The translations under genes were made by a program, and so were the position numbers. Positions 1 through 38,531 of a stretch of 38,531 nt of DNA are shown here, piece by piece. The notes below the pieces were generated by a model that saw nothing but the letters and a program-made list of their open reading frames with translations, did no database searches and had not been told where the DNA came from. How positions within the stretch are numbered: the first letter of the stretch is position 1; every line of letters starts with the position of its first letter. Source of the DNA: Anaerolineae bacterium (lineage in GTDB: Bacteria > Chloroflexota > Anaerolineae > DRVO01); assembly GCA_013178015.1 (NCBI GenBank), contig JABLXR010000005.1:1-38531 (forward strand), read 5' to 3'.

Positions 1-1
1 G

Positions 2-769
2 GAGTTCGGGCCCATCTCGGGAGAGGACCTGGCCCACTGGGAGCGAGCTGTCCGCCGAGCCTTCGACGACACCGACCGAGCCACCATCGCCAACTTTGGG
101 GGCACCGGGTTCGGGGACATTGCCCTGGTGCCTGCCCCTTGGCTCAAGCACCCCAAGGGCATCCGGGACGTGGCCGAGTGGTACATGAGCACCGTCACTC
201 GCCGTGACTACGTCTACCGCGTCTTCGAACGTCAGGGCGAGATCGCCCTGGCCAACTTGGAGCGCATCCATCGGGTAGTGGGCGAGCGGGTCACCGTGGT
301 GAGGGTCACCGGCACCGACTTTGGGGCTCAGCAAGGTCCTTTCATCTCCCCCCAGTCTTACCGGGAGCTGTTCTACCCCTTCCACCGGGCGGTCAACGAT
401 TGGGTGCATGAGCACACCAATTGGAAGACCTTCATCCACTCCTGCGGCTCCGTGCGCGCCTTGTTGCCGGACTTCATCCGGGCCGGGTTCGACGTCTTGA
501 ATCCGGTGCAGTGTTCGGCGGCGGAGATGGATCCGGGGGAGCTCAAGCAGTGCTATGGGGAGGAGGTAGTGTTCTGGGGGGGTGGGGTAGACACCCAGCG
601 CACTTTGCCCTTTGGCACCCCGGAGGAGGTGCGTCGGGAGGTGCGGGAGCGGATGGAGACCTTCTCTCCTGGGGGAGGGTTCGTATTCGCCGCGGTGCAC
701 AACATCCAGGCTGGTGTGCCGGTGGAGAACCTCCTGGCGCTCTTCGATGCGGTGAGAGAGTGGCGATAG
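2..769 (+). CDS. Uroporphyrinogen decarboxylase (UroD)-family protein, 5' end outside window
   Basis: The reading frame is open from base 2 to the TAG at 767-769, so the gene starts upstream and at least 255 C-terminal residues are visible. It has the look of the UroD/MtaA/CmuA superfamily: a TDFGAQQGPFISP segment, then FIHSCGSVRALLP, whose Cys sits where corrinoid methyltransferases of this fold bind zinc, then a WGGGVDTQ strand and a terminal VHNIQAGVP segment. True HemE lacks the HxCG zinc site, so a role in methyl transfer to or from a corrinoid or thiol, or an uncharacterised degradative role, is more likely than heme synthesis. That is inference from motifs. No corrinoid protein gene is visible nearby, but the upstream side is cut off. 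The GTG at 128 is internal and not the start. Confidence 0.85.
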   Translation, partial: EFGPISGEDLAHWERAVRRAFDDTDRATIANFGGTGFGDIALVPAPWLKHPKGIRDVAEWYMSTVTRRDYVYRVFERQGEIALANLERIHRVVGERVTVVRVTGTDFGAQQGPFISPQSYRELFYPFHRAVNDWVHEHTNWKTFIHSCGSVRALLPDFIRAGFDVLNPVQCSAAEMDPGELKQCYGEEVVFWGGGVDTQRTLPFGTPEEVRREVRERMETFSPGGGFVFAAVHNIQAGVPVENLLALFDAVREWR

Positions 770-1479
770 TGGATGGCGGATCGCGGGCAGGGGGAAGTGG
801 CGGCGCCGGACGGGAGCACGTGCCCCCACCGGTCGCCATACGCCGCTCGCACCGCCTGCGAGGCGAGCTCCGCCAGCAGTTCGAGGCCATCTACCGGGAC
901 AGCTTCCCTCCGGAGCAGAGGGAGGACCTGGACCGCCTGGCAAGAAGGATCGCCCTCGGTCAGGCGGTGCTATACACCGCCCACGGCCCCTCGAAACTGG
1001 TTGGCTTCGCCCTCATCCTCCCCCTAGAGGTACAAGGGGTGTACCTCCTCGACTACCTGGCAGTGGACCCCGCCCATCGCGGCTGCGGTGTGGGCCGGTC
1101 GCTGCTGGGCCACGTGAAGGGCGCCCTGCGCCGGTGCCCCGGGGCCTCGGGGATCTTCATCGAGGTGGAGTCGGACGAGTGGGGGGCGGAGGCGGAGAGG
1201 GGTCTGCGCAGTCGGCGCATCGCCTTCTACAGGCGCAACGGCGCTGTGCCCCTGCCGCTGCGCTCGCATCTGCGCGTGCCAGCTCTGGCGGGCGGGGGTC
1301 ACCTGTACAGCAGGCTCCTCTGGGTGTCGCTTGGGGGGCCGCCGCCGAGGGGGGAACGGCTCAGGCAGTGCATCAGGTCCTTCTTCTCCCAGGCCTACGG
1401 CATGTCGCCGGAGGATGCTCTGGTGGCCGAAGCGCTGGGAGGCATCGGAGAGAACGAACCGGGGCCTACCTCGAGGTAG
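769..1479 (+). CDS. GNAT-family N-acetyltransferase
   Basis: A protein of about 236 aa. The acetyl-CoA-binding motif A is clear: a hydrophobic strand LLDYLAVDP followed by AHRGCGVGRSLL (the R/Q-x-x-G-x-G/A loop), and a later FYRRNGA segment typical of GNAT motif B. The N-terminal part (FEAIYRDSFPPEQREDLDRL) resembles GNAT proteins acting on small molecules or protein N-termini; the substrate cannot be told. A C-terminal tail of roughly 60 residues lies beyond the usual fold. The start is uncertain: GTG 769 overlaps the upstream stop codon and follows a purine-rich GAGAG; GTG 760 and GTG 820 (with GGGAG just upstream) are also possible. The stop lies inside the palindromic terminator shared with convergent rpsU. 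Confidence 0.8.
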   Translation: MDGGSRAGGSGGAGREHVPPPVAIRRSHRLRGELRQQFEAIYRDSFPPEQREDLDRLARRIALGQAVLYTAHGPSKLVGFALILPLEVQGVYLLDYLAVDPAHRGCGVGRSLLGHVKGALRRCPGASGIFIEVESDEWGAEAERGLRSRRIAFYRRNGAVPLPLRSHLRVPALAGGGHLYSRLLWVSLGGPPPRGERLRQCIRSFFSQAYGMSPEDALVAEALGGIGENEPGPTSR

Positions 1480-1489
1480 GCTCCGGTTC
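1456..1489. terminator. Bidirectional palindromic terminator between GNAT gene and rpsU
   Basis: Two 17-bp arms (1456-1472 and 1473-1489) form an almost perfect palindrome, with one mismatch and no loop spacer. It covers the stop codon of the GNAT gene and lies 26 bp past the end of the convergent rpsU gene. A hairpin in either transcript would be very stable. The downstream T-tract is weak on both strands, so the hairpin is directly visible while its terminator activity is inferred. Confidence 0.65.
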
Positions 1490-1514
1490 ATCTGTACTCG
1501 CGGAGGGCGCCGGG

Positions 1515-1727
1515 CTAGTAGCTCCGGGCGCGGCGCTCCTCCGCCTGGCGAGCTTTGCGGCGAGCCTTGCGGACGGCCTTGGCTTTGGCCAAGCGGTCTT
1601 TCTCTCCCTTGCTCACGTGCCAGCGACGCTTGCGCACTTCAGAGAGGATTCTCTCTCGCTGCACCTGCTTCCGGAACCGCTTGAGCAGCTGCTCCTGGGA
1701 CTCGCCGGGGCGACGCTCTACGCGCAT
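1515..1727 (-). CDS. rpsU: 30S ribosomal protein S21
   Basis: A 70-aa, very basic protein, the normal length for bacterial S21. The N-terminal half has the family pattern of a short strand, GESQEQLLKRFRKQV, then helices rich in Arg/Lys (RRWHVSKGEKDR). It ends in a poly-basic helix of RKARRKARQAEERR type. S21 joins the 30S subunit late and affects recognition of mRNA leaders. The ATG at 1727 is preceded by a strong AGGGGGTGAG ribosome binding site. A plausible promoter lies about 70 bp upstream. The gene is monocistronic here, not next to dnaG or rpoD. Confidence 0.93.
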   Translation of the reverse strand: MRVERRPGESQEQLLKRFRKQVQRERILSEVRKRRWHVSKGEKDRLAKAKAVRKARRKARQAEERRARSY

Positions 1728-1800
1728 GTAAATCTCACCCCCTAACTGACCAGGATACGCGGGGCAAAGACGCTTTCACCCTGCCGCGGTCTTAACTTTG

Positions 1801-1830
1801 ATCATACCACATATTAGCCCCACGGCTCAA
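1801..1830 (-). promoter_or_regulatory. Putative sigma70-type promoter of rpsU
   Basis: On the minus strand, TTGAGC (1825-1830) and TATGAT (1801-1806) are separated by 18 bp, giving a leader of about 65-70 nt before rpsU. The match is fair at both boxes and it is in the right place, but it has no experimental support. Confidence 0.4.
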
Positions 1831-1850
1831 CGTAGAGCCCAGACGCGTAG

Positions 1851-2065
1851 GGCGTTGTCGAAGTCCTGTGCCAAGCCAGCAGAGATGGGTACCGGAGAAT
1901 ACTGCGGGCGAACACAAGGTTCGCCCCTACGGCTGGGGGGTTGCCGAAGTGCTGGGGCAGGCCACCAGAGATGGGTACCGGAGACACTGCGGGCGAACAC
2001 GAGGTTCGCCCCAAGGCTAGGGCGTTGTCGAAGTGCTGGGGCAGGCCACCAGAGATGACTATCGG
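1851..2065. repeat. Repeat family A: three imperfect direct copies, period 84-86 bp
   Basis: The phrase TTGTCGAAGTGCTGGGGCAG recurs at about 1855, 1941 and 2025 with slight changes, so a unit of about 85 bp is repeated nearly three times. Two of the units carry an inverted repeat, GGGCGAAC-(ACAAG or ACGAG)-GTTCGCCC, at 1906-1926 and 1991-2011. Another copy of this palindrome, with extra internal sequence, lies at 36298-36345. No convincing ORF explains the region. It looks like an intergenic dispersed repeat that has been tandemly duplicated. Confidence 0.8.
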
Positions 2066-2721
2066 AGCCAGGCTGGGCGCTATCGGGGGCTACATCGCCT
2101 CTGTTCCCTGCCTGCTCGCTGGCCGGCGGTGGTTGCTGGCTCGACTGTGAGAAAGCCCTACCAGAAGCGAGCAAAGGGCGTTACTGGGCGATCCCGCTCA
2201 GGTCCTCTGCTGTTCCGCCCTTGACGCAGAGGCGCCCATCCTGGTAGGGGCGCCGCCTTGCCCTGCCGCACCATGGTGCATCGTGGCCTGGCAGACTGCC
2301 GCACCGCGGCTTGCGGTACTCAGGAGCACCCCGGAGCTAGAGCCGGCAAGGCAAGCAGTCCGGTCGGCCTGGGGAGCAAGACGACGGCGTCCCGGCGGGC
2401 TGAGGCCGCTCTTGGGTAGTCAGCACCCCCAGGTGCGGCAGCATCCAGATGCCTACGCAGGCTGTTGGAGCTCAGTGGGGCGTCGGCGCGCGAACTCCTC
2501 TGACGATATCGAGCCCCGAGCCACTAGGAGGCGGAGCTGGCCCCTGTGCTTCATACCGGGGAGGCTCCCGGCTGGTAGTGAGACTCGGCCAGGCCGCCAA
2601 GACAGGCTTGGCTCGCTGTGGCCTGGCCGTTCATGAGCGGGCGCGTGAATGCGCCCAGCCACCGATCCTGAGCGGTTGCGCCCCAAGGTGTCCCAGGACG
2701 GCGGCTGCCCCGGCCCGCCGT
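2066..2721. other. Gene-free stretch with degenerate palindromes
   Basis: I see no supportable gene; the open frames here are short or low-quality. Visible structure is a palindrome GGCGCCC-(10 nt)-GGGCGCC at 2231-2254, a second around CACCATGGTG near 2269, and a degenerate copy of repeat family C at 2478-2510. The composition resembles the other repeat-rich gaps in this window. Confidence 0.5.
2478..2510 (+). repeat. Degenerate copy of repeat family C
   Basis: The sequence GGGCGTCGGCGCGCGAACTC followed by CTCTGACG matches the core of the 36-bp unit found three times at 3491-3657, with several substitutions. Confidence 0.55.
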
Positions 2722-3090
2722 TCAGGCCGCCCCGAAGGCCTGCTTTGCCTCCGGCTGGAGCAGGTACCATATGATCAGGGCCCCGATGACGGTCCAGATG
2801 GGGAAGCCCAGCAGTGAGATCACCGCCAGGATGATAGCTCCCCACCGACCCCAGTCTCTCAGTTGCCAGAGACCGATGCCCACCGCCAAGTAGGCCACGG
2901 CCAGAATGAGGGCGATCAGCAGGCCGAAGCCGACTGCGAATAGCCCGAAGATTGCCCCCGGGTCGTTGGCGGCAAAGAGGATGGGCAGCACGGCAAACAG
3001 CACTATGGCCAGGCTGCCCAGGAAGAAGAGCGCGCTCATCACGAAGTGGTAGATAGCGGTTATGCTCACGCCGTCGGGTCTTCTCTGCAT
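2722..3090 (-). CDS. Small integral membrane protein of unknown function
   Basis: A 122-aa protein starting at ATG 3090, chosen because GGAGGTG lies 6 bp upstream; a longer frame to 3216 has no ribosome binding site and its extra residues look non-coding. About four hydrophobic segments follow a short polar N-terminus (MQRRPDGVSITAIYHF). Between TM3 and TM4 there is a WQLRDWGRWGAI motif, which is common in small bacterial membrane proteins of unclear role. The C-terminus (YLLQPEAKQAFGAA) is polar. There is no gene partner: both flanks are repeat-rich gaps. Function unknown. Confidence 0.75.
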   Translation of the reverse strand: MQRRPDGVSITAIYHFVMSALFFLGSLAIVLFAVLPILFAANDPGAIFGLFAVGFGLLIALILAVAYLAVGIGLWQLRDWGRWGAIILAVISLLGFPIWTVIGALIIWYLLQPEAKQAFGAA

Positions 3091-3490
3091 GCCACACCTC
3101 CAGACCAATCGCTGCAGACCAACGCTTGCCATTATGCCACACTTCGTGTCATGTGTTGACCGCGTCCGGTTCCAGAGGAGGGGCACTCCTGCCCCGGGGA
3201 TGGCAGGAGCCCGCATCCGACAGCGGCCTCGGGGTTAGCTCATGGCTCCTGAAGGCGCGCCTTTACAGCCTGCGTTGCTTTCCCTATAGTGTTCCCAACA
3301 CGTAGCTATGAGAGCTCAGGATCGGCGGAACGAGTGTGTTCAGATGGCAGTCGCAGGGAGTAGACCCGCGTAAGCGCATTCTACACAGGCCTCCAGGGCC
3401 CGCTCTTCGGCCGGCTACGAGGACAAGGCGATGTGGTTCAGCTCCTTCCTGAGGAGTGAGCGCCCCGGGCTCGGCGAGCCGGTGGAGGCA
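3091..3490. other. Gene-free stretch upstream of repeat array C
   Basis: No supportable gene. A long minus-strand frame (3284-4354) crosses it but reads antisense through the real secreted-protein gene and through the repeats, so it is rejected. The last 40 bases (about 3451-3490) already resemble a divergent repeat-C spacer. Confidence 0.5.
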
Positions 3491-3657
3491 TGGCGCGCGT
3501 GGGCGCGCGCACTCCTCGGACGGAGGTACGCCAAGCGCGGCGAGCAAGTGGGAGTATAGCGCGCGTGGGCGCGCGCACTCCTCGGACGGAGGGTGCACCA
3601 GGCGCGATGGGCCGGTGGAAGCATGGCGCGCGTGGGCGCGCACTCCTCCTAGAGAGG
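3491..3657 (+). repeat. Repeat family C: tandem array, three copies, 66-67 bp period
   Basis: A 36-bp unit occurs at 3491-3526 and again identically or nearly so at 3557-3592; a shortened version lies at 3624-3657. Its core is GCGCGCGTGGGCGCGCGCAC followed by TCCTCGGACGGAGG. The intervening 30-31 bp segments are related to each other (each ends in a GGTGGAGGCA or GTGGGAGTA type phrase). This is therefore a tandem repeat of about 66 bp and not a set of unique spacers. Isolated copies lie at 2478, 7181 (inverted), 7335 (inverted) and 7614. Confidence 0.85.
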
Positions 3658-3820
3658 GTGGAGCTGGAATGCAGCCGGGGCCTGCTCTCGCAATCTGAGC
3701 GCAGCGAAGGACCTGAGCGGCAGTGGCCGTCTCAGGACCCATCCCTGCCGATCCTGAGGTGTGGCGCTTAGCCGACAGCGTGATGTCAGCCTTCGGTGTC
3801 GTAAGGCGAAGGAGTTGGAA

Positions 3821-5461
3821 ATGCGCGCCAATGTTGTTGTCGATGCTGTCCGTTCCCGTGCTATTCGTCTCTATTGCGGCCTTCTCATCTTGGCTCTCGC
3901 CGCTACGCCGCTGGGGGCCGTGGCGCAGGACGCCGAGACCGATGCCCCGCTGGAGCCCGCCGTCCATGAGGGGGCCGACGAGGTCGTCCTCATCAACCGC
4001 AACGACGGCCGTGTTGTGATCCAAGACTTCGCCGTCGAGCCCGGCACAGCGGATCTCACTGGCAAGTACGACATCTTCGGCGGGCCCTACTACGACGTGG
4101 CCGCCGGAGACTTTGACGGCAATGGTCGGCGGGAGATCGTGGTGATCGGCGGACTGGCGGTCACCCAGCCTGGACCCATCCTCAACGTGTGGGACCCGGT
4201 GGCCCTGCGCGCTGGCGAGCCCCAACTGCCGAATCTCTCCGTGAACGTCAGCCCCAACGTCTGGACCCACGTGGCCGTCGGCGACATCAACCACGATGGG
4301 CGAGACAAGATCGTCGCCATACGTACCGCCGATGAAGGCATCATACGGGCCCACATCGTCGCCTTCGGGTTCGACCCCGGCACCGGCCAGTGGCGACCCA
4401 GCCCCCTATGGGACCTGCCTACCGCCGGCGGCTTCGTGGACCTAGACGTAGGTGACTTCGACGGCGACGGCGCGGACGACGTCATTCTGGCCCGCGAGGG
4501 CCGCATCATCATCGTCAACGATGGCGAGGCTCCCACCGTCACCCACTTCCAGGCCGAGATCGGTACCCTATCCAGCTGGACTAGGGCCAAAGTGGGCAAC
4601 ATTGACGGTGTGGGCACCCCGGAACTGGTGCTCCTCCGACCGCAGCCTGCCCTCTCGGATGGTGTGCCCGCCGCCGTGCTGGCTATCCACCCCACTGGAG
4701 TCTCAACCTGGACCGACGTGGCCCGCTGGGGATTCACTGACCCGCCGGTAGACATAAGGCTGAGTGACATCAACACCGACGGAGTGCCCGAAGTGATTGC
4801 CCTCACCACCGGGGCCGGTGCCTCCATCTACACCCTCAACCCTCGCCTGCCCGCGGAGGCCGGTGGCATAGAGGACCGGCTTCTCATCGGCGACAACCTG
4901 TGGGGTCCGGTGCTCCGCCTGGGCGACGCCAACGGCGATGGGCGGCCGGAGCGTATGCTGGTGGAGCGCAACGGGACCTTTCTGCGAGTCTGGGACTACT
5001 ATCCCGGCGGGGGCACCGCGGACGTTGTGGGCAACGGGCCCTATTGGCGGAACTTCGTCGCCGCTAACCTGGACGGACCGGGCGTCCAGCTTCGGCCGCG
5101 CCTGAGGGTTCCGGATTACGTCAGCCTCTTCTATCACTTGAGCGCGGCAAGGGGCACGTCGGAGACCATAGCGATAGAGAACGTGGGCAGCGGTTCCTTC
5201 AACTGGATCGCGGTGATGGGCGCCTGCCCCTGGCTCAACGCCTCTCGCCTGGTGGGTACGGCCGGACAGACCATCACCTTCAGTGTCGTGAGCGCCTTTC
5301 TCCCTGGCACCACGCCTGGTACCACTGCCACCTGTCCGGTAGGTGTGCAGGCCACCGCCACGGACGGAGGTATCGTCTTGGAGAACAACCAGGCGGTCAC
5401 GGTATCGCTTCTGCTGGTCTCCAACCTGCGGACCACGCGTCTGCCTCTGGTATTCCGTTAG
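3821..5461 (+). CDS. Secreted FG-GAP/VCBS-repeat beta-propeller-like protein
   Basis: A 546-aa protein starting at ATG 3821 with AAGGAG about 7 bp upstream. An N-terminal signal peptide is visible (hydrophobic LYCGLLILALAATPLGAVAQ, cleavage likely after AVA). At least six calcium-binding-like FG-GAP blades follow: GDFDGNGRREIVVIG, VGDINHDGRDKIVAI, VGDFDGDGADDVILA, VGNIDGVGTPELVLL, SDINTDGVPEVIAL and GDANGDGRPERMLV. The last 140 residues form an immunoglobulin-like/BACON-like region (AIENVGSGSFNWIAV ... CPWLNAS). The protein ends in RTTRLPLVFR, a tail resembling the YLPLV-type ends I recall from many secreted Chloroflexota proteins. A cell-surface binding or adhesion role is likely; no catalytic residues were recognised. 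Confidence 0.85.
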   Translation: MRANVVVDAVRSRAIRLYCGLLILALAATPLGAVAQDAETDAPLEPAVHEGADEVVLINRNDGRVVIQDFAVEPGTADLTGKYDIFGGPYYDVAAGDFDGNGRREIVVIGGLAVTQPGPILNVWDPVALRAGEPQLPNLSVNVSPNVWTHVAVGDINHDGRDKIVAIRTADEGIIRAHIVAFGFDPGTGQWRPSPLWDLPTAGGFVDLDVGDFDGDGADDVILAREGRIIIVNDGEAPTVTHFQAEIGTLSSWTRAKVGNIDGVGTPELVLLRPQPALSDGVPAAVLAIHPTGVSTWTDVARWGFTDPPVDIRLSDINTDGVPEVIALTTGAGASIYTLNPRLPAEAGGIEDRLLIGDNLWGPVLRLGDANGDGRPERMLVERNGTFLRVWDYYPGGGTADVVGNGPYWRNFVAANLDGPGVQLRPRLRVPDYVSLFYHLSAARGTSETIAIENVGSGSFNWIAVMGACPWLNASRLVGTAGQTITFSVVSAFLPGTTPGTTATCPVGVQATATDGGIVLENNQAVTVSLLLVSNLRTTRLPLVFR

Positions 5462-5498
5462 TGTCCGGACGATAACCAACAAGAAAGAGGAGTTAGTG

Positions 5499-5660
5499 AT
5501 GGCCAAGCATTTTCAGTGTGGTTACTGCGACTACGTTGCCCGAGGCGAGACGGACGAGGAGGTCCTTGCCGACATCGCCCGACACAACCGCGAGGCGCAC
5601 GACATGCAGATGACGGAGGAAGTGCGCCAGCGCGTCCTCGCCGGCATCGAGGAGGAGTAA
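5499..5660 (+). CDS. DUF1059-type small protein, probable metal binder
   Basis: A 53-aa protein, ATG 5499, with AAAGAGGAG 6-7 bp upstream; longer frames are not supported. The sequence has the DUF1059 pattern: a Cys pair (FQCGYCDYVARGETDEEV) followed by DIARHNREAHDM, where Cys and His residues could hold a metal. The family is described as small metal-binding proteins of unknown function and is found widely in bacteria and archaea. It lies 37 bp after the secreted-protein gene and is followed by a hairpin terminator, so it could be transcribed with it. Confidence 0.8.
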   Translation: MAKHFQCGYCDYVARGETDEEVLADIARHNREAHDMQMTEEVRQRVLAGIEEE

Positions 5661-5680
5661 CCCGCACCACCAGTATTGCC

Positions 5681-5712
5681 GGAGGATCGGGAACCTCGTT
5701 CTCCGATCCTCC
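5681..5712 (+). terminator. Hairpin terminator after the DUF1059 gene
   Basis: Perfect 10-bp arms, GGAGGATCGG (5681-5690) and CCGATCCTCC (5703-5712), with a 12-nt loop, begin 20 bp after the stop codon. The following T-run is weak (GCGTTCCT). Termination is likely from position and stability. Confidence 0.6.
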
Positions 5713-5743
5713 GCGTTCCTAGGCAGGCGCTTCCTCACCCTGA

Positions 5744-5749
5744 TACAAT
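5744..5749 (+). promoter_or_regulatory. Putative -10 element (TGATACAAT) of the aldo/keto reductase gene
   Basis: An extended -10-like TGATACAAT followed by GCGG lies 32 bp before the start codon and just after the preceding terminator. No good -35 box is visible. The same TACAAT-plus-G/C pattern precedes three other genes in the window (15538, 20584, 27264). Confidence 0.4.
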
Positions 5750-5781
5750 GCGGCCAACCCTGGCATCAGCAGGAGCAGCTA

Positions 5782-6771
5782 ATGCAGTACCGTCGATTGG
5801 GGCGCACCGACCTGACCGTCTCCGTTCTAGGCCTGGGTTGCTGGGCGTTCGGAGGTGGTCCCTACTGGGGCGACCGCGACGAAGGGAGATCCATCGAGAC
5901 TATCAGGACTGCCTTCGAGGTGGGGGTCAACTTCTTCGATACCGCCGAAGGCTACGGCGATGGTCACTCGGAGGCCGTACTGGGCCGCGCCCTGGTCGGG
6001 CGCCGTCAACAGGCCATCATAGCCACCAAAGTGAGTTCCGGACACTTGGCTGCCGAGGACCTGCGGCGCGCTTGCGAGGCCAGCCTACGCCGGCTACAGA
6101 CCGACTACATAGACCTGTACCAGATTCACTGGCCCAGCCGAGAGGTCCCCATGGAAGAGACCCTGGCGACTCTGAAGGGCTTGCGGGATGAGGGCAAAGT
6201 CCGGGCGCTCGGAGTGAGCAACTTCGGGCCCCAAGACCTGCGCGAAGCCCTCTCGGTAGGGCGGATCGAGTCCAATCAGCTGCCTTACTCGTTGCTGTGG
6301 CGGGCTATCGAGTACGAGATCCAGGACCTTTGCCTGGCGAACGACGTGAGCATCCTGTGCTACAGCCCTCTGGCTCAGGGGCTGCTCACCGGGCGATGGC
6401 GGACCGCTGACGAGGTGCCTCAGGGCCGCGCTGTCACCCGATTCTACTCCTGCGAGCGTCCCGGAGTGCGCCACGGCGAGCCAGGGGTGGAGGCGGAGAC
6501 GTTTGAGGCCATAGCCGAGATCGAGCGAATCGCGAACGAGTTGGCCGAGCCCATGGCCAACCTGGCTCTGGCCTGGCTACAGCATCAGCCTGGCGTTGCC
6601 TCGGTACTGGCCGGCGCTGGCAGTCCGGCTCAGCTGCGGATGAACGCCCAGGCAGCCGACCTGAAGCTGGATGCGGACGTCCTGGATCGCCTCGACCAGG
6701 CGACCCAGGGGCTCAAGGCTCGGTTGGGGCCAAACCCCGACATGTGGCAATCGACGTCGCGCTATCGCTAG
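5782..6771 (+). CDS. Aldo/keto reductase
   Basis: A 329-aa NAD(P)H-dependent oxidoreductase of the AKR superfamily, of normal length. The catalytic tetrad is visible: Asp and Tyr in NFFDTAEGYGDG, Lys in IIATKVSSG, and His in DLYQIHWP. The N-terminus MQYRRLGRTDLTVSVLGLG and the GVSNFGPQDL and YSPLAQGLLTGRW segments are typical of the AKR subgroup that reduces aldehydes and keto sugars. The start has AGGAG nearby upstream. It appears monocistronic, with the terminator of the previous gene 70 bp upstream and a small unknown gene 55 bp downstream. The substrate cannot be inferred. Confidence 0.92.
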   Translation: MQYRRLGRTDLTVSVLGLGCWAFGGGPYWGDRDEGRSIETIRTAFEVGVNFFDTAEGYGDGHSEAVLGRALVGRRQQAIIATKVSSGHLAAEDLRRACEASLRRLQTDYIDLYQIHWPSREVPMEETLATLKGLRDEGKVRALGVSNFGPQDLREALSVGRIESNQLPYSLLWRAIEYEIQDLCLANDVSILCYSPLAQGLLTGRWRTADEVPQGRAVTRFYSCERPGVRHGEPGVEAETFEAIAEIERIANELAEPMANLALAWLQHQPGVASVLAGAGSPAQLRMNAQAADLKLDADVLDRLDQATQGLKARLGPNPDMWQSTSRYR

Positions 6772-6825
6772 ATCCGCCCCGGCCACACCTCCGGTACGGG
6801 AGGAAGTGTCAGCGAGGTGGCAAAC

Positions 6826-7080
6826 ATGGGCCGCAACCGAGACTACCTGCCCGAAGGCATCGAGGTGCCGGAGACGTTTGCCGGCGAAGAACGACTGCGC
6901 CAGTGGTTCATCACCGGGGTGCACGACGGCATAGACGAGATGGGCCTGCCCAGCGAGAACGGCTTCAGTCACAGCCACGAGCCCGATGCCTGGCAGGCGT
7001 ATCGGGCCGGGTATGAAGCGGGGCGGCGCTGGCGCCGCGAACCTCCTGACACCCTCATGGAGGAAGACGAGCCTCGCTAG
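6826..7080 (+). CDS. Hypothetical 84-aa acidic protein
   Basis: Not a recognised family. ATG 6826 is chosen over GTG 6817 because GAGGTGG (6814-6820) is a good ribosome binding site for it. The protein is polar, with no signal peptide or membrane segment. It has alternating aromatic and acidic stretches: RQWFITGVHDGIDEMG, HSHEPDAWQAYRAGYEAG and a charged end (RRWRREPPDTLMEEDEPR). The spacing of Trp, Tyr and Gly suggests a small folded helical domain. It lies 55 bp after the aldo/keto reductase gene and may share its transcript. Confidence 0.65.
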   Translation: MGRNRDYLPEGIEVPETFAGEERLRQWFITGVHDGIDEMGLPSENGFSHSHEPDAWQAYRAGYEAGRRWRREPPDTLMEEDEPR

Positions 7081-7180
7081 TACGCGCGCCTGGCGGGGGT
7101 GCGCCTGCCCTACCACTGGAAGTCGGGCCGCGGCACTCCGGCCTGCGTGGCTTTCTCCCAGGCCCACGCTCGCAGATGCC

Positions 7181-7210
7181 CGAGGAGTTGGCGCGCCTAG
7201 GCGCGCAAGG
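7181..7210 (-). repeat. Inverted copy of repeat family C
   Basis: CGAGGAGTTGGCGCGCCTAG then GCGCGCAAGG reads, on the minus strand, as the repeat-C core with several changes. The central GGCGCGCC plus CTAGGCGCGC is itself palindromic. Confidence 0.55.
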
Positions 7211-7334
7211 GCCCCAGCACCAAACGGTCCCGCGTGAGTACCTGAGGATGCCGACGCTTCGGAAGTGGCTTGCGCGCACCAGGCCGCAACACCTTGCTCG
7301 GCCGGCCGGACGGGCTCCGCGCTTCGCCAAATCT

Positions 7335-7360
7335 CGAGGAGTTCGCGCGCCCACGCGCGA
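7335..7360 (-). repeat. Inverted copy of repeat family C
   Basis: CGAGGAGTTCGCGCGCCCAC then GCGCGA is the reverse complement of the repeat-C core (GCGCGTGGGCGCGCGNACTC plus CTCG) with very few changes. This is the closest isolated match to the array at 3491-3657. Confidence 0.75.
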
Positions 7361-7613
7361 GAGGGTCGTGGCGGGCTGCTGCTCTGCCCGGGCTCGCCTC
7401 GCTGAGCTTGAGTGGCTGCGCCCCCAGTTGGCAGAAGCTTGGGACCGAGGGGACGAGTGGATTGGGCAGGCAGTCCTGTGAGGCACACCCGAGTCAGGTG
7501 GCTTCTTCACAGGCTGTCAGGGCAGGCTCTCTGCCCAGTTGGGAGGGGGAGGCGATAGCACTCAGGTGCCACTTGAGGAGTCAGCGGCCCAGGCGTGGTA
7601 GGCACGCGGAGAC

Positions 7614-7710
7614 AGCGCGTGTGAGCGCGGGCGCTTCGCGAGCGAAGGTACCTGGAGCGCGATCGGGGCTTGCTTCGGCAGCCTGACCGCACTGGAGTCC
7701 CTGAGCGGTG
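7614..7710 (+). repeat. Degenerate repeat-C copy plus shared tail
   Basis: AGCGCGTGTGAGCGCGGGCG and then CTTCGCGAGCGAAGG match repeat C in outline. The next 60 bp (ACCTGGAGCGCGATCGGGGC through CCCTGAGCGG) align loosely with the 70 bp after the array at 3658-3725 (GAGCTGGAATGCAGCCGGGG through CCTGAGCGGC). The two gaps thus share a longer diverged element, not just the core. Confidence 0.5.
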
Positions 7711-7828
7711 CTGCTGGGGCGAATGCTTCCCGCGATTCTGGGCTGTGACTCCAGTTGAAGCGCCTTGCCTTTGGCCCTATCATGGTACTGTCGGTGGGTA
7801 CCTCCATATGTAGAGGGTGCCGGGAGCG

Positions 7829-8389
7829 ATGCCGACTCATGGGGGGCACATGGCGTCAGTGGAAGAGGTGAGAGCTAAAGTCTCCGCGCGTATCTGGCAG
7901 TCCGTCGCTCAGAGTGGGGTGGAGCTGGCGGCTATACCCAGCGACCAACTACAGGTCTTGGTGGACGCCATCACCGACGGGGTGCTGGTGGCGGTGGACG
8001 AGGTGTTGGATGGTCTGTCAGCCGAGGGGGCCTCGGCCGATGAAGCCCCGACGGACGAGGGAGAGACGGTACTGTGGGCTGGGCGGCCGTTCCTCTCGCT
8101 GGTGGAGCACTATCTGGTGACCTCAGAACGCATCCGGATCACCCGAGGGCTGCTGGGGAAGGACCGCCAGGACATCGAGCTGGCGCGGCTGCAGGACATA
8201 GACCACAAACAGACCCTAGGCGAGCGCTTGCTCAATCTGGGCGACATCATAATCCACAGCCACGACCCGGCCCGTCCGCACGCAGTCCTGCGCAATGTCT
8301 CTGATCCGGTGGAGGTCCACGAGGTGATCCGCCGGGCGATGCTGGACGCGCGTCGGCGGCACCGCCACACCTTCCAGGAAGAGATGTAG
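7829..8389 (+). CDS. Bacterial PH-domain protein
   Basis: A protein of about 186 aa. The C-terminal 110 residues match the bacterial pleckstrin-homology (bPH/YdbS-like) pattern: GETVLWAGRPFLSLVEHYLV, TSERIRITRGLLGKDRQDIEL, LQDIDHKQTLGERLLNLGDI, and then a VLRNVSDPVEVHEVIRRA helix. The N-terminal 70 residues are helical and acidic and have no membrane segment, which differs from many bPH proteins that are membrane-anchored. The domain usually binds peptides or lipids; no partner is visible. The start is ambiguous: ATG 7829 has GGGAG very close, and ATG 7850 has GGGGGG three bases away. Confidence 0.75.
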   Translation: MPTHGGHMASVEEVRAKVSARIWQSVAQSGVELAAIPSDQLQVLVDAITDGVLVAVDEVLDGLSAEGASADEAPTDEGETVLWAGRPFLSLVEHYLVTSERIRITRGLLGKDRQDIELARLQDIDHKQTLGERLLNLGDIIIHSHDPARPHAVLRNVSDPVEVHEVIRRAMLDARRRHRHTFQEEM

Positions 8390-8681
8390 GCATGGTAGAC
8401 TGGCCCAATCCCGCGTCGGCTCTCTGGTGCCGCCGCCGGTCGGAGAAGGATGGGGCGGCTGACGAGGCTTGGCCGGACGCGGCTTGAGTGAGGAGGTGGG
8501 ACTGCTGAAGCTCTAGGTCGCTTCACCGACAGCCTGGCAAGCTCGGCCGCGAGGATGCCGGCGATCCGGCAATGGACCGGACACGGTAGGCCCGCAACTG
8601 GGGATGTCCACCTGCTATCGGCATTGCTGAGGTCGCGCCCTCAGCGACGGGGGCGAGGCCCTAGGCAGACAGGAGGTTCCC

Positions 8682-9125
8682 ATGAAAGAGGTCCGCTCTG
8701 AGATCGAGATTGACGCTTCTCCCGACCGGATTTGGCAGATTCTCACCAATTTCAGCGCCTATCCCGAGTGGAACCCCTTCATCACCCGGGCGAGTGGGGT
8801 CGCCAAGACGGACGCACGCCTCAGCATCCGCATAGAACCGCCGGGTGGGCGCGCCATGACCCTCAAGCCGCGAGTGCTCAGGACGGAACGGAACCGCGAA
8901 CTGCGATGGCTGGGGCGGCTATGGGGAATCGGAGGCCTGTTCGAAGGCGAGCACGCACTCAGCATCCAGCCTCTGGATGGCGGCCGGGCGCGCGTCGTCC
9001 AGCAGGAGAGCTTCCGCGGGCTGCTGCTGCCTCTCCTCAAAGGAACGGTGGACGCCACGCAGAAGGGCCTGGAGGCCATGAATCAGGCCCTGAAAGCCAG
9101 GGCGGAGCAGTCGTCCGGCGGCTGA
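8682..9125 (+). CDS. SRPBCC (START-like) domain protein
   Basis: A 147-aa protein, the size of a single SRPBCC domain. The N-terminus VRSEIEIDASPDRIWQILTN and then FSAYPEWNPFITRASG are hallmarks of the polyketide cyclase/START-like fold, which forms a deep pocket for a hydrophobic ligand. The long C-terminal helix (LLKGTVDATQKGLEAMNQAL) closes it. An AGGAGG site lies just upstream of ATG 8682. It stands alone: the preceding 290 bp and following 275 bp have no gene, so the ligand cannot be inferred from context. Confidence 0.88.
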   Translation: MKEVRSEIEIDASPDRIWQILTNFSAYPEWNPFITRASGVAKTDARLSIRIEPPGGRAMTLKPRVLRTERNRELRWLGRLWGIGGLFEGEHALSIQPLDGGRARVVQQESFRGLLLPLLKGTVDATQKGLEAMNQALKARAEQSSGG

Positions 9126-9276
9126 GGCCAAGGTGCCATGGTCTGCGGGAGCCAGGCCTCTCCTCCGCGCCGGAGCAGGCGTCGCCGACTGGCGCCACAG
9201 GCTTGGCTCCGACCGCATTTCCGCTCCTCTTTGAGCCGGTCTCGGCTGGCACGGAGCTCCTCTCCAGGCCGCTCCT

Positions 9277-9300
9277 GGGGCAGGCACGGTGGCCTGCCCC
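9277..9300. repeat. Repeat family D: short palindrome
   Basis: GGGGCAGGC (9277-9285) and GCCTGCCCC (9292-9300) are perfect 9-bp arms around a 6-nt loop, ACGGTG. It sits between the convergent SRPBCC and kinase genes, so it may act as a terminator. A closely similar sequence (GGGCAGGGATAGTGGCCTGC) is recreated if the insertion sequence at 36358-37794 is removed. Confidence 0.7.
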
Positions 9301-9400
9301 GTAGCAAATGGCGGGACCTGCGGGGGCCGGAGGAAGCCCTCCTCGCTGGTCTGGTTGAGTCCTTCGCTCCTGTGGCACGGCGCCGCGCGCACAGCTCGCT

Positions 9401-12400
9401 TCACGAGGAGAGGGGCAGGTGCACCCGGAAGGTACTGCCGCGGTTGAGCCTGCTCTCCACCTCCAGAGTGCCCTGGTGAGCTTCCACTATGCTGCGGACG
9501 ATGTAGAGCCCCAGGCCGGTGCCTCCTCTGTCTTCCCCGGCCACGTTCCGGGCCCGGTAGAAGCGCTCGAAGACCCGGGGCAGATCCTCCTCCGGTATGC
9601 CAATACCGGTGTCCCGTACCTCGACTACGACCCCCGACTCGTCTGGCCTGGCTACTAGCGTCACCCGCCCGCCAGCCGGGGTGAACTTAACCGCATTGCC
9701 CAAGAGGTTGTCCAGGACCTGCCCCAAGCGTCTGGCATCCGCTACCAGAGGCGGCAGGGCTCGGTCCACTTCCAGCACCAGGGTGACCCCTCTATCGGCT
9801 GCCGCCGGGCGAACCTGCTCCACCGCCCTCTCTATCACCTCGGGGAGCGCGACTTGCTGCTTCTTTAGCGTGTAGCGCCCCGTTTCCATGCGGGACACAT
9901 CCAGGAGATCGTTGATGAGCCACTCCAGTCGCTGGCTGCTCTCGTAGACCGTCTCCAGGAAGTCCCTCTGAAGCGGGCTCAGCTCCCCGGGGCCGCCGTC
10001 TAGCACGATCTCGGTGTAGCCCATGATGGCGGCCAGCGGCGATCTCAGCTCGTGGGAGACACTGGCCACGAACTCCGACTTCATCTGCTCCAGCTTGAGC
10101 CTTTCGGAGACGTCGCGCACCGAGCACACGTATCCCAGTCGCCGGCCCTCCTCGTCATCCAGGGGCGTGACCACACGTTCGGAGGGGAAGACGCTGCCAT
10201 CTCGTCTGCGCATGGGGAACTCCGCCAGCATGAGGAATCCCTGAGCGGCCACCGCCTGGTCTCGAGTGCGGCAGAAGCTCGCGTGGGCTCCCTCATCTAC
10301 GTGCAGCATGCCCATGCTGTTGCCCAGCATCTCCTCCCGCTGGTAGCCGAAGGTATCACAGGCTGCCTGATTGCAGTCCAGAATCACATCGCCATCGGCA
10401 CTAGTGACAAAGATGGCGTCTCTGAGAGCGTCGAAAGTCCGCTGCAGGAGTCTCTGTGAGCGGCGCAGCTTCTTCTCTGCCTCGGTTCGCTCCGACACCT
10501 CCTGACGCAGCCGCAGGTTGGTGGCGAGCAACTGCGCCTCAGACGCTTGCACTCGCTCCAGCAGTGCCTGTCTCTGTCGTTCAGTCTCGCGTATGGTAGT
10601 GACGTCCTGCACTACTGCCACTGCCCCGGTGATGCTGCCGTCACTGCCGTGAATGGGGGCACTGTTGATGAGTAGGTCTCGGCGCGGCCCATCGGGAGGG
10701 GCGAACTGCACTGCCACCCCATGGAGAGAGACGCCCTCCCTGGCCGAGCGGGTCAGTGGCCTGTCCTGCTCTGCCAGAGGCGATCCATCAGGCAAATGAA
10801 GCGGCGGAAGTTGCCGCGACCAAAGCGGGCTTGACAGCGACATGCCATAGATGCGCTCCGCTGCCGGATTGGCCAGCACCACCCGGCCGTCCTGATCCGT
10901 CACGATGATGCCCTCGGGGGCGTTGTCTATGATCGCTTTGAGGCGGGCGCGCTCGGACTCGATTTCCAGCGCCAGCTTCTGTAGCTCCTCTCGCTGCGCC
11001 AGCAACTCCTCGGCCTGAGCCTGAAGTTCCTCTGATTGGACGAGGAGCTCCTCGTTCGCCTCCTGGAGGTGGATCTGTGTCTCCCTCAGAGGGGTCACGT
11101 CACTTAAGGTCACCACCGCCCCCCATATCTGGCCCTCGGCATCGCGGATGGGAGCGGCACTCAGCGAAAGCCAAAGCTTCCGACGCGAGCCAGCCGGACG
11201 CACCGACACCGTCTCGGACTGGACCGTCTCCCCTCGCAGCGCCCGATAGGGAGCGGTCTCTTCTGGGGGGATGGGCAGGTCGTCCACGCCTCGCGGGTCC
11301 AGCGCCTCAATTCGCCGAACCAGGGGAGCCTGAGGACCGCCCTCTGGATAGTGGAGCATGTGCCGGGCGGCGTCGTTCATGCGCACTATCTCGCCGGAAG
11401 GGCCGTACACGATCAGACCATCAGCGATGGCGGCCATGATCGCCTCCAGCTCGCTGGCACGGCGCTGGAGCTGACGGGCCAGTTCTTCCACCCACTGCCG
11501 GGCTAGCACCGACTCGGTCACTTCCAGGAGCGAGAACACCAGCCCGCGGACCTTTCCCCGGTTGTCCTTGACGGGAACCAGGGTCCAGTCCCAGTAAGTC
11601 ACCCCCCGTTCCGGCTGATCGGCATAGGTGAAGGGCTTCTCCGAGAAGCGAACAGCCTCGCCCGTGTCCCGCACCCGTTCGAAGATGGCCTGGTTTTCCT
11701 CGTTGGGGAAGAGCTCGAAGTGGTTGCGGCCTATCAGCTCTTCCCGGGAGTGCCCACACCCGGCCACGTAGGCTGAGTTGACCAGCACGAAGTTGAACTG
11801 CGGATCTAGGTAGGCTAGCTGCGCCTGGGTGTTCTCCATGATGGTCTGCAGAACATCGCGCTCGCGAGCCAGGTCGGCAGCCAACGCCTCGATCCGCTCC
11901 CCGGCCCGCACCCGTTCGGTGATGTCATAGATGGTCCCCTGAACCCGATAGGGCCTGCCCGTCGCTGGGTCCGGAACACTGGCGATAAACTCCTGCACCC
12001 ACCGCACCTGCCCGTCCTTGCGCAGGATACGATACTCCCGTTGGTCGCTGAAGCCAGGCTCTGACACCAAGCGTTGGGCGCTGGCCAGCACCCGCGGCTG
12101 GTCTTCCGGATGGATGACCTGATCCCATCGAGGGGACCCGGCGGTGAACTCCTCTTCGGTGTAGCCGGTAATGGCCTCCACTGCCCCGTGGAAGAACTCG
12201 GGGACGAAGTCCATCCCGCCGCGATAGGCGATGCCCTGGAACGCACCCATGAAGGCCCGGTATCTTTCCTCGCTGGTCCGAAGGGCTGCTTCTGCCGTCA
12301 GCCGCTCTAGCCCCACTGCCAGGCTGCCCGCCAAACCCTCAAGGAAGGAGACCGCCTCGCGATCAACCATGCCCTTCCGATGATCGGCCAGATAGAGCGC

Positions 12401-14059
12401 GCCCACCGTCGCCTCGCGGGCCCGCAGGGGAACCACCACCAGAGACTCGAAGCCTTCTATGACACATCGGCCGCGGAGTTGCCCCTCCAGCTCTTGCAGG
12501 TTAGTGGTATGCAGCAAGTCGCTGATGCTGGGAGTCCAGAAGCTCCCACCCTCGCTCACGTAGGGATAGCCGCGTCTGAGCCGCCCTTCGATCACCGCTC
12601 CGCATATGCAGTCCAAGGAACCGGACCTCCCGCACGCGGCCTGCCCGGTGGTCGCGGAACGCAGGCTATCCTCGGCCTGGATGAACTCCGAGCTGAGGCC
12701 TTCGCTAGCGATGAAGCGGTAATCACCATCGCTATGCAGGCGGACGGCGACCATCTGGCATCCGGCGGCGCCCCTGAGGATGGCAGTGACGCCGCGCATG
12801 AGCTCGCCCACCGAGGAAGCCGAGTTGAGGAGCTCAAGCAGCTGGACCGACGCCCGGCGCCGGTAGGCAGTGGCGTGTTGCCCGGTCACATCCCGAATAA
12901 CTGCCGCCACCCGACGCACTTGACCTGACGCATCGCTGACCGGGTAGTACGACACCAGGAGACGACGCCGCCCCAGATGCTCATAGTGACGAGTCATTTC
13001 GAAGTGCAGCTCTTCACCCTGAAAGCAACGATCCAGCAACGGGCGCAAGGTCCGTTCGAATAGCTGTGAACCTAGGACCTCCCCCACGCGTCGGCCCACA
13101 ACCTCTTGGCGCTCCCGGCGCTGGTAGTGCAGGTAGGCGGAGTTGGCCAGGGTCACGACGTACTCACGGTCCACCGCCACCACCAACTCCCGTGCCGCCT
13201 CCAGGGCCACTTCGATGTCCTGCCGAGTCCGGGGCGCGATCTGGTCCAAAGCGTCACAGGCGAGGTCCAACACGCCCACTGGCTCCCCCGCATTGCCCAG
13301 GATCGAAACCGCAGCGCGACGTACGGTGCGTGAGGCGTCGCCGGTAAGCTGCAGGTGGACGAGCGTCTCCTCACATAGCTGCTTCAGCAGGTCCTTATCT
13401 GCCACTGCCGGCGGTAGAGATGCCAGAGGATGGTTCGGGAGCAAAGCGGAGATGTGCTGGCCCAGAGCTTCAGAGGCAGGCAGACCGTAGAGGCTCTCTG
13501 CCTCGCGGTTCCAGTAGGTGATCCGACCGGTCAGATCAACTGCCAGCGCCGCCCGCGCCAGCGCCTCCAGTACCCGGTTGGCACCGGTATCCGACGCTGA
13601 CTCGAAAGCCCCGCAGTAGAAGACCTGATCCCCAACGGGGCAGGCGGCGACCTCGACCCGGACAGGTAGCCCCTCGCCCGCAGGGGTCAGCAGCACCAGT
13701 TCGGCCTCGGCCTTCCCCGCCCCCAGGGCCTCCTCCTGGATTGCCTGCAGCACTCCAACGTCGGCAGGTCGGAGCAGCTCTTCGCTGAGACTCAGGCTGG
13801 CGAGGTTCGTGCCTTCCCGGCCCACCAGGCTGGCGAAGGAGCGGTTGTGTTCCACTAAGACCCCGTTAGGAGACCAAACTGCCGCGGCCGTAGCCTGTCG
13901 GTTCAGCATCTCGCGCAGCAGAGCCAGTCTGACCTCAAGCCCAACTCGGTTCTGTGTGTCAGTCACTTCAAACCCCAATCGGTCCAGTTGTGCTAGGCTG
14001 CTCAGTCTGCGCTGCCGGTCCGGAGAGCAAGCCAAGGTCAGCCAACCGATGGCAGTCAC
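9401..14059 (-). CDS. Giant multi-PAS/GAF sensor histidine kinase
   Basis: A 1552-aa cytoplasmic-looking kinase with no clear signal peptide or membrane segment. Approximate order: PAS at 50-155, 160-270, 280-395; GAF at 405-590; PAS at 595-715, 735-850, 865-993; coiled coil 995-1040 (repeated EELQAQAEELLAQREEL); PAS 1040-1158; coiled coil 1158-1205; PAS 1207-1320; HisKA with phospho-His about 1336 in VSHELRSPLAAIMGY; HATPase_c from about 1440, with N-box Asn in DNLLGN, DTGIGIPEEDL and GGTGLGLYIV. All kinase boxes are intact. There is no receiver domain and no response regulator in the window, so it is an orphan whose partner lies elsewhere. The start is a GTG at 14059 without a good ribosome binding site; an in-frame stop lies 24 bp upstream, and a downstream start is possible. 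Confidence 0.95.
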   Translation of the reverse strand: MTAIGWLTLACSPDRQRRLSSLAQLDRLGFEVTDTQNRVGLEVRLALLREMLNRQATAAAVWSPNGVLVEHNRSFASLVGREGTNLASLSLSEELLRPADVGVLQAIQEEALGAGKAEAELVLLTPAGEGLPVRVEVAACPVGDQVFYCGAFESASDTGANRVLEALARAALAVDLTGRITYWNREAESLYGLPASEALGQHISALLPNHPLASLPPAVADKDLLKQLCEETLVHLQLTGDASRTVRRAAVSILGNAGEPVGVLDLACDALDQIAPRTRQDIEVALEAARELVVAVDREYVVTLANSAYLHYQRRERQEVVGRRVGEVLGSQLFERTLRPLLDRCFQGEELHFEMTRHYEHLGRRRLLVSYYPVSDASGQVRRVAAVIRDVTGQHATAYRRRASVQLLELLNSASSVGELMRGVTAILRGAAGCQMVAVRLHSDGDYRFIASEGLSSEFIQAEDSLRSATTGQAACGRSGSLDCICGAVIEGRLRRGYPYVSEGGSFWTPSISDLLHTTNLQELEGQLRGRCVIEGFESLVVVPLRAREATVGALYLADHRKGMVDREAVSFLEGLAGSLAVGLERLTAEAALRTSEERYRAFMGAFQGIAYRGGMDFVPEFFHGAVEAITGYTEEEFTAGSPRWDQVIHPEDQPRVLASAQRLVSEPGFSDQREYRILRKDGQVRWVQEFIASVPDPATGRPYRVQGTIYDITERVRAGERIEALAADLARERDVLQTIMENTQAQLAYLDPQFNFVLVNSAYVAGCGHSREELIGRNHFELFPNEENQAIFERVRDTGEAVRFSEKPFTYADQPERGVTYWDWTLVPVKDNRGKVRGLVFSLLEVTESVLARQWVEELARQLQRRASELEAIMAAIADGLIVYGPSGEIVRMNDAARHMLHYPEGGPQAPLVRRIEALDPRGVDDLPIPPEETAPYRALRGETVQSETVSVRPAGSRRKLWLSLSAAPIRDAEGQIWGAVVTLSDVTPLRETQIHLQEANEELLVQSEELQAQAEELLAQREELQKLALEIESERARLKAIIDNAPEGIIVTDQDGRVVLANPAAERIYGMSLSSPLWSRQLPPLHLPDGSPLAEQDRPLTRSAREGVSLHGVAVQFAPPDGPRRDLLINSAPIHGSDGSITGAVAVVQDVTTIRETERQRQALLERVQASEAQLLATNLRLRQEVSERTEAEKKLRRSQRLLQRTFDALRDAIFVTSADGDVILDCNQAACDTFGYQREEMLGNSMGMLHVDEGAHASFCRTRDQAVAAQGFLMLAEFPMRRRDGSVFPSERVVTPLDDEEGRRLGYVCSVRDVSERLKLEQMKSEFVASVSHELRSPLAAIMGYTEIVLDGGPGELSPLQRDFLETVYESSQRLEWLINDLLDVSRMETGRYTLKKQQVALPEVIERAVEQVRPAAADRGVTLVLEVDRALPPLVADARRLGQVLDNLLGNAVKFTPAGGRVTLVARPDESGVVVEVRDTGIGIPEEDLPRVFERFYRARNVAGEDRGGTGLGLYIVRSIVEAHQGTLEVESRLNRGSTFRVHLPLSS

Positions 14060-14364
14060 CCTACGAACATGTCGGAATCTCTAAGCCTCAAAGCACGATT
14101 ATACACTCACTGGGACATCCACGCCTGTCGGTTGACCGAGAAGCTACCGCTAGCGAGCCCAGGCGCGGACCCCAGGCGGAGACCGCCAGGCTCAGCGCTC
14201 ATCCGCAGTGAGGTAGCGGGAACACTCTGGGCCGCCATACCTCCGTCCCGCTAGCCGCCTCTTATGTCAAAACGTCCCGGCCATTGCAGTGGTTCCGGGA
14301 TGCTGTTGGCAAGGCGGCTATGAGCTCCTACACTGGACAACACACTAGCATCGCGGGGGGTTCG
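14060..14364. other. Divergent intergenic region between kinase and amidohydrolase genes
   Basis: About 305 bp without a supportable gene. It must hold the promoters of both divergent genes, but I could not pick a convincing -35/-10 pair. The 27-codon upstream extension of the amidohydrolase frame (14284-14364) is not believed because a good ribosome binding site precedes ATG 14365. Confidence 0.4.
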
Positions 14365-15489
14365 ATGAGCTACGACCTGGTGATCCGAAATGGCCGCATC
14401 CTGGATCCCTCCGTCGGGAGGGACGAACGGGCCGACGTGGCCTTGGCTGGCGGCCGCGTGGCCCGGGTTGCGCCGGCCCTAGACGGCCAGGGGGCGCCCT
14501 CCTTCGACGCTTCCGGCTGCCTGGTGACTCCCGGCCTGATAGACATGCACACTCACGTCTTTTGGGGATGTAGTTCCCTGAGCCTGGAGGCCGACCGCCA
14601 CGCCCCCGGCAGCGGGACAACCACCTGGGTCGACGCCGGTACCGCGGGCGCCGCCAACTTCGCCGGATTCCGCCGCTTCCTCATCGAGCCCTCTACGGTC
14701 AGGATCGTGCCCTACCTCAATGTATCCACTCCCGGCCTCACCGCCTACGGCGGTGCCCACAAGAACGCCGAGCACTTCGATGCCGACGCTGCCTATGATA
14801 CGGTGGAAGCGAACCGCGACCTCATTAAGGGGATCAAGGTGTTAGCTAGCGGGCTCCAGGTGGGCCAGAACGACCTGACGCCGGTGCGCGTGGCCCGCGA
14901 GGTGGGCGAGGCGACCGGCCTCCCAGTCATGTGCCACATCGGTGTCCCGCCGCCGGGGCTGTGGGCCATTCTTCCCGTCATGCGGCCGGGGGACATCATC
15001 ACCCACGCTTACAAAGGACGCCGGGGATGCCTGGTCATCCACGGCAACAAGGTTCGACCGGAGGCTTGGGAGGCCCGAGAGCGCGGGGTGCTCTTCGACG
15101 TCGGTCACGGCTCGGGCAGCTTCGCCTGGGAGGTGGCACGGGCGGCCCTGGAGCAGGGCTTCCTGCCGGATTCCATCTCCACCGACGTTCACACCGGCAG
15201 CATCAACGGCCCCGCCTACGGCATGACGTCGGTCATGAGTAAGTTCCTGCACTTGGGGATGGACCTGATGGAGGTGGTCCGCCTTTCCACCGCCGGCCCG
15301 GCGCGGATGCTGGGGATGGAGGGCGAGATCGGCACGCTCCGCGAGGGCGCCTGCGGAGACGTGGCCGTACTGCGGATGGAGGAGGGCGAGTTCCCCATGA
15401 GAGACTGCGAAGGCGTCACCGAGGTCCTATCCCGGCGCCTGACCGCGGTGCTGACGGTGCGCGCCGGCCGGGCTCTGGAGAGTGCGTAG
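14365..15489 (+). CDS. Deacetylase-type amidohydrolase (dihydroorotase-like fold)
   Basis: A 374-aa metal-dependent hydrolase starting at ATG 14365, with a GCGGGGGG site 4-5 bp upstream. The features are an N-terminal YDLVIRNGRILDPS strand, the first metal-binding HxH in LVTPGLIDMHTHVFWG, a Lys in RDLIKGIKVLASG that fits a carbamylated bridging Lys, His in PVMCHIGVPPPG and in ITHAYKG, and a late Asp in SISTDVHTGS. It resembles the amidohydrolase/deacetylase group (EF_0837-like) that is often encoded beside a SelA-like PLP enzyme. Such an enzyme lies 2.1 kb downstream here. The substrate is probably an N-acyl amino acid or amino sugar acid (inference). Confidence 0.88.
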   Translation: MSYDLVIRNGRILDPSVGRDERADVALAGGRVARVAPALDGQGAPSFDASGCLVTPGLIDMHTHVFWGCSSLSLEADRHAPGSGTTTWVDAGTAGAANFAGFRRFLIEPSTVRIVPYLNVSTPGLTAYGGAHKNAEHFDADAAYDTVEANRDLIKGIKVLASGLQVGQNDLTPVRVAREVGEATGLPVMCHIGVPPPGLWAILPVMRPGDIITHAYKGRRGCLVIHGNKVRPEAWEARERGVLFDVGHGSGSFAWEVARAALEQGFLPDSISTDVHTGSINGPAYGMTSVMSKFLHLGMDLMEVVRLSTAGPARMLGMEGEIGTLREGACGDVAVLRMEEGEFPMRDCEGVTEVLSRRLTAVLTVRAGRALESA

Positions 15490-15532
15490 AGGGGCCTCCA
15501 GCGCACCGGCACTCTGGCGCACGGTGGCTGGT

Positions 15533-15562
15533 CGTTATACAATGCGACCCGTGGGTATAACG
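15533..15562. promoter_or_regulatory. Operator-like inverted repeat upstream of vapB
   Basis: Perfect 8-bp arms CGTTATAC (15533-15540) and GTATAACG (15555-15562) have a 22-bp centre-to-centre distance, so both face the same side of the helix. They lie 20-49 bp before the antitoxin start. The left arm overlaps the putative -10 TACAAT (15538-15543). This is where an autorepressing VapBC complex would be expected to bind; the structure is visible and the role is inferred. Confidence 0.65.
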
Positions 15563-15581
15563 TTCGACACGGGAGTATCCA

Positions 15582-15818
15582 ATGGCGGTTCTTACCGTCT
15601 CTAGCAAGGGATGGATCGTGATTCCGGCGGAACTACGTCGCAAGTACGGCATTGAGCCCGGCTCCAGAGTCCGGATCGTGGACTACGGTGGCGTCCTCGC
15701 CCTGGTGCCTGTTGCCAAGGATCCAGTGCGTCAGGGAGCCGGCATGCTCAAGCCCAAGCATTCGCTGACTGAGGCTCTACTGGCCGAGCATCGGGCCGAG
15801 CTCGGTAGTGACGACTGA
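15582..15818 (+). CDS. vapB: AbrB/SpoVT-domain antitoxin
   Basis: A 78-aa protein. The N-terminal 45 residues are a swapped-hairpin AbrB domain: LTVSSKGWIVIPAELRRKYG, then IEPGSRVRIVDYGGVLALVP. The C-terminal tail (MLKPKHSLTEALLAEHRAEL) should wrap the toxin. It overlaps the downstream PIN toxin gene by 11 bp, the typical translationally coupled VapBC layout. The operator-like inverted repeat just upstream fits autorepression by the complex. Confidence 0.92.
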   Translation: MAVLTVSSKGWIVIPAELRRKYGIEPGSRVRIVDYGGVLALVPVAKDPVRQGAGMLKPKHSLTEALLAEHRAELGSDD

Positions 15819-16239
15819 ATCGCGCTCGTACGTCCTTGACAGCTACGCCCTGCTGGCCTATCTGAGCGGGGAGCCCGGCTTTGAGCAAGTGCAGTTGGTG
15901 TTGGCCCAAGCCGAGCACAGCCGATATCGAGCCTTCGCGTCCATCATAAACGTGGGCGAGGTGCTGTACATCACCGAGCGGGAACTCGGTCTTGGCCGCG
16001 CCCGGGCGGTTCTCGCCATGCTGGACGATCTGCCCATTCGGATAGTGCCCGCCGGGCGACCGGAAGTCCTGGCTGCCGCTCATGTGAAGGCCAACCACCG
16101 GATCTCCTATGCCGATGCCTTCGCCGTCGTGGCCGCCCAGGCGGTCGGCGGCATTGTCCTCACAGGTGACCCCGAGTTCGAAGGGGTCCAGGATATCGTG
16201 ACGGTGGAGTGGATGGCGAGGAAGCGAGACGGCAAGTGA
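15808..16239 (+). CDS. vapC: PIN-domain ribonuclease toxin
   Basis: A 143-aa PIN domain, full length. The acidic metal-binding residues are in place: Asp in YVLDSYALLAYL, Glu in INVGEVLYI, Asp in ISYADAFAVVAA and Asp in VLTGDPEFEG. VapC toxins cleave tRNA or rRNA and are held inactive by the cognate antitoxin. The start is GTG 15808 inside the end of vapB, with no separate ribosome binding site, so coupled translation is likely. The gene appears intact, unlike the decayed pair near 33.5 kb. Confidence 0.92.
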   Translation: MTTESRSYVLDSYALLAYLSGEPGFEQVQLVLAQAEHSRYRAFASIINVGEVLYITERELGLGRARAVLAMLDDLPIRIVPAGRPEVLAAAHVKANHRISYADAFAVVAAQAVGGIVLTGDPEFEGVQDIVTVEWMARKRDGK

Positions 16240-16295
16240 GGAGATGTGGTCGCCACCACATCCACCGCCCTTTAGCTTAGGGGAGACACCCAACT

Positions 16296-17414
16296 ATGTC
16301 TGCAGCACCTGAGGACCTGGGCCTCTCAAGCGAACGTCTGGAGGCTGCCCTGAGCCTGCTCCGAGAGCGGGTAGACTCCGGCTTCGTGCCCGGAGCGGTG
16401 GTGGCCGTCTTTCGTCGTGGCCGGCTGGTCCGGCTGGCGCCCTACGGCTATCGCGACCCGGAGACCCTTAGCTTACCGGTGGAGACGGACACCACCTTCC
16501 TTATCGCCTCCCTCACCAAGCCCATCGTGGTGGCCGGGGCGGTGTTGCTCCTGCAGCAGGGGAAGCTGTGTCTGGATCAGCCGGCCGCCCACGTCATTCC
16601 CGAGTTCGGCGCCCAGGGCAAGCAGGGGGTGACCATTCGCCACCTGATGACTCACACCTCGGGGCTCCCCGACCAGCTGCCTCAGAGCCCGGAGCTGCGC
16701 CGGCGGCAAGCCCCCAAAGACGACTTTGTGCGGGCCGTGTGCGAGCTGGCTCCTCTGTTCCAGCCGGGCTCCCAGGTCAGCTACCAGAGCATGGGCATCC
16801 TCATCCTGGGGGAGATCATCGAGCGCCTGACGGGGATGGAGTTGAGGGACTACCTACAGCAGCGCCTGTTCCTGCCCCTTGGGATGGACAGCAGCGTCCT
16901 GGGGATGCCACCCACCGGGCTGGAACACTCGGCTCTGTGCCTGCCTCTCAGGCTGCCCCCGGAGAGCAGGGACGTGGGCGATGACTTCAATACCATCTAC
17001 TGGCGCGACTTCGGGGCCCCCTGGGGTGGGCTGCATTCCACCGCCGCGGACCTGTCCCGGTTCCTTGGGCACGTCCTGGGGGACCTGCCGGGGCCGCTCA
17101 GCCCGGCAGCCCGCCGGGCCATGGTGCGCGATCAGCTGGCGGGCATGCCTGGAGTGCGGTCGGAGGAGGGGCTCAGCCGGCGATGGGGCCTAGGATTCAT
17201 GCTGGGAGCAGCTTACTTCGGCGACCTGGTCTCGCCGGACACCTTCGGACACGTCGGGTCAACCGGCACCATGTACTGGGCCGACCCCGACAGCCGTTTG
17301 GGCTGCGTCCTGCTCACCAACCAGCCCCAGCTCCTTCGAGATGAGTCCGGCCGCAGCGAGCATTTCCTCCCCCGCTTCTCCAACGCCCTGGCCGCCGCGA
17401 TAGAACGCTGGTAA
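16296..17414 (+). CDS. Beta-lactamase-family (class C-like) serine hydrolase
   Basis: A 372-aa protein of the serine beta-lactamase/D-Ala-D-Ala carboxypeptidase family, of usual length. The catalytic SxxK is in FLIASLTKPIV, the second motif corresponds to SYQSMGILILGE (Tyr in the YxN/YxS position), and the third is near FGHVGSTGTMYW (HxG replacing KTG). These features are typical of environmental esterases and peptidases of this family more than of drug-resistance enzymes. There is no signal peptide, so it is likely cytoplasmic. A GGGGAG site lies about 11 bp upstream. It sits between VapBC and the SelA-like gene. Confidence 0.9.
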   Translation: MSAAPEDLGLSSERLEAALSLLRERVDSGFVPGAVVAVFRRGRLVRLAPYGYRDPETLSLPVETDTTFLIASLTKPIVVAGAVLLLQQGKLCLDQPAAHVIPEFGAQGKQGVTIRHLMTHTSGLPDQLPQSPELRRRQAPKDDFVRAVCELAPLFQPGSQVSYQSMGILILGEIIERLTGMELRDYLQQRLFLPLGMDSSVLGMPPTGLEHSALCLPLRLPPESRDVGDDFNTIYWRDFGAPWGGLHSTAADLSRFLGHVLGDLPGPLSPAARRAMVRDQLAGMPGVRSEEGLSRRWGLGFMLGAAYFGDLVSPDTFGHVGSTGTMYWADPDSRLGCVLLTNQPQLLRDESGRSEHFLPRFSNALAAAIERW

Positions 17415-17426
17415 GGCGCCGATTGG

Positions 17427-17460
17427 CACTGATCAGAAAGAGGTCAAAAGAGGATCAGTG
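17427..17460 (+). terminator. Possible hairpin after the serine hydrolase gene
   Basis: CACTGATC (17427-17434) and GATCAGTG (17453-17460) are perfect 8-bp arms with an 18-nt purine-rich loop, starting 13 bp after the stop codon. There is no U-tract. A similar phrase (CCGATTCGCGCTGATCA) lies near 29021 after another gene, so it may be a fragment of a dispersed repeat. Confidence 0.35.
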
Positions 17461-17642
17461 GTGATGGGCGTGAGAGCCACGTCATCAACGTTGTATTGCT
17501 GTTTTGACAGCGCGCACGGCGGCTGCTAGAAGGGCTCAACCGATCCGCCGCGGCTCTCTCCTCCTTGCAGCTGTGCGCCCACGCTCAGGGCGTGGACACA
17601 CTTGCCGGCGGGTCGAAGCTGTCCCCGTGGGGGCTCTATTGC

Positions 17643-18788
17643 ATGGACGTGTACGCAGAACTGGGGATAGTGCCTCTCATCAACGCTGCCGGCACCCTTA
17701 CGCGCTTGAGTGGGTCCTTGATGCCGCCCGAAGTGGTGGAGGCCATGGCCGCAGCGGCTCGCAGCTTCGTCGACATGGATGAACTGCACCTGGCAGCCGG
17801 CCGTCGAATCGCTGAGCTGATCGGCGTCGAGGCGGCTCACGTCTGCAACGGTGCGGCGGCGGGCATTGCCCTGATGGCCGCCGCCTGCATGGCCGGGAGC
17901 GATCGGGCCAAGATCGCTCAACTGCCGGATACCACCGGCATGAGGCACCACTTCGTCATCCAGCGGGCCCATCGTAACCCGTTCGACCAAGCCCTGCGCC
18001 AGGCCGGGGGCGTTTTCGTCGAGGTGGGCCCCGGAGCCGCCGAGCTGGACGACGCACTGGGCAACCACGTGGCCGCCGTCTACTACACCTTGTCATGGTT
18101 CTGCTTCGGCGAGGCCCTTCCCCTACCGGATGCGGCCCGTATCGCTCACGATTCCGGAGTGCCTCTCATTCTGGACGCAGCGGCGCAGGTGCCCCCGGTC
18201 ACCAACCTATCCCAGTTCGTTGAGTTGGGTGCCGACTTGGTCACCTTCAGCGGCGGCAAAGCTATCCGCGGCCCTCAAGGCAGCGGGCTCATCCTGGGCC
18301 GAGCCGATCTAGTGGAGGCTTGCCGCCTGAACGACAACCCCCACATGGGCATCGGACGCCCCATGAAGGCAAGCAAGGAGGACATCGTCGGCCTGGTGAA
18401 GGCGGTGGAACTGTACGTCACCAAGGACCATGCGCAGGAAGCCGAAGTGTGGGAACGGCGGGTCAACTACGTGGTCAATGCCCTGTCCGACCTGGACCAC
18501 GTGAAGGTGGCCCGCCGCACCCCGTACGGCATCGGGCAGCAGGTGCCCCTGGCAGCCATCAGCTGGAACGTGGAAGCGATCGGCCTGAACTACGCCGAGG
18601 CGGCTCGGCAGCTACTGGAAGGAAGCCCTCGCATCGCCGTGCGGGTAGTGACGCCCGACAACTACGCTTTCGCCGGCTTCACCCAGGGCGAGATCCGCGT
18701 CTACGCCGATAACCTCCAGGACGGAGAAGAGGTTGTCGTCGCCCGCCGCCTGCGCGAGGTGCTGACGAGGAGGGCTCAGGGAACCTAG
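17643..18788 (+). CDS. SelA-like PLP-dependent enzyme (possible amino-sugar-acid ammonia lyase)
   Basis: A 381-aa fold-type I PLP enzyme starting at ATG 17643. The PLP Lys is in VTFSGGKAIRGPQGSGLILG, preceded by the cofactor Asp in VPLILDAAAQVPP. The N-terminus (LGIVPLINAAGTLTRLSGSLM) is the hallmark of the SelA/DgaE-like group. At 381 aa it lacks the extended N-terminal domain of genuine selenocysteine synthase. Related proteins include D-glucosaminate-6-phosphate ammonia lyase. The amidohydrolase at 14365 is the type of partner usually adjacent in such clusters; an aldolase lies at 19679 on the other strand. The stop codon overlaps a palindromic repeat (18783-18870). Confidence 0.85.
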   Translation: MDVYAELGIVPLINAAGTLTRLSGSLMPPEVVEAMAAAARSFVDMDELHLAAGRRIAELIGVEAAHVCNGAAAGIALMAAACMAGSDRAKIAQLPDTTGMRHHFVIQRAHRNPFDQALRQAGGVFVEVGPGAAELDDALGNHVAAVYYTLSWFCFGEALPLPDAARIAHDSGVPLILDAAAQVPPVTNLSQFVELGADLVTFSGGKAIRGPQGSGLILGRADLVEACRLNDNPHMGIGRPMKASKEDIVGLVKAVELYVTKDHAQEAEVWERRVNYVVNALSDLDHVKVARRTPYGIGQQVPLAAISWNVEAIGLNYAEAARQLLEGSPRIAVRVVTPDNYAFAGFTQGEIRVYADNLQDGEEVVVARRLREVLTRRAQGT

Positions 18789-18870
18789 CTCCCCAGCCCC
18801 CCTTCCCTGCAAAGGAAGGGGAGACGCACTCCCCTTTCTCTTCAGGAGAGGGGCCGGGGGAGAGGTTTCC
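18783..18870. repeat. Repeat family B: palindromic element filling a convergent gap
   Basis: The element starts with CCTAGCTCCCCAGCCCCCCT, has inner inverted segments (CTTCCCTGCAAAGGAAGGGG) and ends with GGAGAGGGGCCGGGGGAGAG plus GTTTCCC. It begins at the stop codon of the SelA-like gene and ends at the stop codon of the convergent isomerase gene. It may therefore serve both as terminator. Related sequences lie at 29141-29190 and inside dnaE2. Confidence 0.75.
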
Positions 18871-19662
18871 CTATACCTTCAGGAACCAGTCCAGCCACTT
18901 GCCGATGCCCTGCTCGGGGGGCTCGTCGTGCACTTCGTATTCAATGGGGTAGTCGCCCGTATAGCCGATGCCCTCCAGCGATGCCACCACCCAGCGGTAG
19001 TCAATGAGGCCGGTGCCCAGCCACACCACCCGCATCTTGCCCTCGATGGGGTAGCAGTCCTTGATGTGCATGTGGGTGATGTGGTCCTTCATGGTGTCGA
19101 AGGCCTGCTTGTAGTCCACCCCGGCCACCATGAGGTTGCAGGGCTCGTAGAGAACGCCGGTGTACTTGCTGCCCACCCGGCTGAAGAACTCGGCCAGCAA
19201 CTCGGGGTTGCCGCTCACGGGGCCGCCGTGGTTCTCCACTCCCATGTAGATGCCCTTCTGCTCGGCGTACTCAGCGGCCCGCTGGTAGTAGGGCAGGATT
19301 CGGTCCAGTAGCTCGGGAGCCTCCGGTCGACCCAGCACGCTACGCACCGATCGGGCGCCGCAACGGGCGGCAGCGTCCAGCACCTTTCTGGTATCCGCCA
19401 GTTCCTTCTCTCGCTCCGCCTCGTCGTCGCTGGCGAAGCCGCCCCCGCAGTAGGAGCCGATGTTGGCGATCCTCACCCCATACCGCTCCGACAGCTTCAT
19501 GACGGCGTCGAAGTCGTAGGAGGGGTCGGTGACGTCGAAGTGAGGCAGACGCCCCCAGAGGTCCACCTTCCTGTAGCCCGCCTGGGACAAGGCGCGGAAG
19601 ACGTGCTCGGGCTCCTTGTCCCGCATGGGATAGGAGCAGCAGGATATGCGGTTGATGTCCAT
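18871..19662 (-). CDS. Sugar phosphate isomerase/epimerase (xylose isomerase-like TIM barrel)
   Basis: A 263-aa AP-endonuclease-2/xylose-isomerase-like barrel. Metal-ligand candidates are Glu in GIYMGVENHGGPVSG, His in ITHMHIKDCYP and Glu in YPIEYEVHDEP. The N-terminal RISCCSYPMRDKEPEHVFRA and YRKVDLWGRLPHFD strands fit the family. It is downstream of an HpcH/HpaI aldolase gene with a 16-bp gap containing AAAGGGGGA, so the two form an operon. Isomerase plus aldolase suggests breakdown of an unusual keto or acid sugar; the exact substrate is unknown. Confidence 0.88.
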   Translation of the reverse strand: MDINRISCCSYPMRDKEPEHVFRALSQAGYRKVDLWGRLPHFDVTDPSYDFDAVMKLSERYGVRIANIGSYCGGGFASDDEAEREKELADTRKVLDAAARCGARSVRSVLGRPEAPELLDRILPYYQRAAEYAEQKGIYMGVENHGGPVSGNPELLAEFFSRVGSKYTGVLYEPCNLMVAGVDYKQAFDTMKDHITHMHIKDCYPIEGKMRVVWLGTGLIDYRWVVASLEGIGYTGDYPIEYEVHDEPPEQGIGKWLDWFLKV

Positions 19663-19678
19663 GGAATCCCCCTTTGCC

Positions 19679-20473
19679 TCAGGCAGTCTCGACCAGCTTG
19701 CGGAGGTCGTCGCCGCTCTTCTTCCACCACTGCGACAGGATGACCAGGTCGGTGCCGATGCAGAAGTGCTTGACGCCCAGGTCCAGGAAACGCTTGGCCT
19801 GCTCCACCGAACCGATCTCCGCCCGAGGCGCTACGCCCATCTCGAGCGCCTTCTTGATCATGCGGACCTGGGCCTCCCATACCTCAGGAGACGATCCCTG
19901 CCCGGGCCTGCCGATGCTCATGGAGTAGTCGGTCGGGCCGAACTGGACCATGTCCACGCCCTTGACCGCCAGGATCGCCTCCAGCTCATCCATGGCCCCC
20001 TTCTTCTCGATCATCAGAGCCACCACGGCATCCACCGTGGACTTGACGAAGGCAGGGGAGCCCGGTTCTAGCAGGTAGCCCACCGAGCGGCGCATGCTGG
20101 CGCCGTGGATGCCGCCGGTCTCCGGTGTTTCGGCGCGGACGATGCGGACGCACTGGCGGGCATCCTCGGCCGACCGGACGTCGGCGAAGAGCAGGTTCTG
20201 GATGCCGCAGCCCATGGCCCGCTGAGCCAGGTAGGCACGCGGCTCCTGATCCACCTTGAACATGGCGCTGAAGTCGTCGAACAGGTCTACGGCGCGGCCG
20301 AAGTTCTCGAGGGAGTAGAGGTCATAGGGCGCGTACTCGCCCACCAGTTCCACGTAGTCGTACATGCCAGTCTGGCCGATGATCTCCACCACGGCCGGCC
20401 AGGTGATCTGAACGTGGGTGCCGATGCTGGGCCTGTCCTGGTCCAGGAGTTGGCGCAGGCGGTTGGGTCTCAT
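19679..20473 (-). CDS. HpcH/HpaI-family class II aldolase
   Basis: A 264-aa protein; ATG 20473 is preferred to the upstream ATG 20512 because GGAGG lies 8-9 bp ahead. The metal-binding Glu is in VALMIEKKGAMDELEAIL and the Asp is in VDMVQFGPTDYSMSIG; both are conserved in HpcH/HpaI aldolases that cleave 2-keto-3-deoxy acids or related hydroxy acids to pyruvate. RPSIGTHVQITWPAVVEIIG is the usual N-terminal strand and helix. First gene of a two-gene operon with the isomerase. Confidence 0.88.
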   Translation of the reverse strand: MRPNRLRQLLDQDRPSIGTHVQITWPAVVEIIGQTGMYDYVELVGEYAPYDLYSLENFGRAVDLFDDFSAMFKVDQEPRAYLAQRAMGCGIQNLLFADVRSAEDARQCVRIVRAETPETGGIHGASMRRSVGYLLEPGSPAFVKSTVDAVVALMIEKKGAMDELEAILAVKGVDMVQFGPTDYSMSIGRPGQGSSPEVWEAQVRMIKKALEMGVAPRAEIGSVEQAKRFLDLGVKHFCIGTDLVILSQWWKKSGDDLRKLVETA

Positions 20474-20583
20474 TGGATCTGCCTCCAATTGGTCACAGCT
20501 GCAATGAGACAACGATAGCCGGGAATGGGCGGGGCGACAAGGCGAATGAGGGCACCCCTATCCTCATTCTGCCGCGCCCCGTG

Positions 20584-20589
20584 TACAAT
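20584..20589 (+). promoter_or_regulatory. Putative -10 element (TACAAT) upstream of the permease gene
   Basis: GTGTACAATGGCGAC lies in the divergent gap between the aldolase and the permease, about 135 bp before the chosen permease start. It matches the TACAAT pattern seen before three other genes. No clear -35 box is visible. Confidence 0.35.
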
Positions 20590-20723
20590 GGCGACGCCGG
20601 ACCAAAGACCGGCACCGGAATCTAGGCGGATGTCCTGACAGTGCACGGCATCGAGTTCGGCAGCCCGAAGAGGCCGGCACCGGCGATGGGCACCGCTCTC
20701 ACGTGGGTTGGGAGGCCTCGTTG

Positions 20724-21962
20724 GTGGGCGAAGGTAATCAACTGGTGCGCAGATTGGGTCTAGCCCAGACGACCGGGATCGCTCTGGGAGCCATGATCGG
20801 GGCGGGTGTCTACGTCTCCCTGGGCGAGGCTGCCGCCACCACCGGGGGGTCGCTGGTCCTGGCCGTGGTCATCGGCGCCCTGGTGGCCATGCTGAACGGC
20901 CTCAGCTCCGCCGAGTTAGGAGCCACGGATCCCCGCGCCGGCGGAGCCTACGAGTTCGGGCGCGAATTCCTCCGTCCCTGGGTAGGGTTCCTGGCCGGCT
21001 GGGTCTTCCTCCTCGCCGCCGTCGCTGCCGGGACCACCTATGCCCTCACCTTCGCCGCCTACCTCCAACCGCTGATGGGCGTTCCGGTGCGCTGGGTGGG
21101 GCCGGCGCTGATCTTCCTGGGCGTGCTGCTCAACGCCGCGGGAGTGCGCGTGTCCGCCACGGCCAATCTGGCTCTGGTGGGCTTCAGTCTGGCGGTCCTG
21201 GTCGCGTTCGTAGCTCTGACGCTACCCGCCTTCCGGCTTCCTGCACTGCAGCCCTTCCTGGCCGGCGGCGCGGTCGGGTTGTTGCAGGCCGGGGCGCTCC
21301 TCTTCTTCGCCTACTCCGGCTACGCCCGGCCGGTGACCGTGGCCGAAGAGGTCAAGGGGCCGCGCTCTACCCTCCCCAAGGCCGTGGTGGCGGCCGTCGC
21401 CGTGACCCTGGCTCTCTACCTGGCTGTGGCCGCCGGTGGCCTGGGCGCCCTGGGCGCAGACGGCTTCGGCGAGGCCGATGCCCCTCTGCGCCAGGCCGTG
21501 GCCGTCACTGGCCCCGCCTTCGCTCCCACCCTCTTGTCGGCGGGGGCCCTGGTCGCCAGTGTCACCGTCCTGCTCACGGAGATCTGGGGCCTCTCCCGCT
21601 TGACCTTCGCCATGGCCCGCGGCGGCGACTTACCGGGCTGGCTGGCCCACCTGTCGGGCGAGGACCGCATCCCGCGCCGGGCCGTCCTGGTCGTGGGCGC
21701 GGTGCTCTTGGTCCTGGCCAGCGTGCTGGACCTCCGGCCGGCGCTGGAGGCCAGCAGTCTGGGGCTGCTGGTCTACTACGGCATCATGAACTTGTCCGCC
21801 CTCCAGCTGGGACCGGGAGAGCGGCTCTACCCTCGCATCATCCCGGCGTTGGGGGCGGTCTCCTGTGCCCTGCTGGCCCTATCGCTGCCGGCACACACCA
21901 TTCTGGTCGTGACGGCGACGGCCGCGGTGGGCATGGTGTACTACGCACTGCGACGATGGTAA
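20724..21962 (+). CDS. APC-family amino acid permease
   Basis: A 412-aa membrane transporter with about 12 hydrophobic segments. The N-terminal LGLAQTTGIALGAMIGAGVY contains the GA(M)IGAG substrate-binding loop of APC transporters in TM1, and FAYSGYARPVTVAEEVKGPR is the TM6-to-loop signature. It would import amino acids or amines by proton or sodium coupling. GTG 20724 is preferred because GGGAGG (20710-20715) lies 8 bp upstream; GTG 20703 would add seven residues. At 412 residues it is near the short end for the family. Divergent from the aldolase operon, not obviously co-transcribed with neighbours. Confidence 0.9.
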   Translation: MGEGNQLVRRLGLAQTTGIALGAMIGAGVYVSLGEAAATTGGSLVLAVVIGALVAMLNGLSSAELGATDPRAGGAYEFGREFLRPWVGFLAGWVFLLAAVAAGTTYALTFAAYLQPLMGVPVRWVGPALIFLGVLLNAAGVRVSATANLALVGFSLAVLVAFVALTLPAFRLPALQPFLAGGAVGLLQAGALLFFAYSGYARPVTVAEEVKGPRSTLPKAVVAAVAVTLALYLAVAAGGLGALGADGFGEADAPLRQAVAVTGPAFAPTLLSAGALVASVTVLLTEIWGLSRLTFAMARGGDLPGWLAHLSGEDRIPRRAVLVVGAVLLVLASVLDLRPALEASSLGLLVYYGIMNLSALQLGPGERLYPRIIPALGAVSCALLALSLPAHTILVVTATAAVGMVYYALRRW

Positions 21963-22062
21963 GGCGGGCCTGACTGAACGGACCGGTACTCTTTCCCTAC
22001 CAAGCGCCTGGTGTTCTAGCCGATAGTGCAGGTAACTAAGAACCTAGGGTGGGGAAGCTACC

Positions 22063-22548
22063 ATGGACGCCATCCAACCGGCGCAATCGGCGGTGCCTCG
22101 AGCGGGGCTGCCCACTCCTCCTTCTCCTTCCTCCCTGCCAGGGTGGGCGGAGCCCATGGCGCCCGGGTGGCTGACGCCGGAGCAGGCCAGGGAGGTAGAG
22201 CGCCTCAAACAGCGGGACGCGGAGGTCCGTCGCCACGAGCAGGCTCACCGAGCCGCCGGTGGCCCCTACGTCAGGGCAGCTCGGTACCAGTACCGGGTTG
22301 GGCCGGACGGCCGCAGGTATGCAGTGTCGGGGGAGGTGGAGATGGATGTGGCCGAAGTCCCGGACTCTCCCGAGGGGACGATCCGCAAGATGCAGATCGT
22401 GGCCCGCGCTGCCCTGGCGGTTGCGGACATCTCCCCTGCCGACCGCCGGGTGGCGGCACAGGCCCGAGCCATCGAGGCCCTGGCCCGACGGGAGCTGCAC
22501 GCCCGCGCCCTGAAGGCGGCCGCTTCCCCAGTGGACGTCACTACCTGA
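22063..22548 (+). CDS. SprA-related putative metalloprotease
   Basis: A 161-aa protein of the SprA-related family. It has a Pro-rich, low-complexity N-terminus (residues 1-38), then a helix RLKQRDAEVRRHEQAHRAAG with an HExxH zinc motif (HEQAH). GPYVRAARYQYRVGPDGRRY and VSGEVEMDVAEVPDSPEGTI follow, with the paired KMQIVARAAL helix. Family members are predicted peptidases, sometimes with a flagellar or sporulation connection by name, but function is not established. Start ATG 22063 has GGGGA about 7 bp upstream. Followed by a strong terminator. Confidence 0.85.
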   Translation: MDAIQPAQSAVPRAGLPTPPSPSSLPGWAEPMAPGWLTPEQAREVERLKQRDAEVRRHEQAHRAAGGPYVRAARYQYRVGPDGRRYAVSGEVEMDVAEVPDSPEGTIRKMQIVARAALAVADISPADRRVAAQARAIEALARRELHARALKAAASPVDVTT

Positions 22549-22631
22549 CCAGCAGGGCTAAAGTCCTGGCCGTTCTTGCCGATAAGGAGGTGGAGCGAAC
22601 GGCACCCTTCCACTCCTAAGCCAAGCTCCAA

Positions 22632-22668
22632 AGCAGACGCTTCGTGCGGGGCGTCTGCTCTTCTTTTC
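22632..22668 (+). terminator. Rho-independent terminator after the SprA-related gene
   Basis: AGCAGACGC (22632-22640) and GCGTCTGCT (22651-22659) are perfect 9-bp arms with a 10-nt loop, followed by the pyrimidine tract CTTCTTTTCCCC. This is the most typical intrinsic terminator in the window. Confidence 0.85.
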
Positions 22669-22679
22669 CCCTCTTCTCC

Positions 22680-23204
22680 TCAACTGGCCGGCCCCGCGAG
22701 GCGGCGGCGATAGATGGTGGCAGCCGATACCGTCGCGGCGAAAACGAGCCCGGCTACGATCAGCCAGGTCTGGGCCGTCTCCGCGCCGGGAGGCCAGAAG
22801 GCGCCTCGCTGCAGGGCGAAGAGAAGGTCGAGCAGGGCCAGGAACAGCATGGCTCCGTTGGCGAGAAGGCAGAGGTAAGCCCCCCAGGGGCGCCGGTGCA
22901 CCAGGCCGAGAGCGCCGAGGAGGGCGCAGGCTGCCATCCAGCCGTCAGCCAGGGGGAAAGCTTCCTCGTGGGCCAGGTATGCCTCCCGGCCTGGTGCGCC
23001 GGGCGGTACGGACTGGACCGCCTCGGGCGCGAAGTGCCAGGCCGTCCAGAAGGCCACCACCGCCAGGGCCACGGCCCCGTTCACCCCGGCGACGAAGAGA
23101 CGTGCTGCGTGACGCGTGACGCCCGAGGTGTGGCGCGCGACCAGGGAGGAGCGATCCGTCAGCAGTGTATCCCTGTCTCCCACTGCCCACTCATCACGCG
23201 TCAC
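22680..23204 (-). CDS. Membrane protein of unknown function
   Basis: A protein of up to 174 aa with about four hydrophobic segments: GVNGAVALAVVAFWTAWHF, GWMAACALLGALGLV, WGAYLCLLANGAMLFLALLD and WLIVAGLVFAATVSA. No family recognised. The start is uncertain: GTG 23204 lies within a heptamer repeat and the first 40 residues are partly repeat-encoded; GTG 23183 is an alternative and GTG 23084 would begin just before TM1. It follows the amidohydrolase gene by 17 bp, so coupled expression is likely. The gene order suggests only that they are co-transcribed. Confidence 0.65.
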   Translation of the reverse strand: MTRDEWAVGDRDTLLTDRSSLVARHTSGVTRHAARLFVAGVNGAVALAVVAFWTAWHFAPEAVQSVPPGAPGREAYLAHEEAFPLADGWMAACALLGALGLVHRRPWGAYLCLLANGAMLFLALLDLLFALQRGAFWPPGAETAQTWLIVAGLVFAATVSAATIYRRRLAGPAS

Positions 23205-23226
23205 GCGTCACGAATCACGCCTCACA
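23108..23226. repeat. Heptamer repeats (GTGAnnn) with a 15-bp inverted copy
   Basis: Read on the minus strand, GTGAGGC, GTGATTC, GTGACGC, GTGACGC and GTGATGA follow each other (about 23191-23226). The 15-mer GCGTCACGCGTCACG at 23198-23212 is the exact reverse complement of 23108-23122, so the two could pair across 75 nt. The repeats overlap the start region of the membrane protein gene. Confidence 0.75.
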
Positions 23227-24121
23227 TCCCCAGGATCCTCATGGCGTTGCCGCCCGCGATCTTGTCGAACGCCTCCTGAGTGAGGCTGCCCTCGTCCCGC
23301 AGTCGCTGAAGCAGGCCCAGGTGATCGGTGCGGGCCTGCGGGCTGTTGCTGGTGACGTCAGTGGCGAAGAGCACCTGATCCTCGAACTCCTGCAGGAAGC
23401 GGATGCCGAACTCGCGGTCGCGCGTCAGCGCCCGGTACCCGCTGCCGGCGGACATGTCGCAATAGAGGTTGGGATACCGGCGTAACAGCCTGGGCAGAGA
23501 CCCTTCCTCTGCGATGGGCCCCGAGGGGTAGCCCATCTTGTCTTCCGGTGTGATCCCAGCGCCGATTTCGGCCCAGAATCCGGGGCCGTGGCCGACGATG
23601 ACCGTCTGCGGCGCCTCCCGGAGTAGCCTCTCCAACCGAGGAGAGCCCGGTTCGTCCTGCAGACCGTAGGTACCGGGGCCAAAGCCCACCCCGTGGAAGA
23701 CCACCGGCAGGCGTCGCGCGCCCGCCTGGCGGAACATGGAGATCACTCTCGGGTCATCGAAGGGCAAGTTGGCGGTCACCTCGCCGATGCCGCGACAGCC
23801 CTGCTCCTGGTACCAGTCCAGGAAGGCACTGAAGCTGCCCTGCAGAGCACTGCCGGCCCAGCGAGGGTCCAGGTTCCCAAAGGGGATGATCCGCTCCGGG
23901 TAACGGCTGGCGTCCACCACCTGGTCGTGCATGGACATGCGCGGCTCGATGATGAAGCCCGGATAGATGGCGTCAGGCGAGGCGTAGACGGGCAGCAGCA
24001 CCGCTTTGTCTATGCCCTCGTCGTCCAGACGGGCGATCAGGTTCTCGAACGTGACTGGGTCCCTGTCTTCCTGACGGGTACGGCCGAAGTTCCCCACGTG
24101 CGTGTGGAAGTCTATGATCAA
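23222..24121 (-). CDS. Amidohydrolase-2 family metal-dependent hydrolase
   Basis: A 299-aa TIM-barrel hydrolase of the ACMSD/amidohydrolase-2 type. The metal site is visible: HxH in MIIDFHTHVGNFG, His in RLPVVFHGVGFGPG, His in TVIVGHGPGFW and the late Asp in QVLFATDVTSNSPQ. Family members decarboxylate or hydrolyse small aromatic or lactone substrates; the substrate here is unknown. The C-terminus KIAGGNAMRILGM is typical of the family. It is the first gene of an apparent two-gene unit with the membrane protein. Confidence 0.88.
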   Translation of the reverse strand: MIIDFHTHVGNFGRTRQEDRDPVTFENLIARLDDEGIDKAVLLPVYASPDAIYPGFIIEPRMSMHDQVVDASRYPERIIPFGNLDPRWAGSALQGSFSAFLDWYQEQGCRGIGEVTANLPFDDPRVISMFRQAGARRLPVVFHGVGFGPGTYGLQDEPGSPRLERLLREAPQTVIVGHGPGFWAEIGAGITPEDKMGYPSGPIAEEGSLPRLLRRYPNLYCDMSAGSGYRALTRDREFGIRFLQEFEDQVLFATDVTSNSPQARTDHLGLLQRLRDEGSLTQEAFDKIAGGNAMRILGM

Positions 24122-24192
24122 TGTCTCCTCCGTAATGGCCGGTGAATGGTGGAAAGTGGTTGGCCGCCCCCCACCATCCGCCGGTGGCTGCC

Positions 24193-25365
24193 TTACTGCA
24201 TCACCGTCACCGGGCGGCCAGCCTCGGCTGACTCCACGATGGCGGCCACGACCGCGGTCTGCTTCCAGCCGTCCACGTGGTTGGGCAGGGGGCCGAGGTG
24301 GGAGGCGCTGGACGGCGTCAGGGTGTCCTCCAGGATGGCGTTCACGAAGTGTTCCACCAGCACCGTGGGATGGGCCAGCGATTCACCCCGGAATTCGAAG
24401 GCAGGCACAAGCCGGCCACCGCCGGCAGCCAGATGCCCCGTTGTGGGAGTGGGCCGGTGCAGGAGCACCCCCACGTTGGCTCCTGCCGCCAGGAGGTGCT
24501 GTTGGTGGGTGAGCGCTGCCTCTGGGGTCAGGTCCGCCTTCAGGTTGGCCCGCCAGCCTGGCGAGCCGCCGAAGCCGGGCCGCTTGTTGTAGATGAGGGT
24601 GCCCTGAGCTCCCGAGAGGCTGATGTAGAACTCCACCAACTCGTCCATGTGCCGGATCCACTCTGCCTTCACCCGCACCCGGGCCCCGCTATTGAAGGTC
24701 AGGTAGGCATCATAGAGATCGGGGGTGTACTTGAGCACCTCCCGCTGCGAGATGGCGTACACGTCGGTCACTTCAGCGGGGGCCATATACCAGCGCAGGA
24801 GGTCTACCACGTGGCTGAGCAGGAAGTGGGCGGTAGAGGAGCCTCCGGCCCACTCCCGGGTGCGGGCCCCCCACATGGCGGTGGGGACGCTGATGTTGTC
24901 ATCCAGCCGCACCTCGCCATAGACGACCCTCCCCAGCAGGCCTTCCTGTACCACGTACCGGGTTGCCACGTCCATGGACCCCGCTCGATTGGCAAAGTTG
25001 ATGAACAACCGAGCGCCGCGCTCCTCCACCTTGTCGCAGATGGCGGCCGCGTCCTCACGGCTGGTGGCCAGAGGCTTTTCCAGGATGAGGTTGGGCACCC
25101 CAGCCTCCAGAGCCGCCACTGCCGGCTCACGGTGCAGCGGGTCCGGCGTGGCCACCACTACCAGGTCCAGGCGATGCTCCTGAAGCATCCGACGGTAGTC
25201 ATCATACGCTTGAGCGCCGGCACCGGCGGCCACGTCGTCGGCCGCTTCGCGCCGTATGTCCGCCACAGCGACCACGTCCACCGACGGGTTCGCCCGCAGA
25301 GCCTCCACGTGTTTGCTTCCCAGGATTCCCAGCCCGATCACGCCGGCCTTCAGTCTGGCGGCCAC
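24193..25365 (-). CDS. Gfo/Idh/MocA-family NAD(P)-dependent oxidoreductase
   Basis: A 390-aa protein of normal length. The N-terminal Rossmann fold shows KAGVIGLGILGSKHVEALRA, and the family EKP motif is in LILEKPLATSREDA, where the Lys is catalytic. The C-terminal alpha/beta domain (YGEVRLDDNISVP onward) provides the sugar site. Such enzymes oxidise or reduce inositols, sugars and related polyols. The start is GTG 25365 with GGAGG 5-6 bp upstream. It lies 72 bp upstream of the amidohydrolase gene in the reverse direction and may be unrelated to it. Confidence 0.9.
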   Translation of the reverse strand: MAARLKAGVIGLGILGSKHVEALRANPSVDVVAVADIRREAADDVAAGAGAQAYDDYRRMLQEHRLDLVVVATPDPLHREPAVAALEAGVPNLILEKPLATSREDAAAICDKVEERGARLFINFANRAGSMDVATRYVVQEGLLGRVVYGEVRLDDNISVPTAMWGARTREWAGGSSTAHFLLSHVVDLLRWYMAPAEVTDVYAISQREVLKYTPDLYDAYLTFNSGARVRVKAEWIRHMDELVEFYISLSGAQGTLIYNKRPGFGGSPGWRANLKADLTPEAALTHQQHLLAAGANVGVLLHRPTPTTGHLAAGGGRLVPAFEFRGESLAHPTVLVEHFVNAILEDTLTPSSASHLGPLPNHVDGWKQTAVVAAIVESAEAGRPVTVMQ

Positions 25366-25497
25366 TGTTCCCTCCTCAAGTGCATGTCATCCGGCCAGGA
25401 GCGCTGTCTCACGCGTGGTCACGGGTGGCCCGGACCGAACCGCGCCAAAACGCCCCCGGTCAGCTCGCCACCGACCGGGGGATGTGCTCTTTGGCCT

Positions 25498-26547
25498 CTA
25501 GAACTCCCTCACCACCCAGCGGGAGACGAACTGAGCCTCGTCTAGCTCCCCCTGCAGGAACTTGGAGATGTCCGGCAAGCGGGCCCCTATCAGGGCGGCG
25601 GCGTTTCCCTGCGAGGTCGCGATCACTACCGCTACGCTGTCGAGGTCTGCCTCGGCCCCGGCTGCGAGGGCCACCTGGTAGGCGGTGATGAATATGGCCC
25701 CCAGGGGCAAGCGAAGGTTCTCCTCGCTCTCCTCCTGCTCCAGCGTAAGGTAGAGAGTGCCGATGGCCACTCGAGCCCCACCCTGGTCCCGAGCGTCCAC
25801 GATCACCACCCTACGGATGTCGTAGATCGCTAGCGCCTCCAGCATAGCTGCCGCCAGCGCCTCGTCCTCCGGAGTGCCGTTCACGGCTGCGCCAGAAGGT
25901 ACGGCCGTCGCCGTTGGAGCGGCGGTAGCAGTGCTGGTCGCGGCAGCCGTAGCCGTCGCCGTGGGCGGGACCGGCGTCGCCGTTGGAGCGGGGGTAGCAG
26001 TGCTAGTCACGGTGGCCGTAGCCGTCGCCGTGGCGGTCGAGGTAGGCGGGACGGGCGTCTCCGTAGGAGTGGGAACCGCCGTCGGCGTGCTAGTCCCGGT
26101 GGCTGTGGCCGTAGCGGTTGCGGTGCTCGTTGCCGTGGCGGTAGCCGTCGCCGAGGGCGTGATGGTGGGCGACGCTGTCGGCGTGCTGGTCGCCGTGGGC
26201 AGCTCCGTCGGCGTGGGAGAGGGCTCGACGGGGGTGGGAGAGCTCTCTGGCGTCGACGTCAGAGTGGCAATGATCAGGGTCTGGCCTACCTCGATCCGGT
26301 CGGGATTCGCGATCTGGTTGACCTCGATCAGATCCTGCACCGACACGCCGAACGACCGAGCAATGCGGCTCAGGTTGTCCCCCCGGACCACCGTGTAGAC
26401 GATGGGCTCGGGGGGAGGAGCCGTTGGGGTGTCGGTGGGGACGGTCGTAGCGGTGGACGTTGCGGCCGTCTCCGGTGTCGGCGTGACCGGGACACACGCC
26501 ACTAGGGCAACGGCGATCGCAATGAGCAGGCAGGCTCTAGGCGTCAC
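25498..26547 (-). CDS. LysM-domain lipoprotein with long Thr/Ala/Pro linker
   Basis: A 349-aa secreted protein. A lipoprotein signal peptide ends in the lipobox LVAC (Cys about residue 18). A LysM domain covers residues 50-95 (YTVVRGDNLSRIARSFGVSV, then DLIEVNQIANPDRIEVGQTL), which binds glycans such as peptidoglycan. Residues 97-220 are a low-complexity spacer of TATATAT, TPTPT and VPPT repeats, probably spanning the wall or glycosylated. The C-terminal 125 residues form an alpha/beta domain (IYDIRRVVIVDARDQGGARV, AIGTLYLTLEQEESEEN) not recognised by me. Start GTG 26547, with GGAGAAG about 8 bp upstream. Confidence 0.88.
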   Translation of the reverse strand: MTPRACLLIAIAVALVACVPVTPTPETAATSTATTVPTDTPTAPPPEPIVYTVVRGDNLSRIARSFGVSVQDLIEVNQIANPDRIEVGQTLIIATLTSTPESSPTPVEPSPTPTELPTATSTPTASPTITPSATATATATSTATATATATGTSTPTAVPTPTETPVPPTSTATATATATVTSTATPAPTATPVPPTATATAAATSTATAAPTATAVPSGAAVNGTPEDEALAAAMLEALAIYDIRRVVIVDARDQGGARVAIGTLYLTLEQEESEENLRLPLGAIFITAYQVALAAGAEADLDSVAVVIATSQGNAAALIGARLPDISKFLQGELDEAQFVSRWVVREF

Positions 26548-26626
26548 CTTGAGAGGCTTCTCCAGTTTGGGCGTGCTCCGAGGCGAGTGGCCTCGGAAGC
26601 AGAATGCTGGCTGGGACGAATGCTCC

Positions 26627-26797
26627 CTAGGGCCAGACCCCCGTGAGCACCAGCACGATCAAGAGAATGAGCCCCAGGAGAATGGGCGTCAGTATCGTGC
26701 TCACCAGCACCCAGCCGGCGGCGAACGCGGCTCCCAGCTTGAACGCGGCCGCAGGGCGGATCTCGTTCACTTCCCGGCCCAGACTCCACTCAGACAC
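26627..26797 (-). CDS. Small membrane protein (56 aa), GTG start
   Basis: The start is decided by the ribosome binding site: AGGAGG on the minus strand lies 6 bp before GTG 26797, while the overlapping ATG in another frame hits a stop after 11 codons. The peptide has a short polar N-terminus (VSEWSLGREVNEIRPAAAFK) and then two hydrophobic stretches, LGAAFAAGWVLVSTILTPIL and LGLILLIVLVLTGVWP. No family is recognised. It is the first gene before the LysM lipoprotein (gap 79 bp) and might be co-transcribed with it. Confidence 0.65.
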   Translation of the reverse strand: MSEWSLGREVNEIRPAAAFKLGAAFAAGWVLVSTILTPILLGLILLIVLVLTGVWP

Positions 26798-27319
26798 GGC
26801 ATGCCTCCTAAATGGCTTGGTTTCAGCGCGAGCGGCCGAGGCCCTTCGCGCCTGGGTCGCGTTGATGGTACGCCGCTCAGGTGACGACACCTCTCTGGTT
26901 CCAGCCGGTGCACCACCCCCTGCCGGTGACCGATCACCCTCTAGCTCCGTCAGCACCGGGTGCTCGGGCAGGCCGCAGCACCTCGGCGCGCTGGCTGTGT
27001 CCCCGTCCGCAGAAGCGATAGTTCCCCTGCCGACAGCCGCGCCTGCTTGAAACCTGACAGGTCCGTACGGGCTCCGGCACCTCGGGTACAAGTATGACGG
27101 CATTGGGCCCAATAATCAAGCGCAACCAGGCCCTTTGTGCCCCTCGCCGGCGTCCCATTTGGATGTTCGCCTGCCAGGGCCGTCACAACGATGCGGCAGA
27201 GACTGGAGAACTCTCGCACTGCTGGCTTTCGGAGCCCCCCTGGCCAGCGCCGGCGCATTCTAGTACAATCGCCACCGCTGCGGGGAGTACGCGCTGGTGA
27301 CATCACTCAGGAGCAACAC
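26798..27319. other. Divergent intergenic region (about 520 bp)
   Basis: No supportable gene. It separates the minus-strand lipoprotein/small membrane protein unit from the plus-strand ABC exporter. A TACAAT -10-like element lies at 27264-27269, 50 bp before the exporter start. The reading frames that extend into this region from either side lack ribosome binding sites. Confidence 0.45.
27264..27269 (+). promoter_or_regulatory. Putative -10 element (TACAAT) of the ABC exporter operon
   Basis: TAGTACAATCGCC lies 50 bp upstream of the ATPase start codon and matches the TACAAT pattern found before three other genes in the window. A -35 box is not evident. Confidence 0.4.
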
Positions 27320-28247
<928 letters not shown>

Positions 28248-28258
<11 letters not shown>

Positions 28259-28982
28259 CCTCTACACCATCGTGTGGAAGGAGTGGAGGGAGTACGTCAT
28301 GCAGCGGGGCAACCTGCGAGGTGGGTGGGTGGGCCTGCTGCTGGTGCTGGGAGTCTTCGGCGTGCTCCTCCCCTATCAGAGTGGCCGCAGCTGGGTGGAT
28401 TCGCCTCTGGCGCTGGTCTACTGGGCCTGGCTCCCCCTCTTCCTGGTCATCAGCGTGGTGGCGGATTCGTTCGCCGGCGAACGGGAGCGACACACTCTGG
28501 AGGCTCTGCTGGCCACCCGTCTGTCGGATGGGGCCATACTCCTGGGTAAAGTGGTGGCCGCGGTGGCATACGGCTGGGGCTTGACCATGATCGCCGTGAT
28601 CCTGGGCCTAATCACAGTGAACCTGTTTCACGGCGAGGGAGAGCTGGTGCTCTACGGCCCGCTGGCGGCGGTGAGCATTCCCGTCATCACCTTGCTGGCC
28701 TCACTGCTGGCCGCCAGCGCGGGCGTGTTGGTCTCGCTGCGGGCGTCCTCCGTGCGCCAGGCGGCTCAAACGCTCAGCATCGCCGTCATGATCCTGCTCT
28801 TCGTGCCCCTCTTCGGCTTTCAGCTCCTGCCTCCGGAGTGGCAGACCAGGTTGGCCACCGGCCTGGCCGACGCCAAGCCGACGGCAATAGTGGTAGGGGC
28901 GGTGGCCGTGCTGGGGCTTCTCGATGCTGGGCTGCTGGCGGCCGCCCGGGCGCGGTTCAGGCGGGCGAGGCTGATCCTGTAG
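28248..28982 (+). CDS. ABC-2 type transporter permease
   Basis: A 244-aa membrane protein with about six hydrophobic segments, starting at GTG 28248 inside the end of the ATPase gene. The pattern matches NatB/ABC-2 permeases: an N-terminal amphipathic stretch LYTIVWKEWREYVMQRGNLR, a first TM, then SFAGERERHTLEALLATRLS, which is the conserved coupling-helix motif of this family. It forms an exporter with the preceding ATPase; the cargo is unknown. The gene is shorter than permeases with large extracellular loops. Confidence 0.92.
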
Positions 28983-29354
28983 CGTTCGCCTGACGCTACC
29001 GGCTGACCATCAGCGACCACCGATTCGCGCTGATCACCCGCGTCCGGCCCTGGCGGGTCCAGCCCAACCCCGCCATCCCCGCCGTCTGGCGAAGCCAGAG
29101 GGCGGACTTCCCCGAGGAGAGCGCGCCCCGACGGGGCCAGAACTCCTGTCTCCTGAAGTGGAGACGGGGCTAGGGGAGAGGCTTCCCGGACCGAGACGTC
29201 GCCAGCCCCTGACGCCCGAAGCCCTGACCGCCCACCTGCCGGCACGCTCAGGCCAGCGGTTGGAGTATGAGATCCACCGTGAAGCACATCGAGCCCAGGT
29301 CTGCCGGTCCGCGCTTCCAGTGCCTGCGCCGCCGGTGACCGGTCTAGCGGGGCT
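28983..29354. other. Convergent intergenic region with repeat fragment
   Basis: No supportable gene in 370 bp between the convergent exporter and Rrf2 genes. It contains a GTCTCC-TGAAGT-GGAGAC hairpin (29148-29165) followed by GGGGCTAGGGGAGAGGCTTC, which resembles the right half of repeat family B, and a CCGATTCGCGCTGATCA phrase near 29021 similar to 17421. Confidence 0.45.
29141..29190. repeat. Short relative of repeat family B
   Basis: AACTCCTGTCTCCTGAAGTG then GAGACGGGGCTAGGGGAGAG and GCTTCCCGG match the right-hand part of the element at 18783-18870 in style and order, with a short hairpin at its centre. Confidence 0.5.
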
Positions 29355-29798
29355 CTACTCCGGTCCCTCGCCGGCCAGAGCGGCGCACTCCCTAGCTTGC
29401 TCGGTGAGCTCCTCGAGCGTCACTGAGTCGAGCGTATCGCGCACCACCTCGGATAGCCGCTTCCACAGCAGATGTGCGGCACAGGCGTCTATCCGCGGGC
29501 AGTTCGCCCTGCCCCTGGCGACGCACGCGACCAGGTCCAGAGGCTCCCCCACCCCGCGCACCACATCACCGATGAGGATTTCGGCAGGACGCCTGGCCAG
29601 CTGATAGCCGCCGCCTGGCCCCTTGGAGCTTGTCACTAAGTCGGCTCTGCCCAGCCGCAGCAAGATGTGCGACAGATACAGGGGCGATATGCCCTGCCTC
29701 TCGGCGATCTCGTCCCTGGTCACCGTGCCCTCGGTGCCGTGGAGCGCCAGGTCAACCATGGCGCGCACTGCATATCGGGCCTTTGTCGAAAGCCGCAT
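29355..29798 (-). CDS. Rrf2-family transcriptional regulator, IscR-like
   Basis: A 147-aa winged-helix regulator. The N-terminal MRLSTKARYAVRAMVDLALH and recognition region ERQGISPLYLSHILLRLGRA are hallmark Rrf2 sequences, and SSKGPGGGYQLARRP is the wing. Three Cys residues (LVACVARGRANCPRIDACAA) sit where IscR and RsrR bind an iron-sulfur cluster, so it probably senses Fe-S status, redox or NO. No isc or suf genes are in the window; the divergent neighbour is dnaE2. The convergent exporter is a possible but unproven target. Confidence 0.9.
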   Translation of the reverse strand: MRLSTKARYAVRAMVDLALHGTEGTVTRDEIAERQGISPLYLSHILLRLGRADLVTSSKGPGGGYQLARRPAEILIGDVVRGVGEPLDLVACVARGRANCPRIDACAAHLLWKRLSEVVRDTLDSVTLEELTEQARECAALAGEGPE

Positions 29799-30018
29799 AC
29801 TCCACCCCCAATCCGGGCCCCAGCTCCATCGCTATGGCGCCACATCGGCCACGATGTCGCGTCAGACAAGCAGCGCTCACCGCCCGGCGGTGTCGCGACG
29901 TGGGTCACCCTGCTCTGCCATGGTCCGCCCCCAAGGAAGAAGCCCTCGCGGTGGTCACGATGTTGCCTCTATGGCGCTCGCACTCAGTCGGATGGTCGAA
30001 CCAGAGGGGCCACCACGG

Positions 30019-30047
30019 TTTACGGCTGAACCATTCTAGCGTAACAT
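30019..30047 (+). promoter_or_regulatory. Putative sigma70-type promoter of dnaE2
   Basis: TTTACG (30019-30024) and TAACAT (30042-30047) are separated by exactly 17 bp, giving a leader of about 40 nt before ATG 30092. No SOS-type operator was recognised, though damage-inducible sequences in Chloroflexota are not well known to me. Confidence 0.4.
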
Positions 30048-30091
30048 TGGCTCTGGCCGCGAATCAGAACTCCTTTGTGAACGTCGGCTCA

Positions 30092-33000
30092 ATGTCCGGC
30101 TACGCCGAACTGCACTGCCATTCCCATTTCTCCTTCCTGGACGGGGCCTCCCCGCCGGAGGTGCTGGTGCAGAGGGCCCTCTCGCTAGGCCTGGAAGCTC
30201 TGGCCCTCACTGACCACGACGGCCTCTACGGCAGCGTCCGCTTCCACCGGGCGGCCCTCCGAGCCGGCATCAGGCCGATCGTCGGCGCCGAGATGACCCT
30301 CACCGACGAGAGCCACCTCACTCTTCTGGCCCGGGACGCCCGCGGCTATGCCAACCTGTCCCGGCTCATCTCGTACGCCCGTTGTCGCCAACCGAAGGGA
30401 GTCTCCCGGCTGGACCCTGGACTGCTGGCGGAGCACGCCGAGGGGCTGATCTGTCTGAGCGGCTGCAACCTGGGCCCGGCCGCGCGGCTGATACTGCGGG
30501 GAGACCTCGAGGGGGCCGAGCGCCTCCTGGCCCAAATCGCCTCCTGGTTCCCCGCGGGCGACTTCGCCGTGGAGGTGCAGCGCCAGTTCCGGCGGGAGGA
30601 CGGGCCCTTGGTGGCAGCCCTGGCCCATCTGGCCGGCCGATTAGGACTGCCGGTGGTGGCGACTGGCAACGTGCACTACGCCACTCGGGAGGAATCCCGA
30701 CTGCAGGATGTGCTGGTCTGCATTCGGCACAACGTAAGCCTGGCCGAGGCCGGGCGACTACTGCGCCCTAACTCAGAGGCTTACCTGCGCTCGCCCAGGG
30801 AGATGCAGGAGCTCTTCGCCGATCTGCCCCAGGCCCTAGAGAACGCCGCCGCCGTCGCCGAGCGGTGCCAGGTGAGCCTGGACTTCTCCGATCTGGCCGT
30901 GCCCGAGTACCCGGTGCCGGGGGGCATGGCAGCCGATGACTACCTGCGGCAGCTATGTGAGCGGGCTCTACCGGAGCGGTACGGGGGGGAAAGGCCCTCC
31001 CCTCCTAAGCGCGCTTCCTGCTCACGGGGGAAGGAACCAGGGGGTGAGGGCTCTTCCCTTCTCTCGGCCGCCAGGCGCCAACTGGACCACGAACTCGAAG
31101 TCATCCGCCAAACGGGCCTGAGCCAGTACTTCCTCGTCGTCTACGACATCGTCCGCCACGCCAGGCAGGAAGGCATCCGCTACCAGGGGCGGGGCTCGGC
31201 GGCCAACTCCATTGTCGCCTACCTCTTGGGCATCACTGCCGTGGACCCCCTGGCCCACAACCTCCTCTTCGAGCGCTTCCTCTCGGTAGAGCGCTACAAC
31301 GTAGACCACGCCATGCCCGACATAGACCTGGACTTCGAGCGGGACCGGCGCGAGGAGATCATACAGTACGTCTACCAACGCTACGGCTGGGAGCACACCG
31401 CCATGGTGTGCACTCTGATCACCTTTCGCGCTCGCAGTGCCATCCGGGACGTGGGCAAGGCCCTGGGCTTCGCTCCCGAGGCTCTAGACCGGGTGGCTAA
31501 GTCGGTAGACTTCATGCGCGCCTCGGAGGTAAGCGCCGAGGCGCTCGGCCACGTGCTGGGCGAGGACGCCGACACCGAGCGCTGGCAGCTGCTCTTCGAC
31601 CTTTGCCGGCAGATTGATGGTTTCCCCCGTCATCTGGGCATCCACGTGGGCGGCATGGTGGTGACTCGCAAGCCGCTGGTCGAGGTAGTGCCGGTGGAGC
31701 CAGCCACCATGCCAGGCCGAGTGGTCATCCAGTGGGACAAGGACTCGGCCGAAGACGCGGGGCTCATCAAGATAGATCTGCTCAGCCTAGCCATGCTATC
31801 CGCCATCGGCGAAGCGGTGGACCTGATCGAGGAGCGCACCGGGGTGCGGCCGGCGGTGGAGAACCTGACCCTGGACGACCCGGCCGTCTACGACCTCATC
31901 TGCAGGGGCGACACCATCGGCGTGTTTCAGGTCGAGTCTCGGGCTCAGGCCCAGATGCTCCCTCGCCTGCAGCCCCGCAACTTCAACGACCTGGTGGTGG
32001 AGGTGGCCCTGGTCCGACCCGGGCCCCTTCAGGGGGGCATGGTTCACCCCTACCTGCGCCGACGCCGCGGCCAGGAGCCGGTGCGCTACGAGCACCCGGG
32101 GATGGAACGGGCCCTGGCCGACACTCTGGGCATCGTGGTCTTTCAGGAGCAGGTGCTCATGGTGGCCCGCGACGTGGCCGGGTTCAGCGCCGGCGAGGCG
32201 GAGCTGCTGCGGCGGGCCATGAGCCGCAAGCGCTCCCACGAAGAGATGGAGGCCCTACGCCAGCGCTTCGTGACCGGCGCCATGGCCAATGGCATACCTG
32301 AGGAACAGGCTCACCAGGTTTACGATCGGCTGTCCGCCTTCTCCGGCTTCGGGTTCAACCGGGCCCACGCGGCCTCCTTCGCCCTGCTCACCTACGTCTC
32401 CGCCTGGCTTAAGCTGTACTATCCCCTGCCCTTCTACGTGGGGTTGCTCAACAACCAGCCCATGGGCTTCTACTCCCCCTCGGTGGTGGTGGAGGACGCC
32501 AAGCACCACGGTGTCCGCCTCCTACCGGTGGACGTAAACCTCTCCGGAGAGCGGTGCACCTTGGAGGATGGCGCCATCCGGCTAGGGCTCAACTACGTGC
32601 ACGGGTTCGGGCCCGAGGTACGCCAGGCGGTGGTCTCGGCCCGGGGGAATCGGCCGTTCTCCGGGCTGAACGATTTGGTCCGACGGACCCGATTGGGCCG
32701 CGAGGCCCTGGAGGCCCTCATCATGGCCGGCGGGTGCGACCGGTGGGGCCTGCCCCGCCGACAGCTGCTGTGGCGGCTGGGGCGAGCGCTGAAGGGGAGG
32801 GCCGACCTAACCCCCCCAGTCCCTCCTTCGGCAGCCTCAGCCCAGGCTCTTCTGGGCAGAGGAATGGAGGAGCCCTCGTCTCCCGCCCTTTCCAGGGGAG
32901 GGATTAGGGGTGAGGTTCCCTCTGGATTCCTCCTCGACGACCTGCCCGACGTCTCGCTGCCCGAACTCACCCCCAACGAGGCGCTGGTGGCCGAGTACGC

Positions 33001-33355
33001 CTTCACCGGCGTCAGCAGCGGCTCCAGCCCCGCCTCCTTGTACCACAAGGCCCTCGCGCGGGCCGGAGCCGTCAGCAGCGCCGAGCTGGCGGCCGCCCCC
33101 AATGGGGCCTGGGTGCGCGTGGGTGGCCAAGTGGTGGTGCGCCAGCGGCCTCCCACCGCCAAGGGGTTCACCTTCATCACCGTCCAGGACGAATGGGGCC
33201 AGATGAACCTGGTGCTCCGCCCCGACCTCTACCCCAAGTACCGACTGGACGTGCGCGCCCCCGGCCTCCTGGCCGAGGGCGTGGTCGAGCGGGACGCGGG
33301 CGTGATCAACGTTCGGGTGGAACGGCTGACTCCCCTATCTCCCGAGCTGCGCTGA
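30092..33355 (+). CDS. dnaE2: Error-prone DNA polymerase III alpha subunit (DnaE2/ImuC)
   Basis: A 1087-aa polymerase. The open frame continues upstream to 29630, but that part is unlike any polymerase, and YAELHCHSHFSFLDGASPPE begins right after ATG 30092. PHP domain: residues about 1-280 with HCHSHF and LTDHDGLYG. Palm: catalytic Asp410 and Asp412 in PDIDLDFERDRR and Asp562 in IKIDLLSLAML. QVESRAQAQMLPRL, HPYLRRRRGQEPV and LLNNQPMGFYSP are DnaE2 signatures. The C-terminal OB domain (GQVVVRQRPPTAKGFTFITV) is typical of DnaE2. It normally acts with ImuA and ImuB in translesion synthesis; neither is nearby. Two stretches, residues about 298-323 and 905-944, look like inserted repeat DNA. No good ribosome binding site is visible, so the start is a best guess. 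Confidence 0.95.
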   Translation: MSGYAELHCHSHFSFLDGASPPEVLVQRALSLGLEALALTDHDGLYGSVRFHRAALRAGIRPIVGAEMTLTDESHLTLLARDARGYANLSRLISYARCRQPKGVSRLDPGLLAEHAEGLICLSGCNLGPAARLILRGDLEGAERLLAQIASWFPAGDFAVEVQRQFRREDGPLVAALAHLAGRLGLPVVATGNVHYATREESRLQDVLVCIRHNVSLAEAGRLLRPNSEAYLRSPREMQELFADLPQALENAAAVAERCQVSLDFSDLAVPEYPVPGGMAADDYLRQLCERALPERYGGERPSPPKRASCSRGKEPGGEGSSLLSAARRQLDHELEVIRQTGLSQYFLVVYDIVRHARQEGIRYQGRGSAANSIVAYLLGITAVDPLAHNLLFERFLSVERYNVDHAMPDIDLDFERDRREEIIQYVYQRYGWEHTAMVCTLITFRARSAIRDVGKALGFAPEALDRVAKSVDFMRASEVSAEALGHVLGEDADTERWQLLFDLCRQIDGFPRHLGIHVGGMVVTRKPLVEVVPVEPATMPGRVVIQWDKDSAEDAGLIKIDLLSLAMLSAIGEAVDLIEERTGVRPAVENLTLDDPAVYDLICRGDTIGVFQVESRAQAQMLPRLQPRNFNDLVVEVALVRPGPLQGGMVHPYLRRRRGQEPVRYEHPGMERALADTLGIVVFQEQVLMVARDVAGFSAGEAELLRRAMSRKRSHEEMEALRQRFVTGAMANGIPEEQAHQVYDRLSAFSGFGFNRAHAASFALLTYVSAWLKLYYPLPFYVGLLNNQPMGFYSPSVVVEDAKHHGVRLLPVDVNLSGERCTLEDGAIRLGLNYVHGFGPEVRQAVVSARGNRPFSGLNDLVRRTRLGREALEALIMAGGCDRWGLPRRQLLWRLGRALKGRADLTPPVPPSAASAQALLGRGMEEPSSPALSRGGIRGEVPSGFLLDDLPDVSLPELTPNEALVAEYAFTGVSSGSSPASLYHKALARAGAVSSAELAAAPNGAWVRVGGQVVVRQRPPTAKGFTFITVQDEWGQMNLVLRPDLYPKYRLDVRAPGLLAEGVVERDAGVINVRVERLTPLSPELR
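30981..31060. repeat. Repeat family B-like element inside dnaE2 (first)
   Basis: GGGGGGAAAGGCCCTCCCCT ... GGGGGAAGGAACCAGGGGGT plus GAGGGCTCTTCCC has the opposed CCCTCCCC/GGTGAGGGC arms of the family. It encodes Pro/Ser/Arg/Gly-rich residues between RYGG and ARRQLDHEL, a point where DnaE2 proteins normally run on without a gap. Confidence 0.65.
32806..32922. repeat. Repeat family B element inside dnaE2 (second)
   Basis: The left arm is ACCTAACCCCCCCAGTCCCT and the right arm GGGGAGGGATTAGGGGTGAG plus GTTCCC; the reverse complement of the right arm begins ACCTCACCCCTAATCCCTCC, close to the left arm. An inner hairpin, GCCCAGG-CTCTT-CTGGGC, lies at about 32839-32857. It adds about 40 Pro/Ser/Gly-rich residues in frame between the fingers/tail region and the OB domain. 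Confidence 0.8.
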
Positions 33356-33386
33356 CGGCCGCTGCCGGGCGCGAGGCCTTCCCACC

Positions 33387-33518
33387 CTAATCACCGCGGG
33401 TCAGCCGCACGTAGTCGCGCTTGCCTTCCAGCTTCCGGGCCAGCCTGGCGTCTGCGGTCCAAAGCTCTGCCCCGACCTCCTCCGCCAGGGCCAGGTAGTG
33501 GGCGTCATAGGTCCTCAT
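33387..33518 (-). pseudogene. VapC PIN-domain remnant (C-terminal third only)
   Basis: A 43-codon frame, MRT then YDAHYLALAEEVGAELWTAD and ARLARKLEGKRDYVRLTRGD, with its stop at 33387-33389. YDAHYLALAE and LWTADARL are the third and fourth acidic motifs of PIN toxins. The first about 95 residues, with the first catalytic Asp, are missing: the start codon and two residues are joined directly to the C-terminal part. The overlap with the upstream antitoxin end is kept. It cannot be an active nuclease. The internal deletion is inferred from comparison with the family. Confidence 0.85.
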
Positions 33519-33798
33519 CCCGCTCCTCCCGGCCCTGCCTTATCACCTCAGCCGGATCAGGGAGCTCACGCCCTCCGAGGTCCTTCTCCACTCTCTCCCG
33601 CGTCAGGGCGAGCATCTCCCGCCAGCCGAGAGTGCTCCCGCTCCGGGCAGCCATGTCTCAGTAGCGGCGTACCGACAGGATGACCACCTGTTCCTTGCCG
33701 GCCCGCTGTACCATCACCGGGCGGTCGCTCTCCACCACCTCCCGCATCAGCTCGCCCAGATGTACCCGTGCTTCGGTGGCGCTCACTACCTTATCCAT
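33505..33798 (-). pseudogene. Phd/YefM-type antitoxin gene with internal TGA
   Basis: Starts at ATG 33798: MDKVVSATEARVHLGELMRE, then VVESDRPVMVQRAGKEQVVI, the normal Phd/YefM DNA-binding fold. An in-frame TGA at 33658-33660 stops it after 46 residues (VRRY-stop). Beyond it the same frame continues for 50 codons (DMAARSGSTLGWREMLALTR ... REERDEDL) to a TGA at 33505-33507; this is the usual toxin-binding C-terminus. The antitoxin is therefore split by a nonsense codon. It overlaps the VapC remnant by 14 bp, as in a native operon. A truncated DNA-binding product might still be made. Confidence 0.85.
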
Positions 33799-34002
33799 TG
33801 CACCGCCCCACCAAGTGACCAATCAATCATGCATCTCAGTGCGCCAGGGCACAGACCCACGACCCGATCGTCATGAGGCTGCGGACGCCCTCCTGGTAGC
33901 TGGCGCGTTCGGTCGTCGGTGCGCCACGCGTCGCAGTTGACGGGCCCGCCCTACTGCCGGTATGAATGCCAAGCGAGTGCCGCACTGGGGGAGACGGACC
34001 GC

Positions 34003-34857
34003 ATGAAGCTGAGCGTGATGGCATACTCCTTCGCCCGGGCGCTGGGCACCGGCGAGATGACCTTGCCTCAGGTCCTGGAGTACATCGCCTCCCTCGCAGT
34101 GCCGGCCGTGGAGCTCATGGACGTCCACGTGGCCGCCGCCGGCGAGCAGCAGACCCTGGCGGCTCTGGAGCGGCTGGGCCTGACCGTCTCCTGCTATGAC
34201 CTGGTGAGCACTGACCTCGTCCAGACCACGCCGAACGAGCAGGGCGCCGCTCTGGCTCAACTGAGGCGAGAGCTGGACGTCGCCGAGCGGCTGGGAGCGA
34301 AGACGGCTCTGGTGGTGCCGGGCCGCTGGAAGACAGGCATCGAGCGGGACTATGCGCGCGAGGCGCTGGTCGCGGGTCTGGCCGACCTGGGCGCCTATGC
34401 CGCAGCGCGCGGCATCTCCCTGACCATCGAGGATCACAGCCTGGAAGCGGCCACGGGATGCACGGCAGAAAGCCTGGAGCACCTCTGCGCCGCTGCCGCA
34501 CCCCACCTGTACGTGACCTTCGATACTGGCAACTTTGTCTTTGGGGACCAGGACCCCCTGGCCGCCTGGGAGAGACTGGCGCCCCGGGTGCGGCACGTGC
34601 ATGTGAAGGACTGGGAAGTACTAACCGAGCAGCAGGCGGCGGGAAGGGCCTACCGTCGGGACCTTGCCGGCCGTGCCTACCGAGGGACAGCCTTGGGGTG
34701 CGGCATCATCCCTAATCCGGCGATCGTGGACCGCGTCGCCCGGTCCGGGTACAGCGACTACCTCTCGGCGGAGTACGAGGGCGAGGGAGATCCCCGCGTG
34801 GCTGTCAGCGACGGCGTCCGCTATCTCCGAGGTCTGCTGACGGCAGCCGGAGTCTAG
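34003..34857 (+). CDS. Sugar phosphate isomerase/epimerase (xylose isomerase-like TIM barrel)
   Basis: A 284-aa AP-endonuclease-2-like barrel. ATG 34003 is chosen because MKLSVMAYSFARALGTGEMT is the usual first strand and a GGGGGAG site lies 10 bp upstream; the longer frame is unsupported. Metal-ligand candidates: Glu in GISLTIEDHSLEAATG, Asp in LYVTFDTGNFVFG, His in VRHVHVKDWEV and Glu in DYLSAEYEGEGDP. Its sequence is clearly different from the isomerase at 18871. It is followed after 14 bp by a ceramidase-family gene, so they form an operon. Confidence 0.9.
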   Translation: MKLSVMAYSFARALGTGEMTLPQVLEYIASLAVPAVELMDVHVAAAGEQQTLAALERLGLTVSCYDLVSTDLVQTTPNEQGAALAQLRRELDVAERLGAKTALVVPGRWKTGIERDYAREALVAGLADLGAYAAARGISLTIEDHSLEAATGCTAESLEHLCAAAAPHLYVTFDTGNFVFGDQDPLAAWERLAPRVRHVHVKDWEVLTEQQAAGRAYRRDLAGRAYRGTALGCGIIPNPAIVDRVARSGYSDYLSAEYEGEGDPRVAVSDGVRYLRGLLTAAGV

Positions 34858-34871
34858 AGATGGGAGGCGAA

Positions 34872-36299
34872 ATGCTCAAGGTCGGTTTTGGCGAAGCGGA
34901 CATCACCCCCGCGCTCGGGCTACCTCTGGCGGGAATGCTGGACCCGCCCCGGGCCCAGGGGGTGCGCTGGCCCCTGTATGGCCGGGTGGCCCTCTTCGAG
35001 GCTGGGGGTCAGCGAGCCGCCTTGGTGAGCCTGGACCTCGTGGCGCTCGTCTACCCTACGGTTCTGGAGCTGCGCCAGGCGCTGGCCGGCCCCGGCGGCC
35101 TGGCGCCTGAAGATATCATGATCTCCTGCCAGCACACCCACCGGGCGCCCTACACCGTGCCGGTCATGGACGAGCCGATGGACTTCGCTTACATAGACAT
35201 CCTGCGCGACCGCCTGGTGGAGGCCATGCGCGCCGCCGCTGGGTCGCTCGGACCGGCCAGGCTCAGGGTAGGCCACATTCAGGCTCCCGGCTGGACCTGG
35301 AACCGCCGGCCGGTGTACCGCGGCAGGAGCAGCAGTTGCGAGTGCCCGCACGAGCAAGTAGGCACTCAAGGCCCCGTGTCGGGGCCCGACTTCCTGCGCA
35401 TGGAAGGGCCGGAGGACAATGAGCTGATCGCCCTGGCCGCGGAAGACGAGTCCGGCCGAGTGCTGGGTGGCATGGTGAATTTCGCCTGCCACGCCACGGT
35501 CATGGGGAGCCTACCCTACTACTCCGCCGACTTCAGCGGCGCCCTGGTGGAGGAGATGGACGCCCGCCTGGGCGGCACGTTCATGTTCGTTCAGGGCGCC
35601 GCCGGCAACCTCTGGGCCCACGACGAGCGCACGGCCTGGCCCGGTAGCACCGGCGGCGAGGAGCACAACCGGGCCATGGGGGAGGCCCTGGCGGACAAGG
35701 CCGTCGAGGCGCTGACGGCGGGCGGGTACGTGGCGGGCGAGGCGGTGCGGGTGGAGCGTCGGGTCCTCAGCATACCTCAGCGACAGCCGACTCGCGAGCA
35801 GGTGAACCTGGCCCGCTGGTACCTGGAGCACCGGCCGGCTGACCTGGACGAGGACGAGTTCACCCGCCGCCTCTACGGCCACGACTACACCTTCTACCAC
35901 AACAGCCCCCGGGTGCAGGAATGGTTCTGCCGGGAGACGGTGGCTATGTGGGAGTGGCAGCGCCATCAGGCCGTGCGCCAGCCCAGCGACGCGGTGGAGG
36001 TGATGGCCATCTCGGTGGGGGATAGCCTGGCCTTCGTGGGCTACCCGGCGGAATACTTCACCGAGTTCGGTTTGGAGACCAAGGCCCGCTCGCCCTTTGC
36101 CCACACCATCGTGGCCGAACTGGCCAACGGTTGGGTGGGCTACGTGCCCACTCAGCAGGCCTTCGCCCACGGCGGCTATGAGACCCGGCTGGCGTACTCG
36201 AGCCGGCTGGTGCCCGAGGCGGGGGACATCATGTGTCGCGCCGGCATCGGGCTGCTGCACCTGCTAGCCGCAGCCGCAGCGCCCCCGGTGATGCCGTAG
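34872..36299 (+). CDS. Neutral/alkaline ceramidase-family hydrolase
   Basis: A 475-aa protein; ATG 34872 is preferred to ATG 34860 because GGGAGG lies 4 bp upstream. The N-terminus KVGFGEADITPALGLPLAGM is the family signature. Metal and catalytic region motifs are visible: MISCQHTHRAPYTVPV (HTH metal site), VNFACHATVMGSLPYYSADF and FMFVQGAAGNLWAH, the last replacing the usual QGNSGD. No signal peptide is present, whereas classic ceramidases are secreted. Bacterial relatives beside sugar isomerase and dehydratase genes probably hydrolyse other amides or glycosides; the substrate is unknown. Confidence 0.85.
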   Translation: MLKVGFGEADITPALGLPLAGMLDPPRAQGVRWPLYGRVALFEAGGQRAALVSLDLVALVYPTVLELRQALAGPGGLAPEDIMISCQHTHRAPYTVPVMDEPMDFAYIDILRDRLVEAMRAAAGSLGPARLRVGHIQAPGWTWNRRPVYRGRSSSCECPHEQVGTQGPVSGPDFLRMEGPEDNELIALAAEDESGRVLGGMVNFACHATVMGSLPYYSADFSGALVEEMDARLGGTFMFVQGAAGNLWAHDERTAWPGSTGGEEHNRAMGEALADKAVEALTAGGYVAGEAVRVERRVLSIPQRQPTREQVNLARWYLEHRPADLDEDEFTRRLYGHDYTFYHNSPRVQEWFCRETVAMWEWQRHQAVRQPSDAVEVMAISVGDSLAFVGYPAEYFTEFGLETKARSPFAHTIVAELANGWVGYVPTQQAFAHGGYETRLAYSSRLVPEAGDIMCRAGIGLLHLLAAAAAPPVMP

Positions 36300-36345
36300 G
36301 GGCGAACCTCGCGTTTCCCCGTGGGCTCGTGTTCGCCCGTGGGCA
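36298..36345 (-). repeat. Repeat family A copy
   Basis: The minus strand reads CGGGCGAACACGAGCCCACG, then GGGAAACGCGAGGTTCGCCC and CTAC. It has the outer arms of the palindrome at 1906-1926 and 1991-2011 with about 16 extra bases inside. It abuts the stop codon of the ceramidase-family gene. Confidence 0.65.
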
Positions 36346-36357
36346 GGGATAGTGGCC
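36346..36357 (+). repeat. 12-bp target-site duplication, left copy
   Basis: GGGATAGTGGCC immediately precedes the left end of the IS element and is repeated exactly at its right end (37795-37806). Confidence 0.9.
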
Positions 36358-37794
36358 ATCTGTGCCAACTAATTGGGCGTTGGCACGGCAGTTGAAGTCC
36401 CATGCGGCATCAGCAGGACAGATGAGGTGATGCATGGGACAGGCCAGAGAGACGATGGCGCGGTCTAGCGAGCAAGAAGGTGTAGTTGGGGACATCGAGG
36501 TCTTCCTGCAGGATGCCATCCTTGGCCTGGAACCGGACCGCCAGGCAAACCGGCGCCGCGGCCCTGGTCGGCCCCCGGTGTTGCCCAGCCTGTGTCTTTG
36601 GGCCGGGCTCCTGGTGTGTGTGCTGCGTCGGGGCTTCACTAGCCAGACGGCGCTGTGGCGCCTGCTTTGCCAGAAGCAGCTCTGGTCCTACCCTCGCTTT
36701 CTGCTCACCGATGAGGCCGTGCGCAAGCGCCTGGCCAAGGCTGGCAGTGCCCCGCTGGAGAAGTTCTTTGCCCAAATAAGCTCCCTTCTTCGTCAGCGCC
36801 TCCGAGGCTATGCCATCCCCGATCTGGCCCCCTTTGCCAGCACGGTGGTGGCCCTGGATGAGACCACCCTGGACAAGGTGGCCCGCTCCCTGCCTGCTCT
36901 CAGGGGGGCGCCTGCAGGAGATGACCGGCTCCTGCCGGGCAAGCTGGCTGGCCTCTTCGACATCCGCCATCAGCAGTGGCTCAAGGTGCAACATGTGGAG
37001 TCGGCGCGCCAAAACGAGAAGGTGCTGGCCCAGAAGATGGTGGAGGCTTTGCCCCGGGCAAGCCTGATCCTGGCTGACCTGGGCTACTTCGGCTTTGCCT
37101 GGTTTGACTGGCTCACTCAGTCTGGTCACTACTTCGTCTCCCGCCTGCGGGCCAAGACCTCCTACAAGGTCATCCACGCCCATTACCAGAAGGGCGACTG
37201 CTTTGACGGCCTTATCCATCTGGGTGCCTACCGGGCCGACCGGGCCCAGGAGGCGGTGAGGCTGGTGACATTCCGGGTGGGCACTACCACCTACCGCTAC
37301 ATCACCAACGTCCTTGAGCCTATCACCCTCAGTATCTACGACATCGCCCGCCTGTATGCTTACCGCTGGGACATCGAGCTGGCCTTCAAGCTCATAAAGC
37401 GTGAGCTGGGCCTGCACCTGCTTTGGTCGGCCAAGGTGGGGGTCATTTTGCAGCAGGTGTGGGCGGTGCTCATCATCTCTCAGATCCTTCAGGCCCTGCG
37501 CCTTGAGATCGCCGGCCGCGCCGGGGTGGACGTGTTTGAGGTGTCCATGCCCCTTCTAGCTGAGTACGCTCCCCGCCTAGCGGCAGATGGGCTGGACCCG
37601 GTGGAGGTCTTTGTGCAACAGGGTCGACACCTTGGCTTCATCCGCCCCTCCCGGCGCACCAAGATCCAGGCACCAATCATCCCTCCAGAGGAGATCATAC
37701 CTCCACCCGAGGGACTAGTCCTTACCCGCACTGCCCGCCATGCCAACCGCAACTGCGGCCCCAGACCCAAGGAGACCAATTAGTTGGCACACAT
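36358..37794 (+). mobile_element. IS4-family insertion sequence, intact, 1437 bp
   Basis: The ends are 19-bp inverted repeats: ATCTGTGCCAACTAATTGG at 36358-36376, and its complement CCAATTAGTTGGCACACAT at 37776-37794, with one mismatch. It is flanked by an exact 12-bp direct repeat, GGGATAGTGGCC (36346-36357 and 37795-37806). It contains a single complete transposase gene. Length, terminal repeats and a 12-bp duplication all fit the IS4 group. The intact duplication and ORF suggest recent insertion. Removing it restores a palindrome of repeat family D. Confidence 0.93.
36434..37783 (+). CDS. IS4-family DDE transposase
   Basis: A 449-aa transposase filling the IS. The DDE residues are visible: first Asp in VVALDETTLDKVAR, second Asp in SLILADLGYFGFAWFD, and Glu in YAYRWDIELAFKLIKREL, which gives the IS4 signature Y-(2)-R-(3)-E-(6)-K exactly. 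The long beta-strand insertion between the second D and E (TSYKVIHAHYQKG ... TTYRYITNVL) is typical of the family. The N-terminus is helical and the C-terminus basic. Start ATG 36434 has GAGGTG nearby; ATG 36455 is a possible alternative. The frame is unbroken. Confidence 0.95.
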   Translation: MGQARETMARSSEQEGVVGDIEVFLQDAILGLEPDRQANRRRGPGRPPVLPSLCLWAGLLVCVLRRGFTSQTALWRLLCQKQLWSYPRFLLTDEAVRKRLAKAGSAPLEKFFAQISSLLRQRLRGYAIPDLAPFASTVVALDETTLDKVARSLPALRGAPAGDDRLLPGKLAGLFDIRHQQWLKVQHVESARQNEKVLAQKMVEALPRASLILADLGYFGFAWFDWLTQSGHYFVSRLRAKTSYKVIHAHYQKGDCFDGLIHLGAYRADRAQEAVRLVTFRVGTTTYRYITNVLEPITLSIYDIARLYAYRWDIELAFKLIKRELGLHLLWSAKVGVILQQVWAVLIISQILQALRLEIAGRAGVDVFEVSMPLLAEYAPRLAADGLDPVEVFVQQGRHLGFIRPSRRTKIQAPIIPPEEIIPPPEGLVLTRTARHANRNCGPRPKETN

Positions 37795-37806
37795 GGGATA
37801 GTGGCC
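37795..37806 (+). repeat. 12-bp target-site duplication, right copy
   Basis: GGGATAGTGGCC follows the right end of the IS element exactly and matches the left copy at 36346-36357. Confidence 0.9.
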
Positions 37807-38001
37807 TGCCCCTACCAGGGGATCAGCGCGGTAGGGCGAGCCGCGGCGTCCGCTGTGGGCCAGCACCGGCCATGCTCCCACGCCTGCATGGCGGCGACAG
37901 GCGTTGCGGTGGCCCATGCCCTGGGCAGCTGTACCTCCGCCTACCGGTTACGGTGCCCGGAAGCGCACAGTCGCCACACACCCCACCATGGGAGGGCTCA
38001 C

Positions 38002-38531
38002 ATGCCAGAGAATCACCTCTACCCGATGTCCGTCATCCCCGGTTACTACTCCTCCCGGCCCGGGATCCAGATCGCCACCCAGATGCCTTCCCGCGCCACG
38101 GAAGAGGCGGGGGTGCGGGTGCCGGTGGCCTCCGGCGAAGAAGACATCCAGTTTGCACAGCAGCTGGGCATCGAGTGGGTGATGACGGGGCTGGACGACC
38201 CCCGAGACCACAACCTGGAGAGCTACCTGGCCCTGCGCCGGCACTACGAAGCTCACGGGCTGAAGATCTACCGCCTGGCTAACCACTCTGTGCACAACAT
38301 GGAAGAGGTCACCCTGAACCTCCCCGGGCGGGAGGCTAAGATAGAGGAGTATCTAGCCTACATTCGCAACCTGGGCGCGGCTGGCATCCACTACGCCACC
38401 TACGCCCACATGGGCAACGGCATCTGGAGCACTGGCCGGGAGCCCATCCGCGGCGGGGCTATGGCCCGAGCCTTTCACCTTGATCAAGCCACTGAGGGCT
38501 CGTGGGTAGGGCGTACCTGGCGGGCTCCGCT
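38002..38531 (+). CDS. Mannonate dehydratase (UxuA)-like protein, 3' end outside window
   Basis: ATG 38002 follows GGAGG by 6 bp and the frame is open to the end of the window (176 residues visible). The TIM-barrel start resembles UxuA: LGIEWVMTGLDDPRDHNLES, YLALRRHYEAHGLKIYRLAN, then VTLNLPGREAKIEEYLAYIR, NLGAAGIHYATYAHM and RGGAMARAFHLD. UxuA dehydrates D-mannonate to 2-keto-3-deoxygluconate in hexuronate breakdown. The visible part lacks the C-terminal metal ligands, and the first strands are atypical, so a related sugar-acid dehydratase is equally possible. It follows the IS by about 200 bp; the IS insertion may have split it from the upstream isomerase/ceramidase-like operon. Confidence 0.78.
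   Translation, partial: MPENHLYPMSVIPGYYSSRPGIQIATQMPSRATEEAGVRVPVASGEEDIQFAQQLGIEWVMTGLDDPRDHNLESYLALRRHYEAHGLKIYRLANHSVHNMEEVTLNLPGREAKIEEYLAYIRNLGAAGIHYATYAHMGNGIWSTGREPIRGGAMARAFHLDQATEGSWVGRTWRAP

Follow-up and report, generated by a model that had tools for sequence, protein, structure and literature searches.

NCBIfam release 20 already holds two models of short C-terminal tails, NF050076 'sort_motif_YLP' and NF053834 'ultrashort_CTERM', both described as YLP-box putative sorting motif-containing protein, both covering 10-11 C-terminal positions and with curated cut-offs of 15 and 10 bits, respectively. A literature search on the motif, its models and Chloroflexota sorting found no paper on the YLP-box. 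PorU of the type IX secretion system (T9SS) is a member of the peptidase C25 family. The T9SS signal is treated in PMC4804311 as a folded C-terminal domain, the LPXTG signal is outlined in PMC11980579 as a motif, a membrane helix and a basic cluster, and the PEP-CTERM/exosortase, GlyGly-CTERM/rhombosortase and MYXO-CTERM/myxosortase signals are likewise given as tripartite, with motif, helix and basic cluster (PMC1569441, PMC11980579). In contrast to these systems, which use a membrane helix or (for the T9SS) a folded C-terminal domain, the YLP tail as predicted has neither, and with the tail itself catalogued as a motif what would be new, if the reading given below is true, is its recognition machinery.

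The window, that is the whole stretch of 38,531 nucleotides that was analysed, comes from an Anaerolineae bacterium (Chloroflexota) and encodes an exported protein with a tail resembling this motif; its features are as follows.

3821..5461, + strand: exported FG-GAP beta-propeller protein, 546 aa (translation, Pfam, signal-peptide heuristic)
3821..3925, + strand: Sec signal peptide, probably cleaved behind residue 35, the last of ...GAVA (read from the translation)
4091..4831, + strand: FG-GAP repeat region, approximate limits (Pfam; the limits are a rough reading by eye and no tool output)
5432..5458, + strand: C-terminal tail TTRLPLVFR, residues 538-546 (direct reading)
5438-5458, + strand: tail core RLPLVFR, divergent and YLP-box-like (sequence, homologue comparison)
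5459..5461, + strand: stop codon TAG (direct reading)

The frame 3821-5461 ends ...SNLRTTRLPLVFR immediately before TAG, and the preliminary description, which had a TTRLPLVFR ending directly before the stop, was exact in coordinates and reading when the frame was read directly. An in-frame alternative start is possible slightly upstream. The N-terminus, MRANVVVDAVRSRAIRLYCGLLILALAATPLGAVAQD, reads directly as a Sec signal peptide, and the signal-peptide heuristic is also positive but places the cleavage at residue 27. Pfam recognises FG-GAP_3 (1.4e-14, 4 stretches) and FG-GAP (4.2e-11, 3 stretches) in the protein. An AlphaFold2 model of the protein alone, with a mean pLDDT of 34, was worthless and is left out of the argument.

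The YLP-box models resemble the tail in being short and C-terminal and in matching tails of the class, one of them (L163) at 16.5 bits and so above the cut-off of 15, and others below threshold (L150, L145, L144, L173 and an SBBP-repeat protein of the window's own genome). In contrast to these the window tail, with R at −7, is reported by neither model, the protein and its last 40 residues giving no match to NF050076 or NF053834 up to E 5 and E 10. The test is an insensitive one, as the models also miss 10 of the 10 homologue tails tested, including those ending YLPLISR and YFLPLILR; and, as in an exported YLP-box carrier, a signal peptide is predicted for the window protein. Across a 41-genome search of the phylum NF050076 gave 119 matches in one genome (G208), between 20 and 25 in each of three more and few in the rest; 12 of 14 control genomes also show a weak background, which in 2 exceeds the cut-off. 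The phenomenon is not new, being already in NCBIfam as a putative motif, and in the window protein it has a divergent carrier from a tail-poor lineage.

Homologues of the window protein provide a fair test of the tail because they were retrieved by protein and not by tail (25 places in 24 genomes, the window's own place included). At all 24 of the other places a hydrophobic-Pro core lies within about a dozen residues of the C-terminus, in endings such as YFLPLILR, LFLPLLMR, YLPVIRR and YLPLISR, several of which are canonical (YFLPLILR, YLPLISR, YLPVIRR), and within the window protein's own family QVPLIFR, YLPLAFKTGQ and RYLPLAFTAH; in a homologue alignment of 8 rows no column but that of the proline is invariant. 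In R-LPLVF-R itself the LP, the hydrophobics and the terminal R are present, with R at −7 instead of the Y/F expected there and the aromatic residue that most homologues have. Because the homologues keep the hydrophobic-Pro core, RLPLVFR is, to judge from sequence, a loosened form of the family ending rather than a product of chance.

Among 165 non-redundant tails the information is confined to positions −10 to −1, with R/Q at −9, V/I/L at −8, Y/F at −7, then L, P, L/V/M/I/F, V/I, a variable residue and R/K last; the selection itself fixed or restricted residues −7 to −3, and the terminal R excess is partly an effect of the search pattern. A helix-like hydrophobic 19-mer within the last 45 residues was found in merely 9 of 172 tails. 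Of 54 [YF]LP occurrences within 20 residues of the C-terminus, from a set of 79 exported proteins of at least 400 aa, 53 stood exactly 7 from the end, most of the stretches there having been picked by a pattern that itself fixes the spacing. Sets not chosen by tail gave exact spacing at 11 of 24 homologous places and in 7 of 16 tailed C25 proteins (by eye), mostly with 1-5 extra residues in the rest, and on these counts a strict register to the C-terminus was dropped. The candidate signal consensus is (R/Q)(V/I/L)(Y/F)LP(L/V)(V/I)x(R/K), at or a few residues from the C-terminus.

That many exported Chloroflexota proteins end in such a tail, as the preliminary description stated, is borne out: across 199 class genomes, 158 of them matched, [YF]LP[LIVMF][IVM]xR-stop has 772 forward matches and its reversed control 157 (these class totals, and the cross-tabulations below, were built from hand-transcribed per-genome rows). 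The richest genomes have 65 v 0 (G021), 44 v 2 (G128), 25 v 2 (G169), 23 v 1 and 21 v 0, and the spread across the class is very uneven, with zero or background in some groups, for example family f27. Leaving the last residue free gave 114 v 8 (G021), 32 v 4 (G169) and 37 v 15 (G445), and in these three genomes K appears beside R as the final residue chiefly in G021, all 30 sampled loci of which are true frame ends, on frames of 30 to >500 residues with differing upstream sequences. In the phylum sample 108 of 301 genomes match, and the excess outside the class is limited to families f64, f65, f75, f101 and f104, which from names in the species scan would be Chloroflexia. That scan, with a stricter DNA pattern over 84,980 species, returned 46 stretches (48 matches), 44 of them titled Chloroflexota and falling in Anaerolineae, Thermoflexia, Chloroflexia and single MAGs labelled Ktedonobacter and Aquidulcis; the others were a 16-residue Kangiella frame, a chance match, and one MAG contig labelled Acidobacteria. 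Signal-peptide-like starts were seen on 23 of the 31 closed frames among the 48 matches (heuristic, counted by eye). Within the 84,980-species scan the tail is practically confined to Chloroflexota. The Acidobacteria-labelled contig (L156, CAINFC010000050.1), with a YLP-tailed frame that is the sole plausible case outside Chloroflexota in the scan, may be contamination.

The window's own genome (4.57 Mb, 97 contigs) is tail-poor, with 4 candidates in the loosened form. Enrichment of the tail there, which the preliminary description put forward as the check, fails on counts (LPL[VI]xR-stop in six frames has 5 matches and so has its reversed control; with a broadened pattern the control leads, 20 to 10), because tailed proteins are few in this genome and have the loosened form. 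Two of the five matches close long frames, the window protein and the SBBP-repeat protein, which ends GVFLPLVLR, and the remaining three close frames of merely 8-20 residues. Among 1822 C-termini (frames of at least 100 aa in 20 own-genome stretches) LP[LIVMF][VIM]xR-stop has a single match, again the SBBP protein, which is genuinely exported. Two looser endings came from 438 kb, that is the 20 stretches and the window: RYLPLAFTAH on a paralogue at C18, 48% identical to the window protein, and YTPLVLRNAG on a 102-aa exported frame.

As to which proteins carry the tail, gene calling covered 1.52 Mb from nine genomes: G169 contributed 19 stretches centred on tails and 19 unselected ones, and the eight others together 40 tail-centred stretches. 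The counts leave out 49 frames whose N-terminus was open, among which 2 had a tail. Tails end 57 of 133 signal-peptide proteins without a further membrane helix as against 14 of 795 others (odds ratio 42, p 2e-40), the tail-centred sampling inflating the tailed fraction and not the exported/other split, and in the 19 unselected G169 stretches the figures are 2 of 15 exported and 0 of 243 others. None of 118 proteins with a signal peptide plus TM segments is tailed, both of the 2 tailed among 35 lipobox-like proteins apparently have an ordinary signal peptide in which a Cys occurs incidentally, and most of the 12 tailed among 640 without a recognised signal peptide look like mis-called or truncated starts. 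The main carriers are large exported proteins, the tailed share of signal-peptide proteins without TM being 45 of 53 at 700 aa or more, 10 of 26 at 400-699 and 2 of 54 below 400. Their folds include trypsin, S8 subtilase, M23, FG-GAP, SBBP and LamG (laminin-G), and in the trypsin carrier the tail lies 20 residues beyond the end of the Pfam domain. By sequence, then, the tail is shared by many unrelated proteins, of which nearly all have a signal peptide but neither a further membrane anchor nor a lipobox, and it lies outside complete folds and is free of a membrane-spanning helix. Of the preliminary description, the recurrence of the tail on exported proteins is supported, the enrichment expected in the window's own genome is not, and sorting or anchoring is a proposed role.

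The window tail is probably a divergent form of a C-terminal signal for sorting or retention, about 9 residues long and typical of the phylum. A carrier would be exported by Sec and its signal peptide cleaved; the hydrophobic tail and its terminal basic residue would then be recognised outside the cytoplasmic membrane by a putative receptor or enzyme, and this recognition would retain the protein at the cell envelope, in parallel to the lipid of lipoproteins and the sortases of LPXTG proteins. As the tail has no helix that could sit in the membrane, its reader would have to recognise the exposed tail as such. Sorting or anchoring by the tail is what we infer from such sequence features, with a slight leaning to docking over excision and replacement of the tail, since it requires none of the three transpeptidase families considered below. 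A bolder and tentative proposal, judged slightly less likely than not, is that an ultrashort helix-free signal serves as the main surface-sorting label of large exported Anaerolineae and Chloroflexia proteins, with a reader that is not PF04203, PF09721 or PF01364, and so would represent a new kind of sorting system. A sorting role, if true, would let one tell from the tail which of hundreds of uncharacterised exported proteins remain on the cell, and in a phylum that is common and poorly cultivated it would point to a recognition machinery of its own.

A structural or protective cap, with the tail as a last beta-strand or a carboxypeptidase-resistant end stabilising large extracellular beta-rich proteins, would suit carriers that are mostly large and beta-rich and a tail hydrophobic at −8, −7, −6, −4 and −3, and the anchoring that it would replace is itself a proposed role. 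However the same sequence stands on unrelated folds and also 20 residues past a complete trypsin domain, exported proteins of other phyla go without it in the 84,980-species scan, and a generic stabiliser would not predict that lipoproteins and membrane proteins are tail-less, which makes a cap unlikely.

For the sorting or retention signal the profile data give tail-rich (net at least 4) and tail-free class genomes, 52 and 66 in the comparison, as test genomes for a machinery hunt. Peptidase C25 (PF01364) is present in 50 of the 52 tail-rich and 30 of the 66 tail-free genomes, its presence has a partial rank correlation with the tail of 0.38 (permutation p 0.008; one genome per family, size removed), and the window's own genome has one match. 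A C25 transpeptidase of the gingipain/PorU family that processes the tail, a PorU-like sortase without a type IX secretion system, would fit these figures, and the tail-less C25 forms of about 700 aa are as an enzyme rather than cargo might look; but the tail is present on 16 of the 23 C25 frames inspected, which points to mainly frequent cargo, the single C25 of tail-rich G051, G112 and G131 is itself tailed, and verified tailed exported proteins occur in genomes where C25 was not found (G003 and G073, 97% complete; G010, 98% complete and one contig), and such processing is improbable. The C25-tail correlation is a lead and not an answer, and C25 may simply be a frequent cargo. Some of the tail-less C25 forms of about 700 aa have a lipobox or an N-terminal hydrophobic segment, and they end ...LLGDPALRL (L276, L277, L286, L293 and one of L294); the tailed forms are mostly of about 1000 aa with a YLP ending (L220, L280-L282, L288). 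The resemblance to the T9SS lies in the C25 proteins, abundant in tail-rich genomes and often tailed. In contrast to the T9SS signal the tail has about 9 residues and no folded domain, and some tailed genomes are without C25; no T9SS C-terminal domain model matched 10 tailed proteins at E<=5, two T9SS-named matches being weak, below cut-off and not C-terminal.

With PEP-CTERM, GlyGly-CTERM and MYXO-CTERM the tail shares its restriction to one lineage and its C-terminal place on dozens of unrelated exported proteins per genome, but it is helix-free, and exosortase (PF09721, in 67 of 199 class genomes) shows no clear correlation with it: over all genomes exosortase is in 23 of 52 tail-rich v 15 of 66 tail-free (p 0.017), and with one genome per family no correlation was found (p 0.86). 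No PEP-CTERM model matched the 10 tailed proteins at E<=5 and the window's own genome has no PF09721 match; the invariant Cys or GG plus helix of MYXO-CTERM and GlyGly-CTERM is absent from the window tail, and no such models were reported. In two different class families a C25 gene has a PF09721 match no more than about 1 kb away, at G051:C382 (L280) and G096:C106 (L297).

With the LPXTG/sortase system the tail has in common the Sec signal peptide, the C-terminal position, an LP and a basic last residue. Reading the nearly invariant LP as the core of an LPXTG-like signal for a class-specific sortase would agree with PF04203 in 176 of 199 class genomes, yet it is most improbable, there being no membrane helix after the LP, or between motif and basic residue, sortase presence not tracking the tail (57 of 66 tail-free v 49 of 52 tail-rich genomes, about equally common, with 20 listed absences counted and 3 further absences unnamed), and tailed G073 having no sortase match. 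That last genome has no exosortase or C25 match either, these two absences being read from complete lists of positives. Nothing follows the window tail and no LPXTG anchor model was reported for it, and the lack of an LPXTG-type motif stated in the preliminary description also holds for the 10 tailed proteins, without an LPXTG model at E<=5.

As obligatory partners the three obvious candidates, sortase, exosortase and C25, are rejected, both on their profiles across genomes and on genomes that lack them but have verified tails. Clustering of the neighbours of tailed genes gave only common families (ABC transporter-like, response regulator-like and glycosyltransferase, labels by eye), and neither family profiles nor neighbour clustering established a co-occurring machinery.

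A chance ending of the window protein, unrelated to the wider motif, can be dismissed almost entirely, for although own-genome counts are no higher than control, −7 is R and no NCBIfam model matches, the hydrophobic-Pro core is kept at 24/24 homologous places around an invariant proline and the sole pattern match among the 1822 own-genome frame ends is on a genuine exported protein.

Elsewhere in the window, a LysM-like protein at 25498-26547 (− strand) has a lipoprotein-type signal, MTPRACLLIAIAVALVAC, a Pro/Thr/Ala-rich linker and, by eye, no tail, which is consistent with a mutual exclusion of tail and lipid anchor. Upstream of the tail gene, at 3469-3659, are three 58-nt direct repeats with a spacing of 66-67 nt and the core GCGCGCGTGGGCGCGC, of which one copy each is found in 5 of the 20 other own-genome stretches.

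Follow-up and report, generated by a model that had tools for sequence, protein, structure and literature searches.

Rickettsia palindromic elements (RPEs) are palindromes of about 100-150 bp, part of them intergenic and part in frame within genes, where they form tolerated peptide inserts (PMC10969869, PMC2229807). REPs of the GTAG/CGTC type inside genes were described in 2013, with DnaE2 explicitly among the tagged proteins; these intragenic REPs encode mostly 20-30 residues, and neutral insertion into flexible loops was suggested (PMC3733652). For the intrastrand-triplex motifs called PIT/TMECO, all copies in E. coli K-12 are intergenic (PMC4666352). A first-pass annotation of the DNA analyzed here proposed that two palindromic intergenic repeats had entered a dnaE2 gene, and stated that colonization of coding sequence by this family is not known to have been described. 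Novelty of this sort cannot be kept for the phenomenon in kind, as RPEs and GTAG/CGTC REPs are known and DnaE2 genes with REPs have been on record since 2013 (PMC3733652).

The window, the whole stretch of 38,531 nucleotides that was analyzed, belongs to contig 5 of genome G000 (4.57 Mb, 97 contigs). The dnaE2 product scores 1136 bits against NCBIfam PRK05672 (cut-off 939), contains the Pfam domains PHP, DNA_pol3_alpha, finger and HHH_6 in this order, and is matched by DnaE structures in the PDB by sequence and by fold; judged by these matches it is an error-prone C-family polymerase. A second DnaE, 42% identical to DnaE2, is encoded on contig 34. Repeats were searched with a covariance model, R1, built from five copies in the genome, neither dnaE2 insert included. 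The reading frame is kept through both inserts, as had been stated. The features are, in window coordinates:

18781..18869, plus strand: intergenic full-length copy of the element between open reading frames ending at 18788 (plus strand) and 18871 (minus strand); R1 member, 93.9 bits; DNA fold z -3.57.
30092..33355, plus strand: dnaE2, error-prone DNA polymerase, 1087 aa, carrying both inserts (NCBIfam, Pfam and PDB matches).
30993..31053, plus strand: insert 1, probable shortened copy of the element (outer stem and one inner hairpin), about residues 301-322; R1 18.5 bits.
30993..31006, plus strand: 5' pyrimidine arm of insert 1, GGCCCTCCCCTCCT (sequence).
31039..31051, plus strand: 3' purine arm of insert 1, AGGGGGTGAGGGC (sequence).
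32803..32919, plus strand: insert 2, full element with the first hairpin region enlarged, the whole extension covering about residues 904-945; R1 44.0 bits.
32806..32815, plus strand: outer 5' arm of insert 2, CCTAACCCCC, kept in the insert of the sister species (sequence).
32895..32902, plus strand: purine arm of the second hairpin of insert 2, GGGGAGGG, with ATTA between it and the outer arm (sequence, R1).
32907..32915, plus strand: outer 3' arm of insert 2, GGGGTGAGG, kept in the insert of the sister species (sequence).

The element is about 89 bp long (range roughly 60-150) and folds into two hairpins enclosed by an outer stem. Outer arm CCTNACCCC is followed by a first hairpin, a spacer of about 10 nt, the second hairpin, a further 2-4 nt and outer arm GGGGNGAGG. 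Copies elsewhere in the genome share this architecture, with ACCTNACCCC and GGGGNGAGGT on either side of the same hairpins and spacers, and alignments A1 and A2 give the ends as ACCTNAC...GNGAGGT. The intergenic copy at 18781-18869, one of the five R1 seed sequences, has the arms CCTAGCTCCCC and GGGGGAGAGG, a variant of those first given for 18783-18870. In an alignment of R1 matches from relatives, fitted to the model (94 rows, about 49 loci), the outer stem is paired in 96-97% of cells, so that terminal inverted repeats are present, as in MITEs. The hairpins covary: compensatory change clearly exceeds both controls, at 152 double-change cells versus 57.7 in shuffled and 16-30 in slid controls, which leave some relatedness.

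Each half of the element is a pyrimidine-purine-purine block, the kind named potential intrastrand triplex (PIT/TMECO). The mirror match between the third arm and the second is 6.78 versus 6.53 when permuted, a small difference beside the Watson-Crick values of 8.29 versus 7.31. The PIT/TMECO motif CCCTCNCCC-N3-6-GGGNGAGGG-N3-GGGNGAGGG, at no more than 1 mismatch, has the same three-block layout as the element, in which the G runs are shifted by one; this layout is clean at loci such as C5:18845, C30:113996 and C30:122556, and the dnaE2 inserts follow it more loosely. When 438 kb were scanned for the three TMECO blocks, 53 matches were obtained versus 45 in shuffled and 38 in reversed sequence; only the tightest matches are meaningful. 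The literal arm pattern was no commoner than its reversed control, and a looser form (3 mismatches) gave 116+119 matches versus 111+112 in the controls, swamped by other G-rich repeats.

Several other repeats were observed. A dispersed G-rich family, GGAGAGGGGGAGAGGGGGAGA, has about 20 or more copies (G000 C2:52057, C22:12729, C5:99879 and others), and a third dispersed repeat, GGATAGGGGACAGGGGATAGG, has several copies in G000. Within the window, both direct and inverted copies of a repeat around CGGGCGAACACNAGGTTCGCCC are present (1901-2012, 25285-25306, 36293-36321), CGCGCGTGGGCGCGCGCACTCCTCG repeats with an inverted copy lie at 2480-2500, 3494-3584 and 7335-7359, and a unit resembling GTCGCCGTGG is imperfectly repeated at 25898-26216, probably in a coding region.

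Insert 2 is clearly a copy of the dispersed element of about 89 bp by sequence comparison. R1, from which it was left out, gives it 44.0 bits, with an E-value of 2.8e-9 for the window and 3.3e-7 genome-wide; it can be aligned over its full length to the copy in a glycosyltransferase gene (G000:C17:53880) at z 10.3 against shuffles, and with four other copies at z 5-7. Its arms CCTAACCCCC and GGGGTGAGG are exactly those originally described. BLAST of insert 2 against its own genome returned short chance-level matches only, so similarity was tested by the covariance model. The folding energy of neither insert stands out from shuffles (z -0.38 and -0.75 for the two), and their assignment therefore rests on the model, the alignments and the covariation.

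The site of insert 2 is the linker after the helix-hairpin-helix domain. It holds 71 residues in the window, 82 in a sister of the same genus (L038/L068) and 30 in a genus of the same family (L039/L067); Chloroflexota usually have about 30-39 residues here, with 45-75 in some lineages, and the linker varies (30-75 residues) in other phyla. Long linkers of other lineages are mostly non-palindromic, which marks the site as generally permissive. The original statement that DnaE2 proteins normally have no extra sequence at these places thus holds here only in part. Growth of a low-complexity Pro/Ser/Gly-rich linker through slippage or through drift, in a genome of high GC content and with a merely compositional likeness to the intergenic repeat, would agree with the variability of site 2 in other phyla (non-palindromic extensions occur, e.g., in L109, L115 and L141), with folding energies no better than shuffles and with the modest score of insert 1. 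It is contradicted by the full-length match of insert 2 to a model of unrelated loci at the genome-wide E-value given above, by insert ends that are exactly common to the sister, and by the same element lying in frame in many unrelated proteins. For insert 2 this explanation is largely refuted, and overall it is highly improbable.

Insert 1 can be assigned moderately well from its sequence as a degraded or shortened copy of the same element. The match to R1 is modest (18.5 bits, E=0.013 over the window), the E-value being about 3e-5 if scaled to the roughly 80 bases already singled out by the protein alignment. The 3' arm AGGGGGTGAGGGC is present as first reported; the 5' arm is GGCCCTCCCCTCCT, not CCTAACCCCC, and a single inner hairpin is retained. 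The insert occupies the loop between a helix ending at residue 297 and a helix starting at 323, flanked in the DnaE2 alignment by helices around 'ERY' and 'RRQLDHEL'. This site has 43 residues in the DnaE2 of the window versus 14-28 in nearly all of about 100 DnaE2s, in agreement with the expectation of no extra sequence, and insert 1 is missing from it in these proteins. The DnaE2 of L070 (Chloroflexi FW602_bin.16, SCTZ01000132.1) has unrelated inserts at both same sites; its site 1 insert is a near-perfect 30-bp inverted repeat unlike insert 1 (fold z -9.3), the only similar site 1 case with a clear inverted repeat among the approximately 100.

Both dnaE2 stretches very probably go back to the insertion of a dispersed palindromic element, non-coding and about 89 bp long, that is tolerated in frame. 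In the proposed course of events, copies would land at many places, and a copy within a gene would persist only if it kept the frame, had a suitable length and lay where the protein can accommodate 20-50 disordered residues. DnaE2 would offer two such places, the loop flanked by the helices at 297/323 and the linker that follows the helix-hairpin-helix domain. The AlphaFold model of DnaE2 has a mean pLDDT of 85.2, with values <50 at residues 300-320, 645-650 and 904-947. Both inserts are among these lowest-confidence segments and are accordingly predicted to be disordered within a polymerase that selection appears to keep functional. The initial comparison with tolerated, RPE-like in-frame insertion is upheld by copies genome-wide, several of them intragenic, by the predicted disorder and by related DnaE2s lacking the inserts.

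The alignment with related Chloroflexota showed lineage-specific presence, as DnaE2 of the same-family genus G002 has neither insert and insert 2 is shared with the sister L038 of the same genus; site 2 is variable in many lineages. The sister's contig begins after site 1, so that its comparison with the window covers site 2 alone. There, insert 2 is at the same site with identical ends, CCTAACCCCC and TTAGGGGTGAGG. The interiors align poorly, and the sister's own hairpins are well paired (fold z -5.5). Within insert 2, dN is 0.69 and synonymous sites are saturated, while dN/dS of dnaE2 is 0.108 upstream and 0.251 downstream of it; by these estimates the flanks are under purifying selection and insert 2 drifts. 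For the two species compared, the different interiors could stem from a nested insertion, from conversion by a different copy, from hairpin-templated mutation or from separate insertions at one site. As a tentative and rather doubtful proposal, the outer arms may have been kept between the two species, at a dS of about 0.7, while the inner hairpins were replaced by new, well-paired ones, the palindrome being renewed by a DNA-level process (template switching, copy replacement, gene conversion) faster than drift destroys it; if so, such elements would supply fast-evolving disordered linkers to host proteins.

That other copies exist in the genome, on which the original reading depended, is confirmed by 15 distinct R1 loci at E<0.001, five of them the R1 seeds; 5 of the 15 lie in frame in the middle of a gene. 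Among class-level relatives, represented largely by metagenome assemblies, R1 matches at E<=0.001 were obtained in 31 of the 60 genomes that were searched, the own genome being one of them; the highest number for a single genome was 53, over both strands. Besides dnaE2, the in-frame copies in the own genome are in genes for HemW, an Eco57I-type methylase, a prepilin peptidase and a membrane glycosyltransferase. The HemW copy sits between Radical_SAM and HemN_C, where eight relatives have shorter or different sequence. The prepilin peptidase and methylase copies replace or extend an existing short linker and are less clean than those in HemW, dnaE2 and the glycosyltransferase; in DnaE2, HemW and the glycosyltransferase, orthologs without the in-frame insertion were found. 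HemW and the prepilin peptidase were also compared by sequence with the PDB, which did not resolve their insertion sites. The loop of HemW that carries the element (G000:C5:87155-88489) has a different extra stretch in the sister (G001 contig 140, L258) and an extension in G011 (L260) too.

In-frame copies of relatives with Pfam support (8 of 45 loci, taken non-randomly from among the strongest listed matches, in a count that omits gene-disrupting copies) are in GH2, CbiA, an S33 hydrolase, a CO-dehydrogenase small-subunit type, RsmF, DUF7948/SBBP, an Eco57I methylase and GSDH, the last placed after the signal peptide. About 13 of 60 loci are in frame inside conserved genes, and at least 13 such copies exist besides insert 1. 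A pre-adapted reading frame of the element was considered and rejected, as 51% of element frames are open versus 59% in random genome stretches. The element is read in different frames and from either strand across host genes, which together with this openness, no greater than by chance, argues against selection for a particular peptide; the in-frame copies fit tolerated selfish DNA rather than a selected peptide.

Domestication would mean that the insert peptide, or the mRNA or DNA structure, serves DnaE2 through clamp binding, regulation or a raised mutation rate, the last having been speculated for REP-tagged repair genes by authors who thought REPs in such genes non-fortuitous (PMC3733652). 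Conservation of the outer arms in the sister is in keeping with such a role. Moreover, insert 2 adjoins a linker that in some related DnaE2s carries QLSLPL-like sequences, which we take to be a clamp motif. The insert 2 peptide, however, is only 38% identical between window and sister, with 13 gap columns, versus 87% and 78% in the flanks; the frames in use differ between genes, and dnaE2 is the sole DNA replication or repair gene among the approximately 13 host genes found. A function for DnaE2 is accordingly very unlikely, and the tolerated insertion of a dispersed element is preferred.

The copies are probably mobile and the dnaE2 inserts probably neutral for the polymerase; the copies are diverged, so that any recent mobility is hypothetical. 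Mobilization might proceed by single-stranded hairpin DNA or by repair slippage. Compatible with insertion of a dispersed element, and concerning its mobility, is the proposal that the elements are REPINs moved by a host RAYT. The hairpins form an inverted doublet, the own genome holds one Y1_Tnp gene, and such a gene is present in 28 of 31 R1-positive versus 17 of 29 other genomes (Fisher p=0.007, uncorrected for kinship). Against this, the element ends bear neither a GTAG nor a CGTC tag, Y1_Tnp matches are missing from some of the genomes that contain the element, and 30 Y1_Tnp loci (about 1.5 kb on each side) had no convincing copy, the best R1 E-value being 0.12. With no RAYT gene flanked by the element at these 30 loci, RAYT mobilization is unsupported at the locus level and is considered unlikely. 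A parental IS was sought via Y1_Tnp only, and these 30 loci yielded no transposase tied to the element.

Compared with the cases found described in open-access full texts, the repeat family, its occurrence in this phylum and a shared insert with a rebuilt interior are new; the phenomenon itself is known. Palindromic colonization of coding sequence now includes a case in Chloroflexota (class Anaerolineae) and a PIT-like family, whose best-studied members, in E. coli, are all intergenic. Many genomes and about 13 host genes provide a natural set of in-frame insertions for mapping tolerance of disorder, and the shared insert of known relative age offers a handle on the persistence of palindromes inside genes. 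For annotation, Pro/Ser/Gly/Arg stretches of the 'LTPxPxP...RGGxGGE' type in these proteomes may be translated repeats.

Like the MITEs ERIC, NEMIS, RU and BOX, the elements are small non-autonomous repeats, some fused in frame to host ORFs; they showed no target-site duplication (insert 2, by eye) and no parental IS (Y1_Tnp search). With PIT/TMECO (PMC4666352) they share the pyrimidine-purine-purine block, arms of about 9 nt, a second loop of about 3 nt, for which CCG-like and TTA-like forms both occur here, and frequent inverted pairs. The third arms are outside in this element and inside in two E. coli loci read, and R1 matches E. coli PIT pairs weakly, at about 15 bits; because of this opposite pair orientation and low score the element is called PIT-like, not a member. 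Intragenic GTAG/CGTC REPs are likewise short palindromic repeats, often dimers, within ORFs (PMC3733652). They differ by GTAG or CGTC tags and shorter stems, whereas the ends of this element are rich in C/G (CCTNACCCC/GGGGNGAGG) and its two hairpins lie within an outer stem; these end sequences rule out identity with GTAG/CGTC REPs, and the bias toward repair genes was not seen for this element. RPEs belong to a different phylum; the present element is used in several frames and on either strand and is known from sequence and models, whereas one RPE protein has been assayed. As with RPEs, the element is dispersed over both intergenic and coding sites, the latter as tolerated in-frame peptide inserts.
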